Shown here: positions 1 to 64,000 of the stretch, piece by piece | Numbering within the stretch: the first letter of the stretch is position 1 | Layout of the letters: each line of letters opens with the position of its first letter | Assembly: GCF_027474825.1 (NCBI RefSeq) | Contig: NZ_CP107030.1 | Coordinates: 3,354,529 to 3,418,528 of the forward strand | Length of the DNA stretch: 64,000 nucleotides | Reading direction: 5' to 3' | From: Maribacter halichondriae | Lineage (GTDB): Bacteria > Bacteroidota > Bacteroidia > Flavobacteriales > Flavobacteriaceae | Position numbers and translations under genes: made by a program | Notes under the pieces: model-generated | The model's input: only the letters and a program-made list of their open reading frames with translations | Told to the model about the DNA's origin: nothing | The model's database searches: none

Positions 1-123
1 TTCCGTAAAAATGCCGTTACCATACCTTTCCCGCAACGAGATGTTCATATTTTTCAACCGAGACCCTTTGAACACAGTAATGTCACTAAAACGGACCAGG
101 AATGGGGATTAGCAGACGACTAG
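1..123 (+). CDS. C-terminal end of a MscS-family mechanosensitive channel (partial)
   Basis: Frame 1 is open from the first base to TAG at 121-123, giving 40 residues. The segment contains AVTIPFPQRDVHIFQP, which matches the conserved end of the cytoplasmic alpha/beta domain of MscS-type channels (the usual form is I-PFPQ-D-H). The protein would sit in the inner membrane and release solutes on hypo-osmotic shock. The gene starts outside the window. Its last 22 bases overlap the start of the next gene, which suggests translational coupling. The family call rests on this short motif alone. Confidence 0.7.
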   Translation, partial: FRKNAVTIPFPQRDVHIFQPRPFEHSNVTKTDQEWGLADD

Positions 124-986
124 GTATCATTTGGTCCGTTGGTATTTTCTTTATTATGGGTTGGTGCAATGCCCAGACTCCTGATGTATTCCGTCTCGAA
201 TACATGTTGATGCCAAGAAATGATGCAGGGGCTAAGTTATCTCGAATTAAGCTTGTGGCGAACATGCCCATCAAGGTTCGAGACTCGAACAATATCATTA
301 TTGGGGGCGAATACAACCGTTTGGCCTATGATTTGCAACGTGACGATATTGTAGTCGGGGCAGAAGGATTGAATTTTTTTCATCTCATCGATTTGAATTT
401 GGCGTATGTAATGAAGTATAACCAAGATTGGCGATTTGTTGGTGTGTTGACACCGCGATTGGCATCTACGTTGACAAATCCTCTAGAGAATGGAGATTTT
501 TCAATAAATGCGACAATAGGCGCTTTTAGAGATCGACAAAAAATTGCCAAACCGGATCGTCTCGTTTTGGGTATTGTCTATAATTCGACCGTGGCACTAA
601 GAATTCCATTGCCAGTAGTGTATTATGAGAAACGCTTTCATCCCAATTGGACATATGTGGTCGGTGTACCCAAAACCGGAATGAAATTCCATTTTAAGGA
701 ACGTAATATCATTCAGACCGAATTTATTTTGGACGGCTATTTCGTGAACCTTCAAAATAGTACGGTGCTGCCGGATGCAGGTTTTGCCTCATCAATATCG
801 TCGTCAGCGGCCTTGGTCACTTTAGGATATTCCTATAATTTGAATAAGGCCATGTCGCTTTATATGTTTGCGGGGCATACGTTATTTCAAAGTGGGGTCT
901 TGAGGGATAGCGATAGAAATGATATTTTTACATTGAACGATAAGGCCAGCTTTTACTTTAGAACTGGATTTAGAATAGGACTTTAA
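102..986 (+). CDS. DUF6268-type outer-membrane beta-barrel protein
   Basis: This is a 294-residue protein with a Sec signal peptide (hydrophobic stretch at about 8-22, likely cleavage after CNA before QTPDVF). The rest alternates short hydrophobic and polar stretches ending in FYFRTGFRIGL, as expected for a beta-barrel with an aromatic/hydrophobic last strand. I recognise it as the DUF6268 group found in Bacteroidota; no function is known to me. It overlaps the upstream MscS gene and is 10 bases from the downstream response regulator, so the three may be co-transcribed. The ATG at 102 is preferred because it gives a complete signal peptide. Confidence 0.65.
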   Translation: MGISRRLGIIWSVGIFFIMGWCNAQTPDVFRLEYMLMPRNDAGAKLSRIKLVANMPIKVRDSNNIIIGGEYNRLAYDLQRDDIVVGAEGLNFFHLIDLNLAYVMKYNQDWRFVGVLTPRLASTLTNPLENGDFSINATIGAFRDRQKIAKPDRLVLGIVYNSTVALRIPLPVVYYEKRFHPNWTYVVGVPKTGMKFHFKERNIIQTEFILDGYFVNLQNSTVLPDAGFASSISSSAALVTLGYSYNLNKAMSLYMFAGHTLFQSGVLRDSDRNDIFTLNDKASFYFRTGFRIGL

Positions 987-996
987 AAAGAAGATT

Positions 997-2159
997 ATGC
1001 CTAAAATATTGATTATTGAGGATGAATCGGCGATTCGCAGGGTATTGGTAAAAATACTTTCTGAGGAAAACGATACCTATGACGTTGAGGAAGCGGAAGA
1101 TGGATTAAAAGGCCTTGAGGCCGTAAAGAACAATGATTATGATTTGGTACTCTGCGACATAAAGATGCCCAAAATGGATGGGGTTGAGGTCTTAGAAGCC
1201 GCAAGAAAAATCAAGCCCGAGGTTCCATTCATTATGATTTCAGGTCATGGGGATCTCGATACGGCAGTAAACACCATGCGCTTAGGGGCATTCGATTATA
1301 TATCGAAACCTCCTGATTTAAATCGATTGCTGACTACCGTGCGCAACGCGCTCGACCGTAAAGAGCTTGTGGTCGAGAACAAAATCCTCAAGAAAAAGTC
1401 AGTAAGAACTATGAAATGGTGGGCGAAAGCGAAGCGATCAGCAATATTAAGGATATGATAGAAAAGGTGGCCCCTACCGATGCACGAGTACTTATAACGG
1501 GCTCAAACGGTACCGGAAAAGAACTGGTGGCCCATTGGATCCATGAAAAAAGCCATCGCCACTCCGCTCCGTTTATCGAAGTGAATTGCGCGGCAATTCC
1601 GTCAGAATTGATAGAAAGTGAACTTTTCGGCCATGTTAAAGGGGCATTTACGTCGGCGGTTAGAGACAGGGCCGGTAAGTTCGAAGCGGCGAACAAAGGC
1701 ACGATTTTTCTGGATGAAATTGGTGATATGAGCCTCTCGGCCCAGGCCAAAGTATTGCGCGCACTACAAGAAAGTAAAATTTCTAGAGTAGGCACTGATA
1801 AGGATATCAAAGTAGATGTTCGCGTCGTGGCGGCTACCAACAAAGACTTGCAAAAAGAGATCGAGGAAGGTAAATTTCGTGAAGACCTATACCATCGATT
1901 GGCGGTCATTTTGATAAAGGTCCCCGCTTTGAACGATAGACGTGATGATATACCTATTTTGATCAATCACTTTGCCGATAAAATAACATCTGAGCAGGGT
2001 ATTGCCCCAAAAGTATTCTCGAACAAAGCCATCAGCTTATTAAAGGGTTACGATTGGACGGGTAACATTCGAGAACTCCGAAATGTTGTCGAAAGGCTTA
2101 TCATCCTTGGTGGAAAAGAGGTTTCGGAAGATGACGTAAAATTATTTGCAAGCAAATAG
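997..2159 (+). CDS. Sigma-54-dependent response regulator, NtrC-like (frameshifted)
   Basis: An N-terminal receiver domain (about 1-120: EDE acidic pocket, phospho-acceptor Asp in LVLCDIKMPKMDG, conserved Lys in YISKPPD) is followed by an AAA+ sigma-54 activator domain with Walker A GSNGTGKE, a GAFTSA loop (variant of GAFTGA that contacts sigma-54) and Walker B FLDEIGD. The two parts are in different frames. Adding one A to the A-run at 1393-1397 joins them as ILKKKVSKNYEMVGESEAI, so this is one gene of about 387 codons. No Fis-type DNA-binding helix follows the AAA+ domain: the protein stops at VKLFASK. It probably activates sigma-54 promoters without, or with indirect, DNA binding. Confidence 0.85.
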
Positions 2160-2183
2160 GCATTCAGTAAGCCGTATTTACAT

Positions 2184-2873
2184 TTATTTCGAGCAGTTCT
2201 TAAGTCTTTCAAGGGCTTCTGCCGTAATTTCTTTTGTTCTAAGATTGTAATATTTCTTTCCTTCCGAGAGATTGGGCTTTAAGAGCTCTGTTTCACAATT
2301 GTTGTAAACTCGAGTGGCAAATTCCAATGCTTCCTTGCAATCAACGGTTTCGACGATATTGTCCAGCGAAAATTGGTAGTCTATTAACGAAGCGTCGATT
2401 TTACGATGAAGTTCATCCTCAGTTGGGATTTTACTAAAGGCTTCGGTATTTCTGGTTTCTGTAGTATTCATGGCCAGAACATCGGTCGGGTACTTGCTTA
2501 CATGTTGTTCATGGTCTTCAAGCGCAGATAGGCCGTCAAGTATATTCTGTAATGAGCTTCGCAATAAGCGTTTGGCGTCAGTCAACGTGCTTGTTTTGAC
2601 CGTTCGCTTTAAGTTTTCCTTTCCTTCCTCAATAAGTTCGTTGGCATCTTCGCAACCACATTCCGTCAGCTCTTTTTTAGTTTTTTCAATAGCATTTAGG
2701 GCCTTATACGTGAAGAAACGAACTTTGTTCAGGTCATTCTCGTCAATGGCTTTTTCCGTCTGGGTTTGTACAAAACCTAGATTTGAACTGGCATATTCGC
2801 AGGCCTTGGTCATTGCAAAGGAGGAAAATATACAAAATGCCAATAAGCATATAATCAGGTAAATTTTCTTCAT
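2184..2873 (-). CDS. Secreted helical protein of unknown function
   Basis: I do not recognise this 229-residue protein. It has a clear signal peptide (MKKIYLIICLLAFCIFSSFA) and a mature part that is rich in Lys, Glu and Leu and likely all-helical. Cysteines occur at the mature N-terminus (KACEYA), in ECGCED, in VDCKEAL, in NNCE and in the last residues (KNCSK), which suggests disulfides in the periplasm or outside the cell. The two halves each carry a Cys-xx-Ala/Leu helix start, so an internal duplication is possible. It is transcribed convergently to the upstream regulator, with only 24 bases between stops. No function is assigned. Confidence 0.75.
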   Translation of the reverse strand: MKKIYLIICLLAFCIFSSFAMTKACEYASSNLGFVQTQTEKAIDENDLNKVRFFTYKALNAIEKTKKELTECGCEDANELIEEGKENLKRTVKTSTLTDAKRLLRSSLQNILDGLSALEDHEQHVSKYPTDVLAMNTTETRNTEAFSKIPTEDELHRKIDASLIDYQFSLDNIVETVDCKEALEFATRVYNNCETELLKPNLSEGKKYYNLRTKEITAEALERLKNCSK

Positions 2874-3072
2874 GATATCGTCGGTTTATGGCGTAAAATT
2901 TGGGAATTCTAGCTATGTAAAATTAAACCATGAGGAACTTTGAAACCTTATTTTTTCGATAGATGGAGGGTGGTATCCCATATATTGGACAAACCGTTTT
3001 TTAACTAAGATGAACGGTCATTTTTTTTAACATTATCGGCATTTCAACGATGAATTATTTTATATTCGGACT

Positions 3073-3957
3073 ATGATTACACCAGATTTAGCATCATTTC
3101 GCGTCGATAAAACGATAAAACTGTCAGATTTCCCTACTTATAATGATTTAGAAGCTTCCAATAAAAAACTAAAAAAAAGCTTAGAAGTCGTTAGGGTCGA
3201 GCTTGGCGAGTTTCAAAACACACTTTATGCAGATGGCGAATACAGTGTTCTGATATGCCTTCAAGGAACCGACACGGCTGGAAAAGACAGCCTTATTCGC
3301 GAAGTTTTCAAGGATTTTAACGCCAGTGGAGTGGTCGTACACAGTTTTAAGGTACCGACTGAACTCGAATTGAAGCACGATTATCTATGGAGGCACTACA
3401 TTGCACTCCCCGCTAAGGGGAAATTCGGGGTTTTTAACCGTACCCATTATGAAAATGTACTGGTTACCCGGGTGCATCCCGAGTATATTTTAGGGGAACA
3501 TATTCCGGGTATTCAAGACGTTTCCGACATTGATCAAGCTTTTTGGAACAAACGTTTCGAACAGATAAATAACTTTGAACGCCATATTGCCGAAAATGGG
3601 ACCATAATCTTTAAATTCTTTCTACATCTTTCTAAGGAAGAACAACGCCAACGTCTTTTGAGAAGATTGGCCCTAAAAAGGAAAAATTGGAAATTTTCTC
3701 CTAGTGATTTAAAAGAGAGAAAGCTGTGGGATGCCTATCAGCAGTGTTATGAGCAAGCCATTAACGAAACTTCGAAACCCCACGCGCCATGGTATGTGAT
3801 ACCTTCCGATAATAAGAAGGCGGCAAGGGTGATAGTTGCTTCCATTATCTTGGAAGAACTCAAAAAATATACTGATATCAAAGAACCCGAACTTGACGAC
3901 AAAATAAAAGAGAATTTAGAACTTTATAGAAATCAATTGCAGAAAGAAAAAGAATGA
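3073..3957 (+). CDS. ppk2: Polyphosphate kinase 2 family protein
   Basis: PPK2 enzymes transfer phosphate between polyphosphate and nucleotides in the cytoplasm. This 294-residue single-domain protein shows the family's P-loop as GTDTAGKDS (about residue 65), the lid/Walker B region FNRTHYENVLVTRVHP, and FLHLSKEEQRQRLLRR. The length and the NRTHYENVLV form resemble class III or related single-domain PPK2s, which use AMP or ADP as acceptor. Which nucleotide is preferred cannot be read from sequence. Its stop overlaps the start of the next gene (ATGA at 3954-3957), so the two are likely translationally coupled. Confidence 0.9.
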   Translation: MITPDLASFRVDKTIKLSDFPTYNDLEASNKKLKKSLEVVRVELGEFQNTLYADGEYSVLICLQGTDTAGKDSLIREVFKDFNASGVVVHSFKVPTELELKHDYLWRHYIALPAKGKFGVFNRTHYENVLVTRVHPEYILGEHIPGIQDVSDIDQAFWNKRFEQINNFERHIAENGTIIFKFFLHLSKEEQRQRLLRRLALKRKNWKFSPSDLKERKLWDAYQQCYEQAINETSKPHAPWYVIPSDNKKAARVIVASIILEELKKYTDIKEPELDDKIKENLELYRNQLQKEKE

Positions 3958-5327
3958 AAAAGTGGATATTGATTGTATTGGTGGTCGTACAAGGTTTCGC
4001 CCAGTCGGAAGATGAAAAACAGATAAAATCAATTTATGAGGCGTCACTGACCCAAGGTAAGGCCTACGATTGGCTGAACCATTTATCGAATCAGATCGGT
4101 GGTAGGCTTTCAGGTTCGGTACAGGCACAACAGGCGGTCGACTACACCAAGGCCCAATTGGATTCTTTAGGCCTCGACAGGGTATGGTTGCAATCCGTAA
4201 TGGTGCCCAAATGGGTTCGGGGCACCCCCGAATTCGCTTTTGTAGAAACCGAACCGGGAATGACCAATACCCTACCAATTTGCGCACTCGGTGGCTCGGT
4301 GGCCACCCCGCCCACCGGAATCAAGGCCAACGTAATTGAGGTGAAAGACCTTAAAGAACTTGAGACTTTGGGAAAGGAGAAAATTGAAGGTAAGATCGTA
4401 TTTTACAATCGACCGATGGATCCCAAGTTCATCAATACCTTTCAGTCATATTCCGGCTGTGTGGATCAGCGTTATTCCGGGGCGGTCGAGGCTATGAAAT
4501 ACGGTGCCGTGGGAGTCATAGTTCGCTCAATGACGTTACGATCTGATGATTATCCCCATACGGGTTCAATGACATACGGAGATACGGCTGTTTCCGAAAG
4601 AATTCCTGCTGCGGCCATCAGTACCAACGGTGCGGATTTTTTAAGTACTACCTTGAAATTGAATCCTGATATAAAATTCTATTTTAAGCAGAACTGCAAA
4701 CAACTTGAGGATGTTGAATCCTTTAACGTTATCGGAGAGGTTAAAGGTAGTACCTATCCTGATGAAATTTTGTTGGTAGGTGGGCATTTGGATTCTTGGG
4801 ACCTCGGGGACGGCGCGCACGATGACGGTGCCGGATGCGTTCAAAGTATGGATGCGCTAAGACTTCTAAAAGTTTCCGGTTACAAACCCCAACGAACCCT
4901 TCGCGTGGTACTTTTTATGAACGAAGAAAACGGAATGCGTGGCGGAAACAAATATGCGGCCATTGCCACGAGTATCAAAGAAAAACACATTTTTGCCTTG
5001 GAGAGTGATTCTGGAGGCTTCACGCCAAGAGGTTTCTCCTTTGATTGTTCTGATGCGAATTTTGAGCGCGTTTTAGAATGGAGAAACCTATTTGAACCAT
5101 ATATGGTACATTACTTTGAAAAAGGAGGTAGCGGAGCCGATATTGGCCCCTTAAAAAACGATGAAATCGTTTTGGCCGGACTTCGACCCGATTCACAGCG
5201 TTATTTCGACCACCATCATGCCGAGAACGACACGTTCGAACATGTAAATAAGCGAGAACTGGAGTTGGGCGCGGCAACGATGGCGAGCCTTTTATATCTT
5301 TTCGATAAATATGGCATAGTCAAATAA
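3954..5327 (+). CDS. Secreted M28-family zinc metallopeptidase with PA domain
   Basis: This 457-residue protein has a short signal peptide (MKKWILIVLVVVQGFAQS). A protease-associated (PA) domain spans roughly 120-250, followed by an M28 peptidase domain with all the expected zinc ligands: GGHLDSWD, the bridging Asp in GAHDDGAGC, the catalytic Glu pair in NEENGMRGG, DSGGFTPRG, and a C-terminal HHHAENDTFEHV. This arrangement is that of carboxypeptidase Q-like enzymes that release amino acids or dipeptides. It acts in the periplasm or at the surface. It overlaps the ppk2 stop by four bases, an unexplained but clear operon partner. Confidence 0.9.
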   Translation: MKKWILIVLVVVQGFAQSEDEKQIKSIYEASLTQGKAYDWLNHLSNQIGGRLSGSVQAQQAVDYTKAQLDSLGLDRVWLQSVMVPKWVRGTPEFAFVETEPGMTNTLPICALGGSVATPPTGIKANVIEVKDLKELETLGKEKIEGKIVFYNRPMDPKFINTFQSYSGCVDQRYSGAVEAMKYGAVGVIVRSMTLRSDDYPHTGSMTYGDTAVSERIPAAAISTNGADFLSTTLKLNPDIKFYFKQNCKQLEDVESFNVIGEVKGSTYPDEILLVGGHLDSWDLGDGAHDDGAGCVQSMDALRLLKVSGYKPQRTLRVVLFMNEENGMRGGNKYAAIATSIKEKHIFALESDSGGFTPRGFSFDCSDANFERVLEWRNLFEPYMVHYFEKGGSGADIGPLKNDEIVLAGLRPDSQRYFDHHHAENDTFEHVNKRELELGAATMASLLYLFDKYGIVK

Positions 5328-5409
5328 CGTCAACAATCGATGTTGATTTTGTTCGCTTTATACAATCGATAACTGCCCACTGCCCACCATCTACTAGATA
5401 CTTTTTTCC

Positions 5410-5417
5410 TATCTTTG
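5410..5417 (+). promoter_or_regulatory. Candidate Bacteroidota -7 element (TATCTTTG)
   Basis: TATCTTTG matches the Bacteroidota -7 consensus TAnnTTTG and lies 22 bases before the ATG of the peptidylprolyl isomerase at 5440. I see no convincing TTG-type -33 element at the usual distance, so this is a half-match only. Confidence 0.4.
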
Positions 5418-5439
5418 CCGCTCATTAAAAACGAGTAAA

Positions 5440-6371
5440 ATGCAAGAAGGAATCTACGCAAAGTTCAATACTTCTAAAGGAGAAATTTTGGTAAAATTGA
5501 CCTATGATAAAACTCCGGGTACGGTCGGTAATTTTGTGGCGTTAGCCGAAGGAAATCAAGAAAATAAGGTGAAAGCTAAAGGAGAACCTTATTACGATGG
5601 CCTTACTTTTCATAGAGTAATTCCTGATTTTATGATTCAAGGAGGTTGTCCCAAGGCACAGGAACCGGTGATGCCGGTTATAAATTCGATGATGAATTCC
5701 ATCCTGAACTCACACATGAAGGGCCAGGAGTACTCTCCATGGCGAATGCTGGACCGGGTACAAATGGTAGTCAATTTTTCATAACACATATCGCAACCCC
5801 ATGGTTGGATAATAAACACACTGTTTTCGGCCATGTAGAATCAGGTCAAGATGTTGTAAATGCGATAGCCCAGGGCGATACTATTGAGACCCTAGAAATT
5901 GTTAGGGTGGGCGATGAGACCAGAAATTGGAATGCTTCCAAGGCTTTTGAAGATTTCAAAAGTTCAAAAGAGAAAAGAATCGCCGAGGAAAAAGAAAGAC
6001 AGGCGGCTGAATTGGATAAAGTTGCGGCAGGTTTTGATGAGACCGATAGTGGTCTGCGCTATAAAATCATCCAAAAAGGTGACGGGGCAAAAGCAGAAAA
6101 AGGACAAAAAGTTTCGGTGCACTACGAAGGTGCGCTATTGAACGGACAGGTATTTGATTCTTCTTATAAAAGAAAAGAACCTATTGATTTTCAATTGGGA
6201 ATCGGTCAGGTCATTCCGGGCTGGGATGAGGGTATCGCACTTTTGAAAGTAGGTGATAAGGCCCGATTCGTCATTCCGTCCGATTTAGCCTATGGAAGTG
6301 CAGGTGCTGGTGGAGTAATTCCTCCAAACGCGACTTTGCTCTTTGATGTTGAGTTAGTGAATGTGAAATAA
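5440..6371 (+). CDS. Cyclophilin-FKBP fusion peptidylprolyl isomerase (frameshifted)
   Basis: Two different proline-isomerase folds are joined in one chain of about 310 residues. Residues 1-180 form a cyclophilin ([33 protein letters not shown]), followed by a charged helical linker ([20 protein letters not shown]) and an FKBP domain ([41 protein letters not shown]). The reading frame breaks inside the cyclophilin part at 5649-5655; one extra C in the CCC run (or G in the GG) gives the usual GGCP-G-TGTG. There is no signal peptide, so it is likely cytoplasmic. This fusion is common in flavobacteria. Confidence 0.88.
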
Positions 6372-6412
6372 CCTAGGGGCGGTTATTAAATAGATGATAA
6401 CATACACAGAAA

Positions 6413-6439
6413 TCCCTGAAGATATTTCGGGGAATTTTT
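6413..6439 (+). terminator. Hairpin with T-run after the isomerase gene
   Basis: An 8-bp stem (6413-6420 with 6426-6433, one G-T pair) with loop GATAT is followed by ATTTTT. It lies 42 bases after the isomerase stop and fits a Rho-independent terminator. Confidence 0.6.
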
Positions 6440-6516
6440 GCGTTATATTGTAAAGTTTCTAAACCTAGGAAATTACTCCTAACCAGACTTTTTTACCAAA
6501 CTAGCATTGACTATAA

Positions 6517-6612
6517 TTAATTCGAAGAATTATCAAATTCTACAGAACTATATTTTATCAAAGCAATATTAAGCGCAACAAGCACGCCAACAATTATTAA
6601 GAAGGCTATCAT
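6517..6612 (-). CDS. Single-helix micro-protein, copy 1 (31 aa)
   Basis: A 31-codon ORF begins with ATG (complement of 6610-6612) and ends with TAA. The first 20 residues are almost entirely Ile, Leu, Val and Ala, long enough for one membrane helix, and the tail is polar and acidic (YSSVEFDNSSN). The segment LVALNIALIKYS aligns with LVAINLILLAIS of the copy at 6834-6923. I believe it is a real gene because three similar ORFs lie in tandem on the same strand in an otherwise empty 920-base region. No function is known to me. Confidence 0.55.
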   Translation of the reverse strand: MIAFLIIVGVLVALNIALIKYSSVEFDNSSN

Positions 6613-6833
6613 ATTTTTGATTTTGGGGCAAAAATTCGATTAAACACAATATTTAACGCCTATATGTAAGAATTAGTATAAAGTGTTGCCTGAAATATAA
6701 GAATTTTAATTTGGTATTTGCACTTCAAAAGTAATATTGCAGAACACTTTTGCCCTTATCAATAGTGTAGGGAAGACCGTTACAGGTCAAAATTTCAAGA
6801 AGATAACGGGGTCTTAAAAGAGGTTTTAGACAT

Positions 6834-6923
6834 TCAAACTTTGCTTCGGAAGTCGATACTGATTGCCAAAAGGATGAGGTTGATAGCAACCAATATAGTA
6901 AGAATGGTGAAAAAGGTAAGCAT
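6834..6923 (-). CDS. Single-helix micro-protein, copy 2 (29 aa)
   Basis: A 29-codon ORF (ATG as complement of 6921-6923, TGA stop) encodes one hydrophobic helix starting MLTFFTILTILVAINL and ending in a short basic tail (DFRSKV). It shares ML[ST]FF at the start and IN--LLA-S near the helix end with the copy at 7013-7102. The same-strand tandem order and retained pattern (hydrophobic core, a single Asn mid-helix, short charged tail) argue for selection. It is too short for most gene callers. Confidence 0.6.
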   Translation of the reverse strand: MLTFFTILTILVAINLILLAISIDFRSKV

Positions 6924-7012
6924 ATAGGGGCTTTTCAAATTGTTATTGGGCTTCATTAAAATAACAACTGAGACCCAATTGACCCTACCATCTAATTTGA
7001 AAACACGATGCC

Positions 7013-7102
7013 CTAAGATCCTTTTGTCTTATTAAGGCTGAAGGCCAATAAAACGATATTAATTATAAGAATGATGAAAAGTACTCCAAAGAAGGATAGC
7101 AT
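7013..7102 (-). CDS. Single-helix micro-protein, copy 3 (29 aa)
   Basis: A 29-codon ORF (ATG as complement of 7100-7102, TAG stop) encodes MLSFFGVLFIILIINIV, then LLAFS and the basic tail LNKTKGS. Identical length to the copy at 6834-6923 and matching residues at both ends of the helix make these two clear paralogues. The predicted topology is one inner-membrane helix with a short positively charged cytoplasmic C-terminus. Possible roles include a small membrane-protein subunit or a type I toxin-like peptide, but neither is shown. Confidence 0.6.
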   Translation of the reverse strand: MLSFFGVLFIILIINIVLLAFSLNKTKGS

Positions 7103-7245
7103 ATTTTGTTCTAGTTTTCAATGGGGAAACACTGAAATTGTTTAAGTATGAGATAGAAGAAGTTGTAAAAGGTTGCGTTTAAGTTGAACAAAGTTACCAA
7201 AATGTATGTTATTTCTTACCAAATTGAACAAAAAGAATAAAAAAA

Positions 7246-7265
7246 CCCTGACAAAGATGTCAGGG
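7246..7265 (-). terminator. Terminator of the cold-shock gene
   Basis: A perfect 8-bp stem (7246-7253 with 7258-7265) with a 4-base loop is followed, on the minus strand, by a run of seven T (complement of 7239-7245). It lies 28 bases past the csp stop. Confidence 0.85.
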
Positions 7266-7292
7266 CTATACTATAAAAAAGTTTATTTCTAC

Positions 7293-7487
7293 CTAGTCAA
7301 CTACTTTCACATTAACGGCGTTCAATCCTTTTTTACCTTGTTGTAGTTCAAATTCCACAACATCACCTTCTCGAACTTCATCGATCAAGCCAGAAATGTG
7401 TACAAAATGATCTTCGTTTGAACCATCTTCAGTGATGAAACCATATCCTTTGGAATCATTGAAGAATTTTACTGTTCCTTTACTCAT
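7293..7487 (-). CDS. Cold-shock domain protein
   Basis: This 64-residue protein is a single cold-shock domain. It carries RNP1 as KGYGFI and RNP2 as DHFVHIS, and binds single-stranded RNA or DNA as a chaperone in the cytoplasm. Length and start (MSKGTVKFFN) are standard for the CspA family. A perfect terminator follows. The long AT-rich upstream region (7488-7530) may hold a 5' leader, as is common for csp genes, but no specific element is visible. Confidence 0.95.
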   Translation of the reverse strand: MSKGTVKFFNDSKGYGFITEDGSNEDHFVHISGLIDEVREGDVVEFELQQGKKGLNAVNVKVVD

Positions 7488-7607
7488 AATAAATAAAATT
7501 AAAAATTAATTAAAGCGCAAATGTACTGTTAAATTTTGAAATCACATATATTTTATCATGTTATCTTTATGTTATGGTATTGAACTCACTGATAGGGCTT
7601 TACGGGA

Positions 7608-8606
7608 TTAGTCGGAGGCATTGACCAATTTTCGCATCTGTACCCATTGTTTCAACATAAGTCGGGCATCTTGAGCAGGATAGCCAAGCACTGATTTTCC
7701 CGCAGCAATATCGCCCATCACGCCTGAACCGGCACCAACCACGGCTCCTGAGTGAATGGTGGTATGGTCTTTTATAGAGGCACTACCGCCGATTATTACC
7801 CCATCGCCTAATGTGACGGACCCAGCAAGACCGCTATGGCCGGCCATAATGCAAGACCGGCCCATAACACAATTATGCGCAATCTGTACCTGATTGTCTA
7901 TTTTACAACCATCACCGATAATGGTGGCACTGAATTTGCCACGATCAACGCATGAATTAGCACCTATTTCGACTTGGTTTCCGATGATCACATTTCCGAT
8001 TTGGGGAATCTTAACAAGTCCCTTGCCGTCATCGCTAGGCCGATATCCGAATCCATCGGCTCCTATGCTAACGTTATTATGGAATATACAATCGTCACCG
8101 ATTTGAGTACGTTCGCGAATTACCGTACCTGACCATACTATGGTGCGATTTCCGATAGAGGTTTCATCATAAATGCAAACATTAGGGTATACGACGACAC
8201 CATCTCCTAAAACGACATTTTTCCCAATATAAGAGTTGGCCCCTATTTTACATTGCTCCCCAATCTTTGCTGAAGGATGAACGACGGCGGTAGCATGTAT
8301 TTCAGTTTGTAGTTCGGGTGGTCCGGGGTCAAAGAGTTCCAATAGCTTTGCCATAGCGAGGTCGGCGTTCTTTACTTTTATAAAGGCACGATTTTCTCCG
8401 GGGCCAATATTGATGTCCTCAAATACGATGGCCGCACAGGCATTTGAAGTAGCCCATTTTTTGGCGAATTTCGAGTTTCCAATAAATGTGATTTGATTGG
8501 AGGTAGCTTTTTCCACTTGTTCGGGGCCAACGATGTTTTCTTTGGTGTCTCCTTCAAGAACCCCGTTCAAAAAGGAGTTCAATTCAGTAATGGTAAACGA
8601 TTTCAT
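7608..8606 (-). CDS. lpxD: UDP-3-O-acylglucosamine N-acyltransferase LpxD
   Basis: LpxD adds the second 3-hydroxyacyl chain in lipid A synthesis. This 332-residue protein has an N-terminal uridine-binding domain (1-100), then a left-handed beta helix of hexapeptide repeats (about 105-300: AKIGEQCKIGANSYIGKNV and onward), then a C-terminal helical segment (QWVQMRKLV). The catalytic His lies in QIAHNCVMG, with a second His in MAGHSGLAGSV. Length and domain order are normal. It stands alone here rather than beside other lpx genes. It is probably cytoplasmic at the inner membrane face. Confidence 0.95.
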   Translation of the reverse strand: MKSFTITELNSFLNGVLEGDTKENIVGPEQVEKATSNQITFIGNSKFAKKWATSNACAAIVFEDINIGPGENRAFIKVKNADLAMAKLLELFDPGPPELQTEIHATAVVHPSAKIGEQCKIGANSYIGKNVVLGDGVVVYPNVCIYDETSIGNRTIVWSGTVIRERTQIGDDCIFHNNVSIGADGFGYRPSDDGKGLVKIPQIGNVIIGNQVEIGANSCVDRGKFSATIIGDGCKIDNQVQIAHNCVMGRSCIMAGHSGLAGSVTLGDGVIIGGSASIKDHTTIHSGAVVGAGSGVMGDIAAGKSVLGYPAQDARLMLKQWVQMRKLVNASD

Positions 8607-8750
8607 AGCTTGGTTTTTGGTGGTTATTAAGCGGAGCTTATTCTATTCTTGAAAGATAAGTATTCGTTAAGTATTTGAACGTAAATAATTTAAAACAATG
8701 CTATTTATATGACTGTTAAGAACTTAATTCAATTTACGGGTACAAAAAAA

Positions 8751-8769
8751 CCTTCCGAAAAGAGGAAGG
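8751..8769 (-). terminator. Terminator after the peroxiredoxin gene
   Basis: A 6-bp stem (8751-8756 with 8764-8769) is followed on the minus strand by seven T (complement of 8744-8750). It lies 25 bases beyond the restored peroxiredoxin stop at 8794, which supports that longer reading. Confidence 0.65.
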
Positions 8770-8793
8770 CTTGTTATCGACAAAAATTAGTTT

Positions 8794-9430
8794 TTAGACA
8801 GTAGGGTCAGGAGTCATGCGTAAATAAGGTTTTATTTCTTCAACCCCTTCGAGAATATTTTTCTTGCTTCATCCGTTGGGATGGCGGGACTGACCACTAC
8901 ATCCTGCCCATTTTCCCAATTGGCTGGTGTGGCCACTTTGTGATAGGCCGTAAGCTGTAACGAATCGACGACGCGCAATAGCTCATAGAAATTACGTCCG
9001 GTAGAAGCGGGGTAAGTCAATATTAGTTTTACCGTTTTATCGGGAGCGATTATGAAAACGGAACGAACCGTAAGGTTATTATCGGCATTCGGATGAATCA
9101 TTTCATAAAGGTCCGACACCTTTTTGTCCTCGTCGGCGATAATCGGAAAATTCACCGTGGTTTGTTGTACCTCGTTAATGTCTTTGATCCACTCTAAATG
9201 AGATTCCGCACCGTCGACGCTCAAGGCCAACATTTTTACGTTTCGTTTATCGAACTCCCCTTTAAATTTTGCCGCAGTACCTAATTCCGTGGTACATACC
9301 GGAGTAAAATCAGCAGGATGGGAAAAAGTATGCCCCAGCCATCACCAAGATATTCGTAGAGATTTATTGTTCCCATAGAACTGTTCGCTGTAAAATCAGG
9401 GGCTTTGTCGCCCAATCGTATTGTTGCCAT
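8794..9430 (-). CDS. 1-Cys peroxiredoxin (two frameshifts)
   Basis: The gene reads MATIRLGDKAPDFTANSS from ATG at 9430 and reduces peroxides through the peroxidatic Cys in FTPVCTTELG. That motif is only in frame after adding one base to the A-run at 9323-9327. A second lost base in the C-run at 8844-8847 truncates the protein at FSKGLKK. Restored, it continues as KGVEEIKPYLRMTPDPTV, the normal Prx6-type C-terminus. The full protein is about 212 residues. Both breaks lie in homopolymers, so I treat this as one intact gene. It is likely a cytoplasmic antioxidant enzyme. Confidence 0.88.
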
Positions 9431-9610
9431 TGTATATGGTTTTTAGGATGAAAATTATTATCCTACAAATTTACTAGATTAAAAGGTTTCGTTGAATTCT
9501 TAAAGTTAAATGTGTATTAAAATTTAAGCCCTTTTCAATTGTTTGGGAATGGTTTTAAATCCATAAAATCATTTTTGTTCTTACTCCCGTATTTCTTGTT
9601 ATTTTTAGGG

Positions 9611-10153
9611 ATGGAAAATATTGAGATGGATAAACTTCGCTATCCTATTGGAAAGTTCGAGAAGCCTGATACTATTGATAAGACCCATATTGAACAGTGG
9701 ATTCAGATACTTGAAGAATTGCCCGAAAAGCTGACCGGAAGGGTCAAAAATCTTTCCGATGAGCAGTTGGATACCCCTTATCGGCCAAATGGTTGGACGG
9801 TGCGACAGCTCGTGCACCATATCGCCGATAGCCATCATCATAGTTATACCCGTTTTAAATGGTCGCTGACCGAAGATAGGCCACTAATAAAGGCTTACGA
9901 AGAAAAAGATTGGGCGGAATTGTTCGATGCCAGAACCGCACCTGTCGAACTCTCGTTTGACTATCTTAAAGCCTTGCATGCGAAAATGGTTTTTCTACTT
10001 AAGGGTCTGAAGTCCGAAGATCTTAAAAAATCATACTTGCATCCCGAAGATAATGCGACGGTAACCGTGGAAGAAAATATTGGGAAATATGCTTGGCATA
10101 GTCAACATCATTTAGCGCACATCGAAAATCTACTGGAAAGAAAAGGTTGGTAG
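9611..10153 (+). CDS. YfiT/DinB-type putative metal-dependent hydrolase
   Basis: This protein of about 180 residues belongs to the DinB/YfiT four-helix fold. The likely metal ligands are visible: His in LVHHIADSHHHSYTRFKW and the HxxxH in WHSQHHLAHI near the C-terminus. YfiT-like proteins are predicted metal-dependent hydrolases or thiol transferases, with the substrate unknown here. The frame opens earlier with TTG at 9539, but residues before 9611 are hydrophobic and unlike the family. ATG at 9611 or 9626 (MDKLRYPIGKFE) are the realistic starts. Confidence 0.8.
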   Translation: MENIEMDKLRYPIGKFEKPDTIDKTHIEQWIQILEELPEKLTGRVKNLSDEQLDTPYRPNGWTVRQLVHHIADSHHHSYTRFKWSLTEDRPLIKAYEEKDWAELFDARTAPVELSFDYLKALHAKMVFLLKGLKSEDLKKSYLHPEDNATVTVEENIGKYAWHSQHHLAHIENLLERKGW

Positions 10154-10183
10154 TTGGCCAGAGGAAAATAGGGCAAAACAGGC

Positions 10184-10711
10184 CTATACTTCTTGCTTCA
10201 TAATAAACATTCCACGTTCGGAATCTATCAGGCCTGGAAACCCCAAGGTCTTTTCTGAAAAAATCTCGAATCCGTTTTTCTCATAGAAAAAACGGGCTTG
10301 ACCTTTTTTCATGGTTTCCAGCCAAACCACTTTTTTGTTCGATTTTTTGGCGAAATCAAGTACGAAATCGATGATAAAACTCCCAATTCCTTGACCCGAA
10401 AATTCTTTGAGCAGGTAAATTTTGTCCAATAGTAAAGCTTCATTTTCATTGAGGGGTGCGGGTGTCGCAACCTTTCTTAATTTAAGGATTCCCGCCGGAA
10501 CTTCATCCGCATAAACCATGTATTGCATAGAATCGGTATCCTTCATATCGTCAAGCAATACCGCTCTGGTAAAACTGTGTTTTATATAATAATCAGGATC
10601 TTTACACTGCCAAAGATGTAGATAGTGTTGTTCGTAGGCTTGTCTGCCCACTTCCATATAGGTACCGAAAAGTGCTTCTTGAAGTGGTTTGATAGTGATA
10701 TTTTTTTGCAT
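10184..10711 (-). CDS. GNAT-family N-acetyltransferase
   Basis: This 175-residue protein has the GNAT fold. The acetyl-CoA binding motif A is visible as LKEFSGQGIGSFIIDFV and motif B as WLETMKKGQARFFYEKNGF. The substrate is unknown. It is the last gene of a minus-strand set thioredoxin-cupin-GNAT: the cupin stop lies six bases before its start. Length and motifs are complete. Confidence 0.88.
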   Translation of the reverse strand: MQKNITIKPLQEALFGTYMEVGRQAYEQHYLHLWQCKDPDYYIKHSFTRAVLLDDMKDTDSMQYMVYADEVPAGILKLRKVATPAPLNENEALLLDKIYLLKEFSGQGIGSFIIDFVLDFAKKSNKKVVWLETMKKGQARFFYEKNGFEIFSEKTLGFPGLIDSERGMFIMKQEV

Positions 10712-10717
10712 GCGCCG

Positions 10718-11038
10718 CTATGCTTGTTCGCCGCCCTCAGGACCATAAAATAAAACCCATGTCGAGAAATCTTCAGTAAAATTTTCAAACCGATGTTCTA
10801 TTCCCGCTGGAACAAAAAGAAAATCCCCTGGTTGGAAAGTGGTTCGCGCCCCATCATTTAAAAATTCCCCTGAACCGGAAATGACGATATAGACCTCATC
10901 ACGGGCATGGGGTTGTTGTAAATCTACCTTTTCAGGTTCGTATACTTCTACGGAAAGGGTGCCATGCTCAAAAACCGTAAGAAAGGGAGAGTTCGTTTCC
11001 GCCAACTTTTTAAGGGCTTCGGTGGTATTGATTTTCAT
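10718..11038 (-). CDS. Small cupin-domain protein
   Basis: This 106-residue single-cupin protein shows the two cupin motifs: QPHARDEVYIVISGSGEF (metal ligands His and Glu) and PGDFLFVPAGIEHRFEN (His). The frame extends upstream to 11086, but ATG at 11038 (MKINTTEALKKL) avoids overlap with the restored end of the upstream thioredoxin gene at 11049. Small cupins serve as sugar- or thiol-modifying enzymes or sensors; the role here is unknown. It lies between a thioredoxin and an acetyltransferase. Confidence 0.82.
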   Translation of the reverse strand: MKINTTEALKKLAETNSPFLTVFEHGTLSVEVYEPEKVDLQQPHARDEVYIVISGSGEFLNDGARTTFQPGDFLFVPAGIEHRFENFTEDFSTWVLFYGPEGGEQA

Positions 11039-11048
11039 CTCAAAAAAA

Positions 11049-11614
11049 TTAATGTCGATTATCGGTCCATTTAATGTTACAGCCAATACTTGGTTTTTGT
11101 TCGGGATTTACTTCACCCCCTGAAAGTATGACATCCATTGCATTGCGAAGGTCTGTTCCGGTCACGGGAATACCGTTTCCGGGGCGTGAATCATCCAGTT
11201 GTCCTCTATAGACCAATTTCAGATCCGAATCGAATAAATAGAAATCGGGGTGCAGGCAGCATCATAATTCTTAGCGACTTCTTGAGTACTATCGTAGAGA
11301 TAGGGAAAAGTATAGTCTTCTTGCTCTGCCACCTGTTTCATGAGATGTGGGGCATCCTGAGGATAATTAGCTACATCGTTGCTGGAAATTGCGATGAAAC
11401 CGATTCCCTCGGGTTGATATCCCTTCGCCATTTTAGAGATTTCCTCATTAACATGTTTTACAAACGGACAATGGTTGCAAATAAACATGATGACGGTGCC
11501 TTTTTCGCCTTTTACAGTTTGCAGGTTTACCGTTTTTTCGGTTACAGAATCCATTAAACTGAATTCGGGAGCCCGAGTGCCTAATGGCAACATTTTACTA
11601 GCTGTTCTTGCCAT
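11049..11614 (-). CDS. Thioredoxin-fold AhpC/TSA-like protein (frameshifted)
   Basis: A redoxin of about 188 residues starting MARTASKMLPLG, with the active-site pair in FICNHCPFVKH (CxxC type) and the cis-Pro loop TPDFYLFD. The frame is interrupted at the G-run 11247-11250. Adding one base restores TPDFYLFDSDLKLVYRG and continues to QKPSIGCNIKWTDNRH with stop at 11049. This is the usual full length for the flavobacterial family. No signal peptide is visible. It heads an operon with a cupin and a GNAT gene. Confidence 0.85.
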
Positions 11615-11833
11615 TTTGAAATGTTTTTTGGACTTTAAAGTTACAGGTATTTCGACAATTTTTTGATGTGAGGAAATTATTTTCTCCTGTTCCAGGCCGA
11701 ACCAGAGCCATTCTGTTTTGGTTCTTTGTTCCAGTACTGTGGCGATTCAATATATATATAGGACAATCATGATTTCAGAATAACCTTTATTTTAGAATGT
11801 TTTATCTTAGGGACTTCAAAACCGACCCAGCTA

Positions 11834-12754
11834 TTGACCGAAACCATACTCGATACCGTTCGTATCAACTTCGATACCCAAACATTATGGGCGCTTAACT
11901 CGGCATTGGCTTTGGTCATGTTCGGAATCGCATTGGAAATCTCTTTCAATGATTTCAGACAGTTGTTCAAAAAACCGAAACCAGTCATTACGGGAGTGCT
12001 CAGCCAATTTTTACTATTACCTGTGGTGACCTACTTCTTGGTGATCACAATGGAGCCGTTACCGAGTATTGCCCTCGGAATGTTTATGGTGGCCGCCTGT
12101 CCTGGAGGCAATGTTTCGAATTTTATCACCCATTTGTCCAAAGGAAACTCCGCCCTATCCGTGAGCCTTACGGCCATCGCTACAATTTTGGCTGTGGTAA
12201 TGACCCCATTGAACCTTCAATTTTGGGGAGCAATGTATGCACCCACTGCTGCACTTTTAAAGCAAGTGGCCATCGATCCGTTTGAAATGATAAAATTGGT
12301 TTCCCTTCTTTTGGGTATTCCTTTGCTATTGGGCATGTGTGTCAATTACTTTCAGCCGATGCTGGCGAAAAAAATGGCCGGAGTGCTCAAGATTGTTTCA
12401 TTGCTCTTTTTTATCTCGCTGGTTTTTTTGGCCCTTTACAACAACCGTGATATATTCATGGAATACGTGTTCTACGTTTTTTGGATTGTACTCATCCATA
12501 ACCTTATTGCCTTTACGACGGGCTTTTCTTTTGCAAGGTTGTTAGGACTGTCACAGCGTGATATTCGTTCGATAACCATTGAAACCGGAATACAGAATTC
12601 AGGTCTTGGCCTTTTGCTCATCTTTACCTTTTTCGATGGCCTAGGGGGAATGGCCTTGTTGGCCGCCTTTTGGGGGATTTGGCATTTGGTCACGGGTCTA
12701 GTTTTGGCTGCGTTTTGGGGGTATAGACCGATTAAAAAGGAAGAATTGGCTTGA
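11834..12754 (+). CDS. Bile acid:sodium symporter (BASS) family transporter
   Basis: This polytopic membrane protein of 306 residues has about nine to ten hydrophobic helices. It shows the BASS signature ACPGGNVSNFITHLSKGN and the second crossover region ETGIQNSGLGLLL. Such proteins move organic anions with sodium; bacterial substrates include bile-acid-like, pantoate or pyruvate-type compounds, not determinable here. The start is uncertain: TTG at 11834 is the only in-frame candidate I see near the family N-terminus. Its stop overlaps the next gene (TTGA at 12751-12754), so they are coupled. Confidence 0.85.
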   Translation: MTETILDTVRINFDTQTLWALNSALALVMFGIALEISFNDFRQLFKKPKPVITGVLSQFLLLPVVTYFLVITMEPLPSIALGMFMVAACPGGNVSNFITHLSKGNSALSVSLTAIATILAVVMTPLNLQFWGAMYAPTAALLKQVAIDPFEMIKLVSLLLGIPLLLGMCVNYFQPMLAKKMAGVLKIVSLLFFISLVFLALYNNRDIFMEYVFYVFWIVLIHNLIAFTTGFSFARLLGLSQRDIRSITIETGIQNSGLGLLLIFTFFDGLGGMALLAAFWGIWHLVTGLVLAAFWGYRPIKKEELA

Positions 12755-13803
12755 AGAACTTGGGATATAATCTGGTAAAAGTATGGATAAAGGCCAGTCT
12801 TTATCTATATCACGGTAAAATTAAGGTTTCAGGACTTGAAAATATTCCCAAAGACAAACCGGTGCTCTTTTTGCCCAATCATCAAAGTGCCCTGCTCGAT
12901 GTGCTTCTCATTGCCGTTGATTGTGTGCGGAAACCCTATTTTTTGACCCGCTCCGATGTTTTTACGAACAGGGCCTTAATCGCCATTTTCGATTATTTTC
13001 AGATGATTCCCATCTATCGTATTCGGGATGGGCGTGATTCCCTAAAGAATAATCAGGCCGTTTTTGAACGCTGCGCCAAGCTACTGGAAAGGGGAGAAGC
13101 CCTATTAATGTTTCCGGAAGCGAACCATAATTTGAGAAGACGTGTAAGGCCTCTGAGTAAAGGTTTTACGCGAATATTGTTCGCGGCACTGGAAAAGCAA
13201 CCGAACTTGGATATTCAATTGGTCCCCGTCGGGCTAAATTACCGGAATGCAACGGCGTTCCCGGATCAAATGGCTATCAATTACGGGAAGGCTATTCCGC
13301 TGCAAGATTTCATAGTCAAGAATGATCAACAAGTCTCAATTGCAAAAATCAAGGCCGAAGTAACTGGGGCCTTGCTGCATCTCACTACCCATATCGATGA
13401 TGAGGAGAATTATGATACCATACTAGAACGATTGGAAGCTAAGGAAATAAACTTTTTATATCCCAAAAAGGTAAATGCGACTATTGAAGAAATCGATATT
13501 TCAAGTGAAATACCTGAAAAAGCGAAAAGGAAAACCAATGTTTTCTTTTTGTTGTTAAAATTAGTTTTTACTCTTTTGAACTTTCCAATGCTGTTGCTTT
13601 GGAGAACTTTCGGTAAACCCAAAGTTTGGGAGCCTGAATTTATGGGGACTTTAAGATTTGCATTTGCACTGTTGGCGTACCCGATGTATTATCTTTTATT
13701 GTTTTTGGTAGTCGGGTTTTTATTGACCTGGTCTATTGGGCTTGCTTCAGCTTTTGGGCTGTTCTTATTTAATTTTATGTTTGTTAAAAGCACCAAAATT
13801 TGA
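12751..13803 (+). CDS. PlsC-type lysophospholipid acyltransferase
   Basis: The acyltransferase HX4D motif is present as NHQSALLD (about residue 43), with the later FPEANHNLRRRVRPLSKG block that binds the glycerophosphate. The protein is 350 residues. The C-terminal 80 residues hold two or three hydrophobic helices (LVFTLLNFPMLLLW, YPMYYLLLFLVVGFLL), so it is membrane bound. It starts with TTG inside the stop of the BASS gene. It likely acylates a lysophospholipid or related lipid in the inner membrane. Confidence 0.88.
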   Translation: MKNLGYNLVKVWIKASLYLYHGKIKVSGLENIPKDKPVLFLPNHQSALLDVLLIAVDCVRKPYFLTRSDVFTNRALIAIFDYFQMIPIYRIRDGRDSLKNNQAVFERCAKLLERGEALLMFPEANHNLRRRVRPLSKGFTRILFAALEKQPNLDIQLVPVGLNYRNATAFPDQMAINYGKAIPLQDFIVKNDQQVSIAKIKAEVTGALLHLTTHIDDEENYDTILERLEAKEINFLYPKKVNATIEEIDISSEIPEKAKRKTNVFFLLLKLVFTLLNFPMLLLWRTFGKPKVWEPEFMGTLRFAFALLAYPMYYLLLFLVVGFLLTWSIGLASAFGLFLFNFMFVKSTKI

Positions 13804-13824
13804 TTTTGATTTCAATGCTTTATT

Positions 13825-16343
13825 CTACATCATCCCCCCAAAAAAGATAGCATTCATCAACAACTTGTTTGTTCCGTACCAAAAAGCCCTAAAGTTCGTA
13901 TTGTCCGTAAAGACGATAACACGGCCCTTACCCATCCGTTTGACGACAAAGGGCACAGAATTTTTAATGAGCTCTGCATTCTCCTCTGAGATATAGCCGC
14001 TTAACAATGGATTATTGGTATATTGAATCGGGTTGTTGTAGCTATGTTTATCCGCTTCGATATAGACGTTTGAGTTTCTAAATAAGGCCAATCGGTTATT
14101 TTTATACCCAAAATTTACCGGGTGTGACCGATCTAGTCTAGCCTCGAAAATGGCACCACCGGTTACTTGGGCACCATTGAAATCATTTTTCTGTTCGAAT
14201 GAAATGTTTTTGGCGACTCGGGTCGTATCTTTTTTGAACTCCAATTTCAAGAACTCGTTTTTATCGAGCCATTCGGCAACATTGATATACCCGATCAAGG
14301 TACCGCCAGCTTTGACCCATTCCTTTAATTTATCTGCATCTTTCTTGCTCAACGCACTGCCCGAACTTCTTGGAATAATAATATCCGTATAATCACTCAA
14401 ATCGACACCGTTGAAATATTCGGTATCGATTTTGGTCAATTTCATGTCGTAACGTGTATCGAACAAATGCCAAATTTCCCCTGCATCTGCGTAGCGTACT
14501 CCGCTGCCGACCAACATGGCGACCTTTTGTTTTTTTAATCGGTCAAAGTCGTTGCTTCCTAAATCAATGCCTTTGGTAAGTCCGGTGCCGACCGCTATAA
14601 TTTGCAATTTGCTATCATTGGCGACTTCCGATAAAAAGGAGTGGAGTTCTGAAGCATCCAAATCTTGGTTCCGTACGGGGATCATAATCGTACCGTAGTC
14701 GTATTGTTTTCCTTCTAAGGTAAATGGTGATTTCGCGACTTTGGCGCGCAGTCCTTTTTCAAGAATTTGGTTCAAGGCTTTCGGTGTATAGTATTCATGC
14801 CATTCAAAAAGGTAGGCGTAATTGCTCTGGGCGCTTACATTTCCTGAAAGGGGTTTGAGTTCCGTGATTACGTCCCCTGCATTGGTCAAAGAGCTTATTT
14901 CGGAATAGTCCACATTGAAGGCCAATGGAAATGTCCAAGCCGAAATATCATAAAAAAGGCTGTCGGTAAAAGTGGTGCGCTTTTCGAACATAGCCTTGAC
15001 CAGTCTTGAATTTTTTGATTTGCCGGAACGACATAACTATGTCCCTTTTTATAATTTTTTCCGGCAATGGTGGCATCGTTGGCAAGTTCGTGAACCTTGA
15101 TTTTATGGCGTTTCAATATTTCGGCGAGATGCCATGCTTTGGCGCCATCTTTACTGTCGCCAAAAACGATGGACTTTTCTTTTGTGGCTTCATTTCTGAG
15201 CTGCGCATAGAAATCACGTTGGTACTCCAAAATTTTTGTACGCATGTTTTTGGCAGCCTCAATAGTAGAGAGGGCCGTGGTAAACTGATTGCGAACGGTA
15301 AACGGAAAAGTCAATAGTCCGTTTTCACTTTCTTGAATATGTCCTCGTGAACTGCCTTGTTCGAAGAGAATACCAATACTTCCGTTTACATCAGGAAAAG
15401 TAGAACCTTTTCCATAATAGTAATCGTCATAATTTTCCTCAGAATAATAAAGCGAGCCGATTTTATCCAAGGCCTTGGCATGGTAGGTTCCTATTTCAGC
15501 AGTCAATTCTTGATTTATTTTCGGGGTCAACGGATGTACCCGGGTCGGTTCGCCCGGTTGAAAAAAGAAGGTAGAGTTTGTGCCCATTTCATGATGGTCG
15601 GTCAAGATATTCGGCAACCATTTATGGAACGTTTCGATACGCGCTCTACTTTCGGGTAGCTGCACGGGCAGCCAATCACGGTTCATATCGAACCAATAAT
15701 GGTTCGAACGCCCACCGGGCCATACTTCATGGTACTCCCTTTCGTTGTTATCAGGATTTAGGTTGATACTTTTATTGGTGTTGGCCCAGTAGGCAAAACG
15801 CTGCAGCCCATCGGGATTGAACGACGGATCCATCAAAATGACCGTTTTGTCAAGCATCGCTTCGATTTCGGGACTTTCGGCAGCGGCCAAATAATAGGCG
15901 TAGGCCAATCCGGCATTGGCGCCGCTGGGTTCGTTGCCGTGAATTGAAAACCCTTGATACACGATTATAGGCTGTTCTTCGACCGAAACGGAGTTGCCGC
16001 TACTTTCGGTAAGTGCGATATGGTCTTGTCTTATTTTTTCAATGTTCTGATGGTTCTTGGGTGATGTGACCGTTAGCAACAAAACCGGTCGTCCTTCGAA
16101 AGTTGAACCTCTATTTTCTATGGAAATACGGCCGCTGGCCTGCGCCAAGGTTTGCATATAGAACATCAATTTGTCGTGGGTGACATGCCATTCACCAACC
16201 TCGTGCCCGATAATTTCTTTGGGAGTGGGAATGTCGGCATTATAACTGATGTCTTGCGGAAGATAATAGTTGAGGTCCAATTTCTCTTGGGCAATACTAT
16301 TTTGGAAAATTAAAATGGACAGTACGAGTACAATTTTTTTCAT
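13825..16343 (-). CDS. Secreted M14-family zinc carboxypeptidase (frameshifted)
   Basis: A protein of about 838 residues with signal peptide MKKIVLVLSILIFQNSIAQ. The M14 zinc ligands are visible as HGNEPSG (HxxE) and the third ligand His within LTDHHEMGTNSTFFFQPG, with the catalytic Glu likely in GILFEQGSSRGH. The C-terminal half resembles a glutamine-amidotransferase-like domain (MLVGSGVRYADAG, DIIIPRSSG). The frame breaks at the T-run 15011-15016; adding one base restores VPANQKNSRLVKAMFEK. This long M14 plus C-terminal domain form is common in Bacteroidota and probably trims peptides outside the inner membrane. Confidence 0.88.
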
Positions 16344-16401
16344 GTGTTCCTTTGAATTAGCTAATGAACTCCAGATGAGTTCAAGTTTTAAATGTAAAAA
16401 A

Positions 16402-16426
16402 AACGACCCTATAAAAAAGGGTCGTT
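16402..16426 (-). terminator. Terminator after the DUF3276 gene
   Basis: A perfect 9-bp stem (16402-16410 with 16418-16426) with an A-rich loop is followed on the minus strand by seven T. It lies between the DUF3276 gene and the M14 peptidase gene. Confidence 0.85.
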
Positions 16427-16450
16427 GTACAAATATTTTATTTGCGATTT

Positions 16451-16828
16451 CTAGATATCATCAAAATCGACGTCGGTAAAACTATCCGTTGATTTCACCT
16501 CGCCATTTTCGCTAGGTACTTCATCTTCTTTCTTAAAATCTTTTTGATGTCGTTCTGAAATTACCTCACTTCCTTTTTCGTCGATGATATAATCCATCAT
16601 TTCTTCGACATGTTCCCTAAAGGCGGAGAAATCCTCTTTGTAGAGATATATTTTATGTTTTTTGTAGTGGAAAGAACCATCATCGTGGGTAAACTTCTTG
16701 CTCTCCGTGATTGTTAAATAGTAGTCACCCGCCTTGGTGCTTCTAACATCAAAAAAATATGTTCTTCTTCCTGCCCTTAAAACTTTGGAATAAATTTCTT
16801 CCTGTTCCATTGAATCTCTGTCGCCCAT
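16451..16828 (-). CDS. DUF3276 PUR-family nucleic-acid-binding protein
   Basis: This 125-residue protein matches the DUF3276 family, a bacterial PUR-alpha-like fold that binds single-stranded nucleic acids. The PUR-like core is at about 10-90 (IYSKVLRAGRRTYFFDVRST, YLTITESKKF, HKIYLYKEDF). The C-terminal 35 residues are acidic and likely disordered (KSTDSFTDVDFDDI). The start could be MEQEEIYS at 16810 in place of MGDRDS at 16828. It has its own terminator. Confidence 0.9.
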   Translation of the reverse strand: MGDRDSMEQEEIYSKVLRAGRRTYFFDVRSTKAGDYYLTITESKKFTHDDGSFHYKKHKIYLYKEDFSAFREHVEEMMDYIIDEKGSEVISERHQKDFKKEDEVPSENGEVKSTDSFTDVDFDDI

Positions 16829-16906
16829 TTCGTGTAGTGTCTGGTTGTCTTTAAAAAGGTGTTATCTATCAAAAATGAAAAAAAATGCGGTTTGAGCAAC
16901 AATTTT

Positions 16907-18661
16907 TTAGTTTTCTTTCTCGGATAATTGGCTACTGTAAAGCTCTTTGTAGTAACCATCAACGTTATTCAATTGATCATGCGTGCCTTCTTGCAACAAC
17001 TCACCATCGGCCAAGACCAAGATTTTATCCGCGTTTTTGGCCGAGGAAACGCGGTGGCTCACGATAAGTGTGGTTCGATTTCGGGAAGCCTTTTTGAGGT
17101 TGTTCAAAATTTCTTCCTCGGTCTCGGTGTCCACTGCCGAGAGGCAATCATCGAATAGATAGATCTGTGGGTCCTTTATCAAGGCCCTCGCGATGGAGAC
17201 TCTTTGTTTTTGGCCGCCGCTCAGGGTAATGCCCCGTTCTCCTAGAACCGTATCATATTGTTTTGAAAAGCCCATGATATTTTTGTGGACGACTGCATTT
17301 TTGGCAGCGGTCATCACTTCTTCGTCGGTAGCATCTTCCTTTCCGAATTTGATATTGTTCTTTATGGAGTCAGAAAAAAGAAAGGCATCTTGGGGTACCG
17401 CTCCGATGCTACTGCGAAGATTTTCAAGGTTTAATTTTTTTACGGGAACTTCATCGATTAAGATTTCCCCTGAATCCACATCGTACAGTCTTGCGACTAG
17501 GTCTAATATAGTAGATTTCCCTGATCCAGTCTTGCCAAGGATCGCCACCGTCTCTCCCTCGTTGATGGTAAATGATATATTTTTTAGGGCGGTTATTTCT
17601 GTATCCGAATAGGTAAAGCTTACATTTTTAAATTCTATTTTACCCTGAATAGGGGTAGATTCCATAATCTCGTTAGAAATCGAAGGGGTTTCCTTCAAAA
17701 ATTCATTGATTCTTTTTTGGGATGCCTCGGCACGTTGTACGATGGAGGTCAGCCAACCTACAATAGCGACGGGCCATGTCAGCATATTTACATAGAGAAT
17801 AAATTCTGCGATTACGCCGACCGAGGTAATTTCACCATCTAAATATTGCTTACCGCCAATATAAATGACAAAGATATTACTGATCCCGATCATCAACACC
17901 ATCAACGGAAAAAACCATGCATTCACTTTGGCCAGATCCATACTTTTGTCCTTTCCTTCGATGGCCAATACATTGAGTTCTGCATTTATTTGCGGCTCCA
18001 ACGCATAGGCTTTGATGACCGAAACCCCTGAAAAAGTCTCTTGGGTAAATGTCGAAAGTGTTGAAAGAAATTCTTGCACTTTGGTACTGCGACGATGAAT
18101 AATGCGACTGATCTGATAGATAAGTACCGATAATATGGGCAAGGGAATCAAGGCATACGCAGCCAAAGTGGGCGCCGTGATAAACATAATAGGTATGATA
18201 CATGCAAAAAGGGTAATGGTGTTGATACCGTACATCAAGGCCGGACCGGCATACATTCGTACTTGCCCTACATCTTCACTGATGCGGTTCATCAGGTCTC
18301 CCGTTCGGTTCTTTTTGTAAAAGTCAAGGCTCAAAAATTGATAATGGTCAAAAACCTCGTTCTTCAGGTCGTACTCAATATATCTTGAAACATTGATAAT
18401 GGTCTGCCGCATGAGAAACGTAAAAAATCCGGATAGTAATGCGGCGCCGACGATAATCAAAATAAATTCTAAGAGTTGTTCCCTTGCAAGGGTCTCGGCA
18501 ATTTTACCATCCATAAATTCTTCAACGACCGTAATTGATTTATTCACATACGATGGCATAACCAGCGTGAAGACGCGGGCTATAATCGTAATAATTATGC
18601 CCATGAGCAGCTTGAACCAATATTTCTTGAAGTATTTGTTAATGTACCTTAGTTCTTTCAT
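16907..18661 (-). CDS. ABC exporter, fused permease and ATPase (MsbA-like)
   Basis: A half-transporter of 584 residues. Six hydrophobic helices fill residues 15-300. The nucleotide-binding domain follows with Walker A GKTGSGKST, signature LSGGQKQR, Walker B IYLFDDCLSAVD (Cys-Leu-Ser in place of the usual Glu-Ala-Thr/Leu-Ser after the Walker B Asp pair) and the H-loop IVSHR. The Walker B sequence ends DDC and not DE, so the usual catalytic Glu is replaced by Asp, which may slow hydrolysis or mark a heterodimer partner. Such proteins export lipids or drugs. No second half-transporter gene is adjacent. Confidence 0.9.
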   Translation of the reverse strand: MKELRYINKYFKKYWFKLLMGIIITIIARVFTLVMPSYVNKSITVVEEFMDGKIAETLAREQLLEFILIIVGAALLSGFFTFLMRQTIINVSRYIEYDLKNEVFDHYQFLSLDFYKKNRTGDLMNRISEDVGQVRMYAGPALMYGINTITLFACIIPIMFITAPTLAAYALIPLPILSVLIYQISRIIHRRSTKVQEFLSTLSTFTQETFSGVSVIKAYALEPQINAELNVLAIEGKDKSMDLAKVNAWFFPLMVLMIGISNIFVIYIGGKQYLDGEITSVGVIAEFILYVNMLTWPVAIVGWLTSIVQRAEASQKRINEFLKETPSISNEIMESTPIQGKIEFKNVSFTYSDTEITALKNISFTINEGETVAILGKTGSGKSTILDLVARLYDVDSGEILIDEVPVKKLNLENLRSSIGAVPQDAFLFSDSIKNNIKFGKEDATDEEVMTAAKNAVVHKNIMGFSKQYDTVLGERGITLSGGQKQRVSIARALIKDPQIYLFDDCLSAVDTETEEEILNNLKKASRNRTTLIVSHRVSSAKNADKILVLADGELLQEGTHDQLNNVDGYYKELYSSQLSEKEN

Positions 18662-18791
18662 GCTACTGGTCGGCCGTGGCTAGTTGGTCAGTTTACCGAA
18701 GTGTCAAAGATAAAGGTTTGTGGCAAACGTAAATGTTATAAAATACCTAAGATAAAGATGAAGGCCTAGCTCCGATTCGAAAATAGATTGT

Positions 18792-18799
18792 TATTTTTG
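18792..18799 (+). promoter_or_regulatory. Candidate -7 element (TATTTTTG) for nusB
   Basis: TATTTTTG fits the Bacteroidota TAnnTTTG consensus and lies 42 bases before the nusB start. No clear -33 partner is visible. Confidence 0.4.
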
Positions 18800-18841
18800 C
18801 TCCGTGAAACTTGGCCCAAACTTATTTAAAGTTCTTTAAAC

Positions 18842-19789
18842 ATGCTTACCAGAAGGCATATTCGCGTTAAAGTGATGCAATGCATCTATGCGCTGATCCA
18901 GTCGAAGGATGATTCGTTGGAGAAGCAGGAAAAATTCCTGAAGTTGAGCATTGATAATATGTACACGCTGTATCTTTTGATGCTGAGCCTTCTAATAGAG
19001 GTACAGAAAATGGCGGAAGAACAGATTAAGCTTTCCTCTAAAAAATACCTAAAGAATACTTCTGATAGTTATCCCGATAAAGAAAAGTTCGCCAATAATG
19101 AACTTTTGAAACAATTGGCCAAGAATGAATTGTTGAAATCGGAATTGGAGAAACGAAAACTCAAGCATTGGTATCTTAATGAGGAATATGTAAAATTGAT
19201 TTACAAAGCTATTGTCGAAAGTGAACATTATTCGAGCTATATGCTTTCACCGAAGACCTCTTACGAAGATGATCGTAATTTGATCCTTGAACTCTATAAA
19301 GAGGTTATCGCCCCAAACGAAAAAATCTATGATTATTTTGAGGATAATCAACTGACCTGGGTCGATGACATCCCTATCGTAAACACGTATATCGTGAAAC
19401 AACTGAAAAAGGTTCGACAAGGTCAAAACGAATCTTTCTTTTTACCTCGATTGTTAAAAGATGATGACGATATGGATTTTGCTCGAAAACTTTTGACAAA
19501 GACCTTGCTGAACGATGCCATGTTGGAAAAGGAAATAGAGGGCAAAACCCCAAATTGGGACAAAGACCGTATTGCCGATATTGACTCGATTTTATTAAAA
19601 ATGGCGATTTGCGAATTGTTGAATTTTTCATCGATTCCTGAAAAAGTGACCATTAATGAATTCTTGGAAATCGCAAAAGAATATTCGACCCCAAAAAGTA
19701 GTATTTTCATCAACGGCGTGTTAGATAAGTTAGTGAAAGAATACAAAGTTGAGGGTAAGTTGCAAAAGGTGGGTAGGGGCTTGTTATAA
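18842..19789 (+). CDS. nusB: Transcription antitermination factor NusB (long Bacteroidota form)
   Basis: NusB binds boxA RNA with NusE (S10) to promote rRNA transcription. The classical NusB domain is the C-terminal 130 residues (DRIADIDSILLKMAICELL, KVTINEFLEIAKEYSTPKSSIFINGVLD). The N-terminal part starts MLTRRHIRVKVMQCIYAL, the usual NusB start, but is separated from the C-terminal part by a helical, Lys/Glu-rich insertion, giving 315 residues against about 140 in Proteobacteria. This longer form is normal in Bacteroidota. It precedes the DUF1573 and yajC genes. Confidence 0.93.
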   Translation: MLTRRHIRVKVMQCIYALIQSKDDSLEKQEKFLKLSIDNMYTLYLLMLSLLIEVQKMAEEQIKLSSKKYLKNTSDSYPDKEKFANNELLKQLAKNELLKSELEKRKLKHWYLNEEYVKLIYKAIVESEHYSSYMLSPKTSYEDDRNLILELYKEVIAPNEKIYDYFEDNQLTWVDDIPIVNTYIVKQLKKVRQGQNESFFLPRLLKDDDDMDFARKLLTKTLLNDAMLEKEIEGKTPNWDKDRIADIDSILLKMAICELLNFSSIPEKVTINEFLEIAKEYSTPKSSIFINGVLDKLVKEYKVEGKLQKVGRGLL

Positions 19790-19950
19790 TACTTGTCTCA
19801 AAAATTCTGGCATGCCCCGGCACTTGGGATATAGTAGGCTCATCGATAAACGGTATATCAAAAAAATTGCTTGTTGATAGACTACAGACCTATTTTTAAC
19901 GTTACTAATTAAAATATTCTTTAATTTCGCAAAAAATAATTCGTACTACT

Positions 19951-20427
19951 ATGAAAAAATTAGTTTTATCAATAGGAATTTTGAGCCTATTCGTTTTCGC
20001 TTCTTGTAAGGAAAACGCATCTGAAAAAATCAAGACGGATAATGTAGCAGTGGCTGCACAACGCGACGAGGCCGCCAAGCAGCTTCCTGTAATGCAATTC
20101 GATGAATCTGAGTTCGACTTCGGAACTATAGATCAAGGTACTCCGCAAGAACACACGTTCACGTTTACCAATACTGGTAATGCCCCTTTGATCATAACCG
20201 ACGCTAAGAGTACTTGCGGCTGTACCGTTCCTAAAAAACCTGATGCACCAATTGCTCCCGGAGAAAAAGGAGAACTTTTGGTACGTTTCAATGGTTCAGG
20301 TCAAAATCAGGTTACTAAGACGATTACTGTTACGGCCAATACCGAAAAAGGGCAAGAGCTTTTGAGAATCAAGGCTTTTGTTAATCCGAAAGGGGCGACT
20401 CCAGCAGGACCGGTAGCGGGCAAGTGA
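19951..20427 (+). CDS. DUF1573 lipoprotein
   Basis: A 158-residue protein with a lipoprotein signal: hydrophobic run then FASC, acylated at Cys19. The mature part is a DUF1573 domain, an Ig-like fold (FDFGTIDQGTPQEHTFTFTNTGNAPLII, then STCGCTVPKKP with the family's Cys-x-Cys). It is probably anchored in a membrane and exposed to the periplasm. The function of the family is unknown. It lies between nusB and yajC, the order usual in flavobacteria. Confidence 0.92.
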   Translation: MKKLVLSIGILSLFVFASCKENASEKIKTDNVAVAAQRDEAAKQLPVMQFDESEFDFGTIDQGTPQEHTFTFTNTGNAPLIITDAKSTCGCTVPKKPDAPIAPGEKGELLVRFNGSGQNQVTKTITVTANTEKGQELLRIKAFVNPKGATPAGPVAGK

Positions 20428-20457
20428 TACAAACGAGAATTTAGAGAGACACTAATT

Positions 20458-20745
20458 ATGGGAGATATTGGACAGTTCCTGCCGATGCTGTTGATTTTTG
20501 TGGTTGCATATTTTTTTATGATACGCCCACAAATGAAGCGCCAAAAGGATGAGAAAAAATTTGCATCGGAATTAAAAAGGGGTGACCGTGTTATTACAAA
20601 AAGCGGTCTCCATGGAAAAATTTTGGAATTGAACGATAGCGACCTTTCTTGTGTTATCGAGACAATGGCAGGTAAATTAAAGTTTGACCGTTCCGCGATT
20701 TCTATGGAACTCAGCAGAAAATTGAATGCCCCGGTAAAGAAATAG
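20458..20745 (+). CDS. yajC: Preprotein translocase accessory subunit YajC
   Basis: A 95-residue protein with one N-terminal membrane helix (LPMLLIFVVAYFFMIRPQMK, containing the FMIRPQ motif typical of YajC) and a cytoplasmic domain (GDRVITKSGLHGKI). It associates with SecDF at the inner-membrane Sec translocon. It is 30 bases downstream of the DUF1573 gene and is followed by a strong terminator. Confidence 0.95.
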   Translation: MGDIGQFLPMLLIFVVAYFFMIRPQMKRQKDEKKFASELKRGDRVITKSGLHGKILELNDSDLSCVIETMAGKLKFDRSAISMELSRKLNAPVKK

Positions 20746-20768
20746 TCTTTCTAACCTAAAGTTTTAGA

Positions 20769-20797
20769 AGCGGCGACCCTAAGGTCGCCGCTTTTTT
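20769..20797 (+). terminator. Strong terminator after yajC
   Basis: A perfect 10-bp GC-rich stem (20769-20778 with 20783-20792), loop CTAA, and T-run to 20797. It ends the nusB-DUF1573-yajC unit. Confidence 0.93.
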
Positions 20798-20899
20798 GTT
20801 GGTCCATTGCGGGGAAGGTTTTAGGTTTTAAGAATGTATAGAAAGATCAATACGACGAATCAATCTACTGAACTTATTTTACCTAATATTTGGCTTTCG

Positions 20900-21000
20900 A
20901 AAAACCCCTCTCCCAAGGGGAGAGAACCTTTTCTAGAAACAGATGTTTTAGGGTTGGCTCCCCTCCTTGGGCGGGGCGGGGGGGAGGTCAGACCTGACCC
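20900..21000. repeat. GC-rich palindromic intergenic element
   Basis: The 354 bases between yajC and the oxidoreductase carry no gene but hold this element. It has an inner palindrome CTCTCCC/GGGAGAG (20908-20914 with 20918-20924) and a second block rich in C then G runs (20958-20988). The base composition is unlike the AT-rich surroundings. The form resembles short repeats scattered between genes in many Bacteroidota genomes. Genome-wide copy number cannot be seen here. Confidence 0.5.
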
Positions 21001-21099
21001 ATTATTAAAGAAAATATCAAATTGTCGAACACTCGATTTCATCATTCCCGAAGTCTTTCCAAAAATCATTATATTCAAGCTTCCTTAAAACAAATAAGT

Positions 21100-22449
21100 A
21101 TGTACACGAATAGACGAAGTTTTATCAAAAAAAGTTCTTTGGCCTTGGCCGGGTCAAGTGCCGCATTTCTCTTTCCCATGGAACTTTTGGCAATGATGCG
21201 CAAAAGGGTCGGCGCAAATGACCGAATCAATGTGGGTCTGGTAGGGTGTAAAGGCATGGGTTTTTCAGATTTGAGCTCCATGCTGAAGATAAGCGAGGTC
21301 AGCGTAATCGCACTCTGCGATGTCGATGAAAACGTGCTTAAGGAAAGAACCGCCGATCTTGAAAAGGCAGGAATCAAAAAACCAAAATGGTATAAAGATT
21401 ATCGCAAACTATTGGAGAACAAAGATATCGATGTCGTTATCATCGGTACTCCCGACCATTGGCATTGCCTCATGTTGACCGATGCCCTACAAGCTGGTAA
21501 GGATGTGTATTGTGAAAAGCCGATTGCCAACTCCATTCAAGAGGCCGATATCATGTTGAATTATGTTGGTGCAAGTGATCGCATGGTACAAATCGGACAA
21601 TGGCAGCGTAGTCAGCCCCATTTCGTGGATGCGATAAATTTTGTCCATTCCGGAAAGTTGGGCAATATTCGTTTGGCCAAGGCATGGGCCTATCAAGGTT
21701 GGATGAAACCTGTACCCTTAGTTCCGGATGCAGCAGTTCCTGAAGGTGTTGATTATGATATGTGGTTAGGCCCTGCGCCTCAAAGACCCTTTAATGAGAA
21801 TCGGTTTCATTTCAATTTTAGATGGTTCTGGGATTACGCAGGCGGACTCATGACCGATTGGGGCGTACATTTGATTGATTATGCCTTATATGGGATGAAA
21901 GCCGGTCGACCGCAATCCGTGATGGCACTGGGCGGAAAATTTGCCTATCCTGATGATGCTTCCGAAACTCCGGATACCTTACAAACCGTTTTTGAATACG
22001 ATGGATTCTCCATTTTATGGGAACACGCCACAGGAATCGATGGCGGTAATTATGGACGTAACCATGGTATCGCTTTCATTGGTAATAACGGAACTTTGGT
22101 AGTCGATAGAAACGGATGGGAAATAATTCCCGAGGAAGAATTTCAAGGATGGGGCAAAGACGGAATACCCAAAATGGAAGCTGCTAGTTTTGATACCGGA
22201 GGCGTCAGCGGATTGGACCTGCATACCGTCAATTTTATTGAGGCTGTAAAAAGTAGGGATTCGTCGAAACTCACGGCACCGATTCAAGTAGGCTACGATG
22301 CCGCTTTGGTTTCCCATATGGGAAATGTAGCCTTTAAGACCGGAAATCGCATTTACTGGGATACCGATGCCCATAAATTCAAAGAAGAGGCCGCGAACGA
22401 ATATATGAAAGCCAACTATCAGAACGGCTGGAAGTTGCCAATGCTCTAG
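21100..22449 (+). CDS. Tat-exported Gfo/Idh/MocA-family oxidoreductase
   Basis: NAD(P)-dependent sugar or inositol-type oxidoreductase of 449 residues. A twin-arginine signal (NRRSFIKKSS) is followed by a hydrophobic stretch (LALAGSSAAFLF), so it is likely folded in the cytoplasm with cofactor and exported by Tat. The Rossmann motif is VGLVGCKGMG and the family's catalytic region is EKPIANS with the Lys of EKP. The second domain runs from about 190 onward (MWLGPAPQRPFNENRFHFNFRWFWDYAGG). ATG at 21100 is chosen because it begins the Tat signal. Such secreted forms process carbohydrates; the substrate is unknown. Confidence 0.9.
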   Translation: MYTNRRSFIKKSSLALAGSSAAFLFPMELLAMMRKRVGANDRINVGLVGCKGMGFSDLSSMLKISEVSVIALCDVDENVLKERTADLEKAGIKKPKWYKDYRKLLENKDIDVVIIGTPDHWHCLMLTDALQAGKDVYCEKPIANSIQEADIMLNYVGASDRMVQIGQWQRSQPHFVDAINFVHSGKLGNIRLAKAWAYQGWMKPVPLVPDAAVPEGVDYDMWLGPAPQRPFNENRFHFNFRWFWDYAGGLMTDWGVHLIDYALYGMKAGRPQSVMALGGKFAYPDDASETPDTLQTVFEYDGFSILWEHATGIDGGNYGRNHGIAFIGNNGTLVVDRNGWEIIPEEEFQGWGKDGIPKMEAASFDTGGVSGLDLHTVNFIEAVKSRDSSKLTAPIQVGYDAALVSHMGNVAFKTGNRIYWDTDAHKFKEEAANEYMKANYQNGWKLPML

Positions 22450-22459
22450 GGCAAAACCC

Positions 22460-22514
22460 AAAATCCAAATCCCAAATTCCAAAAAGTGCTATTGGAACTT
22501 GGGATTTGGATTTT
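22460..22514. terminator. Long hairpin between convergent genes
   Basis: A 23-bp inverted repeat (22460-22482 with 22492-22514) matches at 22 positions and has a 9-base loop. It lies 10 bases past the stop of the oxidoreductase gene and 20 bases before the stop of the facing gene. It likely works as a bidirectional terminator. Its length and its alternating C-, A- and T-rich sequence suggest an intergenic palindromic repeat rather than an ordinary terminator. Confidence 0.75.
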
Positions 22515-22534
22515 GGAATTTATCCCGCTAGGGA

Positions 22535-23132
22535 TTATTTGTATTTATCATTGAGTCCCTTTCCTTCCAAAATCATCGGAAGTATTTTTTCAAGGCGCGA
22601 GACCTTGGTTTTTTCTTGTTTGGCAGTTGTAATATATTCCGAGTATTCTTTTTGATGGTATGGGGATAGACCTTTGAAGGCCTTTTTCAAACTCTCTTTT
22701 TCGCCCAAAGCGTCTTTCAGCAATTTTGGAACAGCGACTATTACGGCAGCTTTCTTTTTGGATACCAGTTCCATTCCTTTTTTCTGGTTTTCCAAAGATT
22801 CGTTCATGTAGGCGAGAACCCCCTTTTTGTCTATTTCATCGATAGATTTGAAATGCCAGTGCCGCATGGCTTGGGTTTTTCCTTTTTGAACGTTGACCAA
22901 AACATTTTTTGGGTCTTTCAAAAAGACACCGTTAAAAAAGCCGACGCCAAAATGGTTCTTGAAGCGTGCTATCCAAAATACATTTTTTCCTTGGATGGCG
23001 TAAACGGGAGCGGACCATTTAAAGGTTTCTTCGGCTTTTGTTTTCAGCGCCAAATCTCGTAAAATTTGTATTCCTTCTTGAAAATGATGCGCTGTGGTAA
23101 AGTAAGCTTCCAGTTTTTCTGAACGATCCATG
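22535..23132 (-). CDS. YdeI-like DUF1801/OmdA protein
   Basis: A protein of about 198 residues in the YdeI group. Residues 1-110 form a DUF1801 domain (AEETFKWSAPVYAIQGKNVFWIARFKNHFGVGFF) and the rest is an OmdA-like domain (LKDALGEKESLKKAFKGLSPYHQKEYSEYI with the KxxYxxWI-like repeat replaced by YSEYITTAKQEKTK). The frame opens at 23164 inside pepT, but ATG at 23132 (MDRSEKLEAYF) is more likely. The function is uncertain; some relatives are linked to peptide resistance. Confidence 0.8.
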
Positions 23133-23136
23133 AGTT

Positions 23137-24363
23137 TTAGTTTTTGCTTGCCGTAAGTTCGCAAATTTTCACGATAACGTCAACGGCTATTACCATGCTT
23201 TCTACGGGTACATATTCATATTTACCGTGAAAATTATGTCCGCCAGCAAAAATATTGGGACAAGGGAGGCCTTTATAACTTAGCTGGGATCCATCGGTAC
23301 CTCCGCGAATCGGTTTTATGATCGGGGTAATCCCGATGGCTTCCATCGCTTCCTTTGCGATTTCTACGATGTGGAATACAGGCTCGACCTTCGCTCGCAT
23401 ATTGTAGTATTGGTCTTTTAATTCCAACGAAATACAGTCGCCAAATTTTTTGTTCAATGCGGTCGCCGTATCTTTCAAAAGCTGCTTCCTTTTTTCAAAA
23501 AGTTCCATGTCGTGATCGCGGATGATCAATTCAAATTCTGCATGCTCGATCTCACCTTTGATATGATACACATGAAAAAACCCTTCACGACCTTCAGTAT
23601 GTTGTGGAGTCTCCCTCGACGGTAGTTGATTCATAAATTCTTGTGCAATACTTATGGCATTGACCATTTTGTTCTTGGCATAACCTGGGTGCACGCTCTT
23701 TCCCTTAATGATAACCTTGGCGCTTGCCGCGTTGAAATTTTCGTATTCCAGTTCCCCGATTTGGCTTCCGTCCATCGTATAGGCCCAATCGGCCCCGAAT
23801 TTCTCGACATCAAAGTGATGGGCCCCGCGACCGATTTCTTCATCGGGAGTAAATCCGACCCGAATTTCTCCATGTTTTATCTCCGGATGTTGGACTAGGT
23901 ACTCCATGGCACTGACGATTTCCGTAATACCTGCTTTATCATCTGCGCCTAATAGGGTAGTACCGTCGGTAGTGATAAGTGTCTGGCCTTTGTACAATAA
24001 TAAATCCTCAAAATAATTAGGAGATAGCACGATGTTTTCTTTGGCATTCAAAACAATATCTTTTCCATCATAATCAGAAATAATCTGCGGATTCACATTT
24101 GTACCTGAAAAATCGGGAGAAGTATCGAAATGGGATATAAAACCAATAGTCGGAACTTTTTTATCAATGTTGCTCGGCAATTTCGCCATGATATATGCCT
24201 TTTCATCTATCGTGACGTCATGCAGTCCTATTTCCTTTAATTCATCTACCAATTTACGGGCCAAGACCCATTGTTTTTCAGTACTTGGTATGGCATCCGA
24301 TTTTGGGTCACTTTGGGTGTCGATTGTCACATAACGTATAAATCGGTCTATAATATGTTGCAT
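23137..24363 (-). CDS. pepT: Peptidase T (tripeptidase)
   Basis: A cytoplasmic M20B-family aminotripeptidase of 408 residues. Metal ligands and catalytic residues are visible: HFDTSP (first zinc His and catalytic Asp), [10 protein letters not shown] (bridging Asp), TPDEEIGRG (catalytic Glu), DGSQIGE, and the last His in [12 protein letters not shown]. Length and motif order are normal. Its start is about 90 bases from the divergent secreted protein at 24424; its stop lies four bases from the YdeI-like start, so they may share a transcript. Confidence 0.95.
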
Positions 24364-24423
24364 CCGTATAATTTTTGAACAAAAATACTGTTAATACTAA
24401 ACGAATTACAAAGTAATAATTTT

Positions 24424-24864
24424 ATGTATTTCAGAGCTTTAATGATTTTTTGCATATTGGTCTGTACTGCCTGTACCGTCAATGCCCAGAACTGTACGTT
24501 GGATATAGGAGGGAAAAATATCGATATGATCGTGAAGATATTTCAACTCAATGAAGCACAAATAGGTTCTATGGAAGAATTACGGGCCGAACTCGAAATA
24601 ACGAACAAAACAGTTGAAGAAGATATTCAAAAATTGTTCGACCAACATCCGCAAAGCACCCCGGAAGAATTAATGACCATGGCGGGCAAATACAAAGTCT
24701 TACAGCAAAAGATTATCGATGCCTCTTTCGAAAGCGATAAAAAACTACTTTCCCTTTTTAATGAAAAACAATATGAGCGTTATTTAATTCTTTGTGAGGA
24801 AGCGATTCGAGATCCGATACGGATAATTCCGGTTTCGGTAGAAGAAATTATTGATCCTGAATGA
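24424..24864 (+). CDS. Small secreted helical protein of unknown function
   Basis: I do not recognise this 146-residue protein. It has a Sec signal peptide (LMIFCILVCTACTVNAQ) and a mature part that is helical and charged (MEELRAELEITNKTVEEDIQKLFDQ and LMTMAGKYKVLQQKIID). The pattern of an N-terminal signal and a helix-turn-helix with Gln and Glu heptads resembles periplasmic chaperone-like Spy/CpxP proteins, but the diagnostic LTxxQ motif is absent. It sits alone between pepT and pyrD. Confidence 0.65.
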   Translation: MYFRALMIFCILVCTACTVNAQNCTLDIGGKNIDMIVKIFQLNEAQIGSMEELRAELEITNKTVEEDIQKLFDQHPQSTPEELMTMAGKYKVLQQKIIDASFESDKKLLSLFNEKQYERYLILCEEAIRDPIRIIPVSVEEIIDPE

Positions 24865-24924
24865 TGTTAACTTTCAATGTTGATAAATTACGCTGAGATA
24901 GGAGAAATACTAGGGTTTTGTTTG

Positions 24925-24932
24925 TATTTTTG
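24925..24932 (+). promoter_or_regulatory. Candidate -7 element (TATTTTTG) for pyrD
   Basis: TATTTTTG matches TAnnTTTG and ends 20 bases before the pyrD ATG. A -33 element is not obvious. Confidence 0.4.
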
Positions 24933-24952
24933 ACAAAATCTTACCGTAGTTC

Positions 24953-26002
24953 ATGTATAAAATATTCGTTCGACCTTTTCTTTTCCTACTTGACCCAGAA
25001 AAGGTACATCACTTCACATTTTCCCTGATCGGGATACTATCAAGTATCGGATTTTCAAAAATCTTTAGGTCGCTCTATGTTTTGGAGGACCAAAGATTGG
25101 AACGAGAGGTCTTCGGACTGAAGTTCAAAAATCCTGTCGGTCTTGCGGCCGGTTTCGATAAGGATGCCAAACTTTATAAAGAGCTCTCCGATTTCGGATT
25201 CGGTTTTATCGAAATCGGAACATTGACTCCCAAGGCACAAGAAGGAAACCCTAAAAAACGGTTATTTCGTTTAAAAGCGGACAAAGCACTCATTAATCGC
25301 ATGGGATTCAACAACAAAGGGGTTTTCGATGCCGTAGAGCGTTTAAAGAAGAATCCAGGGGTACTGATCGGGGGTAATATCGGAAAGAACAAGATAACGC
25401 CCAATGAAAATGCGGTAAAGGATTATCTCATATGTTTTGACGCACTTTTTGATCATGTCAATTACTTTGTGGTCAATGTGAGTTCGCCGAATACTCCCGG
25501 ACTTCGAGAACTTCAAGACAAAGAACCTTTGACGGCCTTGTTGAAAGAACTTAAAAAGGAAAATGAAAAGTATGCCCATCGAAACGATGGTAAAGAAAAA
25601 CCGATACTTTTAAAGATCGCCCCTGACCTTACTGATGCGCAATTACTCGATATTATCCAAATAGTTACCGTAACCCAAATTGATGGCGTTATTGCAACGA
25701 ATACTACTATCGATCGTAAGAACCTCAAATCTGAACTCGTCTATACCGAGGAAAAAGGCGGACTTAGCGGAAAACCGTTGGCAGAAAGAAGCACTGAAGT
25801 CATTCGTTTTTTGGCCGAAAAAAGCAACAAAGCTTTTCCGATCATAGGGGTAGGGGGCATTCATTCCGCCCAAGACGCTATGGAAAAGTTGGAAGCCGGC
25901 GCAGACTTGGTTCAGCTGTACACGGGTTTCGTCTATGAAGGGCCATCCTTGATTAAAAAAATCAACAAAGCGATACTTCAAAATAGTGGGCAGTTGCAGT
26001 AA
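24953..26002 (+). CDS. pyrD: Quinone-dependent dihydroorotate dehydrogenase
   Basis: Class 2 PyrD of 349 residues, oxidising dihydroorotate to orotate in pyrimidine synthesis and passing electrons to quinone. The N-terminal 60 residues carry the amphipathic membrane-association helices found only in class 2 enzymes. The FMN site is seen in [14 protein letters not shown] and [31 protein letters not shown]; the catalytic Ser is in [14 protein letters not shown]. Length and order are normal. Confidence 0.95.
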
Positions 26003-26120
26003 GCATTACCTTTTTAGACCAAAGATTCTTATTCAGAGAAACCTTTTAGACGGTTTTATAAAATATCAGGATTGCAATGACCTGCACCGCCAACCGCTAT
26101 CTGTCCACCGCCTACTTTAT

Positions 26121-26543
26121 TTACTTCGTCCAATAATCCACTACGGTAACAACCTCTAGATGAGGTGAGAGCAGTTCAACAAAGGCCTTATGATCTGGGT
26201 GGGGTAGATACGCGGCCCTATCTTCCTCAGAATTAAAGGTTACGAAGAAACAATGGGTAAGTCCCTTGTTCAATCCTTCAGGACTATTGTTTGTTCCCCA
26301 TTCGTAGCCCGAAATTTCGGATATTTTTGATGGTAGGGCGCCGAAGGCATCTTCGATTTCCTTTATTTTTTCAGGCGCCGTACCTTCCTTAAATTTAAAT
26401 AACACCACATGGCGCAAAAGGCTGTCTTGAACTAGGGTCATTGTTGTAGTTTTGGTCGATGTTATTTTCTCCGTTTTTTTCTGATGCATTCCAAAAACGG
26501 AAAAGGTCACAAGAATGGCAACGGAAGTAATCATATTTTTCAT
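26121..26543 (-). CDS. Dabb-domain (stress-response A/B barrel) protein with signal peptide
   Basis: A 140-residue protein. An N-terminal hydrophobic segment (MITSVAILVTFSVFGM) looks like a signal peptide or anchor. Residues 43-138 form a Dabb domain, a dimeric ferredoxin-like barrel (LRHVVLFKFKEGTAPEKIKEIEDAF, NKGLTHCFFVTFNSEEDRAAYLPHPDHKAFVELL). The family has unknown or varied small-molecule roles. It is a single gene, divergent from the LysE gene. Confidence 0.88.
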   Translation of the reverse strand: MKNMITSVAILVTFSVFGMHQKKTEKITSTKTTTMTLVQDSLLRHVVLFKFKEGTAPEKIKEIEDAFGALPSKISEISGYEWGTNNSPEGLNKGLTHCFFVTFNSEEDRAAYLPHPDHKAFVELLSPHLEVVTVVDYWTK

Positions 26544-26620
26544 AAGTTCTCAGTTTTTCGAAAGATATAAAAAAAGATGGGCATTCTAACGGAATTTGTA
26601 TTTTACGAGCTGCTATCGCT

Positions 26621-27253
26621 ATGTTGAACTACGAAATACTTTTAGCATTTATGGGGGCCACGGCAGCCTTGGCCATCTCTCCGGGACCGGATAATATCTA
26701 TGTCTTGATGCAAGGGGTGACGAATGGTAGAAAGTACGGACTTGCCACTACTGCCGGACTCATTTCAGGATGCATCATACACACCACGCTTCTGGCATTC
26801 GGCGTTTCAGCCCTGATCAAGGAAAATGACAACCTGTTTTTTGGGATAAAAGTATTGGGTGCATTGTACCTACTTTATTTGGCTTTTAAAGTCTTTAAAA
26901 CTGATGCCACACTTCGTTTGGGAGAAAGTAATAAAGTTCCTCAAAAAACGATGGGACAATTGTTCCGAGAGGGATTTATCATGAATGTATTGAACCCTAA
27001 GGTGACCATTTTCTTTTTAGCGTTCTTTCCGGGATTTTTGTTCAGTGATTCAATGAGTACAGTCGTTCAGTTCTATATTCTAGGTTTGCTTTTTATGGCT
27101 GTTTCGGCCATAATCTTTAGTTTGATAGCCATTTTATCCGGTATGATTTCCGATTACATTACGAAAAACAGGAATGTCGGTACGCTGTTGAAATGGTTGC
27201 AGATAATTGTGTTTGTCGGCATTGCTATTTATCTTCTGCTATCAGAGAAATAA
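26621..27253 (+). CDS. LysE/RhtB-family amino acid exporter
   Basis: An inner-membrane exporter of 210 residues with about six hydrophobic helices. The family signature near the N-terminus is ISPGPDNIYVLMQGVTNGRKYGL, and the second marker is NVLNPKVTIFFLAFFPGF. Such proteins export amino acids or their derivatives; the substrate is not readable from sequence. Complete and single-copy. Confidence 0.9.
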   Translation: MLNYEILLAFMGATAALAISPGPDNIYVLMQGVTNGRKYGLATTAGLISGCIIHTTLLAFGVSALIKENDNLFFGIKVLGALYLLYLAFKVFKTDATLRLGESNKVPQKTMGQLFREGFIMNVLNPKVTIFFLAFFPGFLFSDSMSTVVQFYILGLLFMAVSAIIFSLIAILSGMISDYITKNRNVGTLLKWLQIIVFVGIAIYLLLSEK

Positions 27254-27273
27254 TGGTATTTTTGATTTCATCT

Positions 27274-27363
27274 TTTCTTTGTGTGGCTCTCTGATTCTCC
27301 GTGCAACTCTGTGATATAGTTATTACACAGAACTGCACAGAGAAAAAGGAGTTTCACAGAGGT
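27274..27363. repeat. Imperfect inverted repeat (CACAGAG-type element)
   Basis: Left arm 27275-27313 and right arm 27324-27362 are imperfect reverse complements (roughly 70 percent by eye), meeting in CTCTGTG/CACAGA. The element fills the gap between LysE and HMG-CoA lyase genes and ends 16 bases before the lyase ATG. Related CACAGAG palindromes are seen between genes in many Bacteroidota. It could act as a terminator and as a 5' leader structure. Confidence 0.55.
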
Positions 27364-27378
27364 GGGCTGTTAAATTTT

Positions 27379-28242
27379 ATGGAGACAAAAATCAAGATCA
27401 TCGAATGTCCTCGAGATGCCATGCAAGGCATCAAGACTTTTATTCCTACGGATGAAAAAGTCAAATACATTCAGTCGCTTTTGGGATGCGGTTTTGATAC
27501 TATCGATTTTGGAAGTTTCGTCTCCCCCAAAGCCATTCCACAAATGGTCGACACCGCAGAAGTGCTTTCCCGACTTGATTTATCCAAAACCAAAAGCAAG
27601 CTATTGGCCATCGTTGCCAATGTGCGTGGCGCTAGGGATGCTTGCGAACATGATGCAATCGATTATTTAGGATTTCCCTTTTCCATTTCCGAGAACTTCC
27701 AGATGCGAAATACGCATAAGACCATAGCTGAATCCGTGATTACCTTAAGGGAGATTTTCAATATTGCGAATACATCAGGTAAACAAGTGGTAACTTATAT
27801 TTCCATGGGGTTCGGCAATCCTTATGGAGATCCGTGGAACGTAGAAATAGTGGGGGAATGGACCGAAAAACTGGCCGAAATGGGTGCACGGATTCTATCC
27901 CTTTCGGATACAGTGGGCACTTCCGATCCTAAAACCATTGATTATTTGTTTTCCAATCTTATCCCAAAATATCCTGAAATTGAATTCGGAGCACATTTGC
28001 ATACGACACCGAAGAAGTGGCATGAAAAAGTGGATGCGGCTTATAAATCCGGTTGCCGAAGGTTCGATGGTGCCGTTCAAGGTTTTGGTGGTTGCCCCAT
28101 GGCCAAAGACGAACTAACAGGCAATATGCCAACCGAGAAAATGCTTTCGTACTTCAATGCGGCAAAAGTGGATTCGGGAGTCAATTGGTTGGTTTTTGAG
28201 GCGGCTTATAATAAGGCCTCCGAATTGTTTTCTGCGTATTAG
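27379..28242 (+). CDS. mvaB: Hydroxymethylglutaryl-CoA lyase
   Basis: This enzyme splits HMG-CoA into acetyl-CoA and acetoacetate, the last step of leucine breakdown. The protein of 287 residues is a TIM barrel of the HMGL-like family. The signatures IIECPRDAMQGIK (metal-binding Asp and catalytic Arg), the HLHTT metal ligands and the catalytic-Cys loop FDGAVQGFGGCPMA are present. The frame is open upstream to 27301 but those residues lie inside a repeat; ATG at 27379 fits the family start. No other leucine-degradation gene is adjacent. Confidence 0.92.
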   Translation: METKIKIIECPRDAMQGIKTFIPTDEKVKYIQSLLGCGFDTIDFGSFVSPKAIPQMVDTAEVLSRLDLSKTKSKLLAIVANVRGARDACEHDAIDYLGFPFSISENFQMRNTHKTIAESVITLREIFNIANTSGKQVVTYISMGFGNPYGDPWNVEIVGEWTEKLAEMGARILSLSDTVGTSDPKTIDYLFSNLIPKYPEIEFGAHLHTTPKKWHEKVDAAYKSGCRRFDGAVQGFGGCPMAKDELTGNMPTEKMLSYFNAAKVDSGVNWLVFEAAYNKASELFSAY

Positions 28243-28445
28243 TCAGCTAAGAAAAGTAAGGCGAGAGACACGCGCCAATCATCGTCCAAAGTTGTGGTCC
28301 AAGTTTTTTCACCTGCCGGCAGATAAGTTTTATTTTTCTTTTCCCTTTCCTGCTCAGAATTTCAAAGGTGCTTGTTTTAAAATACTTAGAGGTTTTGAAC
28401 AAGAAACGAAAGTGATATAGAATATAACTAAAATGTAGAGATTCT

Positions 28446-28958
28446 TCATTTCCACCAACCTTTTTGTTTTCTAATATAAATTATTTGTCCTGTATGATAG
28501 GCATTATGTGAAGACATAGTCAAAAGGTCGGAAGCCCATTCGGACAACTCTTTTTCATTTGCTTTTTCAATCAATCGTTCCAATTCAGTTTGAACGCTGT
28601 CCAATTTGATAATAAGGTTTTTCCATTCCTTTTCGGTGTATATTTTAAAAGTTGAGTCATTGTCTATCTCAAAGTTCGAAAAGTCCTCTCCTTTAAAAGC
28701 TCTTAGCTGCATTTCATTCCAAAAGGTTAGATGAGAAACGAGTTCTCCTATCGAATGGTTTGCAGTATTGTCCTTCCAATTCGATTGTTGAGCAGAAAGT
28801 TCATCTGTGGCTGTTTTTATGGGAACGAACCAATTTTCTTCACTATGTGAGTATTTTAATTGTTGTACAAGTAATGATTTCACATTCGGTTCAACAGTTC
28901 TTTCTGAGCAGTTCAAGATTAATAGTGCAAATCCGACAAAGGCTAAAATATTTTTCAT
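28446..28958 (-). CDS. DinB-superfamily lipoprotein
   Basis: A 170-residue protein with a lipoprotein signal (FALLILNCSE, acylated Cys). The mature part is a DinB-like four-helix bundle with likely metal ligands His in HSIGELVSHLTFW and HxxxH in SHNAYHTGQIIYIRKQKGWW. DinB proteins bind a divalent metal and include thiol transferases; the substrate is unknown. A membrane-anchored DinB is less common than the cytoplasmic form and differs from the YfiT-like gene at 9611. Confidence 0.85.
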   Translation of the reverse strand: MKNILAFVGFALLILNCSERTVEPNVKSLLVQQLKYSHSEENWFVPIKTATDELSAQQSNWKDNTANHSIGELVSHLTFWNEMQLRAFKGEDFSNFEIDNDSTFKIYTEKEWKNLIIKLDSVQTELERLIEKANEKELSEWASDLLTMSSHNAYHTGQIIYIRKQKGWWK

Positions 28959-29058
28959 AGTTCTGATTGTTTGTTAAAATGTTGCACAACACTAGTATAA
29001 AAACAACGAGGACGCACAGCGCATTTGCATTTCACCAAAACCAAACTCAAACCCTTTT

Positions 29059-31278
29059 TTAGTACCGTAATTCGAGTCCCCCAAAGAGACCGAAAGGTAA
29101 TCCGGGACGGAGGCCCGCAGGCACTCTCGCCACTGCGTAGGTTTCATCCAATAAGTTCATCGCATTGAGTGTTAAGGCGATATGTTCGTTGTAACGGTAT
29201 TTGCCGCCCAGATCAAGAACGATGTTGGAGGCCACTTTTTCGTTTTGAGGAATCGTTCCACTACCTGCTTTCGTTCTGAAGGCCCCATTGAAACGACCAC
29301 TAAAGTTGATTTCAAAATCCTTATGTTCTAAAGATATCGTGGTGTTCAACTGGTGTTTTGAAAGATAAGGCAACTCATCGCCTACATTGACCTCTCCCCA
29401 AATATCATTTTGACTGCCGAAACTTTTCAAGAATTCGGTATCGGTCAGGGTGTAGCCGAACGTTATGGGCAAGATATATTTTTTGGAATTCGGCAATACA
29501 TTGTAATTCAACAATACCTCAAGGCCCTGTACCTTTACTTCGCCCGCATTGAACTGGTCCAGAGACCCTGTACCACCCGTTGCGGCCAGATCGCTTCCCA
29601 ATAAATTACTGTAATCATTGTAGAAGCCTACGACTTCCCCTGTGAAGCCACCATAAGAAAAACGGGTGCCAAGTTCATAATTGATGCTTTCTTCCGGTTT
29701 TTCGCCGACTTGGTTGCTAGGTGGGGAGAATCCTTTGTGTATTCCGCCGAAAAGGGAAATATTTTGAAAATTGTAGTTAAAACCTATTCCGGGAATAAAA
29801 ACATCGACCTTGTTTTCCCTTTCAGAAAGGTCGGTTCCTAATCTGGTCACATCGTTTCTACCGTAATCGGCCCGTCCTAAGGAAATATTCTCATAACGTA
29901 TACCCGGTGTCAAGGTCAGGTTATTATACTTCAATTTGTACAAGGCATACGATGAAAATGCACGGGCATCACTGATTCGATTGGCATCCGTACCGGGTAT
30001 TCCCATTTCGGTCAACACCATGGTACCATTGGTAATACCATAGCTATCGACCCATTGAAAACGGTCTTCTTCGTCAAAATGGTAGCGGAGACCGACCTCT
30101 ATATCGTGAAAAGTGTTTTGGCCCGTCCAATGATAGTCCAGTTTCGTTTGAATCCCTGTAGAAAGGTAATCACGGTTGTTCGCTTTGACGCCCAGAATAT
30201 CACCCGTAGCACTGTTTGTAGTTCCGTTGACTAAATTGAAATATGAGGAAAGACCCACCGGATTTTCGAGAATTCCGGATATACCCTCGCGCTCACCGGC
30301 TACGGTAACATAATCCAGCTTGTACCAGTTTCTACTAAACCCATTGTAGTAACCAACCGTGGTGATTTGAAAATAATCGCTGAATTTTAAGGTATGCGTG
30401 CCCATAAACTGCACATGCTCGGTAGTCATCTGATCTGCTTGAGAACCTGCGTACCGACGAAATGGTGTCGCCTCGAAGTCCGATTGGGTCAAGCCTAAAT
30501 AAGTTTCGTTTGAAATTTCATCCGAGTACTGAAATTTTAGCTCAAACTCTTGCCCTATCGCAGCATCGGGATTGGTTTTGAGGCGGAATTTCGTAACCAA
30601 ATCGTTTTTGTCGAAACCGGTATCCTCCCCATTATCCAATTCTTTGAATCCGTTCGAATTGTAGTTCAGGTATTCTACCGAATAGCCAAAATTCTTCTTG
30701 CTATCGCCCAATTGCGCATGCAAGCGGCCACTTTGAAAACTACCGTAGCTAGAGTTCAGAAAGATTCCAAAAGTGTCGGGCACTTCAGTGGAAAGCATAT
30801 TGATCGCGCCACCCGTAGTATAAGGGCCGTATTGCACCTGACTACTGCCCTTTAAAATTTCAACCGACTGCATTCGGGCGATGGTCGGAAAGTAATAAGC
30901 GGAAGGGGCGCTGTAGGGTGCCGGCGCAATAAGCACGCCATCTTCCATCAATGATATTTTTGAACTCCGCTCAGGTGATGTTCCGCGCAGGCTTATATTT
31001 GGCCGAAGTCCAAAACCATCTTCTTCATAGACGTTTACGCCGGGCACTGATCGAAGGGTTCTATTGACATCGGTATAATTGAATTTTTTAATCTCTTTCG
31101 GAGAAATATAATAGGCCGAGCCCGTTCTGTTCTTCGCTTCGAACTTGCTGCCCAAGATTACCTTGGCGGACAACACAATTTCGTTCAGGTATATCGAATC
31201 CATGGGTTTTGTTGATGGTTGTTGAGCGTAAAGGGAGAAAGAAAATAATAGTATTCCGAAAGTAATTTTGCCGTACAT
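29059..31278 (-). CDS. TonB-dependent outer-membrane receptor, FecA-like
   Basis: A 739-residue receptor. After a signal peptide (FGILLFSFSLYAQQ), the plug domain runs to about 165 (NVYEEDGFGLRPNISLRGTSPERSSKISLMEDGVLI, then VEILKGSSQVQYGPYTTGGAINM). The 22-strand barrel ends LPFGLFGGLELRY. There is no N-terminal SusC-type carboxypeptidase-like domain and no SusD gene, so it is a stand-alone transporter, likely for an iron complex of the ferric-citrate type. Transport needs TonB, whose gene is not in the window. The candidate operator upstream supports metal control. Confidence 0.9.
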   Translation of the reverse strand: MYGKITFGILLFSFSLYAQQPSTKPMDSIYLNEIVLSAKVILGSKFEAKNRTGSAYYISPKEIKKFNYTDVNRTLRSVPGVNVYEEDGFGLRPNISLRGTSPERSSKISLMEDGVLIAPAPYSAPSAYYFPTIARMQSVEILKGSSQVQYGPYTTGGAINMLSTEVPDTFGIFLNSSYGSFQSGRLHAQLGDSKKNFGYSVEYLNYNSNGFKELDNGEDTGFDKNDLVTKFRLKTNPDAAIGQEFELKFQYSDEISNETYLGLTQSDFEATPFRRYAGSQADQMTTEHVQFMGTHTLKFSDYFQITTVGYYNGFSRNWYKLDYVTVAGEREGISGILENPVGLSSYFNLVNGTTNSATGDILGVKANNRDYLSTGIQTKLDYHWTGQNTFHDIEVGLRYHFDEEDRFQWVDSYGITNGTMVLTEMGIPGTDANRISDARAFSSYALYKLKYNNLTLTPGIRYENISLGRADYGRNDVTRLGTDLSERENKVDVFIPGIGFNYNFQNISLFGGIHKGFSPPSNQVGEKPEESINYELGTRFSYGGFTGEVVGFYNDYSNLLGSDLAATGGTGSLDQFNAGEVKVQGLEVLLNYNVLPNSKKYILPITFGYTLTDTEFLKSFGSQNDIWGEVNVGDELPYLSKHQLNTTISLEHKDFEINFSGRFNGAFRTKAGSGTIPQNEKVASNIVLDLGGKYRYNEHIALTLNAMNLLDETYAVARVPAGLRPGLPFGLFGGLELRY

Positions 31279-31280
31279 CT

Positions 31281-31300
31281 TATTTAGACTTATTTAAAAT
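31281..31300 (-). promoter_or_regulatory. AT-rich half-palindrome next to the receptor start
   Basis: The stretch TATTTAGACTTATTTAAAAT lies 2-21 bases before the receptor ATG. It has an imperfect dyad (TTTAGA and TTTAAA) resembling the more perfect one at 31341-31357. A repeat of the same operator is possible but weak. Confidence 0.3.
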
Positions 31301-31340
31301 AATAAAACAAATGTATGATGTGTTTTGAAAATAACAAAGC

Positions 31341-31357
31341 TTATTTAGAATAAATAA
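31341..31357 (-). promoter_or_regulatory. Palindromic candidate metal-regulator operator
   Basis: TTATTTAGAATAAATAA is a perfect 7-bp inverted repeat with a 3-base centre. It lies 62 bases upstream of the TonB-dependent receptor start. The TTTAGA-core resembles DtxR/Fur-type metal-repressor sites, which commonly control such receptors. The assignment to a regulator is inference. Confidence 0.45.
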
Positions 31358-31458
31358 AAATAGAATTTTGTTAGTTTTTTGTTATCAAGGAGTTAAGCAC
31401 AAATTTTAACAATGAAGTGATTATTTTTACACCAACTATTGAACAAAGAGATAAAACT

Positions 31459-31932
31459 ATGCCATCAAAAAAAATGTTTTCGTTACTAGTTCTTTTAACA
31501 TTCATTGCTGGACCTACCGTTATGGCCCAAACCGTAATGCAAGAAGATGTTGCTGCCATTACCGCGGTCAGTAAAGCCCGTGCGGAGGCTTTTAATCAAG
31601 CCAATGCGAAGGAAATAGCTAGCTATTTCACCGAAGATGCCGTGCTTATGGCTCCTGGAGAATCGGCTGCAATCGGTACGGAAGCTGTTCGCGAATATTA
31701 TCAAGACATTTTTGATAGCTTCGATGTAGACTTGGAAAGTCATTACGAAGAAGTTGAGGTTTTTGGTGATATGGCTTATGGCCGTGGAGAGGCTATTGTT
31801 CGTCTTACTCCGCGAAATGGAGGTAAATCTACCGTAGCTTCTTCAAAGTATTTGAATATCTTAAAAAGACAACCTGATGGTAGCTGGATGACGACCCATG
31901 ATATCTGGAATGACAATGATAAAATACCATGA
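31459..31932 (+). CDS. Secreted SnoaL/DUF4440-like NTF2-fold protein
   Basis: A 157-residue protein with a signal peptide (KKMFSLLVLLTFIAGPTVMAQ). The mature part is a DUF4440/SnoaL-like NTF2 fold (AITAVSKARAEAFNQANAKEIASYFTEDAVLMAPG, then SKYLNILKRQPDGSWMTTHDIWNDN). Members are small ligand-binding or enzyme-like domains of varied role. ATG at 31459 gives the signal peptide. It is divergent from the receptor gene; the candidate operator lies between them and could control both. Confidence 0.85.
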   Translation: MPSKKMFSLLVLLTFIAGPTVMAQTVMQEDVAAITAVSKARAEAFNQANAKEIASYFTEDAVLMAPGESAAIGTEAVREYYQDIFDSFDVDLESHYEEVEVFGDMAYGRGEAIVRLTPRNGGKSTVASSKYLNILKRQPDGSWMTTHDIWNDNDKIP

Positions 31933-32148
31933 GTTGGTAAGGTCAAAGTACTATCGAATTTAGTCTTTTCCAACGTTGTCATGAGTAAGGATAATATGCC
32001 GCGAAATAGCGGTTAGTAGAAGATTGCAGAAATGCGTATTCTACCTTATACTAAAAATGGTATTTTGCAACATCGGTTCGATATGCTATAATTACTTTGC
32101 TCAAATCGGGGATGATTTTACCACTACGATTTAACCAATAAAAATCGT

Positions 32149-32156
32149 TACATTTG
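32149..32156 (+). promoter_or_regulatory. Candidate -7 element (TACATTTG) for guaB
   Basis: TACATTTG fits TAnnTTTG and ends 24 bases before the guaB start at 32181. No -33 element is clear. Confidence 0.42.
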
Positions 32157-32180
32157 CACGCAATTAAATCCTTAATTGCC

Positions 32181-33653
32181 ATGCAAGCCCACCTAAACAA
32201 AATTCTCGGAGAAGGTCTTACGTACGATGACGTACTTCTTGTTCCGGCCTATTCCGAAGTGCTTCCTAGAGAAGTCAACATCCAGACAAAATTCACGCGA
32301 AATATTACTATCAATGTGCCCATCGTTTCAGCGGCAATGGATACCGTAACAGAATCACGCATGGCCATTGCCATGGCTCAAGAGGGTGGTATCGGGGTCT
32401 TACACAAAAACATGACCATCGAGCAACAGGCGATGAAAGTGCGTAAAGTAAAACGTGCGGAAAGCGGAATGATCCTAGATCCGGTTACCTTGCCTGCAGA
32501 TGCTCTGGTCAAAGACGCCAAAGCCAATATGAGGGAGTTCAGTATTGGTGGTATACCTATTGTGGATAAAGACGGAAAATTAATAGGTATCGTTACGAAC
32601 CGTGACTTGCGTTTCGAGAAGAATAATGACCGTCCGCTTTCGGAAGTCATGACCAAAGAAAATTTGGTTACCGTGGGCGAGGGCACTTCTTTGGAACAGG
32701 CGGAAGACATTCTTCAAGAAAATAAAATTGAAAAACTTCCAGTAGTCGATAAAGATTATAAACTGGTAGGTCTGATTACTTTTAGGGATATTACGAAACT
32801 GACTCAAAAACCGATTGCCAATAAAGATCAATACGGCAGGTTGCGGGTAGCGGCAGCCCTTGGTGTCACGGGAGATGTAGTCGAAAGAGCCGAGGCATTG
32901 GTGCATGCAGGTGTTGATGCTGTGGTAATTGATACCGCCCATGGTCATACTCAAGGTGTGGTAAATGCCTTGAAGAGCGTAAAAAAGGAATTTCCTAATC
33001 TGGAAGTTATCGTGGGCAATATTGCTACCGGCGAGGCTGCTAAGTATTTGGTAGAAGCTGGTGCTGATGCCGTTAAAGTCGGAATCGGACCAGGTTCAAT
33101 TTGTACCACAAGGGTAGTTGCGGGAGTTGGTTTCCCACAGTTTTCTGCAGTATTGGAGGTTGCCGCGGCCATTAAAGGTAGTGGCGTACCCGTAATCGCA
33201 GATGGCGGAATTCGATATACAGGTGATATTCCAAAAGCTATCGCTGCAGGAGCAGATACGGTAATGCTAGGGTCGCTTTTAGCGGGAACGAAAGAATCGC
33301 CAGGTGAGACTATCATCTACGAAGGCCGAAAATTCAAATCATATCGTGGTATGGGTTCGGTAGAAGCCATGAAGCAAGGTTCAAAAGATCGTTACTTTCA
33401 AGATGTCGAGGACGATATCAAAAAACTGGTGCCCGAGGGTATTGTAGGTCGCGTACCCTATAAAGGTGATCTTTACGAAAGCATTCACCAGTTCGTTGGC
33501 GGACTCCGTGCGGGAATGGGGTATTGTGGTGCCAAAGATATTGCCACCTTACAAGAAACTGGTCGTTTTGTACAGATTACAGCTAGCGGAATTAACGAAA
33601 GTCATCCGCATGATGTGACAATTACGAAGGAGTCGCCGAATTATAGCCGCTAG
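32181..33653 (+). CDS. guaB: Inosine-5'-monophosphate dehydrogenase
   Basis: GuaB oxidises IMP to XMP, the first step of GMP synthesis. The protein of 490 residues is a TIM barrel with two CBS domains inserted at about 95-205. The catalytic Cys lies in [11 protein letters not shown], the phosphate loop in [15 protein letters not shown], and the flap Arg-Tyr in the [10 protein letters not shown] and RVPYKGD regions. The upstream in-frame residues (from 32154) are not used: ATG at 32181 matches the family start [20 protein letters not shown]. The methyltransferase follows 10 bases later. Confidence 0.96.
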
Positions 33654-33663
33654 AATACCACAA

Positions 33664-34311
33664 ATGGACTACGAAAATAAAGCGGACGACTATTATAACC
33701 ACGAGCGGCCCGAAATGCTGGCCTATATTCCTAGGGGCTGTAAAACATTATTGGATGTAGGCTGTGGCGAAGGCACTTTCGCCGGCTATATCAAAGAAAA
33801 AGAAGGTCTTGAGGCTTGGGGCATCGAACTGATGCCAGAACCCGGTGAACAAGCTAAAGAAAGATTGGATAAGGTCTTTATTGGTCCATGTGAAGATTTT
33901 CTTGATGAGCTGCCCGATAATTATTTTGATGTTATTTATTGCAATGATGTATTGGAACATCTTGTTGACCCTTATACCGTGCTAGGTATCTTAAAAAATA
34001 AACTTACCGAAAAAGGGGTGGTCATTAGTTCGATTCCGAATATCAGATATCACGATGCCTTTAAAAAAATCATCCTTCAAAAGAAATTCGAATATGAAGG
34101 CCATGGTATTTTCGACAAGACTCACATGCGTTTTTTTACCAAAAGCAGTATTGCCAATATGTACCGTGATCAGGGCTATAAAATTTTGAGCCATGAGGGC
34201 ATTAACAGAACTAGATCGTTAAAGCCCTACTTGTACAACATTCCTTTTTTCTTTACCGCAATGGATATGTTCTACCTACAATTTGCTACAGTAGCCCAGC
34301 GGGCAGACTGA
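33664..34311 (+). CDS. Class I SAM-dependent methyltransferase
   Basis: A 215-residue methyltransferase. Motif I is LLDVGCGEGTFAGYI; motif II/III follow as DVIYCNDVLEHLVDPY and VISSIPNIRY. The form is that of Methyltransf_11/23 enzymes found near cell-surface sugar genes or ubiquinone-like pathways. The substrate is unknown. The protein ends with a hydrophobic stretch (YNIPFFFTAMDMFYLQF). It begins 10 bases after guaB and is probably co-transcribed with it. Confidence 0.88.
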   Translation: MDYENKADDYYNHERPEMLAYIPRGCKTLLDVGCGEGTFAGYIKEKEGLEAWGIELMPEPGEQAKERLDKVFIGPCEDFLDELPDNYFDVIYCNDVLEHLVDPYTVLGILKNKLTEKGVVISSIPNIRYHDAFKKIILQKKFEYEGHGIFDKTHMRFFTKSSIANMYRDQGYKILSHEGINRTRSLKPYLYNIPFFFTAMDMFYLQFATVAQRAD

Positions 34312-34461
34312 CCCGAAGTACGGAGTTGTCCGATGCCCCATTTATCCGGCTCCTTGTCGACTATTTACTTCGTTTGGATGCAATATTATCTAACTTTATC
34401 GTTATCAGGTTTAGGTCTCGACTTTCCCACAAAAGAATATTCTGATTTTCCTGGCAAAAGG

Positions 34462-37332
34462 ATGCATAAATGATTTTAAAATTACTTCCTTTCTCTTATT
34501 TAGCGTTGTCATAAGTGCACAACAAATCGGAGATTTTATTTCCGTACCGCCTGGTGCTCAGAATACTGATTTTGTCATTCCTTCTACACATCGTTTTCAA
34601 AAAATTATCGAAACCGGAGATGCCCTAACCGAAGGAGGGGCATTAAAGAACAAAAATGACTTTGCTGGCTATGTTCCTATTGCCGGGAGCAGTGAAAATG
34701 GATATTTAAGTATCAATTCGGAAGATGCTCCGGGCGGAGTTGCGATACTTGACATAAATTACAATTCAAATACAGGACTTTGGCAAACGACCCGATCGGA
34801 AGCAGTCAATTTTGACGGGGTTTTTGCTACTGCAGCCAATTGTTCAGGAACTGTTACCCCATGGAATACTATTATTAGCTGTGAAGAATATACGAGTGCT
34901 GAATTGGAAAATAATCCAAACCTTCCTTTTCAGGGGTCTAGAGATTTTAATAATGACGGATATGACGATTTTGGTTGGGCCATAGAAATTGATCCGGTCA
35001 CCAAAACGGTAATTGACCAGCCCGGCGGATTGAATGGCGCCGATAAGCTATGGGCCATGGGCAATTTCAAACATGAAAATGCAGCTATTCACAATAATCA
35101 GCGTACGGTCTACCAAGGGGCCGACGCAGCGATAGGCTACTTGTACAAATTCATTGCGGATAATGCACAAGACCTGAGTAGTGGAAATCTCTATGTATAT
35201 AGCGGGTCTAAAAATGGCTCTGGCAGTTGGATCCAGCTTGCCAATACAACACAGGCCGAGCAAAATTCAACGGTACAACAGAGTGCAAATCTGGGCGCTA
35301 CTGTCTTTGATGGTATTGAAGATGTTGAAATAGGCCTTGACGGCATGGTCTACTTTGCCGTAAAAAGTGAGAACAGGGTGTATCGTTTTCAAGATTCAGA
35401 TCCTATTTCTGGTACGACGGTTTCGCAAATGGAAACCTATGTTGGCAATGCAGCCTATAATGTGCAACACGAGGGGGTACATCAACTGTTGATTGGGGGC
35501 ATGGAAATGATAACCTTGCTTTTGACGGGCAGGGAAATTTATGGGTGATGCAAGATGCAAACGACTATCAGAATTATATATGGGTCGTTGAAAATGGTCA
35601 TTCACAAAGTAGTCCAAAAGTAAAGATATTCGGTCGTACACCCGTGGGCTCCGAACCTACAGGTATTACGTTTTCACCCGATTATCGTTTTCTTTTCATG
35701 TCGATTCAACATCCCAATGTCAATAATGGAAGTACAACACAGACCGATGCAGCAGGTAATGCAATAGCTTTTGATAAAGATCTTACACTTGTAATCTCGC
35801 TTGAAACACCTACAAATCAGACTTGGTATCTTGATGCTGATGGGGACGGTTATGCCGACCCGAATACGGTTTTAAGTCCCACGAGTCCTGGAGTGGGATA
35901 TACAAACAGTACTTTACTAACAACCGATTGCGATGATTCTAATTCCGCGATTAATCCAGAAACAGTTTGGTATCTAGATGGTGACGGCGACGGTTTTGCG
36001 GATCCTAATACCGTTCAAAGCTGCCTTAGTCCTGGCGCAGGATATTCCATAAACTCTTTGCCAACTACGGACTGCGATGATGATGATTCTTCTGTCAATG
36101 CACCTTCTACATGGTACTTGGATACCGACGGTGATGGTTTTGCCATTGCACCAACGATGGAAAGTTGCCAGAGTCCCGGTACGGGATATACAAGAAACAT
36201 TTTGCCGACCACGGATTGTGACGATAACGATGCTTCGGTGAACGCTTCGTCTACCTGGTATTTGGACGCTGATGGTGACGGTTTTGCTGTTCCAACCACT
36301 GTAGAAAGTTGCCAAAGCCCCGGACCGGGTTATACAATGACAGTGCTACCGACCACAGATTGCGATGACACAAATAATTCCATAAATGCCTCGGTAATCT
36401 GGTATTTGGATGCCGATGATGATGGATACGCCGCATCGGAAACCATAGAAAGTTGCTTTAGTCCCGGAACGGGCTATACAATGACCGTATTGCCCAATAC
36501 CGATTGCGATGATGGTGACGCAAGTATAAATATGGCGTCGACTTGGTACTTGGATGCAGATTTGGATGGTTTTGCAGACCCGAACACCATAGAGAGTTGT
36601 CAGAGTCCCGGTTCCACGTATACGCTAACTATATTGCCGACCACGGATTGTGACGATAACGATGCTTCGGTCAATACGCCTCTGATTTGGTATTTAGATA
36701 CTGATGGTGATGGCTTTGCTTCACCCGAAACCATAGAAAGTTGCCAAAACCCTGGAAATGGCTATACAACGTCTGTTTTGCCAACAACGGACTGTGATGA
36801 TAACAATGCAATGTTCAACCTAATATCAACGTGGTATTTGGACGCTGACGGAGATGGGTTTGCAGATCCTGAGACCGTTGAGAGTTGCCAAAGCCCTGGT
36901 CCTGGTTTTAAGACTACTGAGATGCCGACTACCGATTGCGATGATGCGGATGGGACGGTCAATTTAGAGGCGCTTTGGTATTTAGATGTGGACGATGATG
37001 GCTTTGCGGATGAACCACCAGTAACAAGCTGCAAAAGACCCGGTGATGCTTATACCTTGAGCGAATTACAGTTAAAAACTGACTTGGCCGATGAAAGGGG
37101 TATTCTCTATCCAAACCCGACCGATAGCGAAGTGTACGTGCAGCTCGATAAAACGTATGATGAACTGGATGTCGAAGTATTGACTTTGAACCGGGTTCAG
37201 GTATACGCTAAGAAGAGCACAAATACCGACATAATTTCCTTTGACCTCATTGGGCAGCCTACCGGGGTATACTTTCTACAGGTACGAAACCAAGGCGAAC
37301 GTATTGGTTTCTATAAAGTAATAAAGTTATAA
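34462..37332 (+). CDS. PhoX-like protein with nine MopE-type repeats and a T9SS type A tail (two frameshifts)
   Basis: Three parts of one chain, about 957 residues. (1) After a signal (ITSFLLFSVVISAQQ), a PhoX/DUF839-like catalytic domain: ISCEEY, KHENAAIHN, GGHGNDNLAFDGQGNLWVMQ, EPTGITFSPDYRFLFMSIQHP. PhoX is a calcium/iron alkaline phosphatase; activity here is inferred. (2) Nine repeats with WYLDxDxDGFA, CxSPGxGY and TTDCDD, likely calcium-binding, from 35821. (3) A type A sorting domain (YPNPTDSEVYV to GFYKVIKL) for T9SS export. Frames break at the A-run 34468-34470 (start region; restored MHKNDFKITSF, inferred) and the G-run 35495-35499 (restored LIGGHGNDN). Export via Sec then T9SS, unlike Tat-exported PhoX. 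Confidence 0.85.
35821..37060 (+). repeat. Nine tandem 144-nt coding repeats
   Basis: Repeat starts, taken at the codon before the TGG of WYLD, lie at 35821, 35965, 36109, 36253, 36397, 36541, 36685, 36829 and 36973. Every step is exactly 144 bases (48 codons). The last unit is cut short before TTDCDD. Units match well in protein sequence but vary at third positions, so they are old duplications under protein-level selection rather than a fresh expansion. Confidence 0.9.
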
Positions 37333-37403
37333 TCAGCCCAGAAAACACAATTCGACACAAAACAGGAAATCTTCTCGGGGCATTTGAAATCATGTTTGGA
37401 ATT

Positions 37404-39982
37404 TCAATTATTACTTACATCCACCTTTTTTCTTAATAATTGCATCCTTCTTAAATCATCGGAAGCTTGTAGTAGTTTTTTCAACAGAGCGGGATTTAAA
37501 TCAGGGTTTGCCTCAATAAATTTTTGAAGAATCTGGTATGACTCCGGCGAATTATATTTACCTATGGTATTGTTCAGCCATCCTTTGGGAAAAAAGATAT
37601 CCCCTGTTTTTTGAATTTCGTCCAAAAGTTCCAAACTGGGTTTTAGATATTGAATGGTTTCCCTGTGCCGAAGTGGATGGTTCAAATAGTTTAAGGCACT
37701 GAGCGTCCAGTTCTCTTTTTCCCGGTTTTCAGCATCCTTCAAACTTTCAAAAAAAGCATTGCGAATTGCTGGTTCATTGGATAGCGACGGTAACAGAAAT
37801 TCAAAACGCTCGCGCTTGTCGGGGTTGCTAATATTCTTTTTTGCAATTTCAAGAATTTCAGTTGTGTCAGGGTGTTCGAAAAGGGCCAAGGTCATGGCCA
37901 TACGGGTATAATCATCCTCATTGAGCTTAAGATCCGGAATTATAATTGATTTGTTCCAAATTTTATAGAGGGTTTCATTTCCCGAATCGGAGTAGGCAAT
38001 AGATTGAAAGCTACCAAATAGTATCTTTTTAATATTTGGCGGCAGGTCGCTTTGTAGCTGTCGTATCAACTGATTTTCTAGATTGGATTGGTGTTTTTCC
38101 TGTTGTGCCTCGGTAAGGTATGTCCAAAAGAGCATGTTCAGATAGCCTGAAATCAGATTGACCAAAAGCTCGTTTTTTTCCGACAAGAGGCTTTTCTGAT
38201 AGAGGTTGAAGAGGGTTTCTGCCGCTAGATTTCCGTTCAACGCGTTTTCATAGGCATTGATGTAGGTGTAACCGCGGGCAACTTCATCCTCGATATCCAG
38301 AATGGCATCCAAATTTTCCGTATCGATGGGGAAAACGCCATAGCCAAGTCCGTTCGAATTATAGATAATAGCCTTTGGTTTTTTCAACCCAGCCGCGTTT
38401 TCAATAGCATTTTTTGGCTTTGAAACAGTTGCGGTTAGCTTGTGAACACTATCCGAGTAGACCATTGAAATGTCAAAGGTCTGTGGCCAGATACCATCGC
38501 TACCATCTTCTGCTTCTTGCATCAGTTCAAAAGTGTCAATGGTACCGTCGTCGTTATAAGTGATCTTTTCTTGAAACAAGGGTCTGCTCGAACGGTTGAC
38601 CCAGATTTCACTCCATTTTTTTAAATCGGTCTTCGTTTCCTTGTCCAACAGTTCCACGAGGTCGTTCCAGACCGCATTACCATATTCGTATTCCTTTATA
38701 TAGGCTTGAATTCCTTTTTGAAAAGATGCCGTTCCCATAATCGTTTCCAATTGTCGCATCATAATGGGTGCCTTGTTATAGATAATACTTCCGTAAAGGG
38801 ATCCCGCATCATTGAGGTTTTCCAAGTTTTGACGGATTGGATTCGTGCCCAAGGTCCGGTCTTCACCATAGGCCCTGGGGTAGTGCGTGACCATGAACGC
38901 TAGGTCATGATTGATGTCTGGAAAAACAGGATTAACGATTTTATCCGCCATAAAATTGGCAAATACTTCTTTCATCCAAACATCGCTGAACCAGTCCATG
39001 GTTACAAGGTCGCCGAACCACATATGGGCCGTCTCGTGCGCAATCAATTTGGCCCTCGAAAGTCTTTGGTTTTCGGTGGCGCTTTCATCAAGAAACAGCG
39101 CTCCTTCGCGATATTGTATTGCACCTACATGTTCCATGCCGCCGTATTGAAATCCAGGGATTGCCGCATAATCGAGTTTTTGAAATGGAAAGGGATAGGC
39201 AGTGTAGTCTTCTAGAAATGCTATAGATTGCCGGTGCGAATCAAAAATTTTGGAAGGCTCAAATCGATTTTGGCACTATCGTTTTCTCGATAGAGCAAGG
39301 TCATGTCAAAATTATCGCGACTTTCTGAAGCTTTTTGAAACTTACCGGAAACAAAGGAAAACAGATAGGTGCTCATGGTGTCGGTCGTGCCGAATTCGTG
39401 TATTGTAAAATCACCATTTTGTGAAGTACGTTTTTCCAGAGCACCGGAGAGCACTTGCCAGTCGTTAGGTGCCGTAATCGTCAAGGTGTATTTAGCTTTT
39501 ATATTCGGCTGGTCGAAACAAGGAAACAAAGTACGTGCCCGATCCGGCACCAAAAGCGTATAGAGGTATTCGTCATTTCGGTTGAGTGACAGTTCGCCCA
39601 TGGTAAATTCGATTTCGATTTCGTTGGTACCTACCTTGAGATGGTCTGGAGAAATTTTCAAATGTTCATTTTGATGGAAAATCTCACACTTGTTCCCGTT
39701 GGTTTTTAAGGATTTTAAAAGATTTGATTCTTCCTTGAAATCTAAAAGAAGCGGGGCATCGAGATTTGAAATGTCCAGTTTTAATTTCAGTACTGCGGAA
39801 ATCGGCGCTTCCTTTTGCTCAGGAATCTTAAAAGCAAGTCCATATTTGACATTTGAAACCTGTTCACTTCGATATTCGGCCAAGGCCAAGGGTACGCCTT
39901 CCTTTAGAAAAGTTTCGGCCGAAGGTGGGTTGCTACAGCACAATAAAAGAAGCGATACGAAAATACAATAAACACTTTTCAA
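37404..39982 (-). CDS. M1-family zinc aminopeptidase, lipoprotein form (frameshifted)
   Basis: A protein of about 860 residues. A lipoprotein-like signal (CIFVSLLLLCCSNPP) suggests anchoring. The N-terminal saddle domain is followed by the catalytic domain with GGMEH (variant of GxMEN exopeptidase motif) and the zinc site HETAHMWFGD with the distal Glu in MKEVFANF. The C-terminal helical domain is present. The two halves are in different frames: restoring one base in the A/T-run at about 39244-39251 gives PKIFDSHRQSIAFLEDYTAY. It releases N-terminal amino acids, probably in the periplasm. Confidence 0.88.
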
Positions 39983-40111
39983 TTTTCTAGGGATAAAATA
40001 GTACGGTCATCATACCTGTGGTTGAGGTCGAAAGGTAACTAATGAGAAAATCTAATACAAGTTCTTCCTTTAAGCGGAATGCCTACTCAGGGGGTAAGAT
40101 ATTTATAAAAA

Positions 40112-40646
40112 TTATTTACCCTGACCGGCGTAGGTCTTCCAATCTTTCTCTTTGTAGATGTCATCACCAAAATACTTGGCGATTTCAAGAAAGGGCTTTG
40201 GTTTTTGATATCCCGGTACGGGTGACAGCATATTCATTTTTTCATCAAGGAAAATTGTCGTTGGGTAGCTCATTTTTCCTTGCATCAATGCCGCGGCGAA
40301 TTCATGGTATCCTTTTCTTCCCGAAGGAACAAATTTATAGGTCTTGCCTTTAAATTCGATAGGGTCTTTGCCTTCTCCATCCAATTTTACCATATAGAAG
40401 TTATCGGCCATATAGTTCGCCACTTCCGCGTTCTGAAAAGTATCCTTATCCATTTTTTTTGCACCAACCGCACCAATCGGTATAGACATCTACGAATATC
40501 TTCTTTGGATTTTTGTCCGTTTCGGCCAATTTGGCTGCTTCCTCCCAAGAAAGCCATTTTACTTCTTGAGCCTGAATTGTCAAGGGCAATGATACCATTA
40601 TAAATAGCAGAATAATTTTGATGGAATGTGGGGCCGATAGTTTCAT
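40112..40646 (-). CDS. Secreted thioredoxin-fold protein (frameshifted by one extra base)
   Basis: A protein of about 177 residues with signal peptide (IKIILLFIMVSLPLTIQAQ) and a thioredoxin-like domain with active site WCGWCKK. The frame breaks just after this motif: the T-run at 40453-40460 has one base too many; removing it gives WCGWCKKMDKDTFQNAEVANYM. The cis-Pro region is SYPTTIFLD. It acts in the periplasm on disulfides. This is the one site where the run is too long rather than too short. Confidence 0.85.
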
Positions 40647-40706
40647 GTGCTTTTTTTGTCGAGTTAGTCCAAATACTATACCAAAACTAACGAAAATACC
40701 GTCGCT

Positions 40707-41947
40707 TTATTTTACCAAGGACTTTTCCTTTTTAGGAACGAACAAATCCTTAACGTCCACTTGATTTCTGATCAGGTCATCAAAAGTCTCGCGTTCACGA
40801 ATCAAAACAGCCTTCCCCCTATGCCAGAGTACTTCGGGCGGTCGAAATCGGGAGTTATAATTACTCGCCATGGTAAAGCAATATGCGCCCGCATTTCTAA
40901 AACAAAGAATATCTCCTTCCGCAATTTCATTGATTCTTCTGTTGTTGCCGAAGGTATCCGTTTCGCAAATGTATCCTACCACGGAATAGTAACGTTCACG
41001 CCCATCAGGATTCGAAATATTGGAAATCGAATGGGTAGCCCCGTAAAGCATGGGCCTAATTAAGTGGTTAAATCCAGAATCAACACTGGCGAAGACTGTT
41101 GAGGTGGTTTGCTTGACCACATTCACCTTGGCCAAAAAGTAACCTGCTTCGCTGACTAAAAACTTACCCGGCTCAAAGGCGAGGGTCAATTCTCTGCCGT
41201 ATTCATTACAAAACTCATTAAAGCGATAGCTCAATTTTTTACCCAATTCTTCGACATTGGTTTCGATATCACCTTCTTTGTATGGTACTTTGAACCCACT
41301 GCCAAAATCTATAAAATCCAAGTTTTTGAAGTTTTTTGCCGTCTCGAAGAGGATTTCCGAAGCATATAAAAAGACATCGATATCCAGAATATCACTTCCC
41401 GTATGCATGTGGATCCCGTTGATATTCATTTTAGTCAAATCGACGATACGCAGCAAATGGGGAATCTGGTGAATACTGATGCCGAATTTTGAATCGATAT
41501 GGCCCACAGAAATATTTGAATTTCCCCGGCCATCACATGCGGATTGATACGGATACAAACTGGAATCTTTGGATGCTTGCTTCCAAATTGCTCCAGTATA
41601 GAGAGATTATCGATATTGATACGTACGCCAAGTTTTGAAGCTTCCTCAATTTCTTCAAGTGATACTCCGTTTGGGGTAAAAATAATATCTTGTGGTTCAA
41701 AACCCGCCAATAGACCTAGTTGTACTTCTTGAATTGAAACGGTATCCAAACCACTTCCAAGACTGTTCATCAATCGTAAGATCGTAATGTTCGACAGAGC
41801 CTTAGCGGCATAGTTCAGCTTCAATTTCTTGACACCGCTAAAGGCATTGGTCAATCTTTTGAATTGTGAAATTATCTTTTCAGAATCATACACATATAGA
41901 GGGTCACCGTATGTTTTTGCGATTTTCAGTAGATCGGCATTTTTCAT
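40707..41947 (-). CDS. lysA: Diaminopimelate decarboxylase (frameshifted)
   Basis: LysA makes lysine from meso-diaminopimelate, the last step of the pathway. The PLP Lys is in NYAAKALSN (about residue 49), the phosphate loop in HTGSDI, GSGFKVPYKEG and FEPGKFLVSEAGY, and the Cys/Tyr catalytic pair in YICETDTFG and GAYCFTMASNYNSR. The frame breaks at the C-run 41524-41527; one more base gives HVMAGGNSNISVGHIDSKFGI. The full protein is about 413 residues. As lysine synthesis is essential in most media, the break is almost certainly not real. Confidence 0.93.
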
Positions 41948-42117
41948 TTCGCTATCAATTTGGGGTAAATCTAACGCACTTATGGGTATCTTCCAAGAAT
42001 TTTATACTCAATTATAATTAATACAACAAAATGTTATGTTTGTAACAATTAAAATGATTGATACGATTTGTTGCTATGCATCATGAATTGTACATTTAAA
42101 ATGAAAAATATTGACTT

Positions 42118-42756
42118 ATGAGATTACCTTTCTTTCCGTTACAATCCGTTTTTTTCCCAGGGGAATCGGTACCCTTGCACATATTTGAAGAACGATACAA
42201 ACAATTGATAATCGACTGTAGGGAAGAAGCAATAACCTTTGGTATTCCTGTTTATATATATGGAAATGTGACCTACGGCACCGAGGTGCAATTGGTGGAA
42301 GTTGTAACCACTTATGAGAATGGTGAAATGGATGTGGTTTGCGTTGCACGTCAAGTGTTCAAGATTTTGACCTTTGAAAACGAATTGCCCGATAAACCCT
42401 ATGCAGGTGGTGAAGTACAGTTTTTGGATTCGATAAACGATATCGACGAGTCGTTAAAAGCTGAGGTTCTGGGGTTGATCGAAGAACTATACAATCTTAT
42501 GGATGTGCCTTCTACACCGATGCCCTTAGAAAAATTTCACAGTTATGTTTTGGCCCATAAAATGGGACTATCCTATGAACAAGAGTTTGAACTCTTGCAA
42601 TTGTCAAAAGAAAGTGAACGGCTTGATTTCATAAAAGCTCATCTAAAGGGTACCATTGCCGTCTTGAACGAAGTTGAACGCACGAAAAAGACTATTGAAC
42701 TGAACGGTGATTTCAGAAATTTCGACCCGTTGGATTTTAAGGGGTTTAAGGAGTAG
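42118..42756 (+). CDS. LON substrate-binding-domain protein
   Basis: A 212-residue protein made of only the N-terminal (LON_substr_bdg) domain of Lon protease, without AAA+ or protease parts. The start LPFFPLQSVFFPGESVPLHIFEERY is typical. The role of stand-alone LON domains is not known; substrate recognition or ubiquitin-like adaptor functions are guesses. It is complete and is followed by a palindromic repeat. Confidence 0.88.
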   Translation: MRLPFFPLQSVFFPGESVPLHIFEERYKQLIIDCREEAITFGIPVYIYGNVTYGTEVQLVEVVTTYENGEMDVVCVARQVFKILTFENELPDKPYAGGEVQFLDSINDIDESLKAEVLGLIEELYNLMDVPSTPMPLEKFHSYVLAHKMGLSYEQEFELLQLSKESERLDFIKAHLKGTIAVLNEVERTKKTIELNGDFRNFDPLDFKGFKE

Positions 42757-42768
42757 TAGGCGGTTTGC

Positions 42769-42867
42769 AGTTGGCAGTTGCAGTTAGAAGTCGGCAGTAA
42801 TCAATAATTTAATCCATCTTTTGAACCCTGAATTTTTACTGCCGACTGCAACTGCCAACTGCCAACT
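42769..42867. repeat. Inverted repeat of TTGGCAGTT-type between LON and sucC genes
   Basis: Arms at 42769-42800 and 42836-42867 are reverse complements at both ends (12 bases each at the outer and inner edges) with a looser middle. Both arms contain AGTTGGCAGTTG. The element fills most of the gap before sucC and touches its -7 element. Similar AACTGCCAACTGCC runs (compare 5370-5390) suggest a dispersed repeat family. It may also end the LON transcript. Confidence 0.65.
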
Positions 42868-42875
42868 TTTTTCTT

Positions 42876-42883
42876 TATTTTTG
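42876..42883 (+). promoter_or_regulatory. Candidate -7 element (TATTTTTG) for sucC
   Basis: TATTTTTG matches TAnnTTTG and ends 26 bases before the sucC start. It directly follows the palindromic repeat, so no conserved -33 element can be told apart from the repeat. Confidence 0.42.
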
Positions 42884-42909
42884 CCAGCGAACCAAAGACA
42901 TTATAATAT

Positions 42910-44102
42910 ATGAACCTTCATGAGTATCAGGGTAAAGAGATTTTGGCAAGTTTCGGTGTACGCATTCAACGCGGCATCGTTGCGCATAATGCAAAGGAGG
43001 CCGTAGAGGCCGCAAAACAACTGACCGCCGAGACCGGAACGGGCTGGCATGTCATTAAGGCCCAGGTACACGCGGGTGGTAGAGGGAAAGGTGGTGGCGT
43101 AAAATTAGCCAAAAATCTGAAGGAAGTGGAAGAATTAGCCGGAAGTATCATCGGTATGAACCTGATAACTCCACAAACTTCTGCGGAAGGAAAAAAGTAC
43201 ACCAAGTTTTGGTCGCCGAAGATGTTTACTATCCCGGGGATAGCGAGACCAAGGAATTCTATATGTCGGTGCTTTTGAACCGCGGAACGGGAAGAAATAT
43301 GATTATGTATTCCACGGAAGGAGGAATGGACATCGAGGAGGTAGCCGAAAAAACACCACATCTTATCTTCACCGAAGAAATCGACCCTGCTGCTGGATTG
43401 TTGCCCTTTCAAGCACGTAAGATCGCATTCAATTTAGGATTGTCGGGTACCTCTTTTAAAGAAATGACCAAATTCGTATCATCTTTGTATAAAGCCTATG
43501 TTGAAAGTGATTCGAACATGTTCGAGATTAATCCCGTTCTGAAGACTTCCGACGATAAGATTATGGCCGTTGATGCAAAGGTTTCCATTGATGACAATGC
43601 GTTGTATCGAAGAAAGCAATATGCAGAAATGCGAGATTTGCGGGAAGAAAACCCTATCGAAGTCGAGGCGCGTATGGTCGGATTGAACTACGTCGATCTT
43701 GATGGTAACGTCGGCTGCATGGTCAATGGTGCAGGATTGGCAATGGCTACGATGGATCTTATAAAAATGGCCGGCGGGGAGCCAGCCAACTTTTTGGATG
43801 TAGGCGGCACCGCCGATGCCAAAAGGGTAGAAGAGGCTTTCAGGATTATTTTGAAAGACCCTGCAGTAAAGGCAATATTGATCAATATTTTTGGTGGAAT
43901 CGTGCGGTGTGACCGGGTAGCACAAGGTATAGTCGATGCCTATAAAAATATGGGGGATTCAATTAAGGTACCGATCATAGTTCGATTGCAGGGTACCAAC
44001 GCCGAATTGGCCAAAGAGATTATTGATAATTCTGGTCTGGCCGTACATTCAGCGGTGCAATTTCAAGAAGCCGCTGATAAAGTGAAAGAAGTGTTGAACT
44101 AG
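42910..44102 (+). CDS. sucC: Succinyl-CoA synthetase beta subunit (frameshifted)
   Basis: SucC with SucD forms succinate and ATP/GTP from succinyl-CoA in the TCA cycle. The protein of about 398 residues has the ATP-grasp domain ([52 protein letters not shown]) and a CoA-binding-partner C-terminal domain ([13 protein letters not shown]). The frame breaks at the A-run 43191-43196; one more A gives [19 protein letters not shown] strong terminator follows; sucD is not adjacent, as in many flavobacteria. Confidence 0.95.
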
Positions 44103-44122
44103 ACTTTTGCAATATAAAAGTG

Positions 44123-44152
44123 AAGGCCATGTGAAGACATGGCCTTTTTTTT
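44123..44152 (+). terminator. Strong terminator after sucC
   Basis: A perfect 10-bp stem (44123-44132 with 44137-44146), loop GAAG, then eight T to 44152. Confidence 0.95.
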
Positions 44153-44407
44153 GTCAAATATATTACCCTATTGTTATGCGTTTTTAGTTATGGTTAACCT
44201 TCTCGATTTCAATGGATAATGTTCTTTTTCTTCCTTTGTTTTAGCGTAGCAGGCAATATGGAGAATGATTAATTATTTGTTAAAAATGAGATTTATTGTA
44301 ACATTCTCATTTCTGAGGCGTCTTTTTAATAACATCATCAATCAGTATTAATCAAATTCTGCAATAACATCGACAATCATCGAAGCAGGATTAAAAACAA
44401 ACAAGTC
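44153..44407. other. Intergenic region with a small dyad
   Basis: No ORF of note in these 255 bases. A perfect 8-bp inverted repeat, AAATGAGA/TCTCATTT (44284-44291 with 44305-44312), lies about 95 bases before the secreted protein at 44408. It could be an operator or a leader stem; nothing else is recognisable. Confidence 0.4.
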
Positions 44408-44752
44408 ATGAGAAAATTCAGTTTAGCACTGGTAGCTGCAATGCTACTTATCACATCAGGTGTTTTTGCCAACGATTCTAAAATCGATTCCAAAAAAGCT
44501 GACCCCAACAAAACCATTTCATCACAGATTGCAGAACTTTTAGATGACAATCCTTTTGTATTGACGCACGATTTGACCGCCAATATCAAGTTCATGTTGA
44601 ACGACCAGAAAGAGATTGTTGTACTTTCTGTAGATACCGAGGATGAAGTTTTGGAAGGTTTCTTAAAAAGTCGTTTGAACTACACCAAGGTAGAATCTAA
44701 AGACTGTAAAGAAGGCGAAACCTATACTGTTCCTGTACGGATAACAGAGTAA
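44408..44752 (+). CDS. Small secreted protein of unknown function
   Basis: I do not recognise this 114-residue protein. It has a signal peptide (FSLALVAAMLLITSGVFA) and a compact mature domain: DNPFVLTHDLTANIKFMLN, KEIVVLSVDTED, then VLEGFLKSRLNYTKVE and TYTVPVRITE. The order of two strands, a helix with LKSRLNY and a last strand resembles the C-terminal domain of TonB-like or secretin-associated proteins, but I cannot support that further. It is separated from sucC by a terminator. Confidence 0.75.
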   Translation: MRKFSLALVAAMLLITSGVFANDSKIDSKKADPNKTISSQIAELLDDNPFVLTHDLTANIKFMLNDQKEIVVLSVDTEDEVLEGFLKSRLNYTKVESKDCKEGETYTVPVRITE

Positions 44753-44780
44753 TAGGTAGTTGTACTTTATAAAGAATAAA

Positions 44781-44810
44781 AATCCTGATGTAATTTATTG
44801 CCTCAGGATT
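44781..44810. terminator. Bidirectional terminator between convergent genes
   Basis: An 8-bp stem AATCCTGA/TCAGGATT (44781-44788 with 44803-44810) with a 14-base loop has a T-run on the plus side and an A-run before it. The downstream arm overlaps the last codons of the DUF1456 gene. Confidence 0.65.
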
Positions 44811-45168
44811 TTTTCTTGTTCTTATATTTTACCGGACTTATGTCCGTGTCCATTTTCCTTCTTTGAATTGCCTTGTAGACTGGTTTTGGTGCATCGGGTT
44901 TTTTTGCAGTATTTCTAGTAGATAGAACCTCGCTAGGTTCTTTGGGATTTTCTTTTGTCCCCCTAAGATGAATTACGAGTCCGTTCAAGAAATTACGAAG
45001 TACTTGGTCTCCACAATCCATATAGTTTGGATGGTCCTCCTTTCGGAAAAAGGCACCAAGTTCGCTTTTCGAAATTTTAAAATCGACCAATTCCAGGATA
45101 TCCACGATTTCATCGTCCCGTAACTTTAGGGCTACCCTTAGCTTTTTGAAAACATCGTTATTGTTCAT
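44803..45168 (-). CDS. DUF1456 (YehS-like) protein
   Basis: A 121-residue protein with two copies of the small DUF1456 helical repeat at the start (NNDVFKKLRVALKLRDDEIVDILEL and SELGAFFRKEDHPNYMDCGDQVLRNFLNGLV) and a basic, lysine-rich tail (KAIQRRKMDTD to KYKNKKKS). No function is established for this family. The basic tail suggests nucleic-acid or ribosome contact, which is inference. Confidence 0.85.
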   Translation of the reverse strand: MNNNDVFKKLRVALKLRDDEIVDILELVDFKISKSELGAFFRKEDHPNYMDCGDQVLRNFLNGLVIHLRGTKENPKEPSEVLSTRNTAKKPDAPKPVYKAIQRRKMDTDISPVKYKNKKKS

Positions 45169-45299
45169 CGAACTTTTTTTGGCAAGGTATTACAAAATTA
45201 TTTGTGCATATCGAAGCCTCAAGTATTTTGGTCGATTATATACGAAAAGTTGGTAATTATTGTTATATATGACACGGCCTTTGCCCTAAATCACTCTTA

Positions 45300-45701
45300 A
45301 TGAGTAGCTACGAAGAAAAATTAAGTATTTTATCTGAGATGATTTCTTTTGCGAAAGTGGACAATACGGTCAAAGAATCCGAGTACAATTTATTACTGGG
45401 CGTGGCGACACACCTTGGTGTCGACAGAAATACATTTGATTCCCTTTTTGAAAAGGAAGCAAAACACGTTATTCCAAAATCACAGGCAGATCGTATTCTG
45501 CAGTTCCATCGGTTGGTGCTGTTGATGAACGTTGATGCCGTACAGGAAGAAATAGAAATAGGTAGACTTCATAATATAGGTTTGGGCATGGGCCTGCCAC
45601 CTTCTGCGATCGAACAGGTACTTTCCATTATGCACGAATATCCTAATAATGTAGTACCGCCGACTGTGCTTATCGATATCTTCAAGGCACATTACAATTA
45701 A
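45300..45701 (+). CDS. TerB-like helical protein
   Basis: A 133-residue all-helical protein resembling the TerB (tellurite-resistance) domain. The pattern LSEMISFAKVDNTVKESEYNLLLGVATHLGV with acidic DNTVKESE reflects the metal-binding helix pair of the family; the second half (EIEIGRLHNIGLGMGLPPSAIEQVL) repeats it. No other ter gene is near, so a tellurite role is not supported; general stress roles are possible. Confidence 0.7.
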   Translation: MSSYEEKLSILSEMISFAKVDNTVKESEYNLLLGVATHLGVDRNTFDSLFEKEAKHVIPKSQADRILQFHRLVLLMNVDAVQEEIEIGRLHNIGLGMGLPPSAIEQVLSIMHEYPNNVVPPTVLIDIFKAHYN

Positions 45702-45865
45702 TTTTTCCTCTTAGTTAATGGGTCAATTTCCACTGGAAATTTACAATAAGCGCCATTTTGACAGTATCCACATCACAAAAAAAGACATAAAGGCAGTTTT
45801 TCTGTATTGGTATATGTTTTGTCTATATAAACACGAAAACAAAGTTTAATAAAAAACATATAGTC

Positions 45866-46291
45866 ATGAGTATAGTAAGAAGAAACAATTTGGTATTTCC
45901 TTCAATAATGAACGAAATTTTCAAACCCGATTGGTTCGGAGGAATGGAGAAACTGAATAGTAGCGTTCCCGCGGTCAACATTAAGGAAAACGAAAAAGAT
46001 TTTGAATTGGAGCTAGCCGTTCCCGGAAGAAAAAAGAATGATTTCAACATTGAAATCGATAATAATCTTCTAACGGTATCCTCTGAAATGAAGACTGCGA
46101 ACGAGACTTCTGAAGACAATTATACCAGAAGGGAATTCGGTTTCACTTCGTTCAAGAGAGCGTTTACTTTACCGGAAACCATTGATGAGGATAAAATCAA
46201 AGCGGATTATGTGGATGGACTCTTGCGCTGCACGCTTCCTAAGAAAAAAGAGGCATTGCCAAAACCTAAGCGAATGATTGAGCTTAAGTAA
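45866..46291 (+). CDS. Small heat-shock protein Hsp20 (alpha-crystallin family)
   Basis: A 141-residue chaperone. The alpha-crystallin domain runs from about 32 to 125 (PAVNIKENEKDFELELAVPGRKKNDFNIEIDNNLLTVSSE, then YTRREFGFTSFKRAFTLPE and ADYVDGLLRCTLPKKKEA with the G-L-L motif near IxI). It holds denatured proteins in the cytoplasm. A terminator follows 170 bases downstream. Confidence 0.95.
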   Translation: MSIVRRNNLVFPSIMNEIFKPDWFGGMEKLNSSVPAVNIKENEKDFELELAVPGRKKNDFNIEIDNNLLTVSSEMKTANETSEDNYTRREFGFTSFKRAFTLPETIDEDKIKADYVDGLLRCTLPKKKEALPKPKRMIELK

Positions 46292-46462
46292 ACTGCCTCA
46301 GCACAAGCCCGCAAGTCATTGAAAGGAAATTCATGTTTGATTGCGACGCAAGCGTCGGAGCATTTAAATCTCGATTATCGAGTAAAAAATTGAAGAAATT
46401 ATGTTGTGTCGTACCGTCCCGGTAAGACTTTCATAATGGTTGGTTTAGTTGGTTAGTTTGGG

Positions 46463-46492
46463 AAGCGTCCCGCGCATCTGTGTGGGGCGCTT
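46463..46492 (+). terminator. Hairpin terminator between hsp20 and the M20 gene
   Basis: A 13-bp stem (46463-46475 with 46480-46492) pairs throughout when three G-T pairs are allowed, with loop ATCT, and is followed by TTCTT. It probably ends the hsp20 transcript, though it lies 170 bases away. Confidence 0.6.
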
Positions 46493-46494
46493 TC

Positions 46495-48068
46495 TTATTC
46501 AATAGGTTCATCTAAAATTGCCAGACAGGTAATGATTCCCTCCAAAAAATTGCCCAAACGAAGATTTTCATCCGGACTATGAATATTATTGTCTGGATTT
46601 GGAATCCTGATGGAAACCGCAGGTATGTTCAGGGTGGTGATAAAGGGCGACATGGGTTGCGAACCCCCGGTGGTACGCATGTTTACGAACTCACTCCCAA
46701 AGACTTTTCGCATGGTCTTCTCTAGGTGTTTCCCTATAGGGGAGTCCATATCCGTTCGAAAAGCTTTTGAGCCTAGTTTGTAGTTAAAGGATGCTAGCTT
46801 GGGATATTTTCTTCGTTCATCGTCCGATGGAATGGAGTCCACTAAATGAAATCCATCGTCCTTGATGTGTTTTTTAAGTGATTCCATCAAACGTTCACCA
46901 TCTGATTCCGGTACTAAGCGCATATCTATTTCCACAACAACCTCCGAGGGAATGATGGTCCGTACTTCATCGCCGACCCATGCCGCATTTAAACCCCTGA
47001 TGTTCAAAGATGGATATTGCAATGCTTCCTGATAGGTTTTTCCCACGGCATCTGCTCTTGCGATACCTAAACGTTGTTTGATGCTATCCAAATTTTCCGG
47101 AACATTATTGAGCAATCTTTTTTCTTTTTCTGATAGTACGATACCGTCATAAAAACCTTCCAAGGTTACACGCCCATTTTCATCTTTCAATCTACCCAAT
47201 AGTTTTGCGGTCTCGAACACGGGGTTCGGCGCAATATTGCCATACTGACCACTATGTAACGGATTTCGAGGTCCAAAAACTTTTAAAGTAGCTGTAGCGA
47301 TTCCCCTAGCGCCAAATGTTAGGGTCGGCAGGTTCGAGAGGTGCCTGGTGCCGTCCATGATAAAAAGCATGTCGGCATTCAATAACTCCCGATTTTCTGT
47401 CACTGCTTTTGGAAGGGAAGGCGAACCCATTTCTTCTTGAAAGTCCATAATGACTTTTATGTTGAAAGCTAGTTTTACTTTTTTGTCCTGTAAAATTTGC
47501 AAAGCGGAAATCAAAGACATTGCGGGACCTTTTGAATCGGAAGCCGACCTGGCAAAAACTCGCCAATCGGGATTGAACTCGGTTTTCAGTTTTTCGGAAT
47601 CGGTAATGTTCCAAATTCCGGAATCATCTTTTTCCTTCAAAACAGGTAAGAACGGATTTGGTTGGCTCCACTTTGTGGTGTCTACAGGTTGGCCATCAAT
47701 TTGCAAATAGAACAAAACCGTTTTCAATTTTTTATCGACTTTTTTTTTGGCAAAGAGTAGGGGGCACCTTCGGTTTTAATGGCCTGTGTTTCGAATTTTA
47801 AATCGGTAAAAACAGAGTCGCACCATTTTAAATTTTGTTGGATTTCATTTTCAAAATGACCATCGTTCGGTAGCTTTAAAAAGTCTATCAAATTGAAAAT
47901 CGCTTCAGGAAATTTTTCTCCTGCGGCCGTATTTATTTTTTCTGGGGATAAGGATTGCGCGGTCGAAAAAAATCCGCAAAAAAGGAAGAAAAGTAGAACA
48001 TCAAATTTCTGGCTATTGACGGGTCCAATTTTCGAAAAAATAAAGCGAAAGAATGGATTTCGGTGCAT
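46495..48068 (-). CDS. M20-family metallopeptidase with signal peptide (frameshifted)
   Basis: A protein of about 524 residues. The N-terminal part has a likely signal (FDVLLFFLFCGFFSTAQS). The M20 catalytic domain carries the metal-binding Asp in SASDSKGPAMSLI, the catalytic Glu pair in DFQEEMGSP, and a dimerisation domain (GARGIATATLKVFGPRNPLHSG). The frame breaks at the G-run 47760-47764 (GAPLLFAKKKVDKKLKTV after adding one base). ATG at 48068 (MHRNPFF) is preferred over the upstream 48086. It is a secreted dipeptidase or carboxypeptidase; the metal His is in LYLQIDGQPVDTTKW, where His is replaced by Gln/Asp, as in some M20 subfamilies. Confidence 0.85.
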
Positions 48069-48205
48069 TTTACTGAATTTAGACAAATCTAAAAATTAAT
48101 ATTAAAATATTTAAAACCAGTTACTTGAATTATATTATTTGATTATTTAGATAAAATATTAAAAAAACGCTCCTCTTAAGGAAAGCTACAATAATTTTGT
48201 CTATT

Positions 48206-50194
<1,989 letters not shown>

Positions 50195-50253
50195 CCTTTA
50201 AAAATACAAAAGACGAATGTTAAATTTCAATTGAAGAAGTATAATTTAAAAGG

Positions 50254-51705
50254 TTACCTTTTTAAAGTAAAGTGTCCTTGGATCAGTTGTTGACTAATAG
50301 ACTCGGCCCTGAACCAATAATCAGAAGAAGGTACAGGTCTTCCCTTGACCAAACCATCCCAGCCTTTTGATTTTGGATCGATTTGTTTGATCAGTCTTCC
50401 ATACCTATCAAAGATGGAGATATTTCCCTTGATGACCTCGGCTGTTTTTTCATTTTCTGGCGGGGGTATGAATTGCCAATAATCGTTTATTCCATCTGCG
50501 TTCGGTGTGAAAAATTTTGGAAAATCCTCAGATTTTAGTCCCCGTTCTATGAGTCGCGAGACTGTACCACAGCCATTTTTATCCCTAACAAAAATAAGAT
50601 GTGGGCCTTCGGCGATATTGTAAAAGCTAGCCTCATCTTGGTACGGGCCATCTTCATTGTCAATAGCAAACTCATAATCTCCAAGACCCGTTACATTCAC
50701 GGTTGCTTGTTTACCGGCCGTAAGCTTTCTTATGGCTACGGATTCTATGGTGGCGACCCCTGACGGAATGACATTAAAACTATTGATGGTCGGACATTCC
50801 AAGGTAATGCCTGAGCGGTCTATTCTATTATAGGCCTCAAGAAAGTAATTGCCTGTTTCAGTAATTTGAAAGTCCCTATTTTGCGACAATAGTAATTCAT
50901 TTCCATTTTCAACGCGATACCAACGAAAGCCATCGGCCTCGCCTTCGGCCGAAACAGCAATGGGGCCGCTATTTTCACATTTGATGAATAGGTTTGGAAA
51001 TTCGATTTCGGGCCCCGATGATTTTATTTCTCCGGTAATTGGGTCTTCCTCCTTACAAGGGTCGTCTATGGCTCCCGTAAAAAAACGTTCTTCCCTACAA
51101 GGCAGAGCAATACCATTTTCGTTTTCGGGAATCACGGTAACATATATCCAAAGGTCTTGTGGTAAGTCCTCAGGAGGGTCATAGGACAACACATTACCGA
51201 CGTTGTGTTGGTCTAAAATATCCGTTCCTCCTTCTGAAGTTCCGATAGAGAGGGTATAACTTGTGGCTGTCGGGGCATATTCCCAAACAATATCGGTTAC
51301 TACGGTCACATTGGCGGCATCATTGTCCGGTGCAAGCAATATAGTGCAGGCCGGAGGAGTGGTCACATCAACAGTGGTGAAACTTATTTCGGTACAGGCC
51401 CTAGGTATGGTATTGAATTGAATAATACTTAAATTGACATAAATGGGACTATTTTCGGGCAACCCTACAGGGGCTTTATAGAAATTATCGATTCCGGTGG
51501 CCTGTCGATTGACAATATCCGATCCGCCGGGAGTGGTTCCAAGCGAAATGAGGTATCCATTAATACCATTGACCGCGGGCCAAGTGACGGTGGCATCGAC
51601 CGGGATATTGGTAGCACCATTCAAGGGATAGCTTATGTTCGGGCATTCTTGGGCATGCGCGAAGCATACAAATAGAAACAGAACATAGAACAGTTTTTTC
51701 TTCAT
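50254..51705 (-). CDS. T9SS type B secreted protein with two Ig/FN3-like repeats (copy A)
   Basis: A 483-residue protein with signal peptide (KKKLFYVLFLFVCFAHAQ). Two similar domains of about 95 residues follow (CPNISYPLNGATNIPVDATVTWP and ILLAPDNDAANVTVVTDIVWEY), each with GT-GG-DI. A third Ig-like part and a type B sorting domain (KFFTPNADGINDYWQFIPP, IFDRYGRLIKQIDPKSKGWDG, SSDYWFRAES to GHFTLKR) complete it. The tail directs export through T9SS. Start ATG 51705 fits the signal peptide. The closest relative in the window is the copy at 52944-54344. Confidence 0.9.
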   Translation of the reverse strand: MKKKLFYVLFLFVCFAHAQECPNISYPLNGATNIPVDATVTWPAVNGINGYLISLGTTPGGSDIVNRQATGIDNFYKAPVGLPENSPIYVNLSIIQFNTIPRACTEISFTTVDVTTPPACTILLAPDNDAANVTVVTDIVWEYAPTATSYTLSIGTSEGGTDILDQHNVGNVLSYDPPEDLPQDLWIYVTVIPENENGIALPCREERFFTGAIDDPCKEEDPITGEIKSSGPEIEFPNLFIKCENSGPIAVSAEGEADGFRWYRVENGNELLLSQNRDFQITETGNYFLEAYNRIDRSGITLECPTINSFNVIPSGVATIESVAIRKLTAGKQATVNVTGLGDYEFAIDNEDGPYQDEASFYNIAEGPHLIFVRDKNGCGTVSRLIERGLKSEDFPKFFTPNADGINDYWQFIPPPENEKTAEVIKGNISIFDRYGRLIKQIDPKSKGWDGLVKGRPVPSSDYWFRAESISQQLIQGHFTLKR

Positions 51706-51762
51706 TTGAATAAAATTCAAATATGATGTACGCAATAAGGGTTCATTAATTTATGCTAAAAT

Positions 51763-52917
51763 CTATCGTTTAAGGGAAAAATGCCCCGTAATCTCTTGGG
51801 CATCGTTCGTAATTGCCTTAAACCAATAGTCAGACGATGGTAATCTTTTTCCCTTAAAAGTTCCATCCCAACCTTTTGAACTTGGATCGACCTGTGAGAG
51901 CAATATTCCATAACGATCATAAATATGGATTGTCTCAATGGTGATACCGTTATTTTCTGAAGGAGGGACATATTGCCAAAAATCGTTATATCCGTCTTCA
52001 TTGGGAGTAAAAAATTTTGGAAATATAATTGAAAAAGTCTCCTTGGGCTCTTCTTGACAAATTGTTGGGTCGATGGTAACATTAAAACTGCTTTGGTCGT
52101 TACAGTCACCAGCCACTGCATAAATATAGATACGTTGCGACGTTGAAATAACATCTCCCGCAGAAAATATCGTACCGCGCCCACCGGTTTGTGAAAAATA
52201 GTCGATGCCCTCATCAAGTTCTGGTAAAACATAGTTTTCGCATTCCGCAACATTCTCAAATTCGGGCACTTTTGGCGGCGGAAGGACGATTAAATTGAAA
52301 ATAGTTTCCTCAAAACAACCATCAGCGTCGGTCGCCCTGGCCATAACCCTACGTTGGTTTACCGCGAACTGGGTACCCAAGCTGAAATCAATAAGATCAC
52401 CACCCGGATTATGATACGTAACCGTCAAACCAGTCTGTGTGCCGATGAGACTTATTTCAAGTGCCATAAGATCTATATTGAATTCTTCAAAGTTATCTTC
52501 GTCGGGGTCGCAAGTGAAAAAGTCGGGTACAGGATTTATAAAATGATCACAACCTTGTTGGGGTTCGGCATTGCCCGTGGTGAAGAGTTCATACGGACAT
52601 GTTTGATCCGGTCTACCGGGAAAGCGTACTGTGATCTTTACGGATATGATTGTGTTTGCGGGGTATGTATCCCCTTCCGGAAGTTCGAACTCGGTACTGG
52701 TTCCAACGTCTACACGATCTACGAGATCTCGCCCACCGGGCGTTGTACCGATAAGAACATAATAACCCAAGGCATCCTCGACGGGTGTCCATGAAATCGG
52801 AGTAGTTACCGACACATTGGTGGCATCGGATGAAGGAACGGTTATACTCGGGCAGGTTTGGGCCATGGAGATACCTATGTGAAAAAAAGAAATAATATAT
52901 AGGAATTTCTTGATCAT
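51763..52917 (-). CDS. T9SS type B secreted protein (copy B)
   Basis: A 384-residue protein with signal peptide (KKFLYIISFFHIGISMAQ). One domain of the type CPSITVPSSDATNVSVTTPISW, with GTTPGGRDL, is followed by a different middle region (FNPVPDFFTCDPDEDNFEEFNIDL and VAECENYVLPELDEGIDYF, a gliding-motility-type Ig-like repeat) and by the type B tail (KFFTPNEDGYNDFWQYVPP to GHFSLKR). Likely a surface or released adhesin-like protein. ATG 52917 begins the signal peptide. It shares tail and N-terminal domain with its neighbours. Confidence 0.88.
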   Translation of the reverse strand: MIKKFLYIISFFHIGISMAQTCPSITVPSSDATNVSVTTPISWTPVEDALGYYVLIGTTPGGRDLVDRVDVGTSTEFELPEGDTYPANTIISVKITVRFPGRPDQTCPYELFTTGNAEPQQGCDHFINPVPDFFTCDPDEDNFEEFNIDLMALEISLIGTQTGLTVTYHNPGGDLIDFSLGTQFAVNQRRVMARATDADGCFEETIFNLIVLPPPKVPEFENVAECENYVLPELDEGIDYFSQTGGRGTIFSAGDVISTSQRIYIYAVAGDCNDQSSFNVTIDPTICQEEPKETFSIIFPKFFTPNEDGYNDFWQYVPPSENNGITIETIHIYDRYGILLSQVDPSSKGWDGTFKGKRLPSSDYWFKAITNDAQEITGHFSLKR

Positions 52918-52943
52918 ATTTATAACTCTCAATTCGGCGTTTA

Positions 52944-54344
52944 CTATCGTTTCAATGTAAAGTGCCCCTTTATCTCTTGTCCACTAAATGATGCCGCTTT
53001 ATACCAATAATCAGATTCCGGCAATCGCCTACCTTTGAAAGAACCGTCCCAACCCTGTGATCTTGGATCTAATTGTTTCAGCAAATTGCCATAGCGATCA
53101 TATATTCTAATGTATTCCAAATTGATTTCACCGCTTTCAGGGGATGGTCTGAATTGCCAAAAATCATTCGCACCATCTTGATTCGGTGTGAAGAAACGGG
53201 GGAAATTATCGGGAGACAAATCGAGTTCTATGGTACGCTGTACTTGACCGCATCCATTTTTGTCCCTGACAAAAACGGTTCGTTCTCCTTTGGGTACATT
53301 TTGAAAGACAGGACTTGCCTGATAGGGGCCAAATTCGGAATTTATCGTGTATTCATAATCTCCTTCGCCCGCCACGTTGACCGTGATTTCCAGTCCCGAG
53401 GTTTGCCTCTTTATGTCAACCGAGTTTATGGTAGGTACTTCTGAACGAACCACGGTAAAATCTTTCGAACTGATACATTCTATTGGAACCCCATCTTGAC
53501 TGACAGTATTGTAAGCTTCAAAACGATACTCCCCCATATCAGAGGGTACAAACTCGTTGGTTTCAGAAAGTAAGGTCTCGCTTCCATCTTGGTTTTTCCT
53601 GAACCACCGAAAACCGGAAGCCCTTACAATACGGCTTAAGAGTGTTGTTGTGGTACCATCTATGCAAATGCCCACTTGATCAGGTATATCGACTTGTGGT
53701 AGAAAAGGGCTACAGTCAAATTCCGGTTCACTTACAATCAGACTTTCAATCTGACAGGGCCCATTATCACCATTTTCATTGTATGGTACAATCTGCACAA
53801 AAATTTCTTGATCCAAGGGTAAATCCTTTTCTGGAGCATAGGATAATACATTACCCACGTCGACATTATCAGCAATATCATTTCCCCCGCTTGTTGTACC
53901 TATGTTAACGCGATATCCCGTAGCCCCGTAAGCATAAGCCCAGTAAATACTTCCGAAGGTATCTCCTGAAACCAATTGGGTACATGGGGGCGGTTCGGTA
54001 ACATCTTGTGTTGTGAAGGTCTCACCAGGACAATCTACTAAGGTGCCTTCGGTCACGAACAAACTAATGGTTACGTAAATACGAGTGTCATCCGGTAGGC
54101 CCAACTCCGGCGAGAAAGAATTGACCAGGCCGGCGGAACGACGGTTAAGTATATCTGTGCCTCCAGGGGTTGTTCCTAAAGAAATGAGGTATCCATCGAC
54201 TCCGTTAACTTGGTTCCATCGGATCTCAGTATCCACAGGAACACCCACTGACCCGTTGGCAGGATCCTGTACCCTTGGACAGGTCTGGCCATAACTTAGT
54301 AGACCAAGACAAAAGATAAATATATAAAGTACCCTTTTTCGCAT
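52944..54344 (-). CDS. T9SS type B secreted protein with two Ig/FN3-like repeats (copy C)
   Basis: A 466-residue protein with signal peptide (RKRVLYIFIFCLGLLSYGQ). Same domain order as the copy at 50254: two GT-GG-D repeat domains (CPRVQDPANGSVGVPVDTEIRW, then LVSGDTFGSIYWAYAYGATGYRVNIGTT), then a region with a Cys pair and an FN3-like part (RASGFRWFRKNQDG), and the type B tail (RFFTPNQDGANDFWQFRPS, SDYWYKAASF, GHFTLKR). A duplication of an ancestor is clear. Confidence 0.9.
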   Translation of the reverse strand: MRKRVLYIFIFCLGLLSYGQTCPRVQDPANGSVGVPVDTEIRWNQVNGVDGYLISLGTTPGGTDILNRRSAGLVNSFSPELGLPDDTRIYVTISLFVTEGTLVDCPGETFTTQDVTEPPPCTQLVSGDTFGSIYWAYAYGATGYRVNIGTTSGGNDIADNVDVGNVLSYAPEKDLPLDQEIFVQIVPYNENGDNGPCQIESLIVSEPEFDCSPFLPQVDIPDQVGICIDGTTTTLLSRIVRASGFRWFRKNQDGSETLLSETNEFVPSDMGEYRFEAYNTVSQDGVPIECISSKDFTVVRSEVPTINSVDIKRQTSGLEITVNVAGEGDYEYTINSEFGPYQASPVFQNVPKGERTVFVRDKNGCGQVQRTIELDLSPDNFPRFFTPNQDGANDFWQFRPSPESGEINLEYIRIYDRYGNLLKQLDPRSQGWDGSFKGRRLPESDYWYKAASFSGQEIKGHFTLKR

Positions 54345-54347
54345 TTG

Positions 54348-57092
54348 TTATGATTTGCCAACTAGTAAATCATCTATGTTCTTATCTTTTAAAGTGAAAT
54401 GGCCTTTGAACTCCCTTCCATTTGCCATACTTACTTTGAACCAATAATCAGAACTTGGCAGCATTGTGCCGTTATAGGTTCCGTTCCAGCCGGTACCGTC
54501 TGCGCCAATTTGCGCCATTTGCTTCCCGAAACGATCATATATCGCTATGAATGAGTCTCCCTGAAATCTATCATCGATTCCTATGAGTTGCCATGTATCG
54601 TTATATCCGTCGTTATTAGGGGTAAAAAATTTCGGGTAACCCAGTACCGAAATCAATTCTTCCGAAATACCGCATCCATTTTTATCCCTCACAAAAACTG
54701 TGCTAAGACCAGCGGGTACGTTCTCAAAAAAATTGGGTTCTTGATAGTTTTCACCATCCAAGGAGAATTCATAATCACCGTCACCTGAAACCTCGATCTG
54801 CACTGTATTGTTATCCGAAAAATCCGCAACGAGCAAATCTTCTATAATCGCTATATTCGATGGCAATACCGTAAACTCGAACCGGCTCTCACATACGGTG
54901 GTATTTCCATTTTGGTTATATGTGTAACCAACATCAAGTGCATATTGGCCTATCTCAAAAATCTCAATCTGCTGTGTGGTTGAAATAAGTTCTTCCGAGC
55001 TACCTACGATTTTATAAAAGGTATAGATGTCAAAACCTTCCGGCGCATCAATGGTCAATGACGGATTATCGGTACATATTAAATACGATGGTTCTAGTGA
55101 GAACAAAGGGGTGGGATTTACCATCAATGAAATTTCCAATACATCTTGACATTGATTAGCGTTTTCAAGTCGCACATATACCGTTTCGGATTCTGTGGCG
55201 TACAGATTTAGCAATTCATTTTTTTCAAGGGAAACATCTTCAAGAGAACTATAAAAACTTACTTCGCTATCCGGATATGTGGTGTTCTTAATTTCCTCTA
55301 AATCAAAAATTCCGATAAGCACATTATCCGTGGCATCTTCATCGCAACTATAGAAAGTATTCTCAGGACCATTGAAAACTATCGGCTGTACATGGATCGC
55401 TATTTCTCCAGAATTTCCACATCCCAAATTGTTGACGACACGATAGTAAATAATCTGATCAAAAGAGTTTGTATTGCCATAGTTTTGAGGGTTTTGAATC
55501 GGGGTGTTGTTCTCCATATCAGCTATGGTCTCATAATATAAATAGGTCACATCGGGGTTCTGTTCCACCTGTTTTAAATCCATAACCGTAAGACCATCGG
55601 TTGAGTTTTGGATATCGACATCACATTGAACTAATTCGATATTGTTCGCTTCAGGTATTGGTTCTATAGTAACGGTAGCTTCACCGATAATTGGGCATTC
55701 CGATGGATCGGTGGTCGTAATGGAAAGTCGATAACGTCCTGAATCATCGGCATCTGTGCTTTGTATTTCTAAAATGTTTTCAGTTAGATTTTCAAAAGGA
55801 ACACCATCTTTTTCCCAAAAATAAGTAGCACCAGGAATTAGTTCTGTCTGTAGTACCAGACTTTCATTCCCACAAAGAGAGACGGTACTGGCGGTAGACC
55901 CATCAGGATTCAAGATCAAATCAATTTTGCTAAAGAACGATTGGATGAATGGAGGCAATCCCTGACCGGAGACTCTGCCGTTCAGTGAGATTGCGTTGTG
56001 CTGATAGTTAGAGGCTACGCCCTTGACATTCGGGTTGTTTATAACCCCGAGATAGGATGTGCCGATAAAATAATTCTGTGATATGGTTCTATATATTTTT
56101 CCATTGTCGGCCAATTGAAGACCCCCTCGATATAAGGGTCTGGAATCGAGAATTACTTCTGAAGCGGAAATATTCTGTGACAGCATATCATACTGAAGTA
56201 GATTGGAGAAATGCCCCGTAGCTTCTAAAAGATCATTGGATGCATGAACGTACAGGAATTGCCCATTAGGCGAAAACTCGACTCCGTACGGCACTTTATG
56301 AGGTGCCGAAATCGAGATGCGCTCTTGGTTTGATAGCTGTCCTGTGGCCGCATCGAAATCATAAGAATAGAGGCCAAAGTCACCATTGGCGCTGACAATT
56401 TTTGTGCCATCGGGAGAAACTTTCAGATTCCCCCTCGCATCTTGAATGGCCAAATCAGGGAATGTAGATCGTATCGATGTGGTAGCCACTCCTGTGGTGC
56501 TTATTTCAAAGGCGTGATAGGTATTGAAAGGATTTGGCCCACCGTTATTATCCGCTAACGTGATTAACCAGATTGATTGGTCCGAACAGTCTCTTAATAC
56601 CGCGGTAATCTTTTCGGAACAATCGCCCAAGAGCCTGATATTTTTTTGAGTTATGGCGCCCGCACCAGAATTCATCGAAATGTCGACGACAGAATAGTTC
56701 AGGCCGTTATCCACATCCCCTTGCTGCACTGAGGTGTCTACGGTGAAGATGTAATAAATAATTGGTGAGCCTGGTCGTGGTACGATCAGTGCCGATTGCG
56801 TACTCGAAGGGTCTCCATATAATCCTCGGCCATTTTCCATGACCTGATGATTGCGATCGTATACGGTTATGCCATCGGTGTAGAAAAGTAGATTTCCCAG
56901 AGGGTCTGAAATTGTAGCACACCCCTCTATGGTATCGATCTGTCCGTCGGTCAGACCGGTAACACTACCATCTGGATTGAACTGTATGCCAGCGCCGTTG
57001 CCAAAATACCAATTATTGGTCTCACCTTGCCCAAAAAACAGGGTAGGGCATAGCAAAGCCAACATCAGAAGTTTAGCAATTTTCATTATCAT
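54348..57092 (-). CDS. Large T9SS type B secreted protein with WD40-like N-terminus (probable terminal frameshift)
   Basis: A 914-residue reading frame with signal peptide (MKIAKLLMLALLCPTLFFGQ). The first 400 residues look like a beta-propeller (NNWYFGNGAGIQFNPDG, CSDQSIWLITLADNNGG, GTKIVSANGDFGLYSYDFDAATGQL). An Ig-like domain follows (TVSLCGNESLVLQT, SGRYRLSIT), then further domains and the type B tail (KFFTPNNDGYNDTWQLIG to GHFTLK). The frame then continues for 12 residues, which is odd. Adding one A in the run 54387-54390 gives GHFTLKR and a stop at 54382, like its neighbours, so the real end is probably 54382. Confidence 0.88.
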   Translation of the reverse strand: MIMKIAKLLMLALLCPTLFFGQGETNNWYFGNGAGIQFNPDGSVTGLTDGQIDTIEGCATISDPLGNLLFYTDGITVYDRNHQVMENGRGLYGDPSSTQSALIVPRPGSPIIYYIFTVDTSVQQGDVDNGLNYSVVDISMNSGAGAITQKNIRLLGDCSEKITAVLRDCSDQSIWLITLADNNGGPNPFNTYHAFEISTTGVATTSIRSTFPDLAIQDARGNLKVSPDGTKIVSANGDFGLYSYDFDAATGQLSNQERISISAPHKVPYGVEFSPNGQFLYVHASNDLLEATGHFSNLLQYDMLSQNISASEVILDSRPLYRGGLQLADNGKIYRTISQNYFIGTSYLGVINNPNVKGVASNYQHNAISLNGRVSGQGLPPFIQSFFSKIDLILNPDGSTASTVSLCGNESLVLQTELIPGATYFWEKDGVPFENLTENILEIQSTDADDSGRYRLSITTTDPSECPIIGEATVTIEPIPEANNIELVQCDVDIQNSTDGLTVMDLKQVEQNPDVTYLYYETIADMENNTPIQNPQNYGNTNSFDQIIYYRVVNNLGCGNSGEIAIHVQPIVFNGPENTFYSCDEDATDNVLIGIFDLEEIKNTTYPDSEVSFYSSLEDVSLEKNELLNLYATESETVYVRLENANQCQDVLEISLMVNPTPLFSLEPSYLICTDNPSLTIDAPEGFDIYTFYKIVGSSEELISTTQQIEIFEIGQYALDVGYTYNQNGNTTVCESRFEFTVLPSNIAIIEDLLVADFSDNNTVQIEVSGDGDYEFSLDGENYQEPNFFENVPAGLSTVFVRDKNGCGISEELISVLGYPKFFTPNNDGYNDTWQLIGIDDRFQGDSFIAIYDRFGKQMAQIGADGTGWNGTYNGTMLPSSDYWFKVSMANGREFKGHFTLKDKNIDDLLVGKS

Positions 57093-57117
57093 AGCGTTCT
57101 CGGAACTCTACAATATA

Positions 57118-57951
57118 CTACAAATCTCGCTTTTTCAATAATGCATAAGACAAATAGATAAAAATGGCCGTCCAACCGAGAACGATCAAAATCTCGTACC
57201 AGCGTACCGCATAGTCGAGTACAATTTGTTCACCTACCTGATCGGCCACGGTTTGTACGGCCTCTAATCGGGTCACGGGCTCCTTGATCAAGTTCCACAT
57301 GGCATTCAAGGGAAAGAACCCCATGACGGCATCGGTGGTATCGCCATCGAACAATTTCCAACGCATCATTCCGCGTGCAAATCCTTCGAAGACCTGCCAT
57401 AAAACAAGAAATCCTAAGGCGAAGGCCGATCGCTTTACTAAAATGCCCAAGAAAAGGCAGAAAGAGAAAAACCCCATCAGTTTTACAAAAAAGGCCAATA
57501 GAAATTCAAGGTCGGAAAAAATAATGGACAGTTCGTTGTAGTCGGAATAAATAAGCCCTAAAATCATCGACACCACAAAAACAAATACAGTGGAAATCAA
57601 CGCGAAAGAAAATACGGTCAAGACTTTTGAAAGGATGAACTCTTTTTTAGAAAGACCGTCTATCAGGTTTTGTTTGATGGTCTTATTACTATATTCATTT
57701 GCCATCATTGATACGATTACAATGGCCAAGAAAAGTTTAAAAAAGGCGGTTACGAAGGTATTGAAATGCCATATATAGGGGAAGTTGAATATACCAACTT
57801 CGGCCAAATGAAATTTTACCGGCCCAATATCGAATTTTATGGCGGCGACCAGGGCTATCGATGTCAGAAGGATAAAGTATGATAGAATCAAAACCCTACT
57901 GGCCCGGTTGTTCCAAAGCTTTATGAATTCTATTTGAAGGAGTCGTACCAT
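57118..57951 (-). CDS. ABC-2-type transporter permease
   Basis: A 277-residue integral membrane protein with about six hydrophobic helices (RVLILSYFILLTSIALVAA, FFKLFLAIVIVSMMANEY, VLTVFSFALISTVFVFVVS, FFVKLMGFFSFCLFLGIL). The N-terminus MVRLLQIEFIKLWNNRASR is typical for ABC-2 permeases. It follows the ATPase gene by nine bases and forms the membrane part of the exporter. The cargo is unknown. It heads into four T9SS secreted proteins. Confidence 0.9.
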   Translation of the reverse strand: MVRLLQIEFIKLWNNRASRVLILSYFILLTSIALVAAIKFDIGPVKFHLAEVGIFNFPYIWHFNTFVTAFFKLFLAIVIVSMMANEYSNKTIKQNLIDGLSKKEFILSKVLTVFSFALISTVFVFVVSMILGLIYSDYNELSIIFSDLEFLLAFFVKLMGFFSFCLFLGILVKRSAFALGFLVLWQVFEGFARGMMRWKLFDGDTTDAVMGFFPLNAMWNLIKEPVTRLEAVQTVADQVGEQIVLDYAVRWYEILIVLGWTAIFIYLSYALLKKRDL

Positions 57952-57960
57952 GTTTTTCGT

Positions 57961-58863
57961 TTAATTAGCTTGGTTCTTGGTCATTGTCAGGAATTGTTCT
58001 TCAAGACTTTCTTTTCTTTGGACCAAATGGGATAGGATGATACCCTTGTCAAAAAGCATTTTATTCAATTCGGCGGGATTAAGTTCCTCCTTTAAAAATG
58101 CGGTAATCGATCCGTTTTCTATTTTTAGTTCTCCAAAACTGGCATGGTCTTCCAAAAAAGATTTTAGTTTTTCGGTTTGATCGGTTTTCAATTCAAAGAA
58201 TCCATGACTGGCCAACATACCGTCTACCGATCCTGAATAGAGTTTCTCGCCTTTTCGCAAGATGACGACGTGACTGCAAACTTTTTCGACTTCATCCAAT
58301 AAGTGCGATGCCAACAAGATGGTCGTGCCTTGGGAAGCGATTTTTTTTATGATTTCCCGAATTTGATGAATTCCTTGTGGATCGAGACCGTTTGTAGGTT
58401 CATCCAAAATCAGAATTTCAGGGTCGTTCAGAAGCGCGGAAGCTATCGCCAAACGTTGTTTCATTCCTAAGGAATAGGTCTTGAATTTGCTGTTCTTTCT
58501 ATCCAGAAGGCCGACCAGTTCCAGTTTTTCCTCAATTTTAGCCTCTTGTACCTCTTTGATTTTACAGACCAATTTTAGGTTTTGAACTGCAGTCATGTAA
58601 GGATAGAAATTGGGACGCTCAATAATAGCACCTACTTTTTTAAGGGCCTGATGGGTCGATACGTTTCCGTCGAACCAAGAAAACTCACCGCCCGTTCGGT
58701 TGACTACGTTCAAAACGATGCCCAATGTTGTCGATTTTCCGCTCCCGTTCGGGCCGAGAATACCATAAACATTGCCTTTTTCAATAGAGAAGGAAAGATT
58801 TTTGACAGCGGTCAGATAACCGAATTTTTTGGTAAGGTTGTTTACCGTAAGTATTTTTTCCAA
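57961..58863 (-). CDS. ABC transporter ATPase
   Basis: A 300-residue ATPase. Walker A is GPNGSGKSTT, the signature is SLGMKQRLAIA (LSGGQ variant), Walker B is ILILDEPTNGLDPQG, and the H-loop is LLASHLLDE. The C-terminal 70 residues form a regulatory extension. The frame extends upstream to 58971, but those residues do not fit the family and overlap a divergent gene; TTG at 58863 (LEKILTVNNLTKKFGYLTAV) matches the family start. It powers the ABC-2 permease next to it. Confidence 0.9.
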   Translation of the reverse strand: MEKILTVNNLTKKFGYLTAVKNLSFSIEKGNVYGILGPNGSGKSTTLGIVLNVVNRTGGEFSWFDGNVSTHQALKKVGAIIERPNFYPYMTAVQNLKLVCKIKEVQEAKIEEKLELVGLLDRKNSKFKTYSLGMKQRLAIASALLNDPEILILDEPTNGLDPQGIHQIREIIKKIASQGTTILLASHLLDEVEKVCSHVVILRKGEKLYSGSVDGMLASHGFFELKTDQTEKLKSFLEDHASFGELKIENGSITAFLKEELNPAELNKMLFDKGIILSHLVQRKESLEEQFLTMTKNQAN

Positions 58864-58946
58864 AATAGGGCTGTTTTTAAGTGGTCTGTTCTTACTTGAC
58901 GAAGAAAGCCTAAATTTGTTACAAAGAAGACCCATAAATTCGAAAT

Positions 58947-60029
58947 ATGTCCGAAGAGCGATTAATGTCAAAGAAAAAACCGGCCTATCCGGTAAGTGCG
59001 AAGTTGGACGAGTACTTGGACCACTACAGCCGAAAAATCGAAATCCCCATTTTTTATGAGGATTTGCTTCGCTTTTCTGGTTCGGTGGTAGTCTATGACG
59101 CCAATGACGAAGACACGCTTTGGATTCGTGTATATTATTCGGAGTTCGACCGGAAGGAAATAGACGAAAGTCTGAAAAAAGTATATTCTATTTTGCATTC
59201 CGATGGCAGCAATAATATACATCAGTACCTTAATGTCGATGCTGTCGATTTCTGCACTTTTGGTAACTCCAAACCCTTCCGTATTAAAATCAGAAATATC
59301 CTCAACGACAATTTCACGTATTTCTATATCAAGAAAACCGACGCTTCAAGAATTTACGGGTTGGAGCTTGAACACATGTTGTCTCCTTATAATTTGAACT
59401 TTTTAGTGTACAAAGATACACTGATCGAAGAGCATATAGCCGGTATTCCCGGCGATGTTTTTATAAAGGATATGTTGCCTAAATGTACCGAATCGGAAAA
59501 AGCACAATTGGCCAAGGAGTTCGTTAAATTCAATGAACGCTGTATGATCCGCCTTTTGGGCGACATGCGTTCTTATAATTACGTAATCGTACCGGTGCAT
59601 GATTTTGACCATGTCGTTTATAGAATTAGGGCCATCGATTTTGACCAACAATGTTTCGAAGGAAAGTTAAAAGTCTATCGCCCACAGTTTTTCAAGGAAA
59701 ATTTTAAAATGGTCGAATTGGTACGTGGAAAACTGATGCGTGACTCTGTCGATCAATATAAGTTAGAGGAACGTTCTATCGTTGCAAAGCGGATTCTTAG
59801 TTCTGGCAACAGAATTAAAAAATTAAGGGCCATTAGTAAAACGGATACAATTTCCACTGATGAAAATATTGATTTGCTCAAAAATCAGATTTATGATATG
59901 ACTTTGGACATGAACTTTAAGAAATGTAAGGGCATGGGAGAGGTCCTAGATCTAGCTTTGAACTTTGTGCGCCGAAACTATGAGGATGTTAGCATGAAGC
60001 AGATTATCGAGAATAAGATAAAAATATAA
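58947..60029 (+). CDS. Protein of unknown function with kinase-like motifs
   Basis: I do not recognise this 360-residue protein. It has no signal peptide or membrane helix. The middle contains FNERCMIRLLGDMRSYNYVIVP, resembling the catalytic loop of aminoglycoside-kinase-like proteins (GD-x4-N, with Leu in place of His), followed by RIRAIDFDQQCFEG, resembling the DFG/DxD metal-binding loop. An N-terminal alpha/beta part (IPIFYEDLLRFSGSVVVYD) could be the small lobe, though a Gly-rich loop is not obvious. A kinase-like fold is therefore only an inference. The C-terminal 90 residues are helical. Divergent from the ABC genes; next gene is convergent. Confidence 0.6.
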   Translation: MSEERLMSKKKPAYPVSAKLDEYLDHYSRKIEIPIFYEDLLRFSGSVVVYDANDEDTLWIRVYYSEFDRKEIDESLKKVYSILHSDGSNNIHQYLNVDAVDFCTFGNSKPFRIKIRNILNDNFTYFYIKKTDASRIYGLELEHMLSPYNLNFLVYKDTLIEEHIAGIPGDVFIKDMLPKCTESEKAQLAKEFVKFNERCMIRLLGDMRSYNYVIVPVHDFDHVVYRIRAIDFDQQCFEGKLKVYRPQFFKENFKMVELVRGKLMRDSVDQYKLEERSIVAKRILSSGNRIKKLRAISKTDTISTDENIDLLKNQIYDMTLDMNFKKCKGMGEVLDLALNFVRRNYEDVSMKQIIENKIKI

Positions 60030-60109
60030 AATTCCAAATCGCAAGCTCCAAGTTGCAAAAATATGTAATTGGTGTTGGTACGTAGGATTTTATTTTTGTG
60101 CTACGTGCC

Positions 60110-61168
60110 CTAACTTTTCTGCTCTTTATTGAAATACACGAGGTAATAGTACATCTGCCGCTCTTCGTCCCAACCTTTCTCCACGAACTTTTCGGCGGAT
60201 TCAGGGTTGATGAAATCAAGTTTTATTTGAATATTGGTATCTAGATTGATGACGTTCTTGATTTTTTTTCGAGCGTCTGATACGGCTTTGTTCGCTATAT
60301 CAAAATTGGAAACATCTTCAATACTGTATTTTGGTCCTTTTTCTACCTTGTAGTGCTTGAATTCGGGAATCAGCTCAGGGTTCTCCATGACCTCGTTCAG
60401 AAAATTACTTTCCTCGAAGGCGTCGTTTTTTGCAAAATGATTGACGGCACGGTTCATGAAAAGCACTTCTTGCTGTTTATCCTCGGCCGGTAAAACGACA
60501 TCCTTCGCAAAATTCTGGCAAAACTTCAGGTAATTCTTTGTATAAAAGTTTTCATCGGCAAGTGCATTCACTTCCAAGAAATTCTCCAGCCAATATTTGG
60601 CGTCGTAGCGGTTGTTATCTACCGATAGCACTTTATACCCTGCTTCTTTTTGTACATTAAAAATCAAACATCCTTTGTCCAATTTATTGATGTTGATGCC
60701 TTGTTGTACCACAATATCTAAGTTTTCGCCTTGCTCTTCGAGCTGTAGAAAATCATGTTTTAGCTCACTTTTAAAAATTCCGACGGCATCAACTTTTTTA
60801 TTGTCCAAAAGAATACCTGACAAATACGTCACATAAACCTCTCCACTTTTGATATGTGGATGGTTGGACTGCTCATAAAGATGTGTGGCCAGTTTTTTGG
60901 AGTTTTGGTGGGTTTTCGAAGAGTCGTCAAAAATCTCGGATACATATTTATAGACTTCATTGAATTCGACATCGACCTCATTTGCCAGATGAAAATAATT
61001 CTCTTCTTTTTCACGGAAAGGTTTAAAGAAATATTCCTTTAGCAGACCTGTCGTTTCATCATTTAAGTTAAAAGGCTCCGCAGAAAGAAAAATACTTTCG
61101 CTTTTGTTTTTATTGCCAACACGGTGCAAAGAAATACTTTCAATTTGAGTAGGGTAGAGGTTAATCAT
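60110..61168 (-). CDS. Nucleoid-associated protein (NdpA/YejK-like)
   Basis: A 352-residue protein of the 37-kDa nucleoid-associated family. Recognisable parts are the start MINLYPTQIESISLHRVGNK, the central VYVTYLSGILLDNKKVDAVGIFKSE, and GCLIFNVQKEAGYKVLSVDN. These proteins bind DNA and are found with the nucleoid, but their exact function is unclear. It is followed on the far side by a pRiA4b ORF-3-like gene, with a short tandem repeat in between. Confidence 0.85.
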   Translation of the reverse strand: MINLYPTQIESISLHRVGNKNKSESIFLSAEPFNLNDETTGLLKEYFFKPFREKEENYFHLANEVDVEFNEVYKYVSEIFDDSSKTHQNSKKLATHLYEQSNHPHIKSGEVYVTYLSGILLDNKKVDAVGIFKSELKHDFLQLEEQGENLDIVVQQGININKLDKGCLIFNVQKEAGYKVLSVDNNRYDAKYWLENFLEVNALADENFYTKNYLKFCQNFAKDVVLPAEDKQQEVLFMNRAVNHFAKNDAFEESNFLNEVMENPELIPEFKHYKVEKGPKYSIEDVSNFDIANKAVSDARKKIKNVINLDTNIQIKLDFINPESAEKFVEKGWDEERQMYYYLVYFNKEQKS

Positions 61169-61174
61169 TCTTTT

Positions 61175-61202
61175 GTTAGGAGTTAGGAGTTAGGAGTTAG
61201 GG
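61175..61202. repeat. Heptanucleotide tandem repeat (GTTAGGA x4)
   Basis: Four 7-base units GTTAGGA lie just upstream of the nucleoid-associated gene start (61168), the last with one change. A 7-base unit out of frame would shift any overlapping reading, but no gene covers it. Such repeats can vary in copy number. Confidence 0.75.
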
Positions 61203-61226
61203 CAGAAATGATTCAAAAATTCGGTA

Positions 61227-61730
61227 TTAATTCCAATTTTCATCAAAATCAAGGTCATCGTAGTTTTCAAAAGTGTCATCAAAATCGAAAGTGGGATCCG
61301 CTTCAAATTTTTTTTCGGGGGGTGATTCGGGTAACTCACCAAAACTAAAAAGTACGCTCGGATATGTTTGCCCATCTACTTTTTCAACAATATCGGCAAG
61401 TTCTACGAAGAACGTCCACATGCTTAAAAAATCATAGACATAAATGAGCTTTGGCGAATCTTCATCTACGACATCGACTAGAAATGTCTCGTTCATCAAT
61501 CGTACGTCAGAGCCATTTTCACTCATGTCGAAGAGTGCAATTTCTTCATCTTGCACCCAATTTTCGTCGCAGGTATAGAACGATGCCATTTCATTTCCCA
61601 AAAACCCGAATGATTGCGCAATGACATTGTGGAATTCTTCCATAGAACTGTCCGCATCAATTTCGATATCTCGAAAAATATCATCTTCGGCATCCAGGAT
61701 TATCCTGATTTTGTAAATCATCTCCCTCAT
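61227..61730 (-). CDS. pRiA4b ORF-3-like protein
   Basis: A protein of about 167 residues of the plasmid pRiA4b ORF-3 (IS1096 TnpR-like) family. The fold-defining start is MIYKIRIILDAEDDIFRDIEIDADSSMEEFHNVIAQSFGF, followed by MASFYTCDENW and KLIYVYDFLSMWTFFVEL. The C-terminus is very acidic (DPTFDFDDTFENYDDLDFDENWN). The family name recalls mobile elements, but no transposase is near. In flavobacteria it is a chromosomal gene of unknown role. ATG 61730 or 61721 are possible starts. Confidence 0.8.
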   Translation of the reverse strand: MREMIYKIRIILDAEDDIFRDIEIDADSSMEEFHNVIAQSFGFLGNEMASFYTCDENWVQDEEIALFDMSENGSDVRLMNETFLVDVVDEDSPKLIYVYDFLSMWTFFVELADIVEKVDGQTYPSVLFSFGELPESPPEKKFEADPTFDFDDTFENYDDLDFDENWN

Positions 61731-61775
61731 TTTTTGAGTGAGGCAAAGGTACAACAATAACTTAAAATGGGCTGA

Positions 61776-62789
61776 TTATTTCGAAAAGCGATGAAGTGTA
61801 AAGGTCATTGCTGCCAATAGAAAAAAGGCTCCGATTTGGTGTGTTACACCAAGCCATAGCGGTACCGCATAAACCAAGGTAAATACACCAAGAATGAATT
61901 GTAAAGCGACGATGGTCAGTATTGACTGAACGCCGTATTTCTGTGGCAACGTCAAATTTCGGCCTTTTGTTCTGTACCAAATTGCAACGCAAAAGCCGAC
62001 TACGATATAGGCTAGATATCGATGAACGAACTGCGCGCCGCTCTTACCTTCCAGAAAATTTTTCATCAGTGAGTCATGCTCGATATAGACCGTTTCATGA
62101 ACTAGTTTGCCTTCATTCATCATCGGCCAATGATTATGAATCCAACCGGCATCTAAACCTGCCACGAAAGCACCCCATACAATTTGAAGTATTAAGAAAA
62201 AGAACGTGAAACGAACCAAGTTTCGAATACCTAGCGAAATCTGTTTTCTTTCAGGATATATCAAATCAAGAGCTACCCACAAGCTATAGGCAAAGGTCAA
62301 AAAGGCTGTTGTCAAGTGCGCGGCCAATCGGTAGTGGGAAACATCGGGCCGGTCCACTAGTCCGCTTTTGACCATATACCAGCCCAAAAACCCTTGAAAA
62401 CCTCCTAAAAAAAGAAGTACAAGGCATTTTTTGAGAGTAGCTCCACTCAGTTTTTTGGTTAATAAAAAAAACAGAAAAGGAACGATGAAAACTATGCCGA
62501 TAAACCTGCCGATGACCCGGTGCAGCCATTCCCAAAAATAAATATCCTTAAAATCCTCAAGTGTAAAATGAGTATTGAGTTTCTGATATTCAGGATATTG
62601 TTTGTAGAGTTCAAAAGCCTCGTTCCACTCTTGTTGATTCATAGGCGGTATAGTGCCGCTTATGAGCTTATAGTTCGTAATGGACAGGCCAGAGTGTGTC
62701 AGTCTGGTTATACCACCGACCAGCACCATAATAAATATCAGTAAACAACCCGTAAGTAGCCAGTAGACAATAGGTTTATGTGTTTGCAT
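61776..62789 (-). CDS. ctaA: Heme A synthase (COX15/CtaA)
   Basis: CtaA converts heme O to heme A for cytochrome c oxidase. The 337-residue protein has eight hydrophobic helices. Heme-ligand His are in LTHSGLSITNYKLISGTIPPMNQ, EWLHRVIGRFIG, YRLAAHLTTAFL, HRYLAYIVVG and GVTHQIGAFFLL, as expected for the COX15 type with its acidic loop (FEYQxLN-like YPEYQKLN). The gene is complete and single. Confidence 0.95.
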   Translation of the reverse strand: MQTHKPIVYWLLTGCLLIFIMVLVGGITRLTHSGLSITNYKLISGTIPPMNQQEWNEAFELYKQYPEYQKLNTHFTLEDFKDIYFWEWLHRVIGRFIGIVFIVPFLFFLLTKKLSGATLKKCLVLLFLGGFQGFLGWYMVKSGLVDRPDVSHYRLAAHLTTAFLTFAYSLWVALDLIYPERKQISLGIRNLVRFTFFFLILQIVWGAFVAGLDAGWIHNHWPMMNEGKLVHETVYIEHDSLMKNFLEGKSGAQFVHRYLAYIVVGFCVAIWYRTKGRNLTLPQKYGVQSILTIVALQFILGVFTLVYAVPLWLGVTHQIGAFFLLAAMTFTLHRFSK

Positions 62790-62857
62790 CCAATTTTCTT
62801 TTTCAGTGCAAAATTAACACACTTTAGCCAAAGAATACGAAATGATAAGTATAAAAA

Positions 62858-62877
62858 AGGACGACCTAAGTCGTCCT
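62858..62877 (-). terminator. Terminator after the PorE-like gene
   Basis: A perfect 8-bp stem (62858-62865 with 62870-62877), loop CTAA, with the minus-strand T-run from the A-run at 62853-62858. It lies 26 bases past the OmpA gene stop. Confidence 0.88.
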
Positions 62878-62902
62878 CTTCTAAAATCCACCCACTAATC
62901 TA

Positions 62903-64000
62903 TTACTCTATTACAATGAACTCCGATCTACGGTTTTCTTGATGTTTTTCATCCGGACAGCTTTCTCGGGTCGTACAGTCGTTGGTCAACTGTGTTTCAC
63001 CAAAACCTTTTCCGGTAATCCTAGTTTCTTCGATACCTCGGTCCACGAGATATTTTACGGTTTCTTTGGCCCTTCTATTTGAAAGTCTGTCATTATATCG
63101 CTTTCCGGCTTTAGCATCGGTGTGCGATTGAACTTCCACTTTGATATCATTGAAAATGCCCATGTATTCGATGACCTTGTTCAAGGTTACTTCCGCATCC
63201 GGGCGAATGGCCGATTTGTCCAAATCAAAATAAACAGGCTCTAGGTTCAAGAATTTTACTAAATCAGAACCGACCGGAGCGCGACGGATTGTTTTTTCTA
63301 GCTCCACCTCGATACCTGAGCTATCGTTCGCATTGACGATGGTAAATATTTCGTTGCCATCGTTGTAGTCTTCTTTTATGGCGGTAATAGTGTAGCTTCC
63401 ATCCTTACAATCACCGTCCAATGTGAAGGAACCGTCATTTGCTGAAATGGTTTCGGCAACAATTTCTTTTTGGTCGTTCAATATCGTGACTTTGGCGCCA
63501 GATAACGGATAGCCTGTTTCTTGGTCCTTTACGATTCCATCGACCGTGGTATTACAAATAAGGTCGATTGGTTCTTTTTCGATAAAACTATAGATATCAT
63601 CATTTCCGAGACCACCTTCACGGTTCGAGGCAAAATATCCTGTTTTGGAAGATTCATTGACTATGAATGAAAAATCATCCTCCTCGCTATTGACCGGTCC
63701 GCCTACGTTGACGACGTAGATATCATCTTCGTTGCCGATTTTAGTGGCGAAAACGTCCAAGCCGCCCAGGCCGGGATGCCCATCGGAGGCAAAATATAGC
63801 ACGTCAGATTCAGTTACATAAGGAAAGGTCTCACGAGCTTCGGTATTAATCTTGTTGCCTAGATTGACAGGCGTTCCAAAATTTCCGTCCGAATTGATAT
63901 CGACTACGAAAAGATCCGATTCGCCCAGTGTACCTTCCATATCCGATGCAAAATAAAGTTTACTGTCATCAGCACTAAGTGCCGGATGTGCTACCGAATA
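62903..64000 (-). CDS. PorE-like OmpA-family protein (partial, N-terminus missing)
   Basis: The frame is open to the right edge, giving 365 visible residues. From the N-side: beta-propeller PD40 units (HPALSADDSKLYFASDMEG, YFASDGHPGLGGLDVF, FSFIVNESSKTGYFASN, GLGNDDIYSF), then a carboxypeptidase-regulatory-like domain (GIVKDQETGYPLSGAKVTI), then the OmpA C-terminal domain (EPVYFDLDKSAIRPDAEVTL, QSHTDAKAGKRYNDRLSNRRA) that binds peptidoglycan. This order matches PorE, a T9SS-associated protein. It ends in EFIVIE. A downstream terminator is clear. Confidence 0.9.
   Translation of the reverse strand, partial: YSVAHPALSADDSKLYFASDMEGTLGESDLFVVDINSDGNFGTPVNLGNKINTEARETFPYVTESDVLYFASDGHPGLGGLDVFATKIGNEDDIYVVNVGGPVNSEEDDFSFIVNESSKTGYFASNREGGLGNDDIYSFIEKEPIDLICNTTVDGIVKDQETGYPLSGAKVTILNDQKEIVAETISANDGSFTLDGDCKDGSYTITAIKEDYNDGNEIFTIVNANDSSGIEVELEKTIRRAPVGSDLVKFLNLEPVYFDLDKSAIRPDAEVTLNKVIEYMGIFNDIKVEVQSHTDAKAGKRYNDRLSNRRAKETVKYLVDRGIEETRITGKGFGETQLTNDCTTRESCPDEKHQENRRSEFIVIE

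Follow-up and report, generated by a model that had tools for sequence, protein, structure and literature searches.

The analysed window, a 64,000-nt stretch of the Maribacter halichondriae genome, contains three short ORFs on its minus strand between a convergent gene for an FKBP-type PPIase (5646..6371, plus strand) and csp, which encodes a cold-shock protein (7293..7487, minus strand). Counted from csp, these are ORF3 (7013..7102, minus strand, 29 aa, MLSFFGVLFIILIINIVLLAFSLNKTKGS), ORF2 (6834..6923, minus strand, 29 aa, MLTFFTILTILVAINLILLAISIDFRSKV) and ORF1 (6517..6612, minus strand, 31 aa, MIAFLIIVGVLVALNIALIKYSSVEFDNSSN). The minus-strand frames of 31, 29 and 29 codons that an earlier note had read between the PPIase and csp are confirmed, and all are intact. 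The csp of the window is 100% identical to that of a congener (G001), and csp adjoins the microgenes in most loci. It is followed by an intrinsic terminator (CCCTGACA..TGTCAGGG plus T7; 7239..7265, minus strand) that is conserved in the congeners; across the loci, terminator-like hairpins lie upstream of 30 out of 56 first ORFs versus 0 out of 36 later ones.

A mechanical ORF call starts ORF2 at position 6956, where there is an ATG, and so makes it 40 aa long. The 29-codon form is likelier, because ORF2 of the sister species aligns with the 29-aa start and the ATG at 6956 lies just ~5 nt downstream of the −10 box predicted for its promoter. ORFs with the family pattern described below were absent from all 2000 dinucleotide shuffles of the gap. 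Under a looser definition of hydrophobic micro-ORFs, the real gap contains three, whereas 1962 of the 2000 shuffles contain none and 38 contain one.

Some neighbouring genes show seeming frameshifts in the window assembly. The PPIase appears to be spread over two frames, 5440-5784 and 5646-6371, which overlap at 5646-5784; this points to either a frameshift or an indel in the assembly. Similarly, the peroxiredoxin ORF at 8832-9233 encodes 133 aa compared with 212 aa in both congeners, which suggests a frameshift or an assembly error. The three micro-ORFs are nevertheless intact and match their relatives.

A family of predicted membrane microproteins in Flavobacteriaceae

All three ORFs match a single family profile (E=4.4e-10 for ORF3, E=7.2e-10 for ORF2 and, for ORF1, a profile-profile match with a probability of 95%), which bears out the proposal that they are related to one another. 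The family consensus is M-x-T-F-F-x-I-L-x-x-L-L-x-I-N-x-x-L-L-x-x-S-V-N, with F4, L11, N15, L18, L19 and S22 as the least variable residues. Residues F4, L8, L11, N15, L18 and S22 form a shared conserved helix face, and the helical conservation moment peaks at 100 degrees. Since the pattern used to collect members fixed N15 and restricted positions 4 and 5, the helix-period test was redone without positions 4, 5 and 15 and again gave the 100-degree peak (p=0.0001). AlphaFold2 models ORF1 as a single helix spanning residues 2-30 (pLDDT 91). In most members the N-terminus is neutral and the C-tail has a net positive charge, so that, by the positive-inside rule, they are probably oriented N-out/C-in.

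No Pfam or NCBIfam family scored above its curated cut-off against ORF1-3, with scattered single weak matches among 48 members, in support of the earlier remark that such genes are normally missed. None of the 48 members matched anti-phage defence systems in PADLOC, searches of solved structures returned no match to the microproteins, and a description of the family was not found in the literature. In the window, no Rfam family reaches its gathering score, and the laxer matches look like chance.

Both sister species of the genus have ORF1, ORF2 and ORF3 in unchanged order, at identities of 74%, 45-52% and 62-66%, respectively. With the PPIase as synteny anchor, 80 named loci (815 kb) were collected, in which the family pattern picks out 65 ORFs that begin with ATG, each of them on the expected strand; the micro-ORF starts are 117-2427 nt from the end of the PPIase. 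One to three homologues are present in the csp/FKBP gap of ~55 Flavobacteriaceae loci (whole-genome matches included), and among the anchored loci this site has no homologue in most Flavobacterium loci, in Tenacibaculum and in several other genera. A 48-row family profile (E<=0.01) matched 221 out of 397 Flavobacteriaceae genomes. In a phylum-wide sample, 8 of 296 genomes matched, all of them Flavobacteriaceae, and no match was found beyond that family.

Over 26 synteny-chosen gene pairs, the pooled dN/dS is ~0.12 (pS 0.70, pN 0.20), an approximate value given that synonymous sites are near saturation, and changes at the three codon positions number 204/80/339. The synteny-chosen pairs were introduced because the first set had been picked partly by protein identity; those identity-chosen pairs give a dN/dS of 0.10 and an observed pN/pS of 0.23, against a minimum of 0.67 in neutral simulation. 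As judged from these comparisons, the microproteins are under purifying selection. The selection suspected in the earlier note is thus upheld by the conserved starts, stops, order and protein pattern as well as by the low dN/dS across relatives, and the helix pattern recurs, in congeners and in many other Flavobacteriaceae. We conclude from the sequence evidence that the ORFs are real genes and that they belong to a hitherto undescribed family, in Flavobacteriaceae, of predicted single-pass membrane microproteins.

Paralogues occur at two further sites. One class adjoins crcB and has a longer, conserved tail; another adjoins a gene that we take to be ung, judging from its sequence and not from a profile search. 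Compared with the csp-linked profile, the crcB- and ung-linked profiles yield hhalign probabilities of 98% and 97.5%, which indicates that these proteins share ancestry with the csp-linked ones. Three csp-linked copies and one crcB-linked copy were found in the present genome, and, within the genus, it is ORF1 that best matches the profile of the ung-linked class. The ung-linked locus L045 holds two different family ORFs, making this a second type of site with multiple copies.

Predicted promoter elements of the individual copies

ORF3 and ORF2 are each preceded by −35/−10 elements at fixed spacing that are shared with other ECF-linked genes. The first of these predicted ECF-type promoters, P1, lies ahead of ORF3 as ACGCAACC-N16-ATCTC (7150..7178, minus strand) and has the consensus ACGCAACC-N15/16-ATCTA ahead of first copies. 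It is found in 41 of the 56 first micro-ORFs, with a spacer of 15/16 and the −10 box ~50 nt before the ATG, against 1.5% in shuffles. The second, P2, precedes ORF2 as GTAGGG-N16-TGTTAT (6961..6988, minus strand), and its consensus ahead of second copies is GTAGGG-N16-TGTTA; it occurs in 33 of 36 later micro-ORFs and in 9 single or first ones (shuffles, 0.05%). P1 and P2 are never found on one micro-ORF. Among the csp-linked copies of all fetched loci, 52 have P1, 47 have P2 and 16, ORF1-type copies among them, have neither. P1 is also present in 12 of 17 ung-linked copies, and all 13 crcB-linked copies have a housekeeping TAnnTTTG box. The crcB-linked copies look constitutive and so speak against stress induction as a trait common to all members.

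Both elements are also found before unrelated genes. P1 is well above a reversed control in 60 family genomes, with a spacer of nearly always 16 nt, and is a genome-wide element that precedes lipoprotein genes, trhO and further microproteins. In the present genome it additionally lies between recA and trhO, the rhodanese being confirmed by Pfam. P2 likewise occupies, in this genome, the space between the gene for an ECF sigma factor and its FecR gene, and it precedes FecR genes in several others. The sequence ACGCAACC was not found in the literature on Bacteroidetes promoters. In F. psychrophilum, yceA (trhO) appears under the ECF-type motif SM6 (PMC9723704), so P1 probably belongs to the same or a related regulon, a match based on this one target in common and on −10 boxes that resemble each other (ATCT versus a CGT box).

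Several sites with P1 have other contents. In L191 (1501-1860; G000:C1:1977575), P1 between recA and trhO is followed by a hairpin plus T-run and by no ORF, and the stretch after it looks similar in L192, L193 and L201; it is a possible P1-driven small RNA. In L198, L230, L232, L233, L239, L244 and L251, P1 is followed by a conserved 30-aa ORF, e.g. MKFFKQTILIKALGVSVTVLINSNCKADGG, whose tail, CKADGG, does not vary among the copies seen.

Upstream of ORF1, a conserved block with GGCGTTA (6645..6660, minus strand) is a possible third promoter. GCGTTA is common to the window, L005, L078 and L104, and L007 has ACGTTA; no clear −35 element was found in this block. Just upstream of P1 lies a housekeeping-type −7 box, TAACTTTG (7189..7196, minus strand), which may act as a second promoter; TAnnTTTG ~90-97 nt before the ATG is seen in the window and at roughly twelve further loci. 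We rejected TAnnTTTG as the principal promoter shared by all first copies (14 of 56, versus 14% in shuffles), although where present it clusters ~92 nt before the ATG. We also considered the conserved upstream blocks as RNA leaders and rejected this, the blocks being short, with a 15-17 nt spacer and ~50 nt before the ATG; promoters fit them better because of the two-block layout and the presence before unrelated genes.

Proposed function and alternative explanations

From the sequence, real genes of one family with a common helix face and distinct promoter motifs can be recognized, and we infer stress induction, membrane insertion and partner binding. With moderate confidence, we propose stress-induced single-pass membrane microproteins that act via the conserved helix face, ORF3 and ORF2 having their own ECF-type promoters; the promoters of these two copies, on which the earlier note does not remark, favour stress-induced regulators. 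P1 would be read by a sigma factor whose flavobacterial regulon includes yceA/trhO and type IX secretion genes, as the SM6 regulon does (PMC9723704), and P2 by the ECF sigma factor whose gene adjoins the FecR gene with a P2 element of its own. Under envelope or nutrient stress, each sigma factor would then make its own microprotein copy. The helix would insert in the inner membrane, probably N-out/C-in given the neutral N-terminus and basic C-tail, and its Asn/Ser face may bind a second copy of the helix or a membrane partner, altering the activity or stability of that partner.

The closest known parallels include the stress-induced single-helix small proteins YohP, DinQ and TisB of E. coli. 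They resemble the present proteins in having fewer than ~50 aa, one helix and stress-linked expression, which for the present proteins is predicted (available portions of PMC12719787 and PMC3567139); the likeness lies in size, helix and predicted promoters, and no sequence relation is claimed. Unlike them, the flavobacterial proteins have as many as four paralogues in a genome, each at a fixed locus within a single family and with sigma-type promoters that differ between copies, and they gave no antisense signal. The SM6 regulon of F. psychrophilum (PMC9723704) also has an ECF-type promoter ahead of yceA/trhO and serves envelope functions, but its −10 box is described as CGT, as opposed to ATCT or GTCT here, and the selection in Table 2 of that paper is without such microproteins. 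As for ECF sigma/FecR pairs, P2 lies between the two genes in this genome, but here a distant microprotein gene has the same promoter, for which we found no published report. What appears to be new is the microprotein family itself and the different promoters on its different copies.

Single helices of 29-31 aa, present in tandem and behind stress-type promoters, could also be read as marks of type I toxin-like or TisB/DinQ-like peptides, which depolarise the membrane under stress and are restrained by antisense RNAs (for DinQ, available portions of PMC3567139). This seems unlikely given that the genes are vertically conserved at constant positions across many genera, and given the housekeeping boxes and conserved C-tail of the crcB-linked copies. 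Opposite-strand TAnnTTTG boxes, sought as a sign of antisense RNA genes, gave no signal above shuffles (15 versus 14 of 92). The crcB-linked class with its housekeeping promoter, and the helix face with its Asn and Ser, would be compatible with small constitutive structural subunits of a membrane complex, of the CydX/KdpF kind. We likewise give this little weight: there is no partner operon, ORF2 and ORF3 each have their own predicted promoter, csp is cut off from the first copy by a terminator, and neither csp nor the PPIase gene on the other flank encodes a membrane complex. That DNA or RNA elements are conserved and the ORFs incidental is very improbable; the promoters are themselves conserved DNA, but the changes by codon position and the dN/dS of 0.12 contradict this explanation, and Rfam gave no family in the window at gathering score.

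P2 is shared by genes of the ORF2 type and by the FecR gene in an ECF pair, which raises the idea of feedback: the helices would bind FecR-type anti-sigma factors, or the intramembrane protease that cuts them, or would compete with either. Indeed, E. coli RseP cleaves both FecR and small membrane proteins (available portions of PMC10470546). The paralogues would then be separate outputs of different ECF sigma factors with feedback on the FecR-type anti-sigma/protease step. We regard this as a doubtful alternative, kept because P2 ties one copy to the FecR system: it was proposed on promoter sharing, any physical or genetic link to that system is putative, and the lipoprotein and trhO genes have P1 and need no such role. 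If it were true, a protein of ~30 residues would tune envelope-stress signalling across a bacterial family. On the preferred reading of stress-induced membrane microproteins, the family would be a testable model for the role of stress-induced single-helix proteins, and the paralogue-specific promoters would give direct access to two flavobacterial ECF regulons about which little is known. It adds conserved genes, several per genome, beyond Pfam/NCBIfam models in a major marine bacterial family, and the cultivated Zobellia, Maribacter, Cellulophaga and Arenibacter carry the microgenes, so mutants and reporters are feasible.

Among the FecR loci, L216 contains a lipoprotein-like ORF (2221-3027) divergent from the ECF sigma/FecR genes, and ORFs similar to it adjoin the FecR genes in L219 and L226.

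Follow-up and report, generated by a model that had tools for sequence, protein, structure and literature searches.

Gene structure and reading frames

The window, the whole 64,000-nucleotide stretch of Maribacter halichondriae DNA that was analysed, carries at 34470-37332 a gene that encodes first a hydrophobic signal, then a PhoX-type domain and an array of nine repeats, and last a T9SS tail. The features are as follows.

34470..37332, + strand: whole gene, from the ATG matching the relatives' start to the stop; in two frames in the present assembly
34470..34519, + strand: Sec-type signal peptide, a hydrophobic run ending in ...VVISA followed by QQ, with no twin-arginine and with a probable frameshift just past the start codon
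34520..35820, + strand: PhoX-type six-bladed propeller (PF05787), split over two frames; fold taken from the model of the intact relative L034
34841..34888, + strand: NC...CEE motif, equivalents of PhoX Cys179 (34841) and Glu193/Glu194 (34883, 34886)
35072..35125, + strand: HEN and YxGxD motifs, equivalents of PhoX His272/Glu273 and Asp292
35312..35314, + strand: Gly replacing the PhoX active-site Arg385; the Glu387 equivalent is retained at 35318
35363..35365, + strand: Lys at the PhoX Thr403 position, invariant within the T9SS clade
35473..35479, + strand: frameshift site, a five-G run
35509..35712, + strand: equivalents of PhoX Asp479 (35509), Glu532 (35653), and His551 (35710)
35824..37065, + strand: nine acidic WYLDxDGDGxA...C...DCDD repeats of 48 aa each (eight full, one partial)
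37099..37329, + strand: T9SS type A C-terminal sorting domain

The first-pass annotation treated 34462-37332 as one gene. The domain architecture bears this out, but the single open frame does not stand, as alignment of intact relatives places the gene in two frames. The N-terminal part of PhoX occupies 34463-35473 (ORF 34415-35548) and the remainder 35476-37332 (ORF 35461-37332), and the frame switches between 35473 and 35476, at GGGGG. Upstream of 34904, the N-terminal frame lacks a start codon. The ATG at 34470 that matches the start of the relatives is out of frame with the downstream sequence in the window, and a second frameshift probably adjoins this start codon.

A real frameshift, with phoX a pseudogene in this strain, would account for the two frames meeting at 35473-35476 and for the start being out of frame, but we regard this as highly improbable. 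The shift falls within five consecutive G, no other break interrupts the repeat array, and both of the other genomes from the genus have the gene as a single long frame (868 and 760 codons). In the syntenic stretch shared with relative L036, four of ten matched genes (phoX, a 177-aa gene, lysA, and sucC) are in two frames in the window and in a single frame in L036, and sprA of this genome is split as well. Assembly error is the likeliest cause of the broken phoX frame, because the relatives are single-frame and three neighbouring genes are broken likewise. The three are the 177-aa gene (40115-40646), lysA (40710-41950), and sucC (42910-44102), all whole in relatives. An M1-type aminopeptidase gene (37404-39982) is also broken across frames. 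Gene calls from the present assembly need caution because neighbouring genes are divided between frames.

PhoX-type propeller and metal-site residues

PhoX enzymes are among the major microbial phosphatases. The PF05787 (PhoX) profile of Pfam scores above its cut-off of 24 in both frames of the window gene (105.1 bits, 7.1e-30; 41.6 bits, 1.2e-10), and intact relatives of the same clade score 117-154 bits. No second PF05787 gene was found in this genome.

The fold was tested on an AlphaFold model of the intact relative L034 (995 aa), used in place of the broken protein of the window. Block means of pLDDT in this model are mostly 75-96 over residues 21-450, which form the propeller (the lowest blocks are 55 and 63), fall below 50 over residues 449-875, which include most of the repeats, and return to about 60-80 along much the greater part of the tail. 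Foldseek placed Pseudomonas fluorescens PhoX (3zwu) first at 6.8e-24, with the next unrelated fold at 7.3e-8, and VIA-align superposed the model on 3zwu with Z 31.8 and 2.4 A over 388 residues (next match, Z 24.2). As modelled, the propeller fold is that of PhoX.

PhoX residues C179, E193, E194, H272, E273, D292, E387, D479, E532, and H551 align with identical residues in the window in a profile-to-sequence alignment. We take Glu273, Glu387, Asp479, and Glu532 of PhoX to be metal-site residues. The equivalents of the catalytic cluster (C179, E273, D292, E387, D479, and E532) are retained in nearly all relatives listed; the His551 position is variable, with Ala or Asn in four of 31 relatives. 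In PhoX, the iron has a thiolate ligand (PMC4223295), and R385 and D292 are counted among the active-site residues (PMC11098088). The window retains D292 and has Gly in place of R385. The PhoX-like domain of the earlier annotation is thus upheld by PF05787 in both frames and by the modelled fold. A non-PhoX propeller or absence of the catalytic metal ligands had been named as grounds for rejecting it; the structure predicted for L034 has the PhoX fold, and none of the mapped metal-site residues is missing.

Export signals

Two profiles identify the C-terminal sorting domain over their cut-offs: TIGR04183 of NCBIfam (type A; 31.5 bits, 1.3e-7, cut-off 23) and PF18962 Por_Secre_tail of Pfam (30 bits, 6.2e-7, cut-off 27). 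This confirms the T9SS tail that had been proposed. The genome has 18 TIGR04183 tails over the cut-off among the 19 matches listed, and the SprA translocon is present (TIGR04189, 2788.7 bits). The break in sprA (2804401-2811532 of this genome) lies close to the N-terminus, and a different frame gives a second match. The domain search suggested earlier for PhoX, MopE, and Por_Secre_tail recovered PhoX and the tail over cut-off; MopE (PF11617) stayed under its cut-off.

The N-terminus of the window protein, though frameshifted, shows no twin-arginine motif, and RRx[FLIVM] within the first 40 residues occurs in none of 39 T9SS-clade proteins. Together with the hydrophobic N-terminus, this agrees with the Sec-type signal of the first reading. 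As translated, four of six lipoprotein-type PhoX proteins have a twin-arginine motif.

Exchange of Arg385 and Thr403

Among the 31 distinct T9SS-type relatives first compared, the Arg385 position is Gly in 30 and Ala in one, and the Thr403 position is Lys in all 31. Eight added proteins (one of the same genus, and seven that a later search across the phylum brought in) agree, which brings the count to 39 of 39 with Gly/Ala and Lys. All seven Arg-type PhoX proteins, six lipoprotein-type members of the same family (L022, L023, L024, L026, L028, and L030) plus L032, have Arg and Thr. Because all 39 proteins were retrieved through similarity to the window gene or to relative L034, the 39 of 39 is a property of the clade and not a sample of all PhoX. 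They include several multi-domain proteins and a few near-copies (e.g., L041/L048), and three (L033, L044, and L057) are cut by a contig end past the propeller. Dropped from the comparison were a 103-aa fragment (L021), a broken frame (L049), the window gene itself (L081), shorter or duplicate copies of other loci (L004-L010, L012, and L019), and copies of L035, L051, and L056 (L078, L080, and L088).

A further PF05787 class (L025, L027, L029, and L031; 615-617 aa) is without the NC (Cys179) and RPE motifs and was excluded from both counts; L025 has a T9SS tail. This class is possibly a degenerate or altered PhoX.

Active-site type and export route coincide, as Gly/Ala and Lys occur with no Tat motif, in contrast to Arg and Thr in the lipoprotein type. 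The Lys of the clade may stand in for Arg385. In the L034 model, strands 283-288 and 294-298 of the DSSP string imply a hairpin that would put the Lys beside the Arg385 site; by strand register it would lie beside residue 283, and its side chain could point away from that site.

Repeat array

The nine repeats begin at 35824 and then every 144 bases, so that a spacing of exactly 48 aa occurs eight times. The pattern is WYLDxDGDGxA...SC..PG.GY.....TDCDD...., and D4, D6, D8, D35, C36, and D38 are invariant in a 24-row triplet alignment of the window and four relatives. By sequence, this invariance is far beyond chance. The repeat region has 79 acidic and only 4 basic residues in 414.

The first-pass annotation called these nine MopE-type repeats. 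Nine DxDxDG/DCDD starts are present (eight full repeats and one partial), but MopE is a resemblance only: PF11617 reaches 9.4 bits in the window against a cut-off of 27, and the Pfam label there is Excalibur. In relative L051, PF11617 exceeds the cut-off (32.5 bits). MopE has a copper site (PMC3423442). The window repeats are like MopE/PF11617 and thrombospondin-type DxDxDG repeats in that DxDxDG is followed by DCDD, in tandem, in secreted proteins. They differ from MopE/PF11617 in scoring under the PF11617 cut-off, and the copper site of MopE is presumably not part of such DxDxDG/DCDD repeats. Within the order, 16 of 196 genomes (this genome included) have repeats of the same kind in other large ORFs.

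DxDxDG is a calcium ligand set known from many secreted proteins (PMC3123361), and the repeats are putative calcium-binding units. That they are merely a passive, disordered linker in which calcium has no role appears unlikely. Model confidence is low over the repeats, and close relatives without them join PhoX straight to the tail, as such a linker would allow. A passive linker would drift, however, and the invariance of the candidate calcium ligands and of the DCDD cysteine over 24 triplets, together with eight spacings of exactly 48 aa, counts against it. A model of a repeat triplet had a mean pLDDT of 69.6 and no PDB match at E 10, which does not establish a new fold.

Distribution of the family

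In the family, 35 of 199 genomes match the N-terminal part of PhoX (E 0.001), and in the phylum 15 of 395 match at E 1e-20. The ten best non-self matches at 60% identity or more divide into five with repeats and five without. In the propeller tree, 11 of 32 proteins bear repeats and form one cluster, with three state changes needed; the repeat array may have a single origin within this tree. A simple motif count gives 5-10 repeats in those repeat-bearing proteins that are intact. PhoX with a T9SS tail and no repeats is common among the relatives, and other members have PKD domains (L014 and L084) or nothing (L037) between PhoX and the tail. The domain combination had been described as unusual; this applies to the repeat array, whereas PhoX with a T9SS tail is not unusual in Bacteroidota.

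Gene neighbourhood and other phosphatases

In close relatives L033, L034, L036, and L052, guaB is found no more than about 1.2 kb upstream; a methyltransferase directly upstream is conserved in L033, L035, and L036. More distant relatives have unrelated neighbours, e.g., leu genes. No Pho-regulon, phosphate-uptake, or MauG neighbour was recognised in the flanks of 15 loci or the ORFs of 10 loci, a weak negative because ORFs were judged without profile searches, by their first 50 residues and their similarity to ORFs of the window. When five upstream regions were aligned, no clear conserved block appeared past the start. An ORF of at least 1764 aa with a signal-like start lies directly downstream of the PhoX-repeat gene at L053:8708-13999.

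PhoA (PF00245) has no match in this genome at E 0.001, subject to the caveat of frameshifts. The genome has two PhoD matches and a strong PF01663 match, which we presume could be PafA. The phosphate scavenging suggested by the first-pass annotation gains no support from the gene neighbourhood, where guaB, a methyltransferase gene, leu genes, and further unrelated genes are found; a scavenging role for a PhoX-like enzyme is plausible.

Comparison with known PhoX proteins

The protein is related to P. fluorescens PhoX (3zwu, 4a9v; PF05787) by the whole-propeller fold, as seen through the L034 model, and by the conserved metal-site residues. It differs in having a shorter domain, a Sec-type instead of a Tat signal, a T9SS tail, a repeat stalk, and Gly for Arg385 and Lys for Thr403.

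In Flavobacterium johnsoniae, PhoX (Fjoh_2478) is reported to be a lipoprotein whose gene shares an operon with a MauG-like gene, to be phosphate-repressed and strongly induced by phosphate depletion, and to retain nine of ten active-site residues (PMC8115612; PMC8812569). Loss of this PhoX lowered inducible activity, and expression of it alone in P. putida gave no activity (PMC8812569). A review repeats this account and names no T9SS PhoX in its PhoX passages (PMC13211072). The window protein is likewise a Flavobacteriaceae member of PF05787, with a predicted place at the cell envelope. By the published description of Fjoh_2478, the two are related but separate, as the window protein is T9SS-tailed and has no recognised MauG-like partner. 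The inactivity of F. johnsoniae PhoX alone in P. putida counts against assured activity of the window protein.

Psip1 of Prochlorococcus offers another comparison. It is an active propeller phosphatase with Fe and Ca in which Lys replaces PhoX Arg385, and it has no overall sequence identity to PhoX (PMC11098088). The window protein shares the loss of Arg385 but, unlike Psip1, can be recognised as belonging to PF05787. In the literature searched, which included few subscription papers, neither a PhoX exported by T9SS nor one with such repeats was found.

Proposed function

We consider the protein to be probably a PhoX-family phosphoesterase of the cell surface, with a calcium-dependent stalk that keeps it at a distance from the cell. 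The Sec-type signal, suggested by the N-terminus and by relatives without a twin-arginine motif, would carry it to the periplasm, where the six-bladed propeller would fold and, given the residues seen, bind the PhoX metal cluster. The T9SS would then move the protein across the outer membrane by means of its C-terminal tail. Once the tail has been cleaved off, the repeats would remain next to the surface anchor as a long and highly acidic spacer; calcium on their DxDxD/DCDD clusters would make this spacer rigid, so that the enzyme stands away from the cell. Hydrolysis of phosphate esters would be the most likely reaction, with an altered phosphate-binding position (Arg385 to Gly, and an invariant Lys at the neighbouring Thr403).

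The phosphatase-like catalyst of the first-pass annotation is supported by the PhoX fold and the mapped metal-site residues, but the active-site Arg385 is missing from the whole clade. Because of this loss and of the absence of twin-arginine motifs in all 39 proteins, phosphatase activity is likely but not assured. The same residues raise the alternative that the clade is no longer a phosphomonoesterase and that loss of Arg385 and gain of Lys have turned it toward a different ester (a diester, a sulfate, or a sugar-linked phosphate) or a different set of metals. This is on balance doubtful. The contrast between Gly/Ala and Lys throughout the clade and Arg and Thr in all six lipoprotein-type proteins and L032, and the accompanying change in export route, point toward it. 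The remaining mapped metal-site residues are nevertheless retained, and the activity of Psip1 indicates that Lys can serve, though here it is at another backbone position. A non-catalytic surface propeller, such as an adhesin or calcium-phosphate binder that grips mineral or polymer by its metal site and acidic stalk, would suit the 79 D/E against 4 K/R of the array and the occurrence of like repeats in other large ORFs of the order. We find it very unlikely, as binding alone would not demand the catalytic-cluster residues that nearly all relatives listed retain. A surface phosphoesterase is accordingly the reading that we prefer.

Use of Tat by PhoX has been speculated to allow iron insertion in the cytoplasm (PMC4223295). 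We infer that the T9SS clade would load iron outside the cytoplasm or use other metals. A tentative scheme, which as a whole we think possible but unlikely, is of a Bacteroidota-wide PhoX clade that moved from Tat to Sec and T9SS, assembled its iron-calcium cofactor outside the cytoplasm (or abandoned iron), and in the same step transferred the phosphate-binding charge from Arg385 to a Lys on the neighbouring strand. The repeat branch would then have added a calcium-binding stalk as a spacer and as a concentrator of the calcium that the enzyme needs. A clade that retains the mapped metal-site residues yet is exported by Sec and T9SS would directly test the iron-in-cytoplasm idea for Tat. The Arg-to-Gly and Thr-to-Lys exchange, fixed in all 39 clade members (one with Ala) and absent from the Arg-type proteins, is a specific, testable residue pair. 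If the clade is counted as PhoX in metagenomes by PF05787, what its members really catalyse bears on estimates of the phosphatase capacity of the sea.

Two very large Flavobacteriaceae proteins with PhoX were also seen, of 2632 aa at L055:2779-10674 (+ strand, genome G117) and 2636 aa at L054:7547-15454 (- strand, G084). In L055, a single chain carries a PhoD-like domain (PF09423, 4.3e-9), four Laminin_G_3 domains, PhoX, and a T9SS tail; L054 is similar by eye. No solved structure matched the N-terminal PhoD-like part of L055 by sequence. In L055, two enzymes, one phosphodiesterase-like and the other phosphomonoesterase-like, would share a single surface protein, which would be a notable combination.
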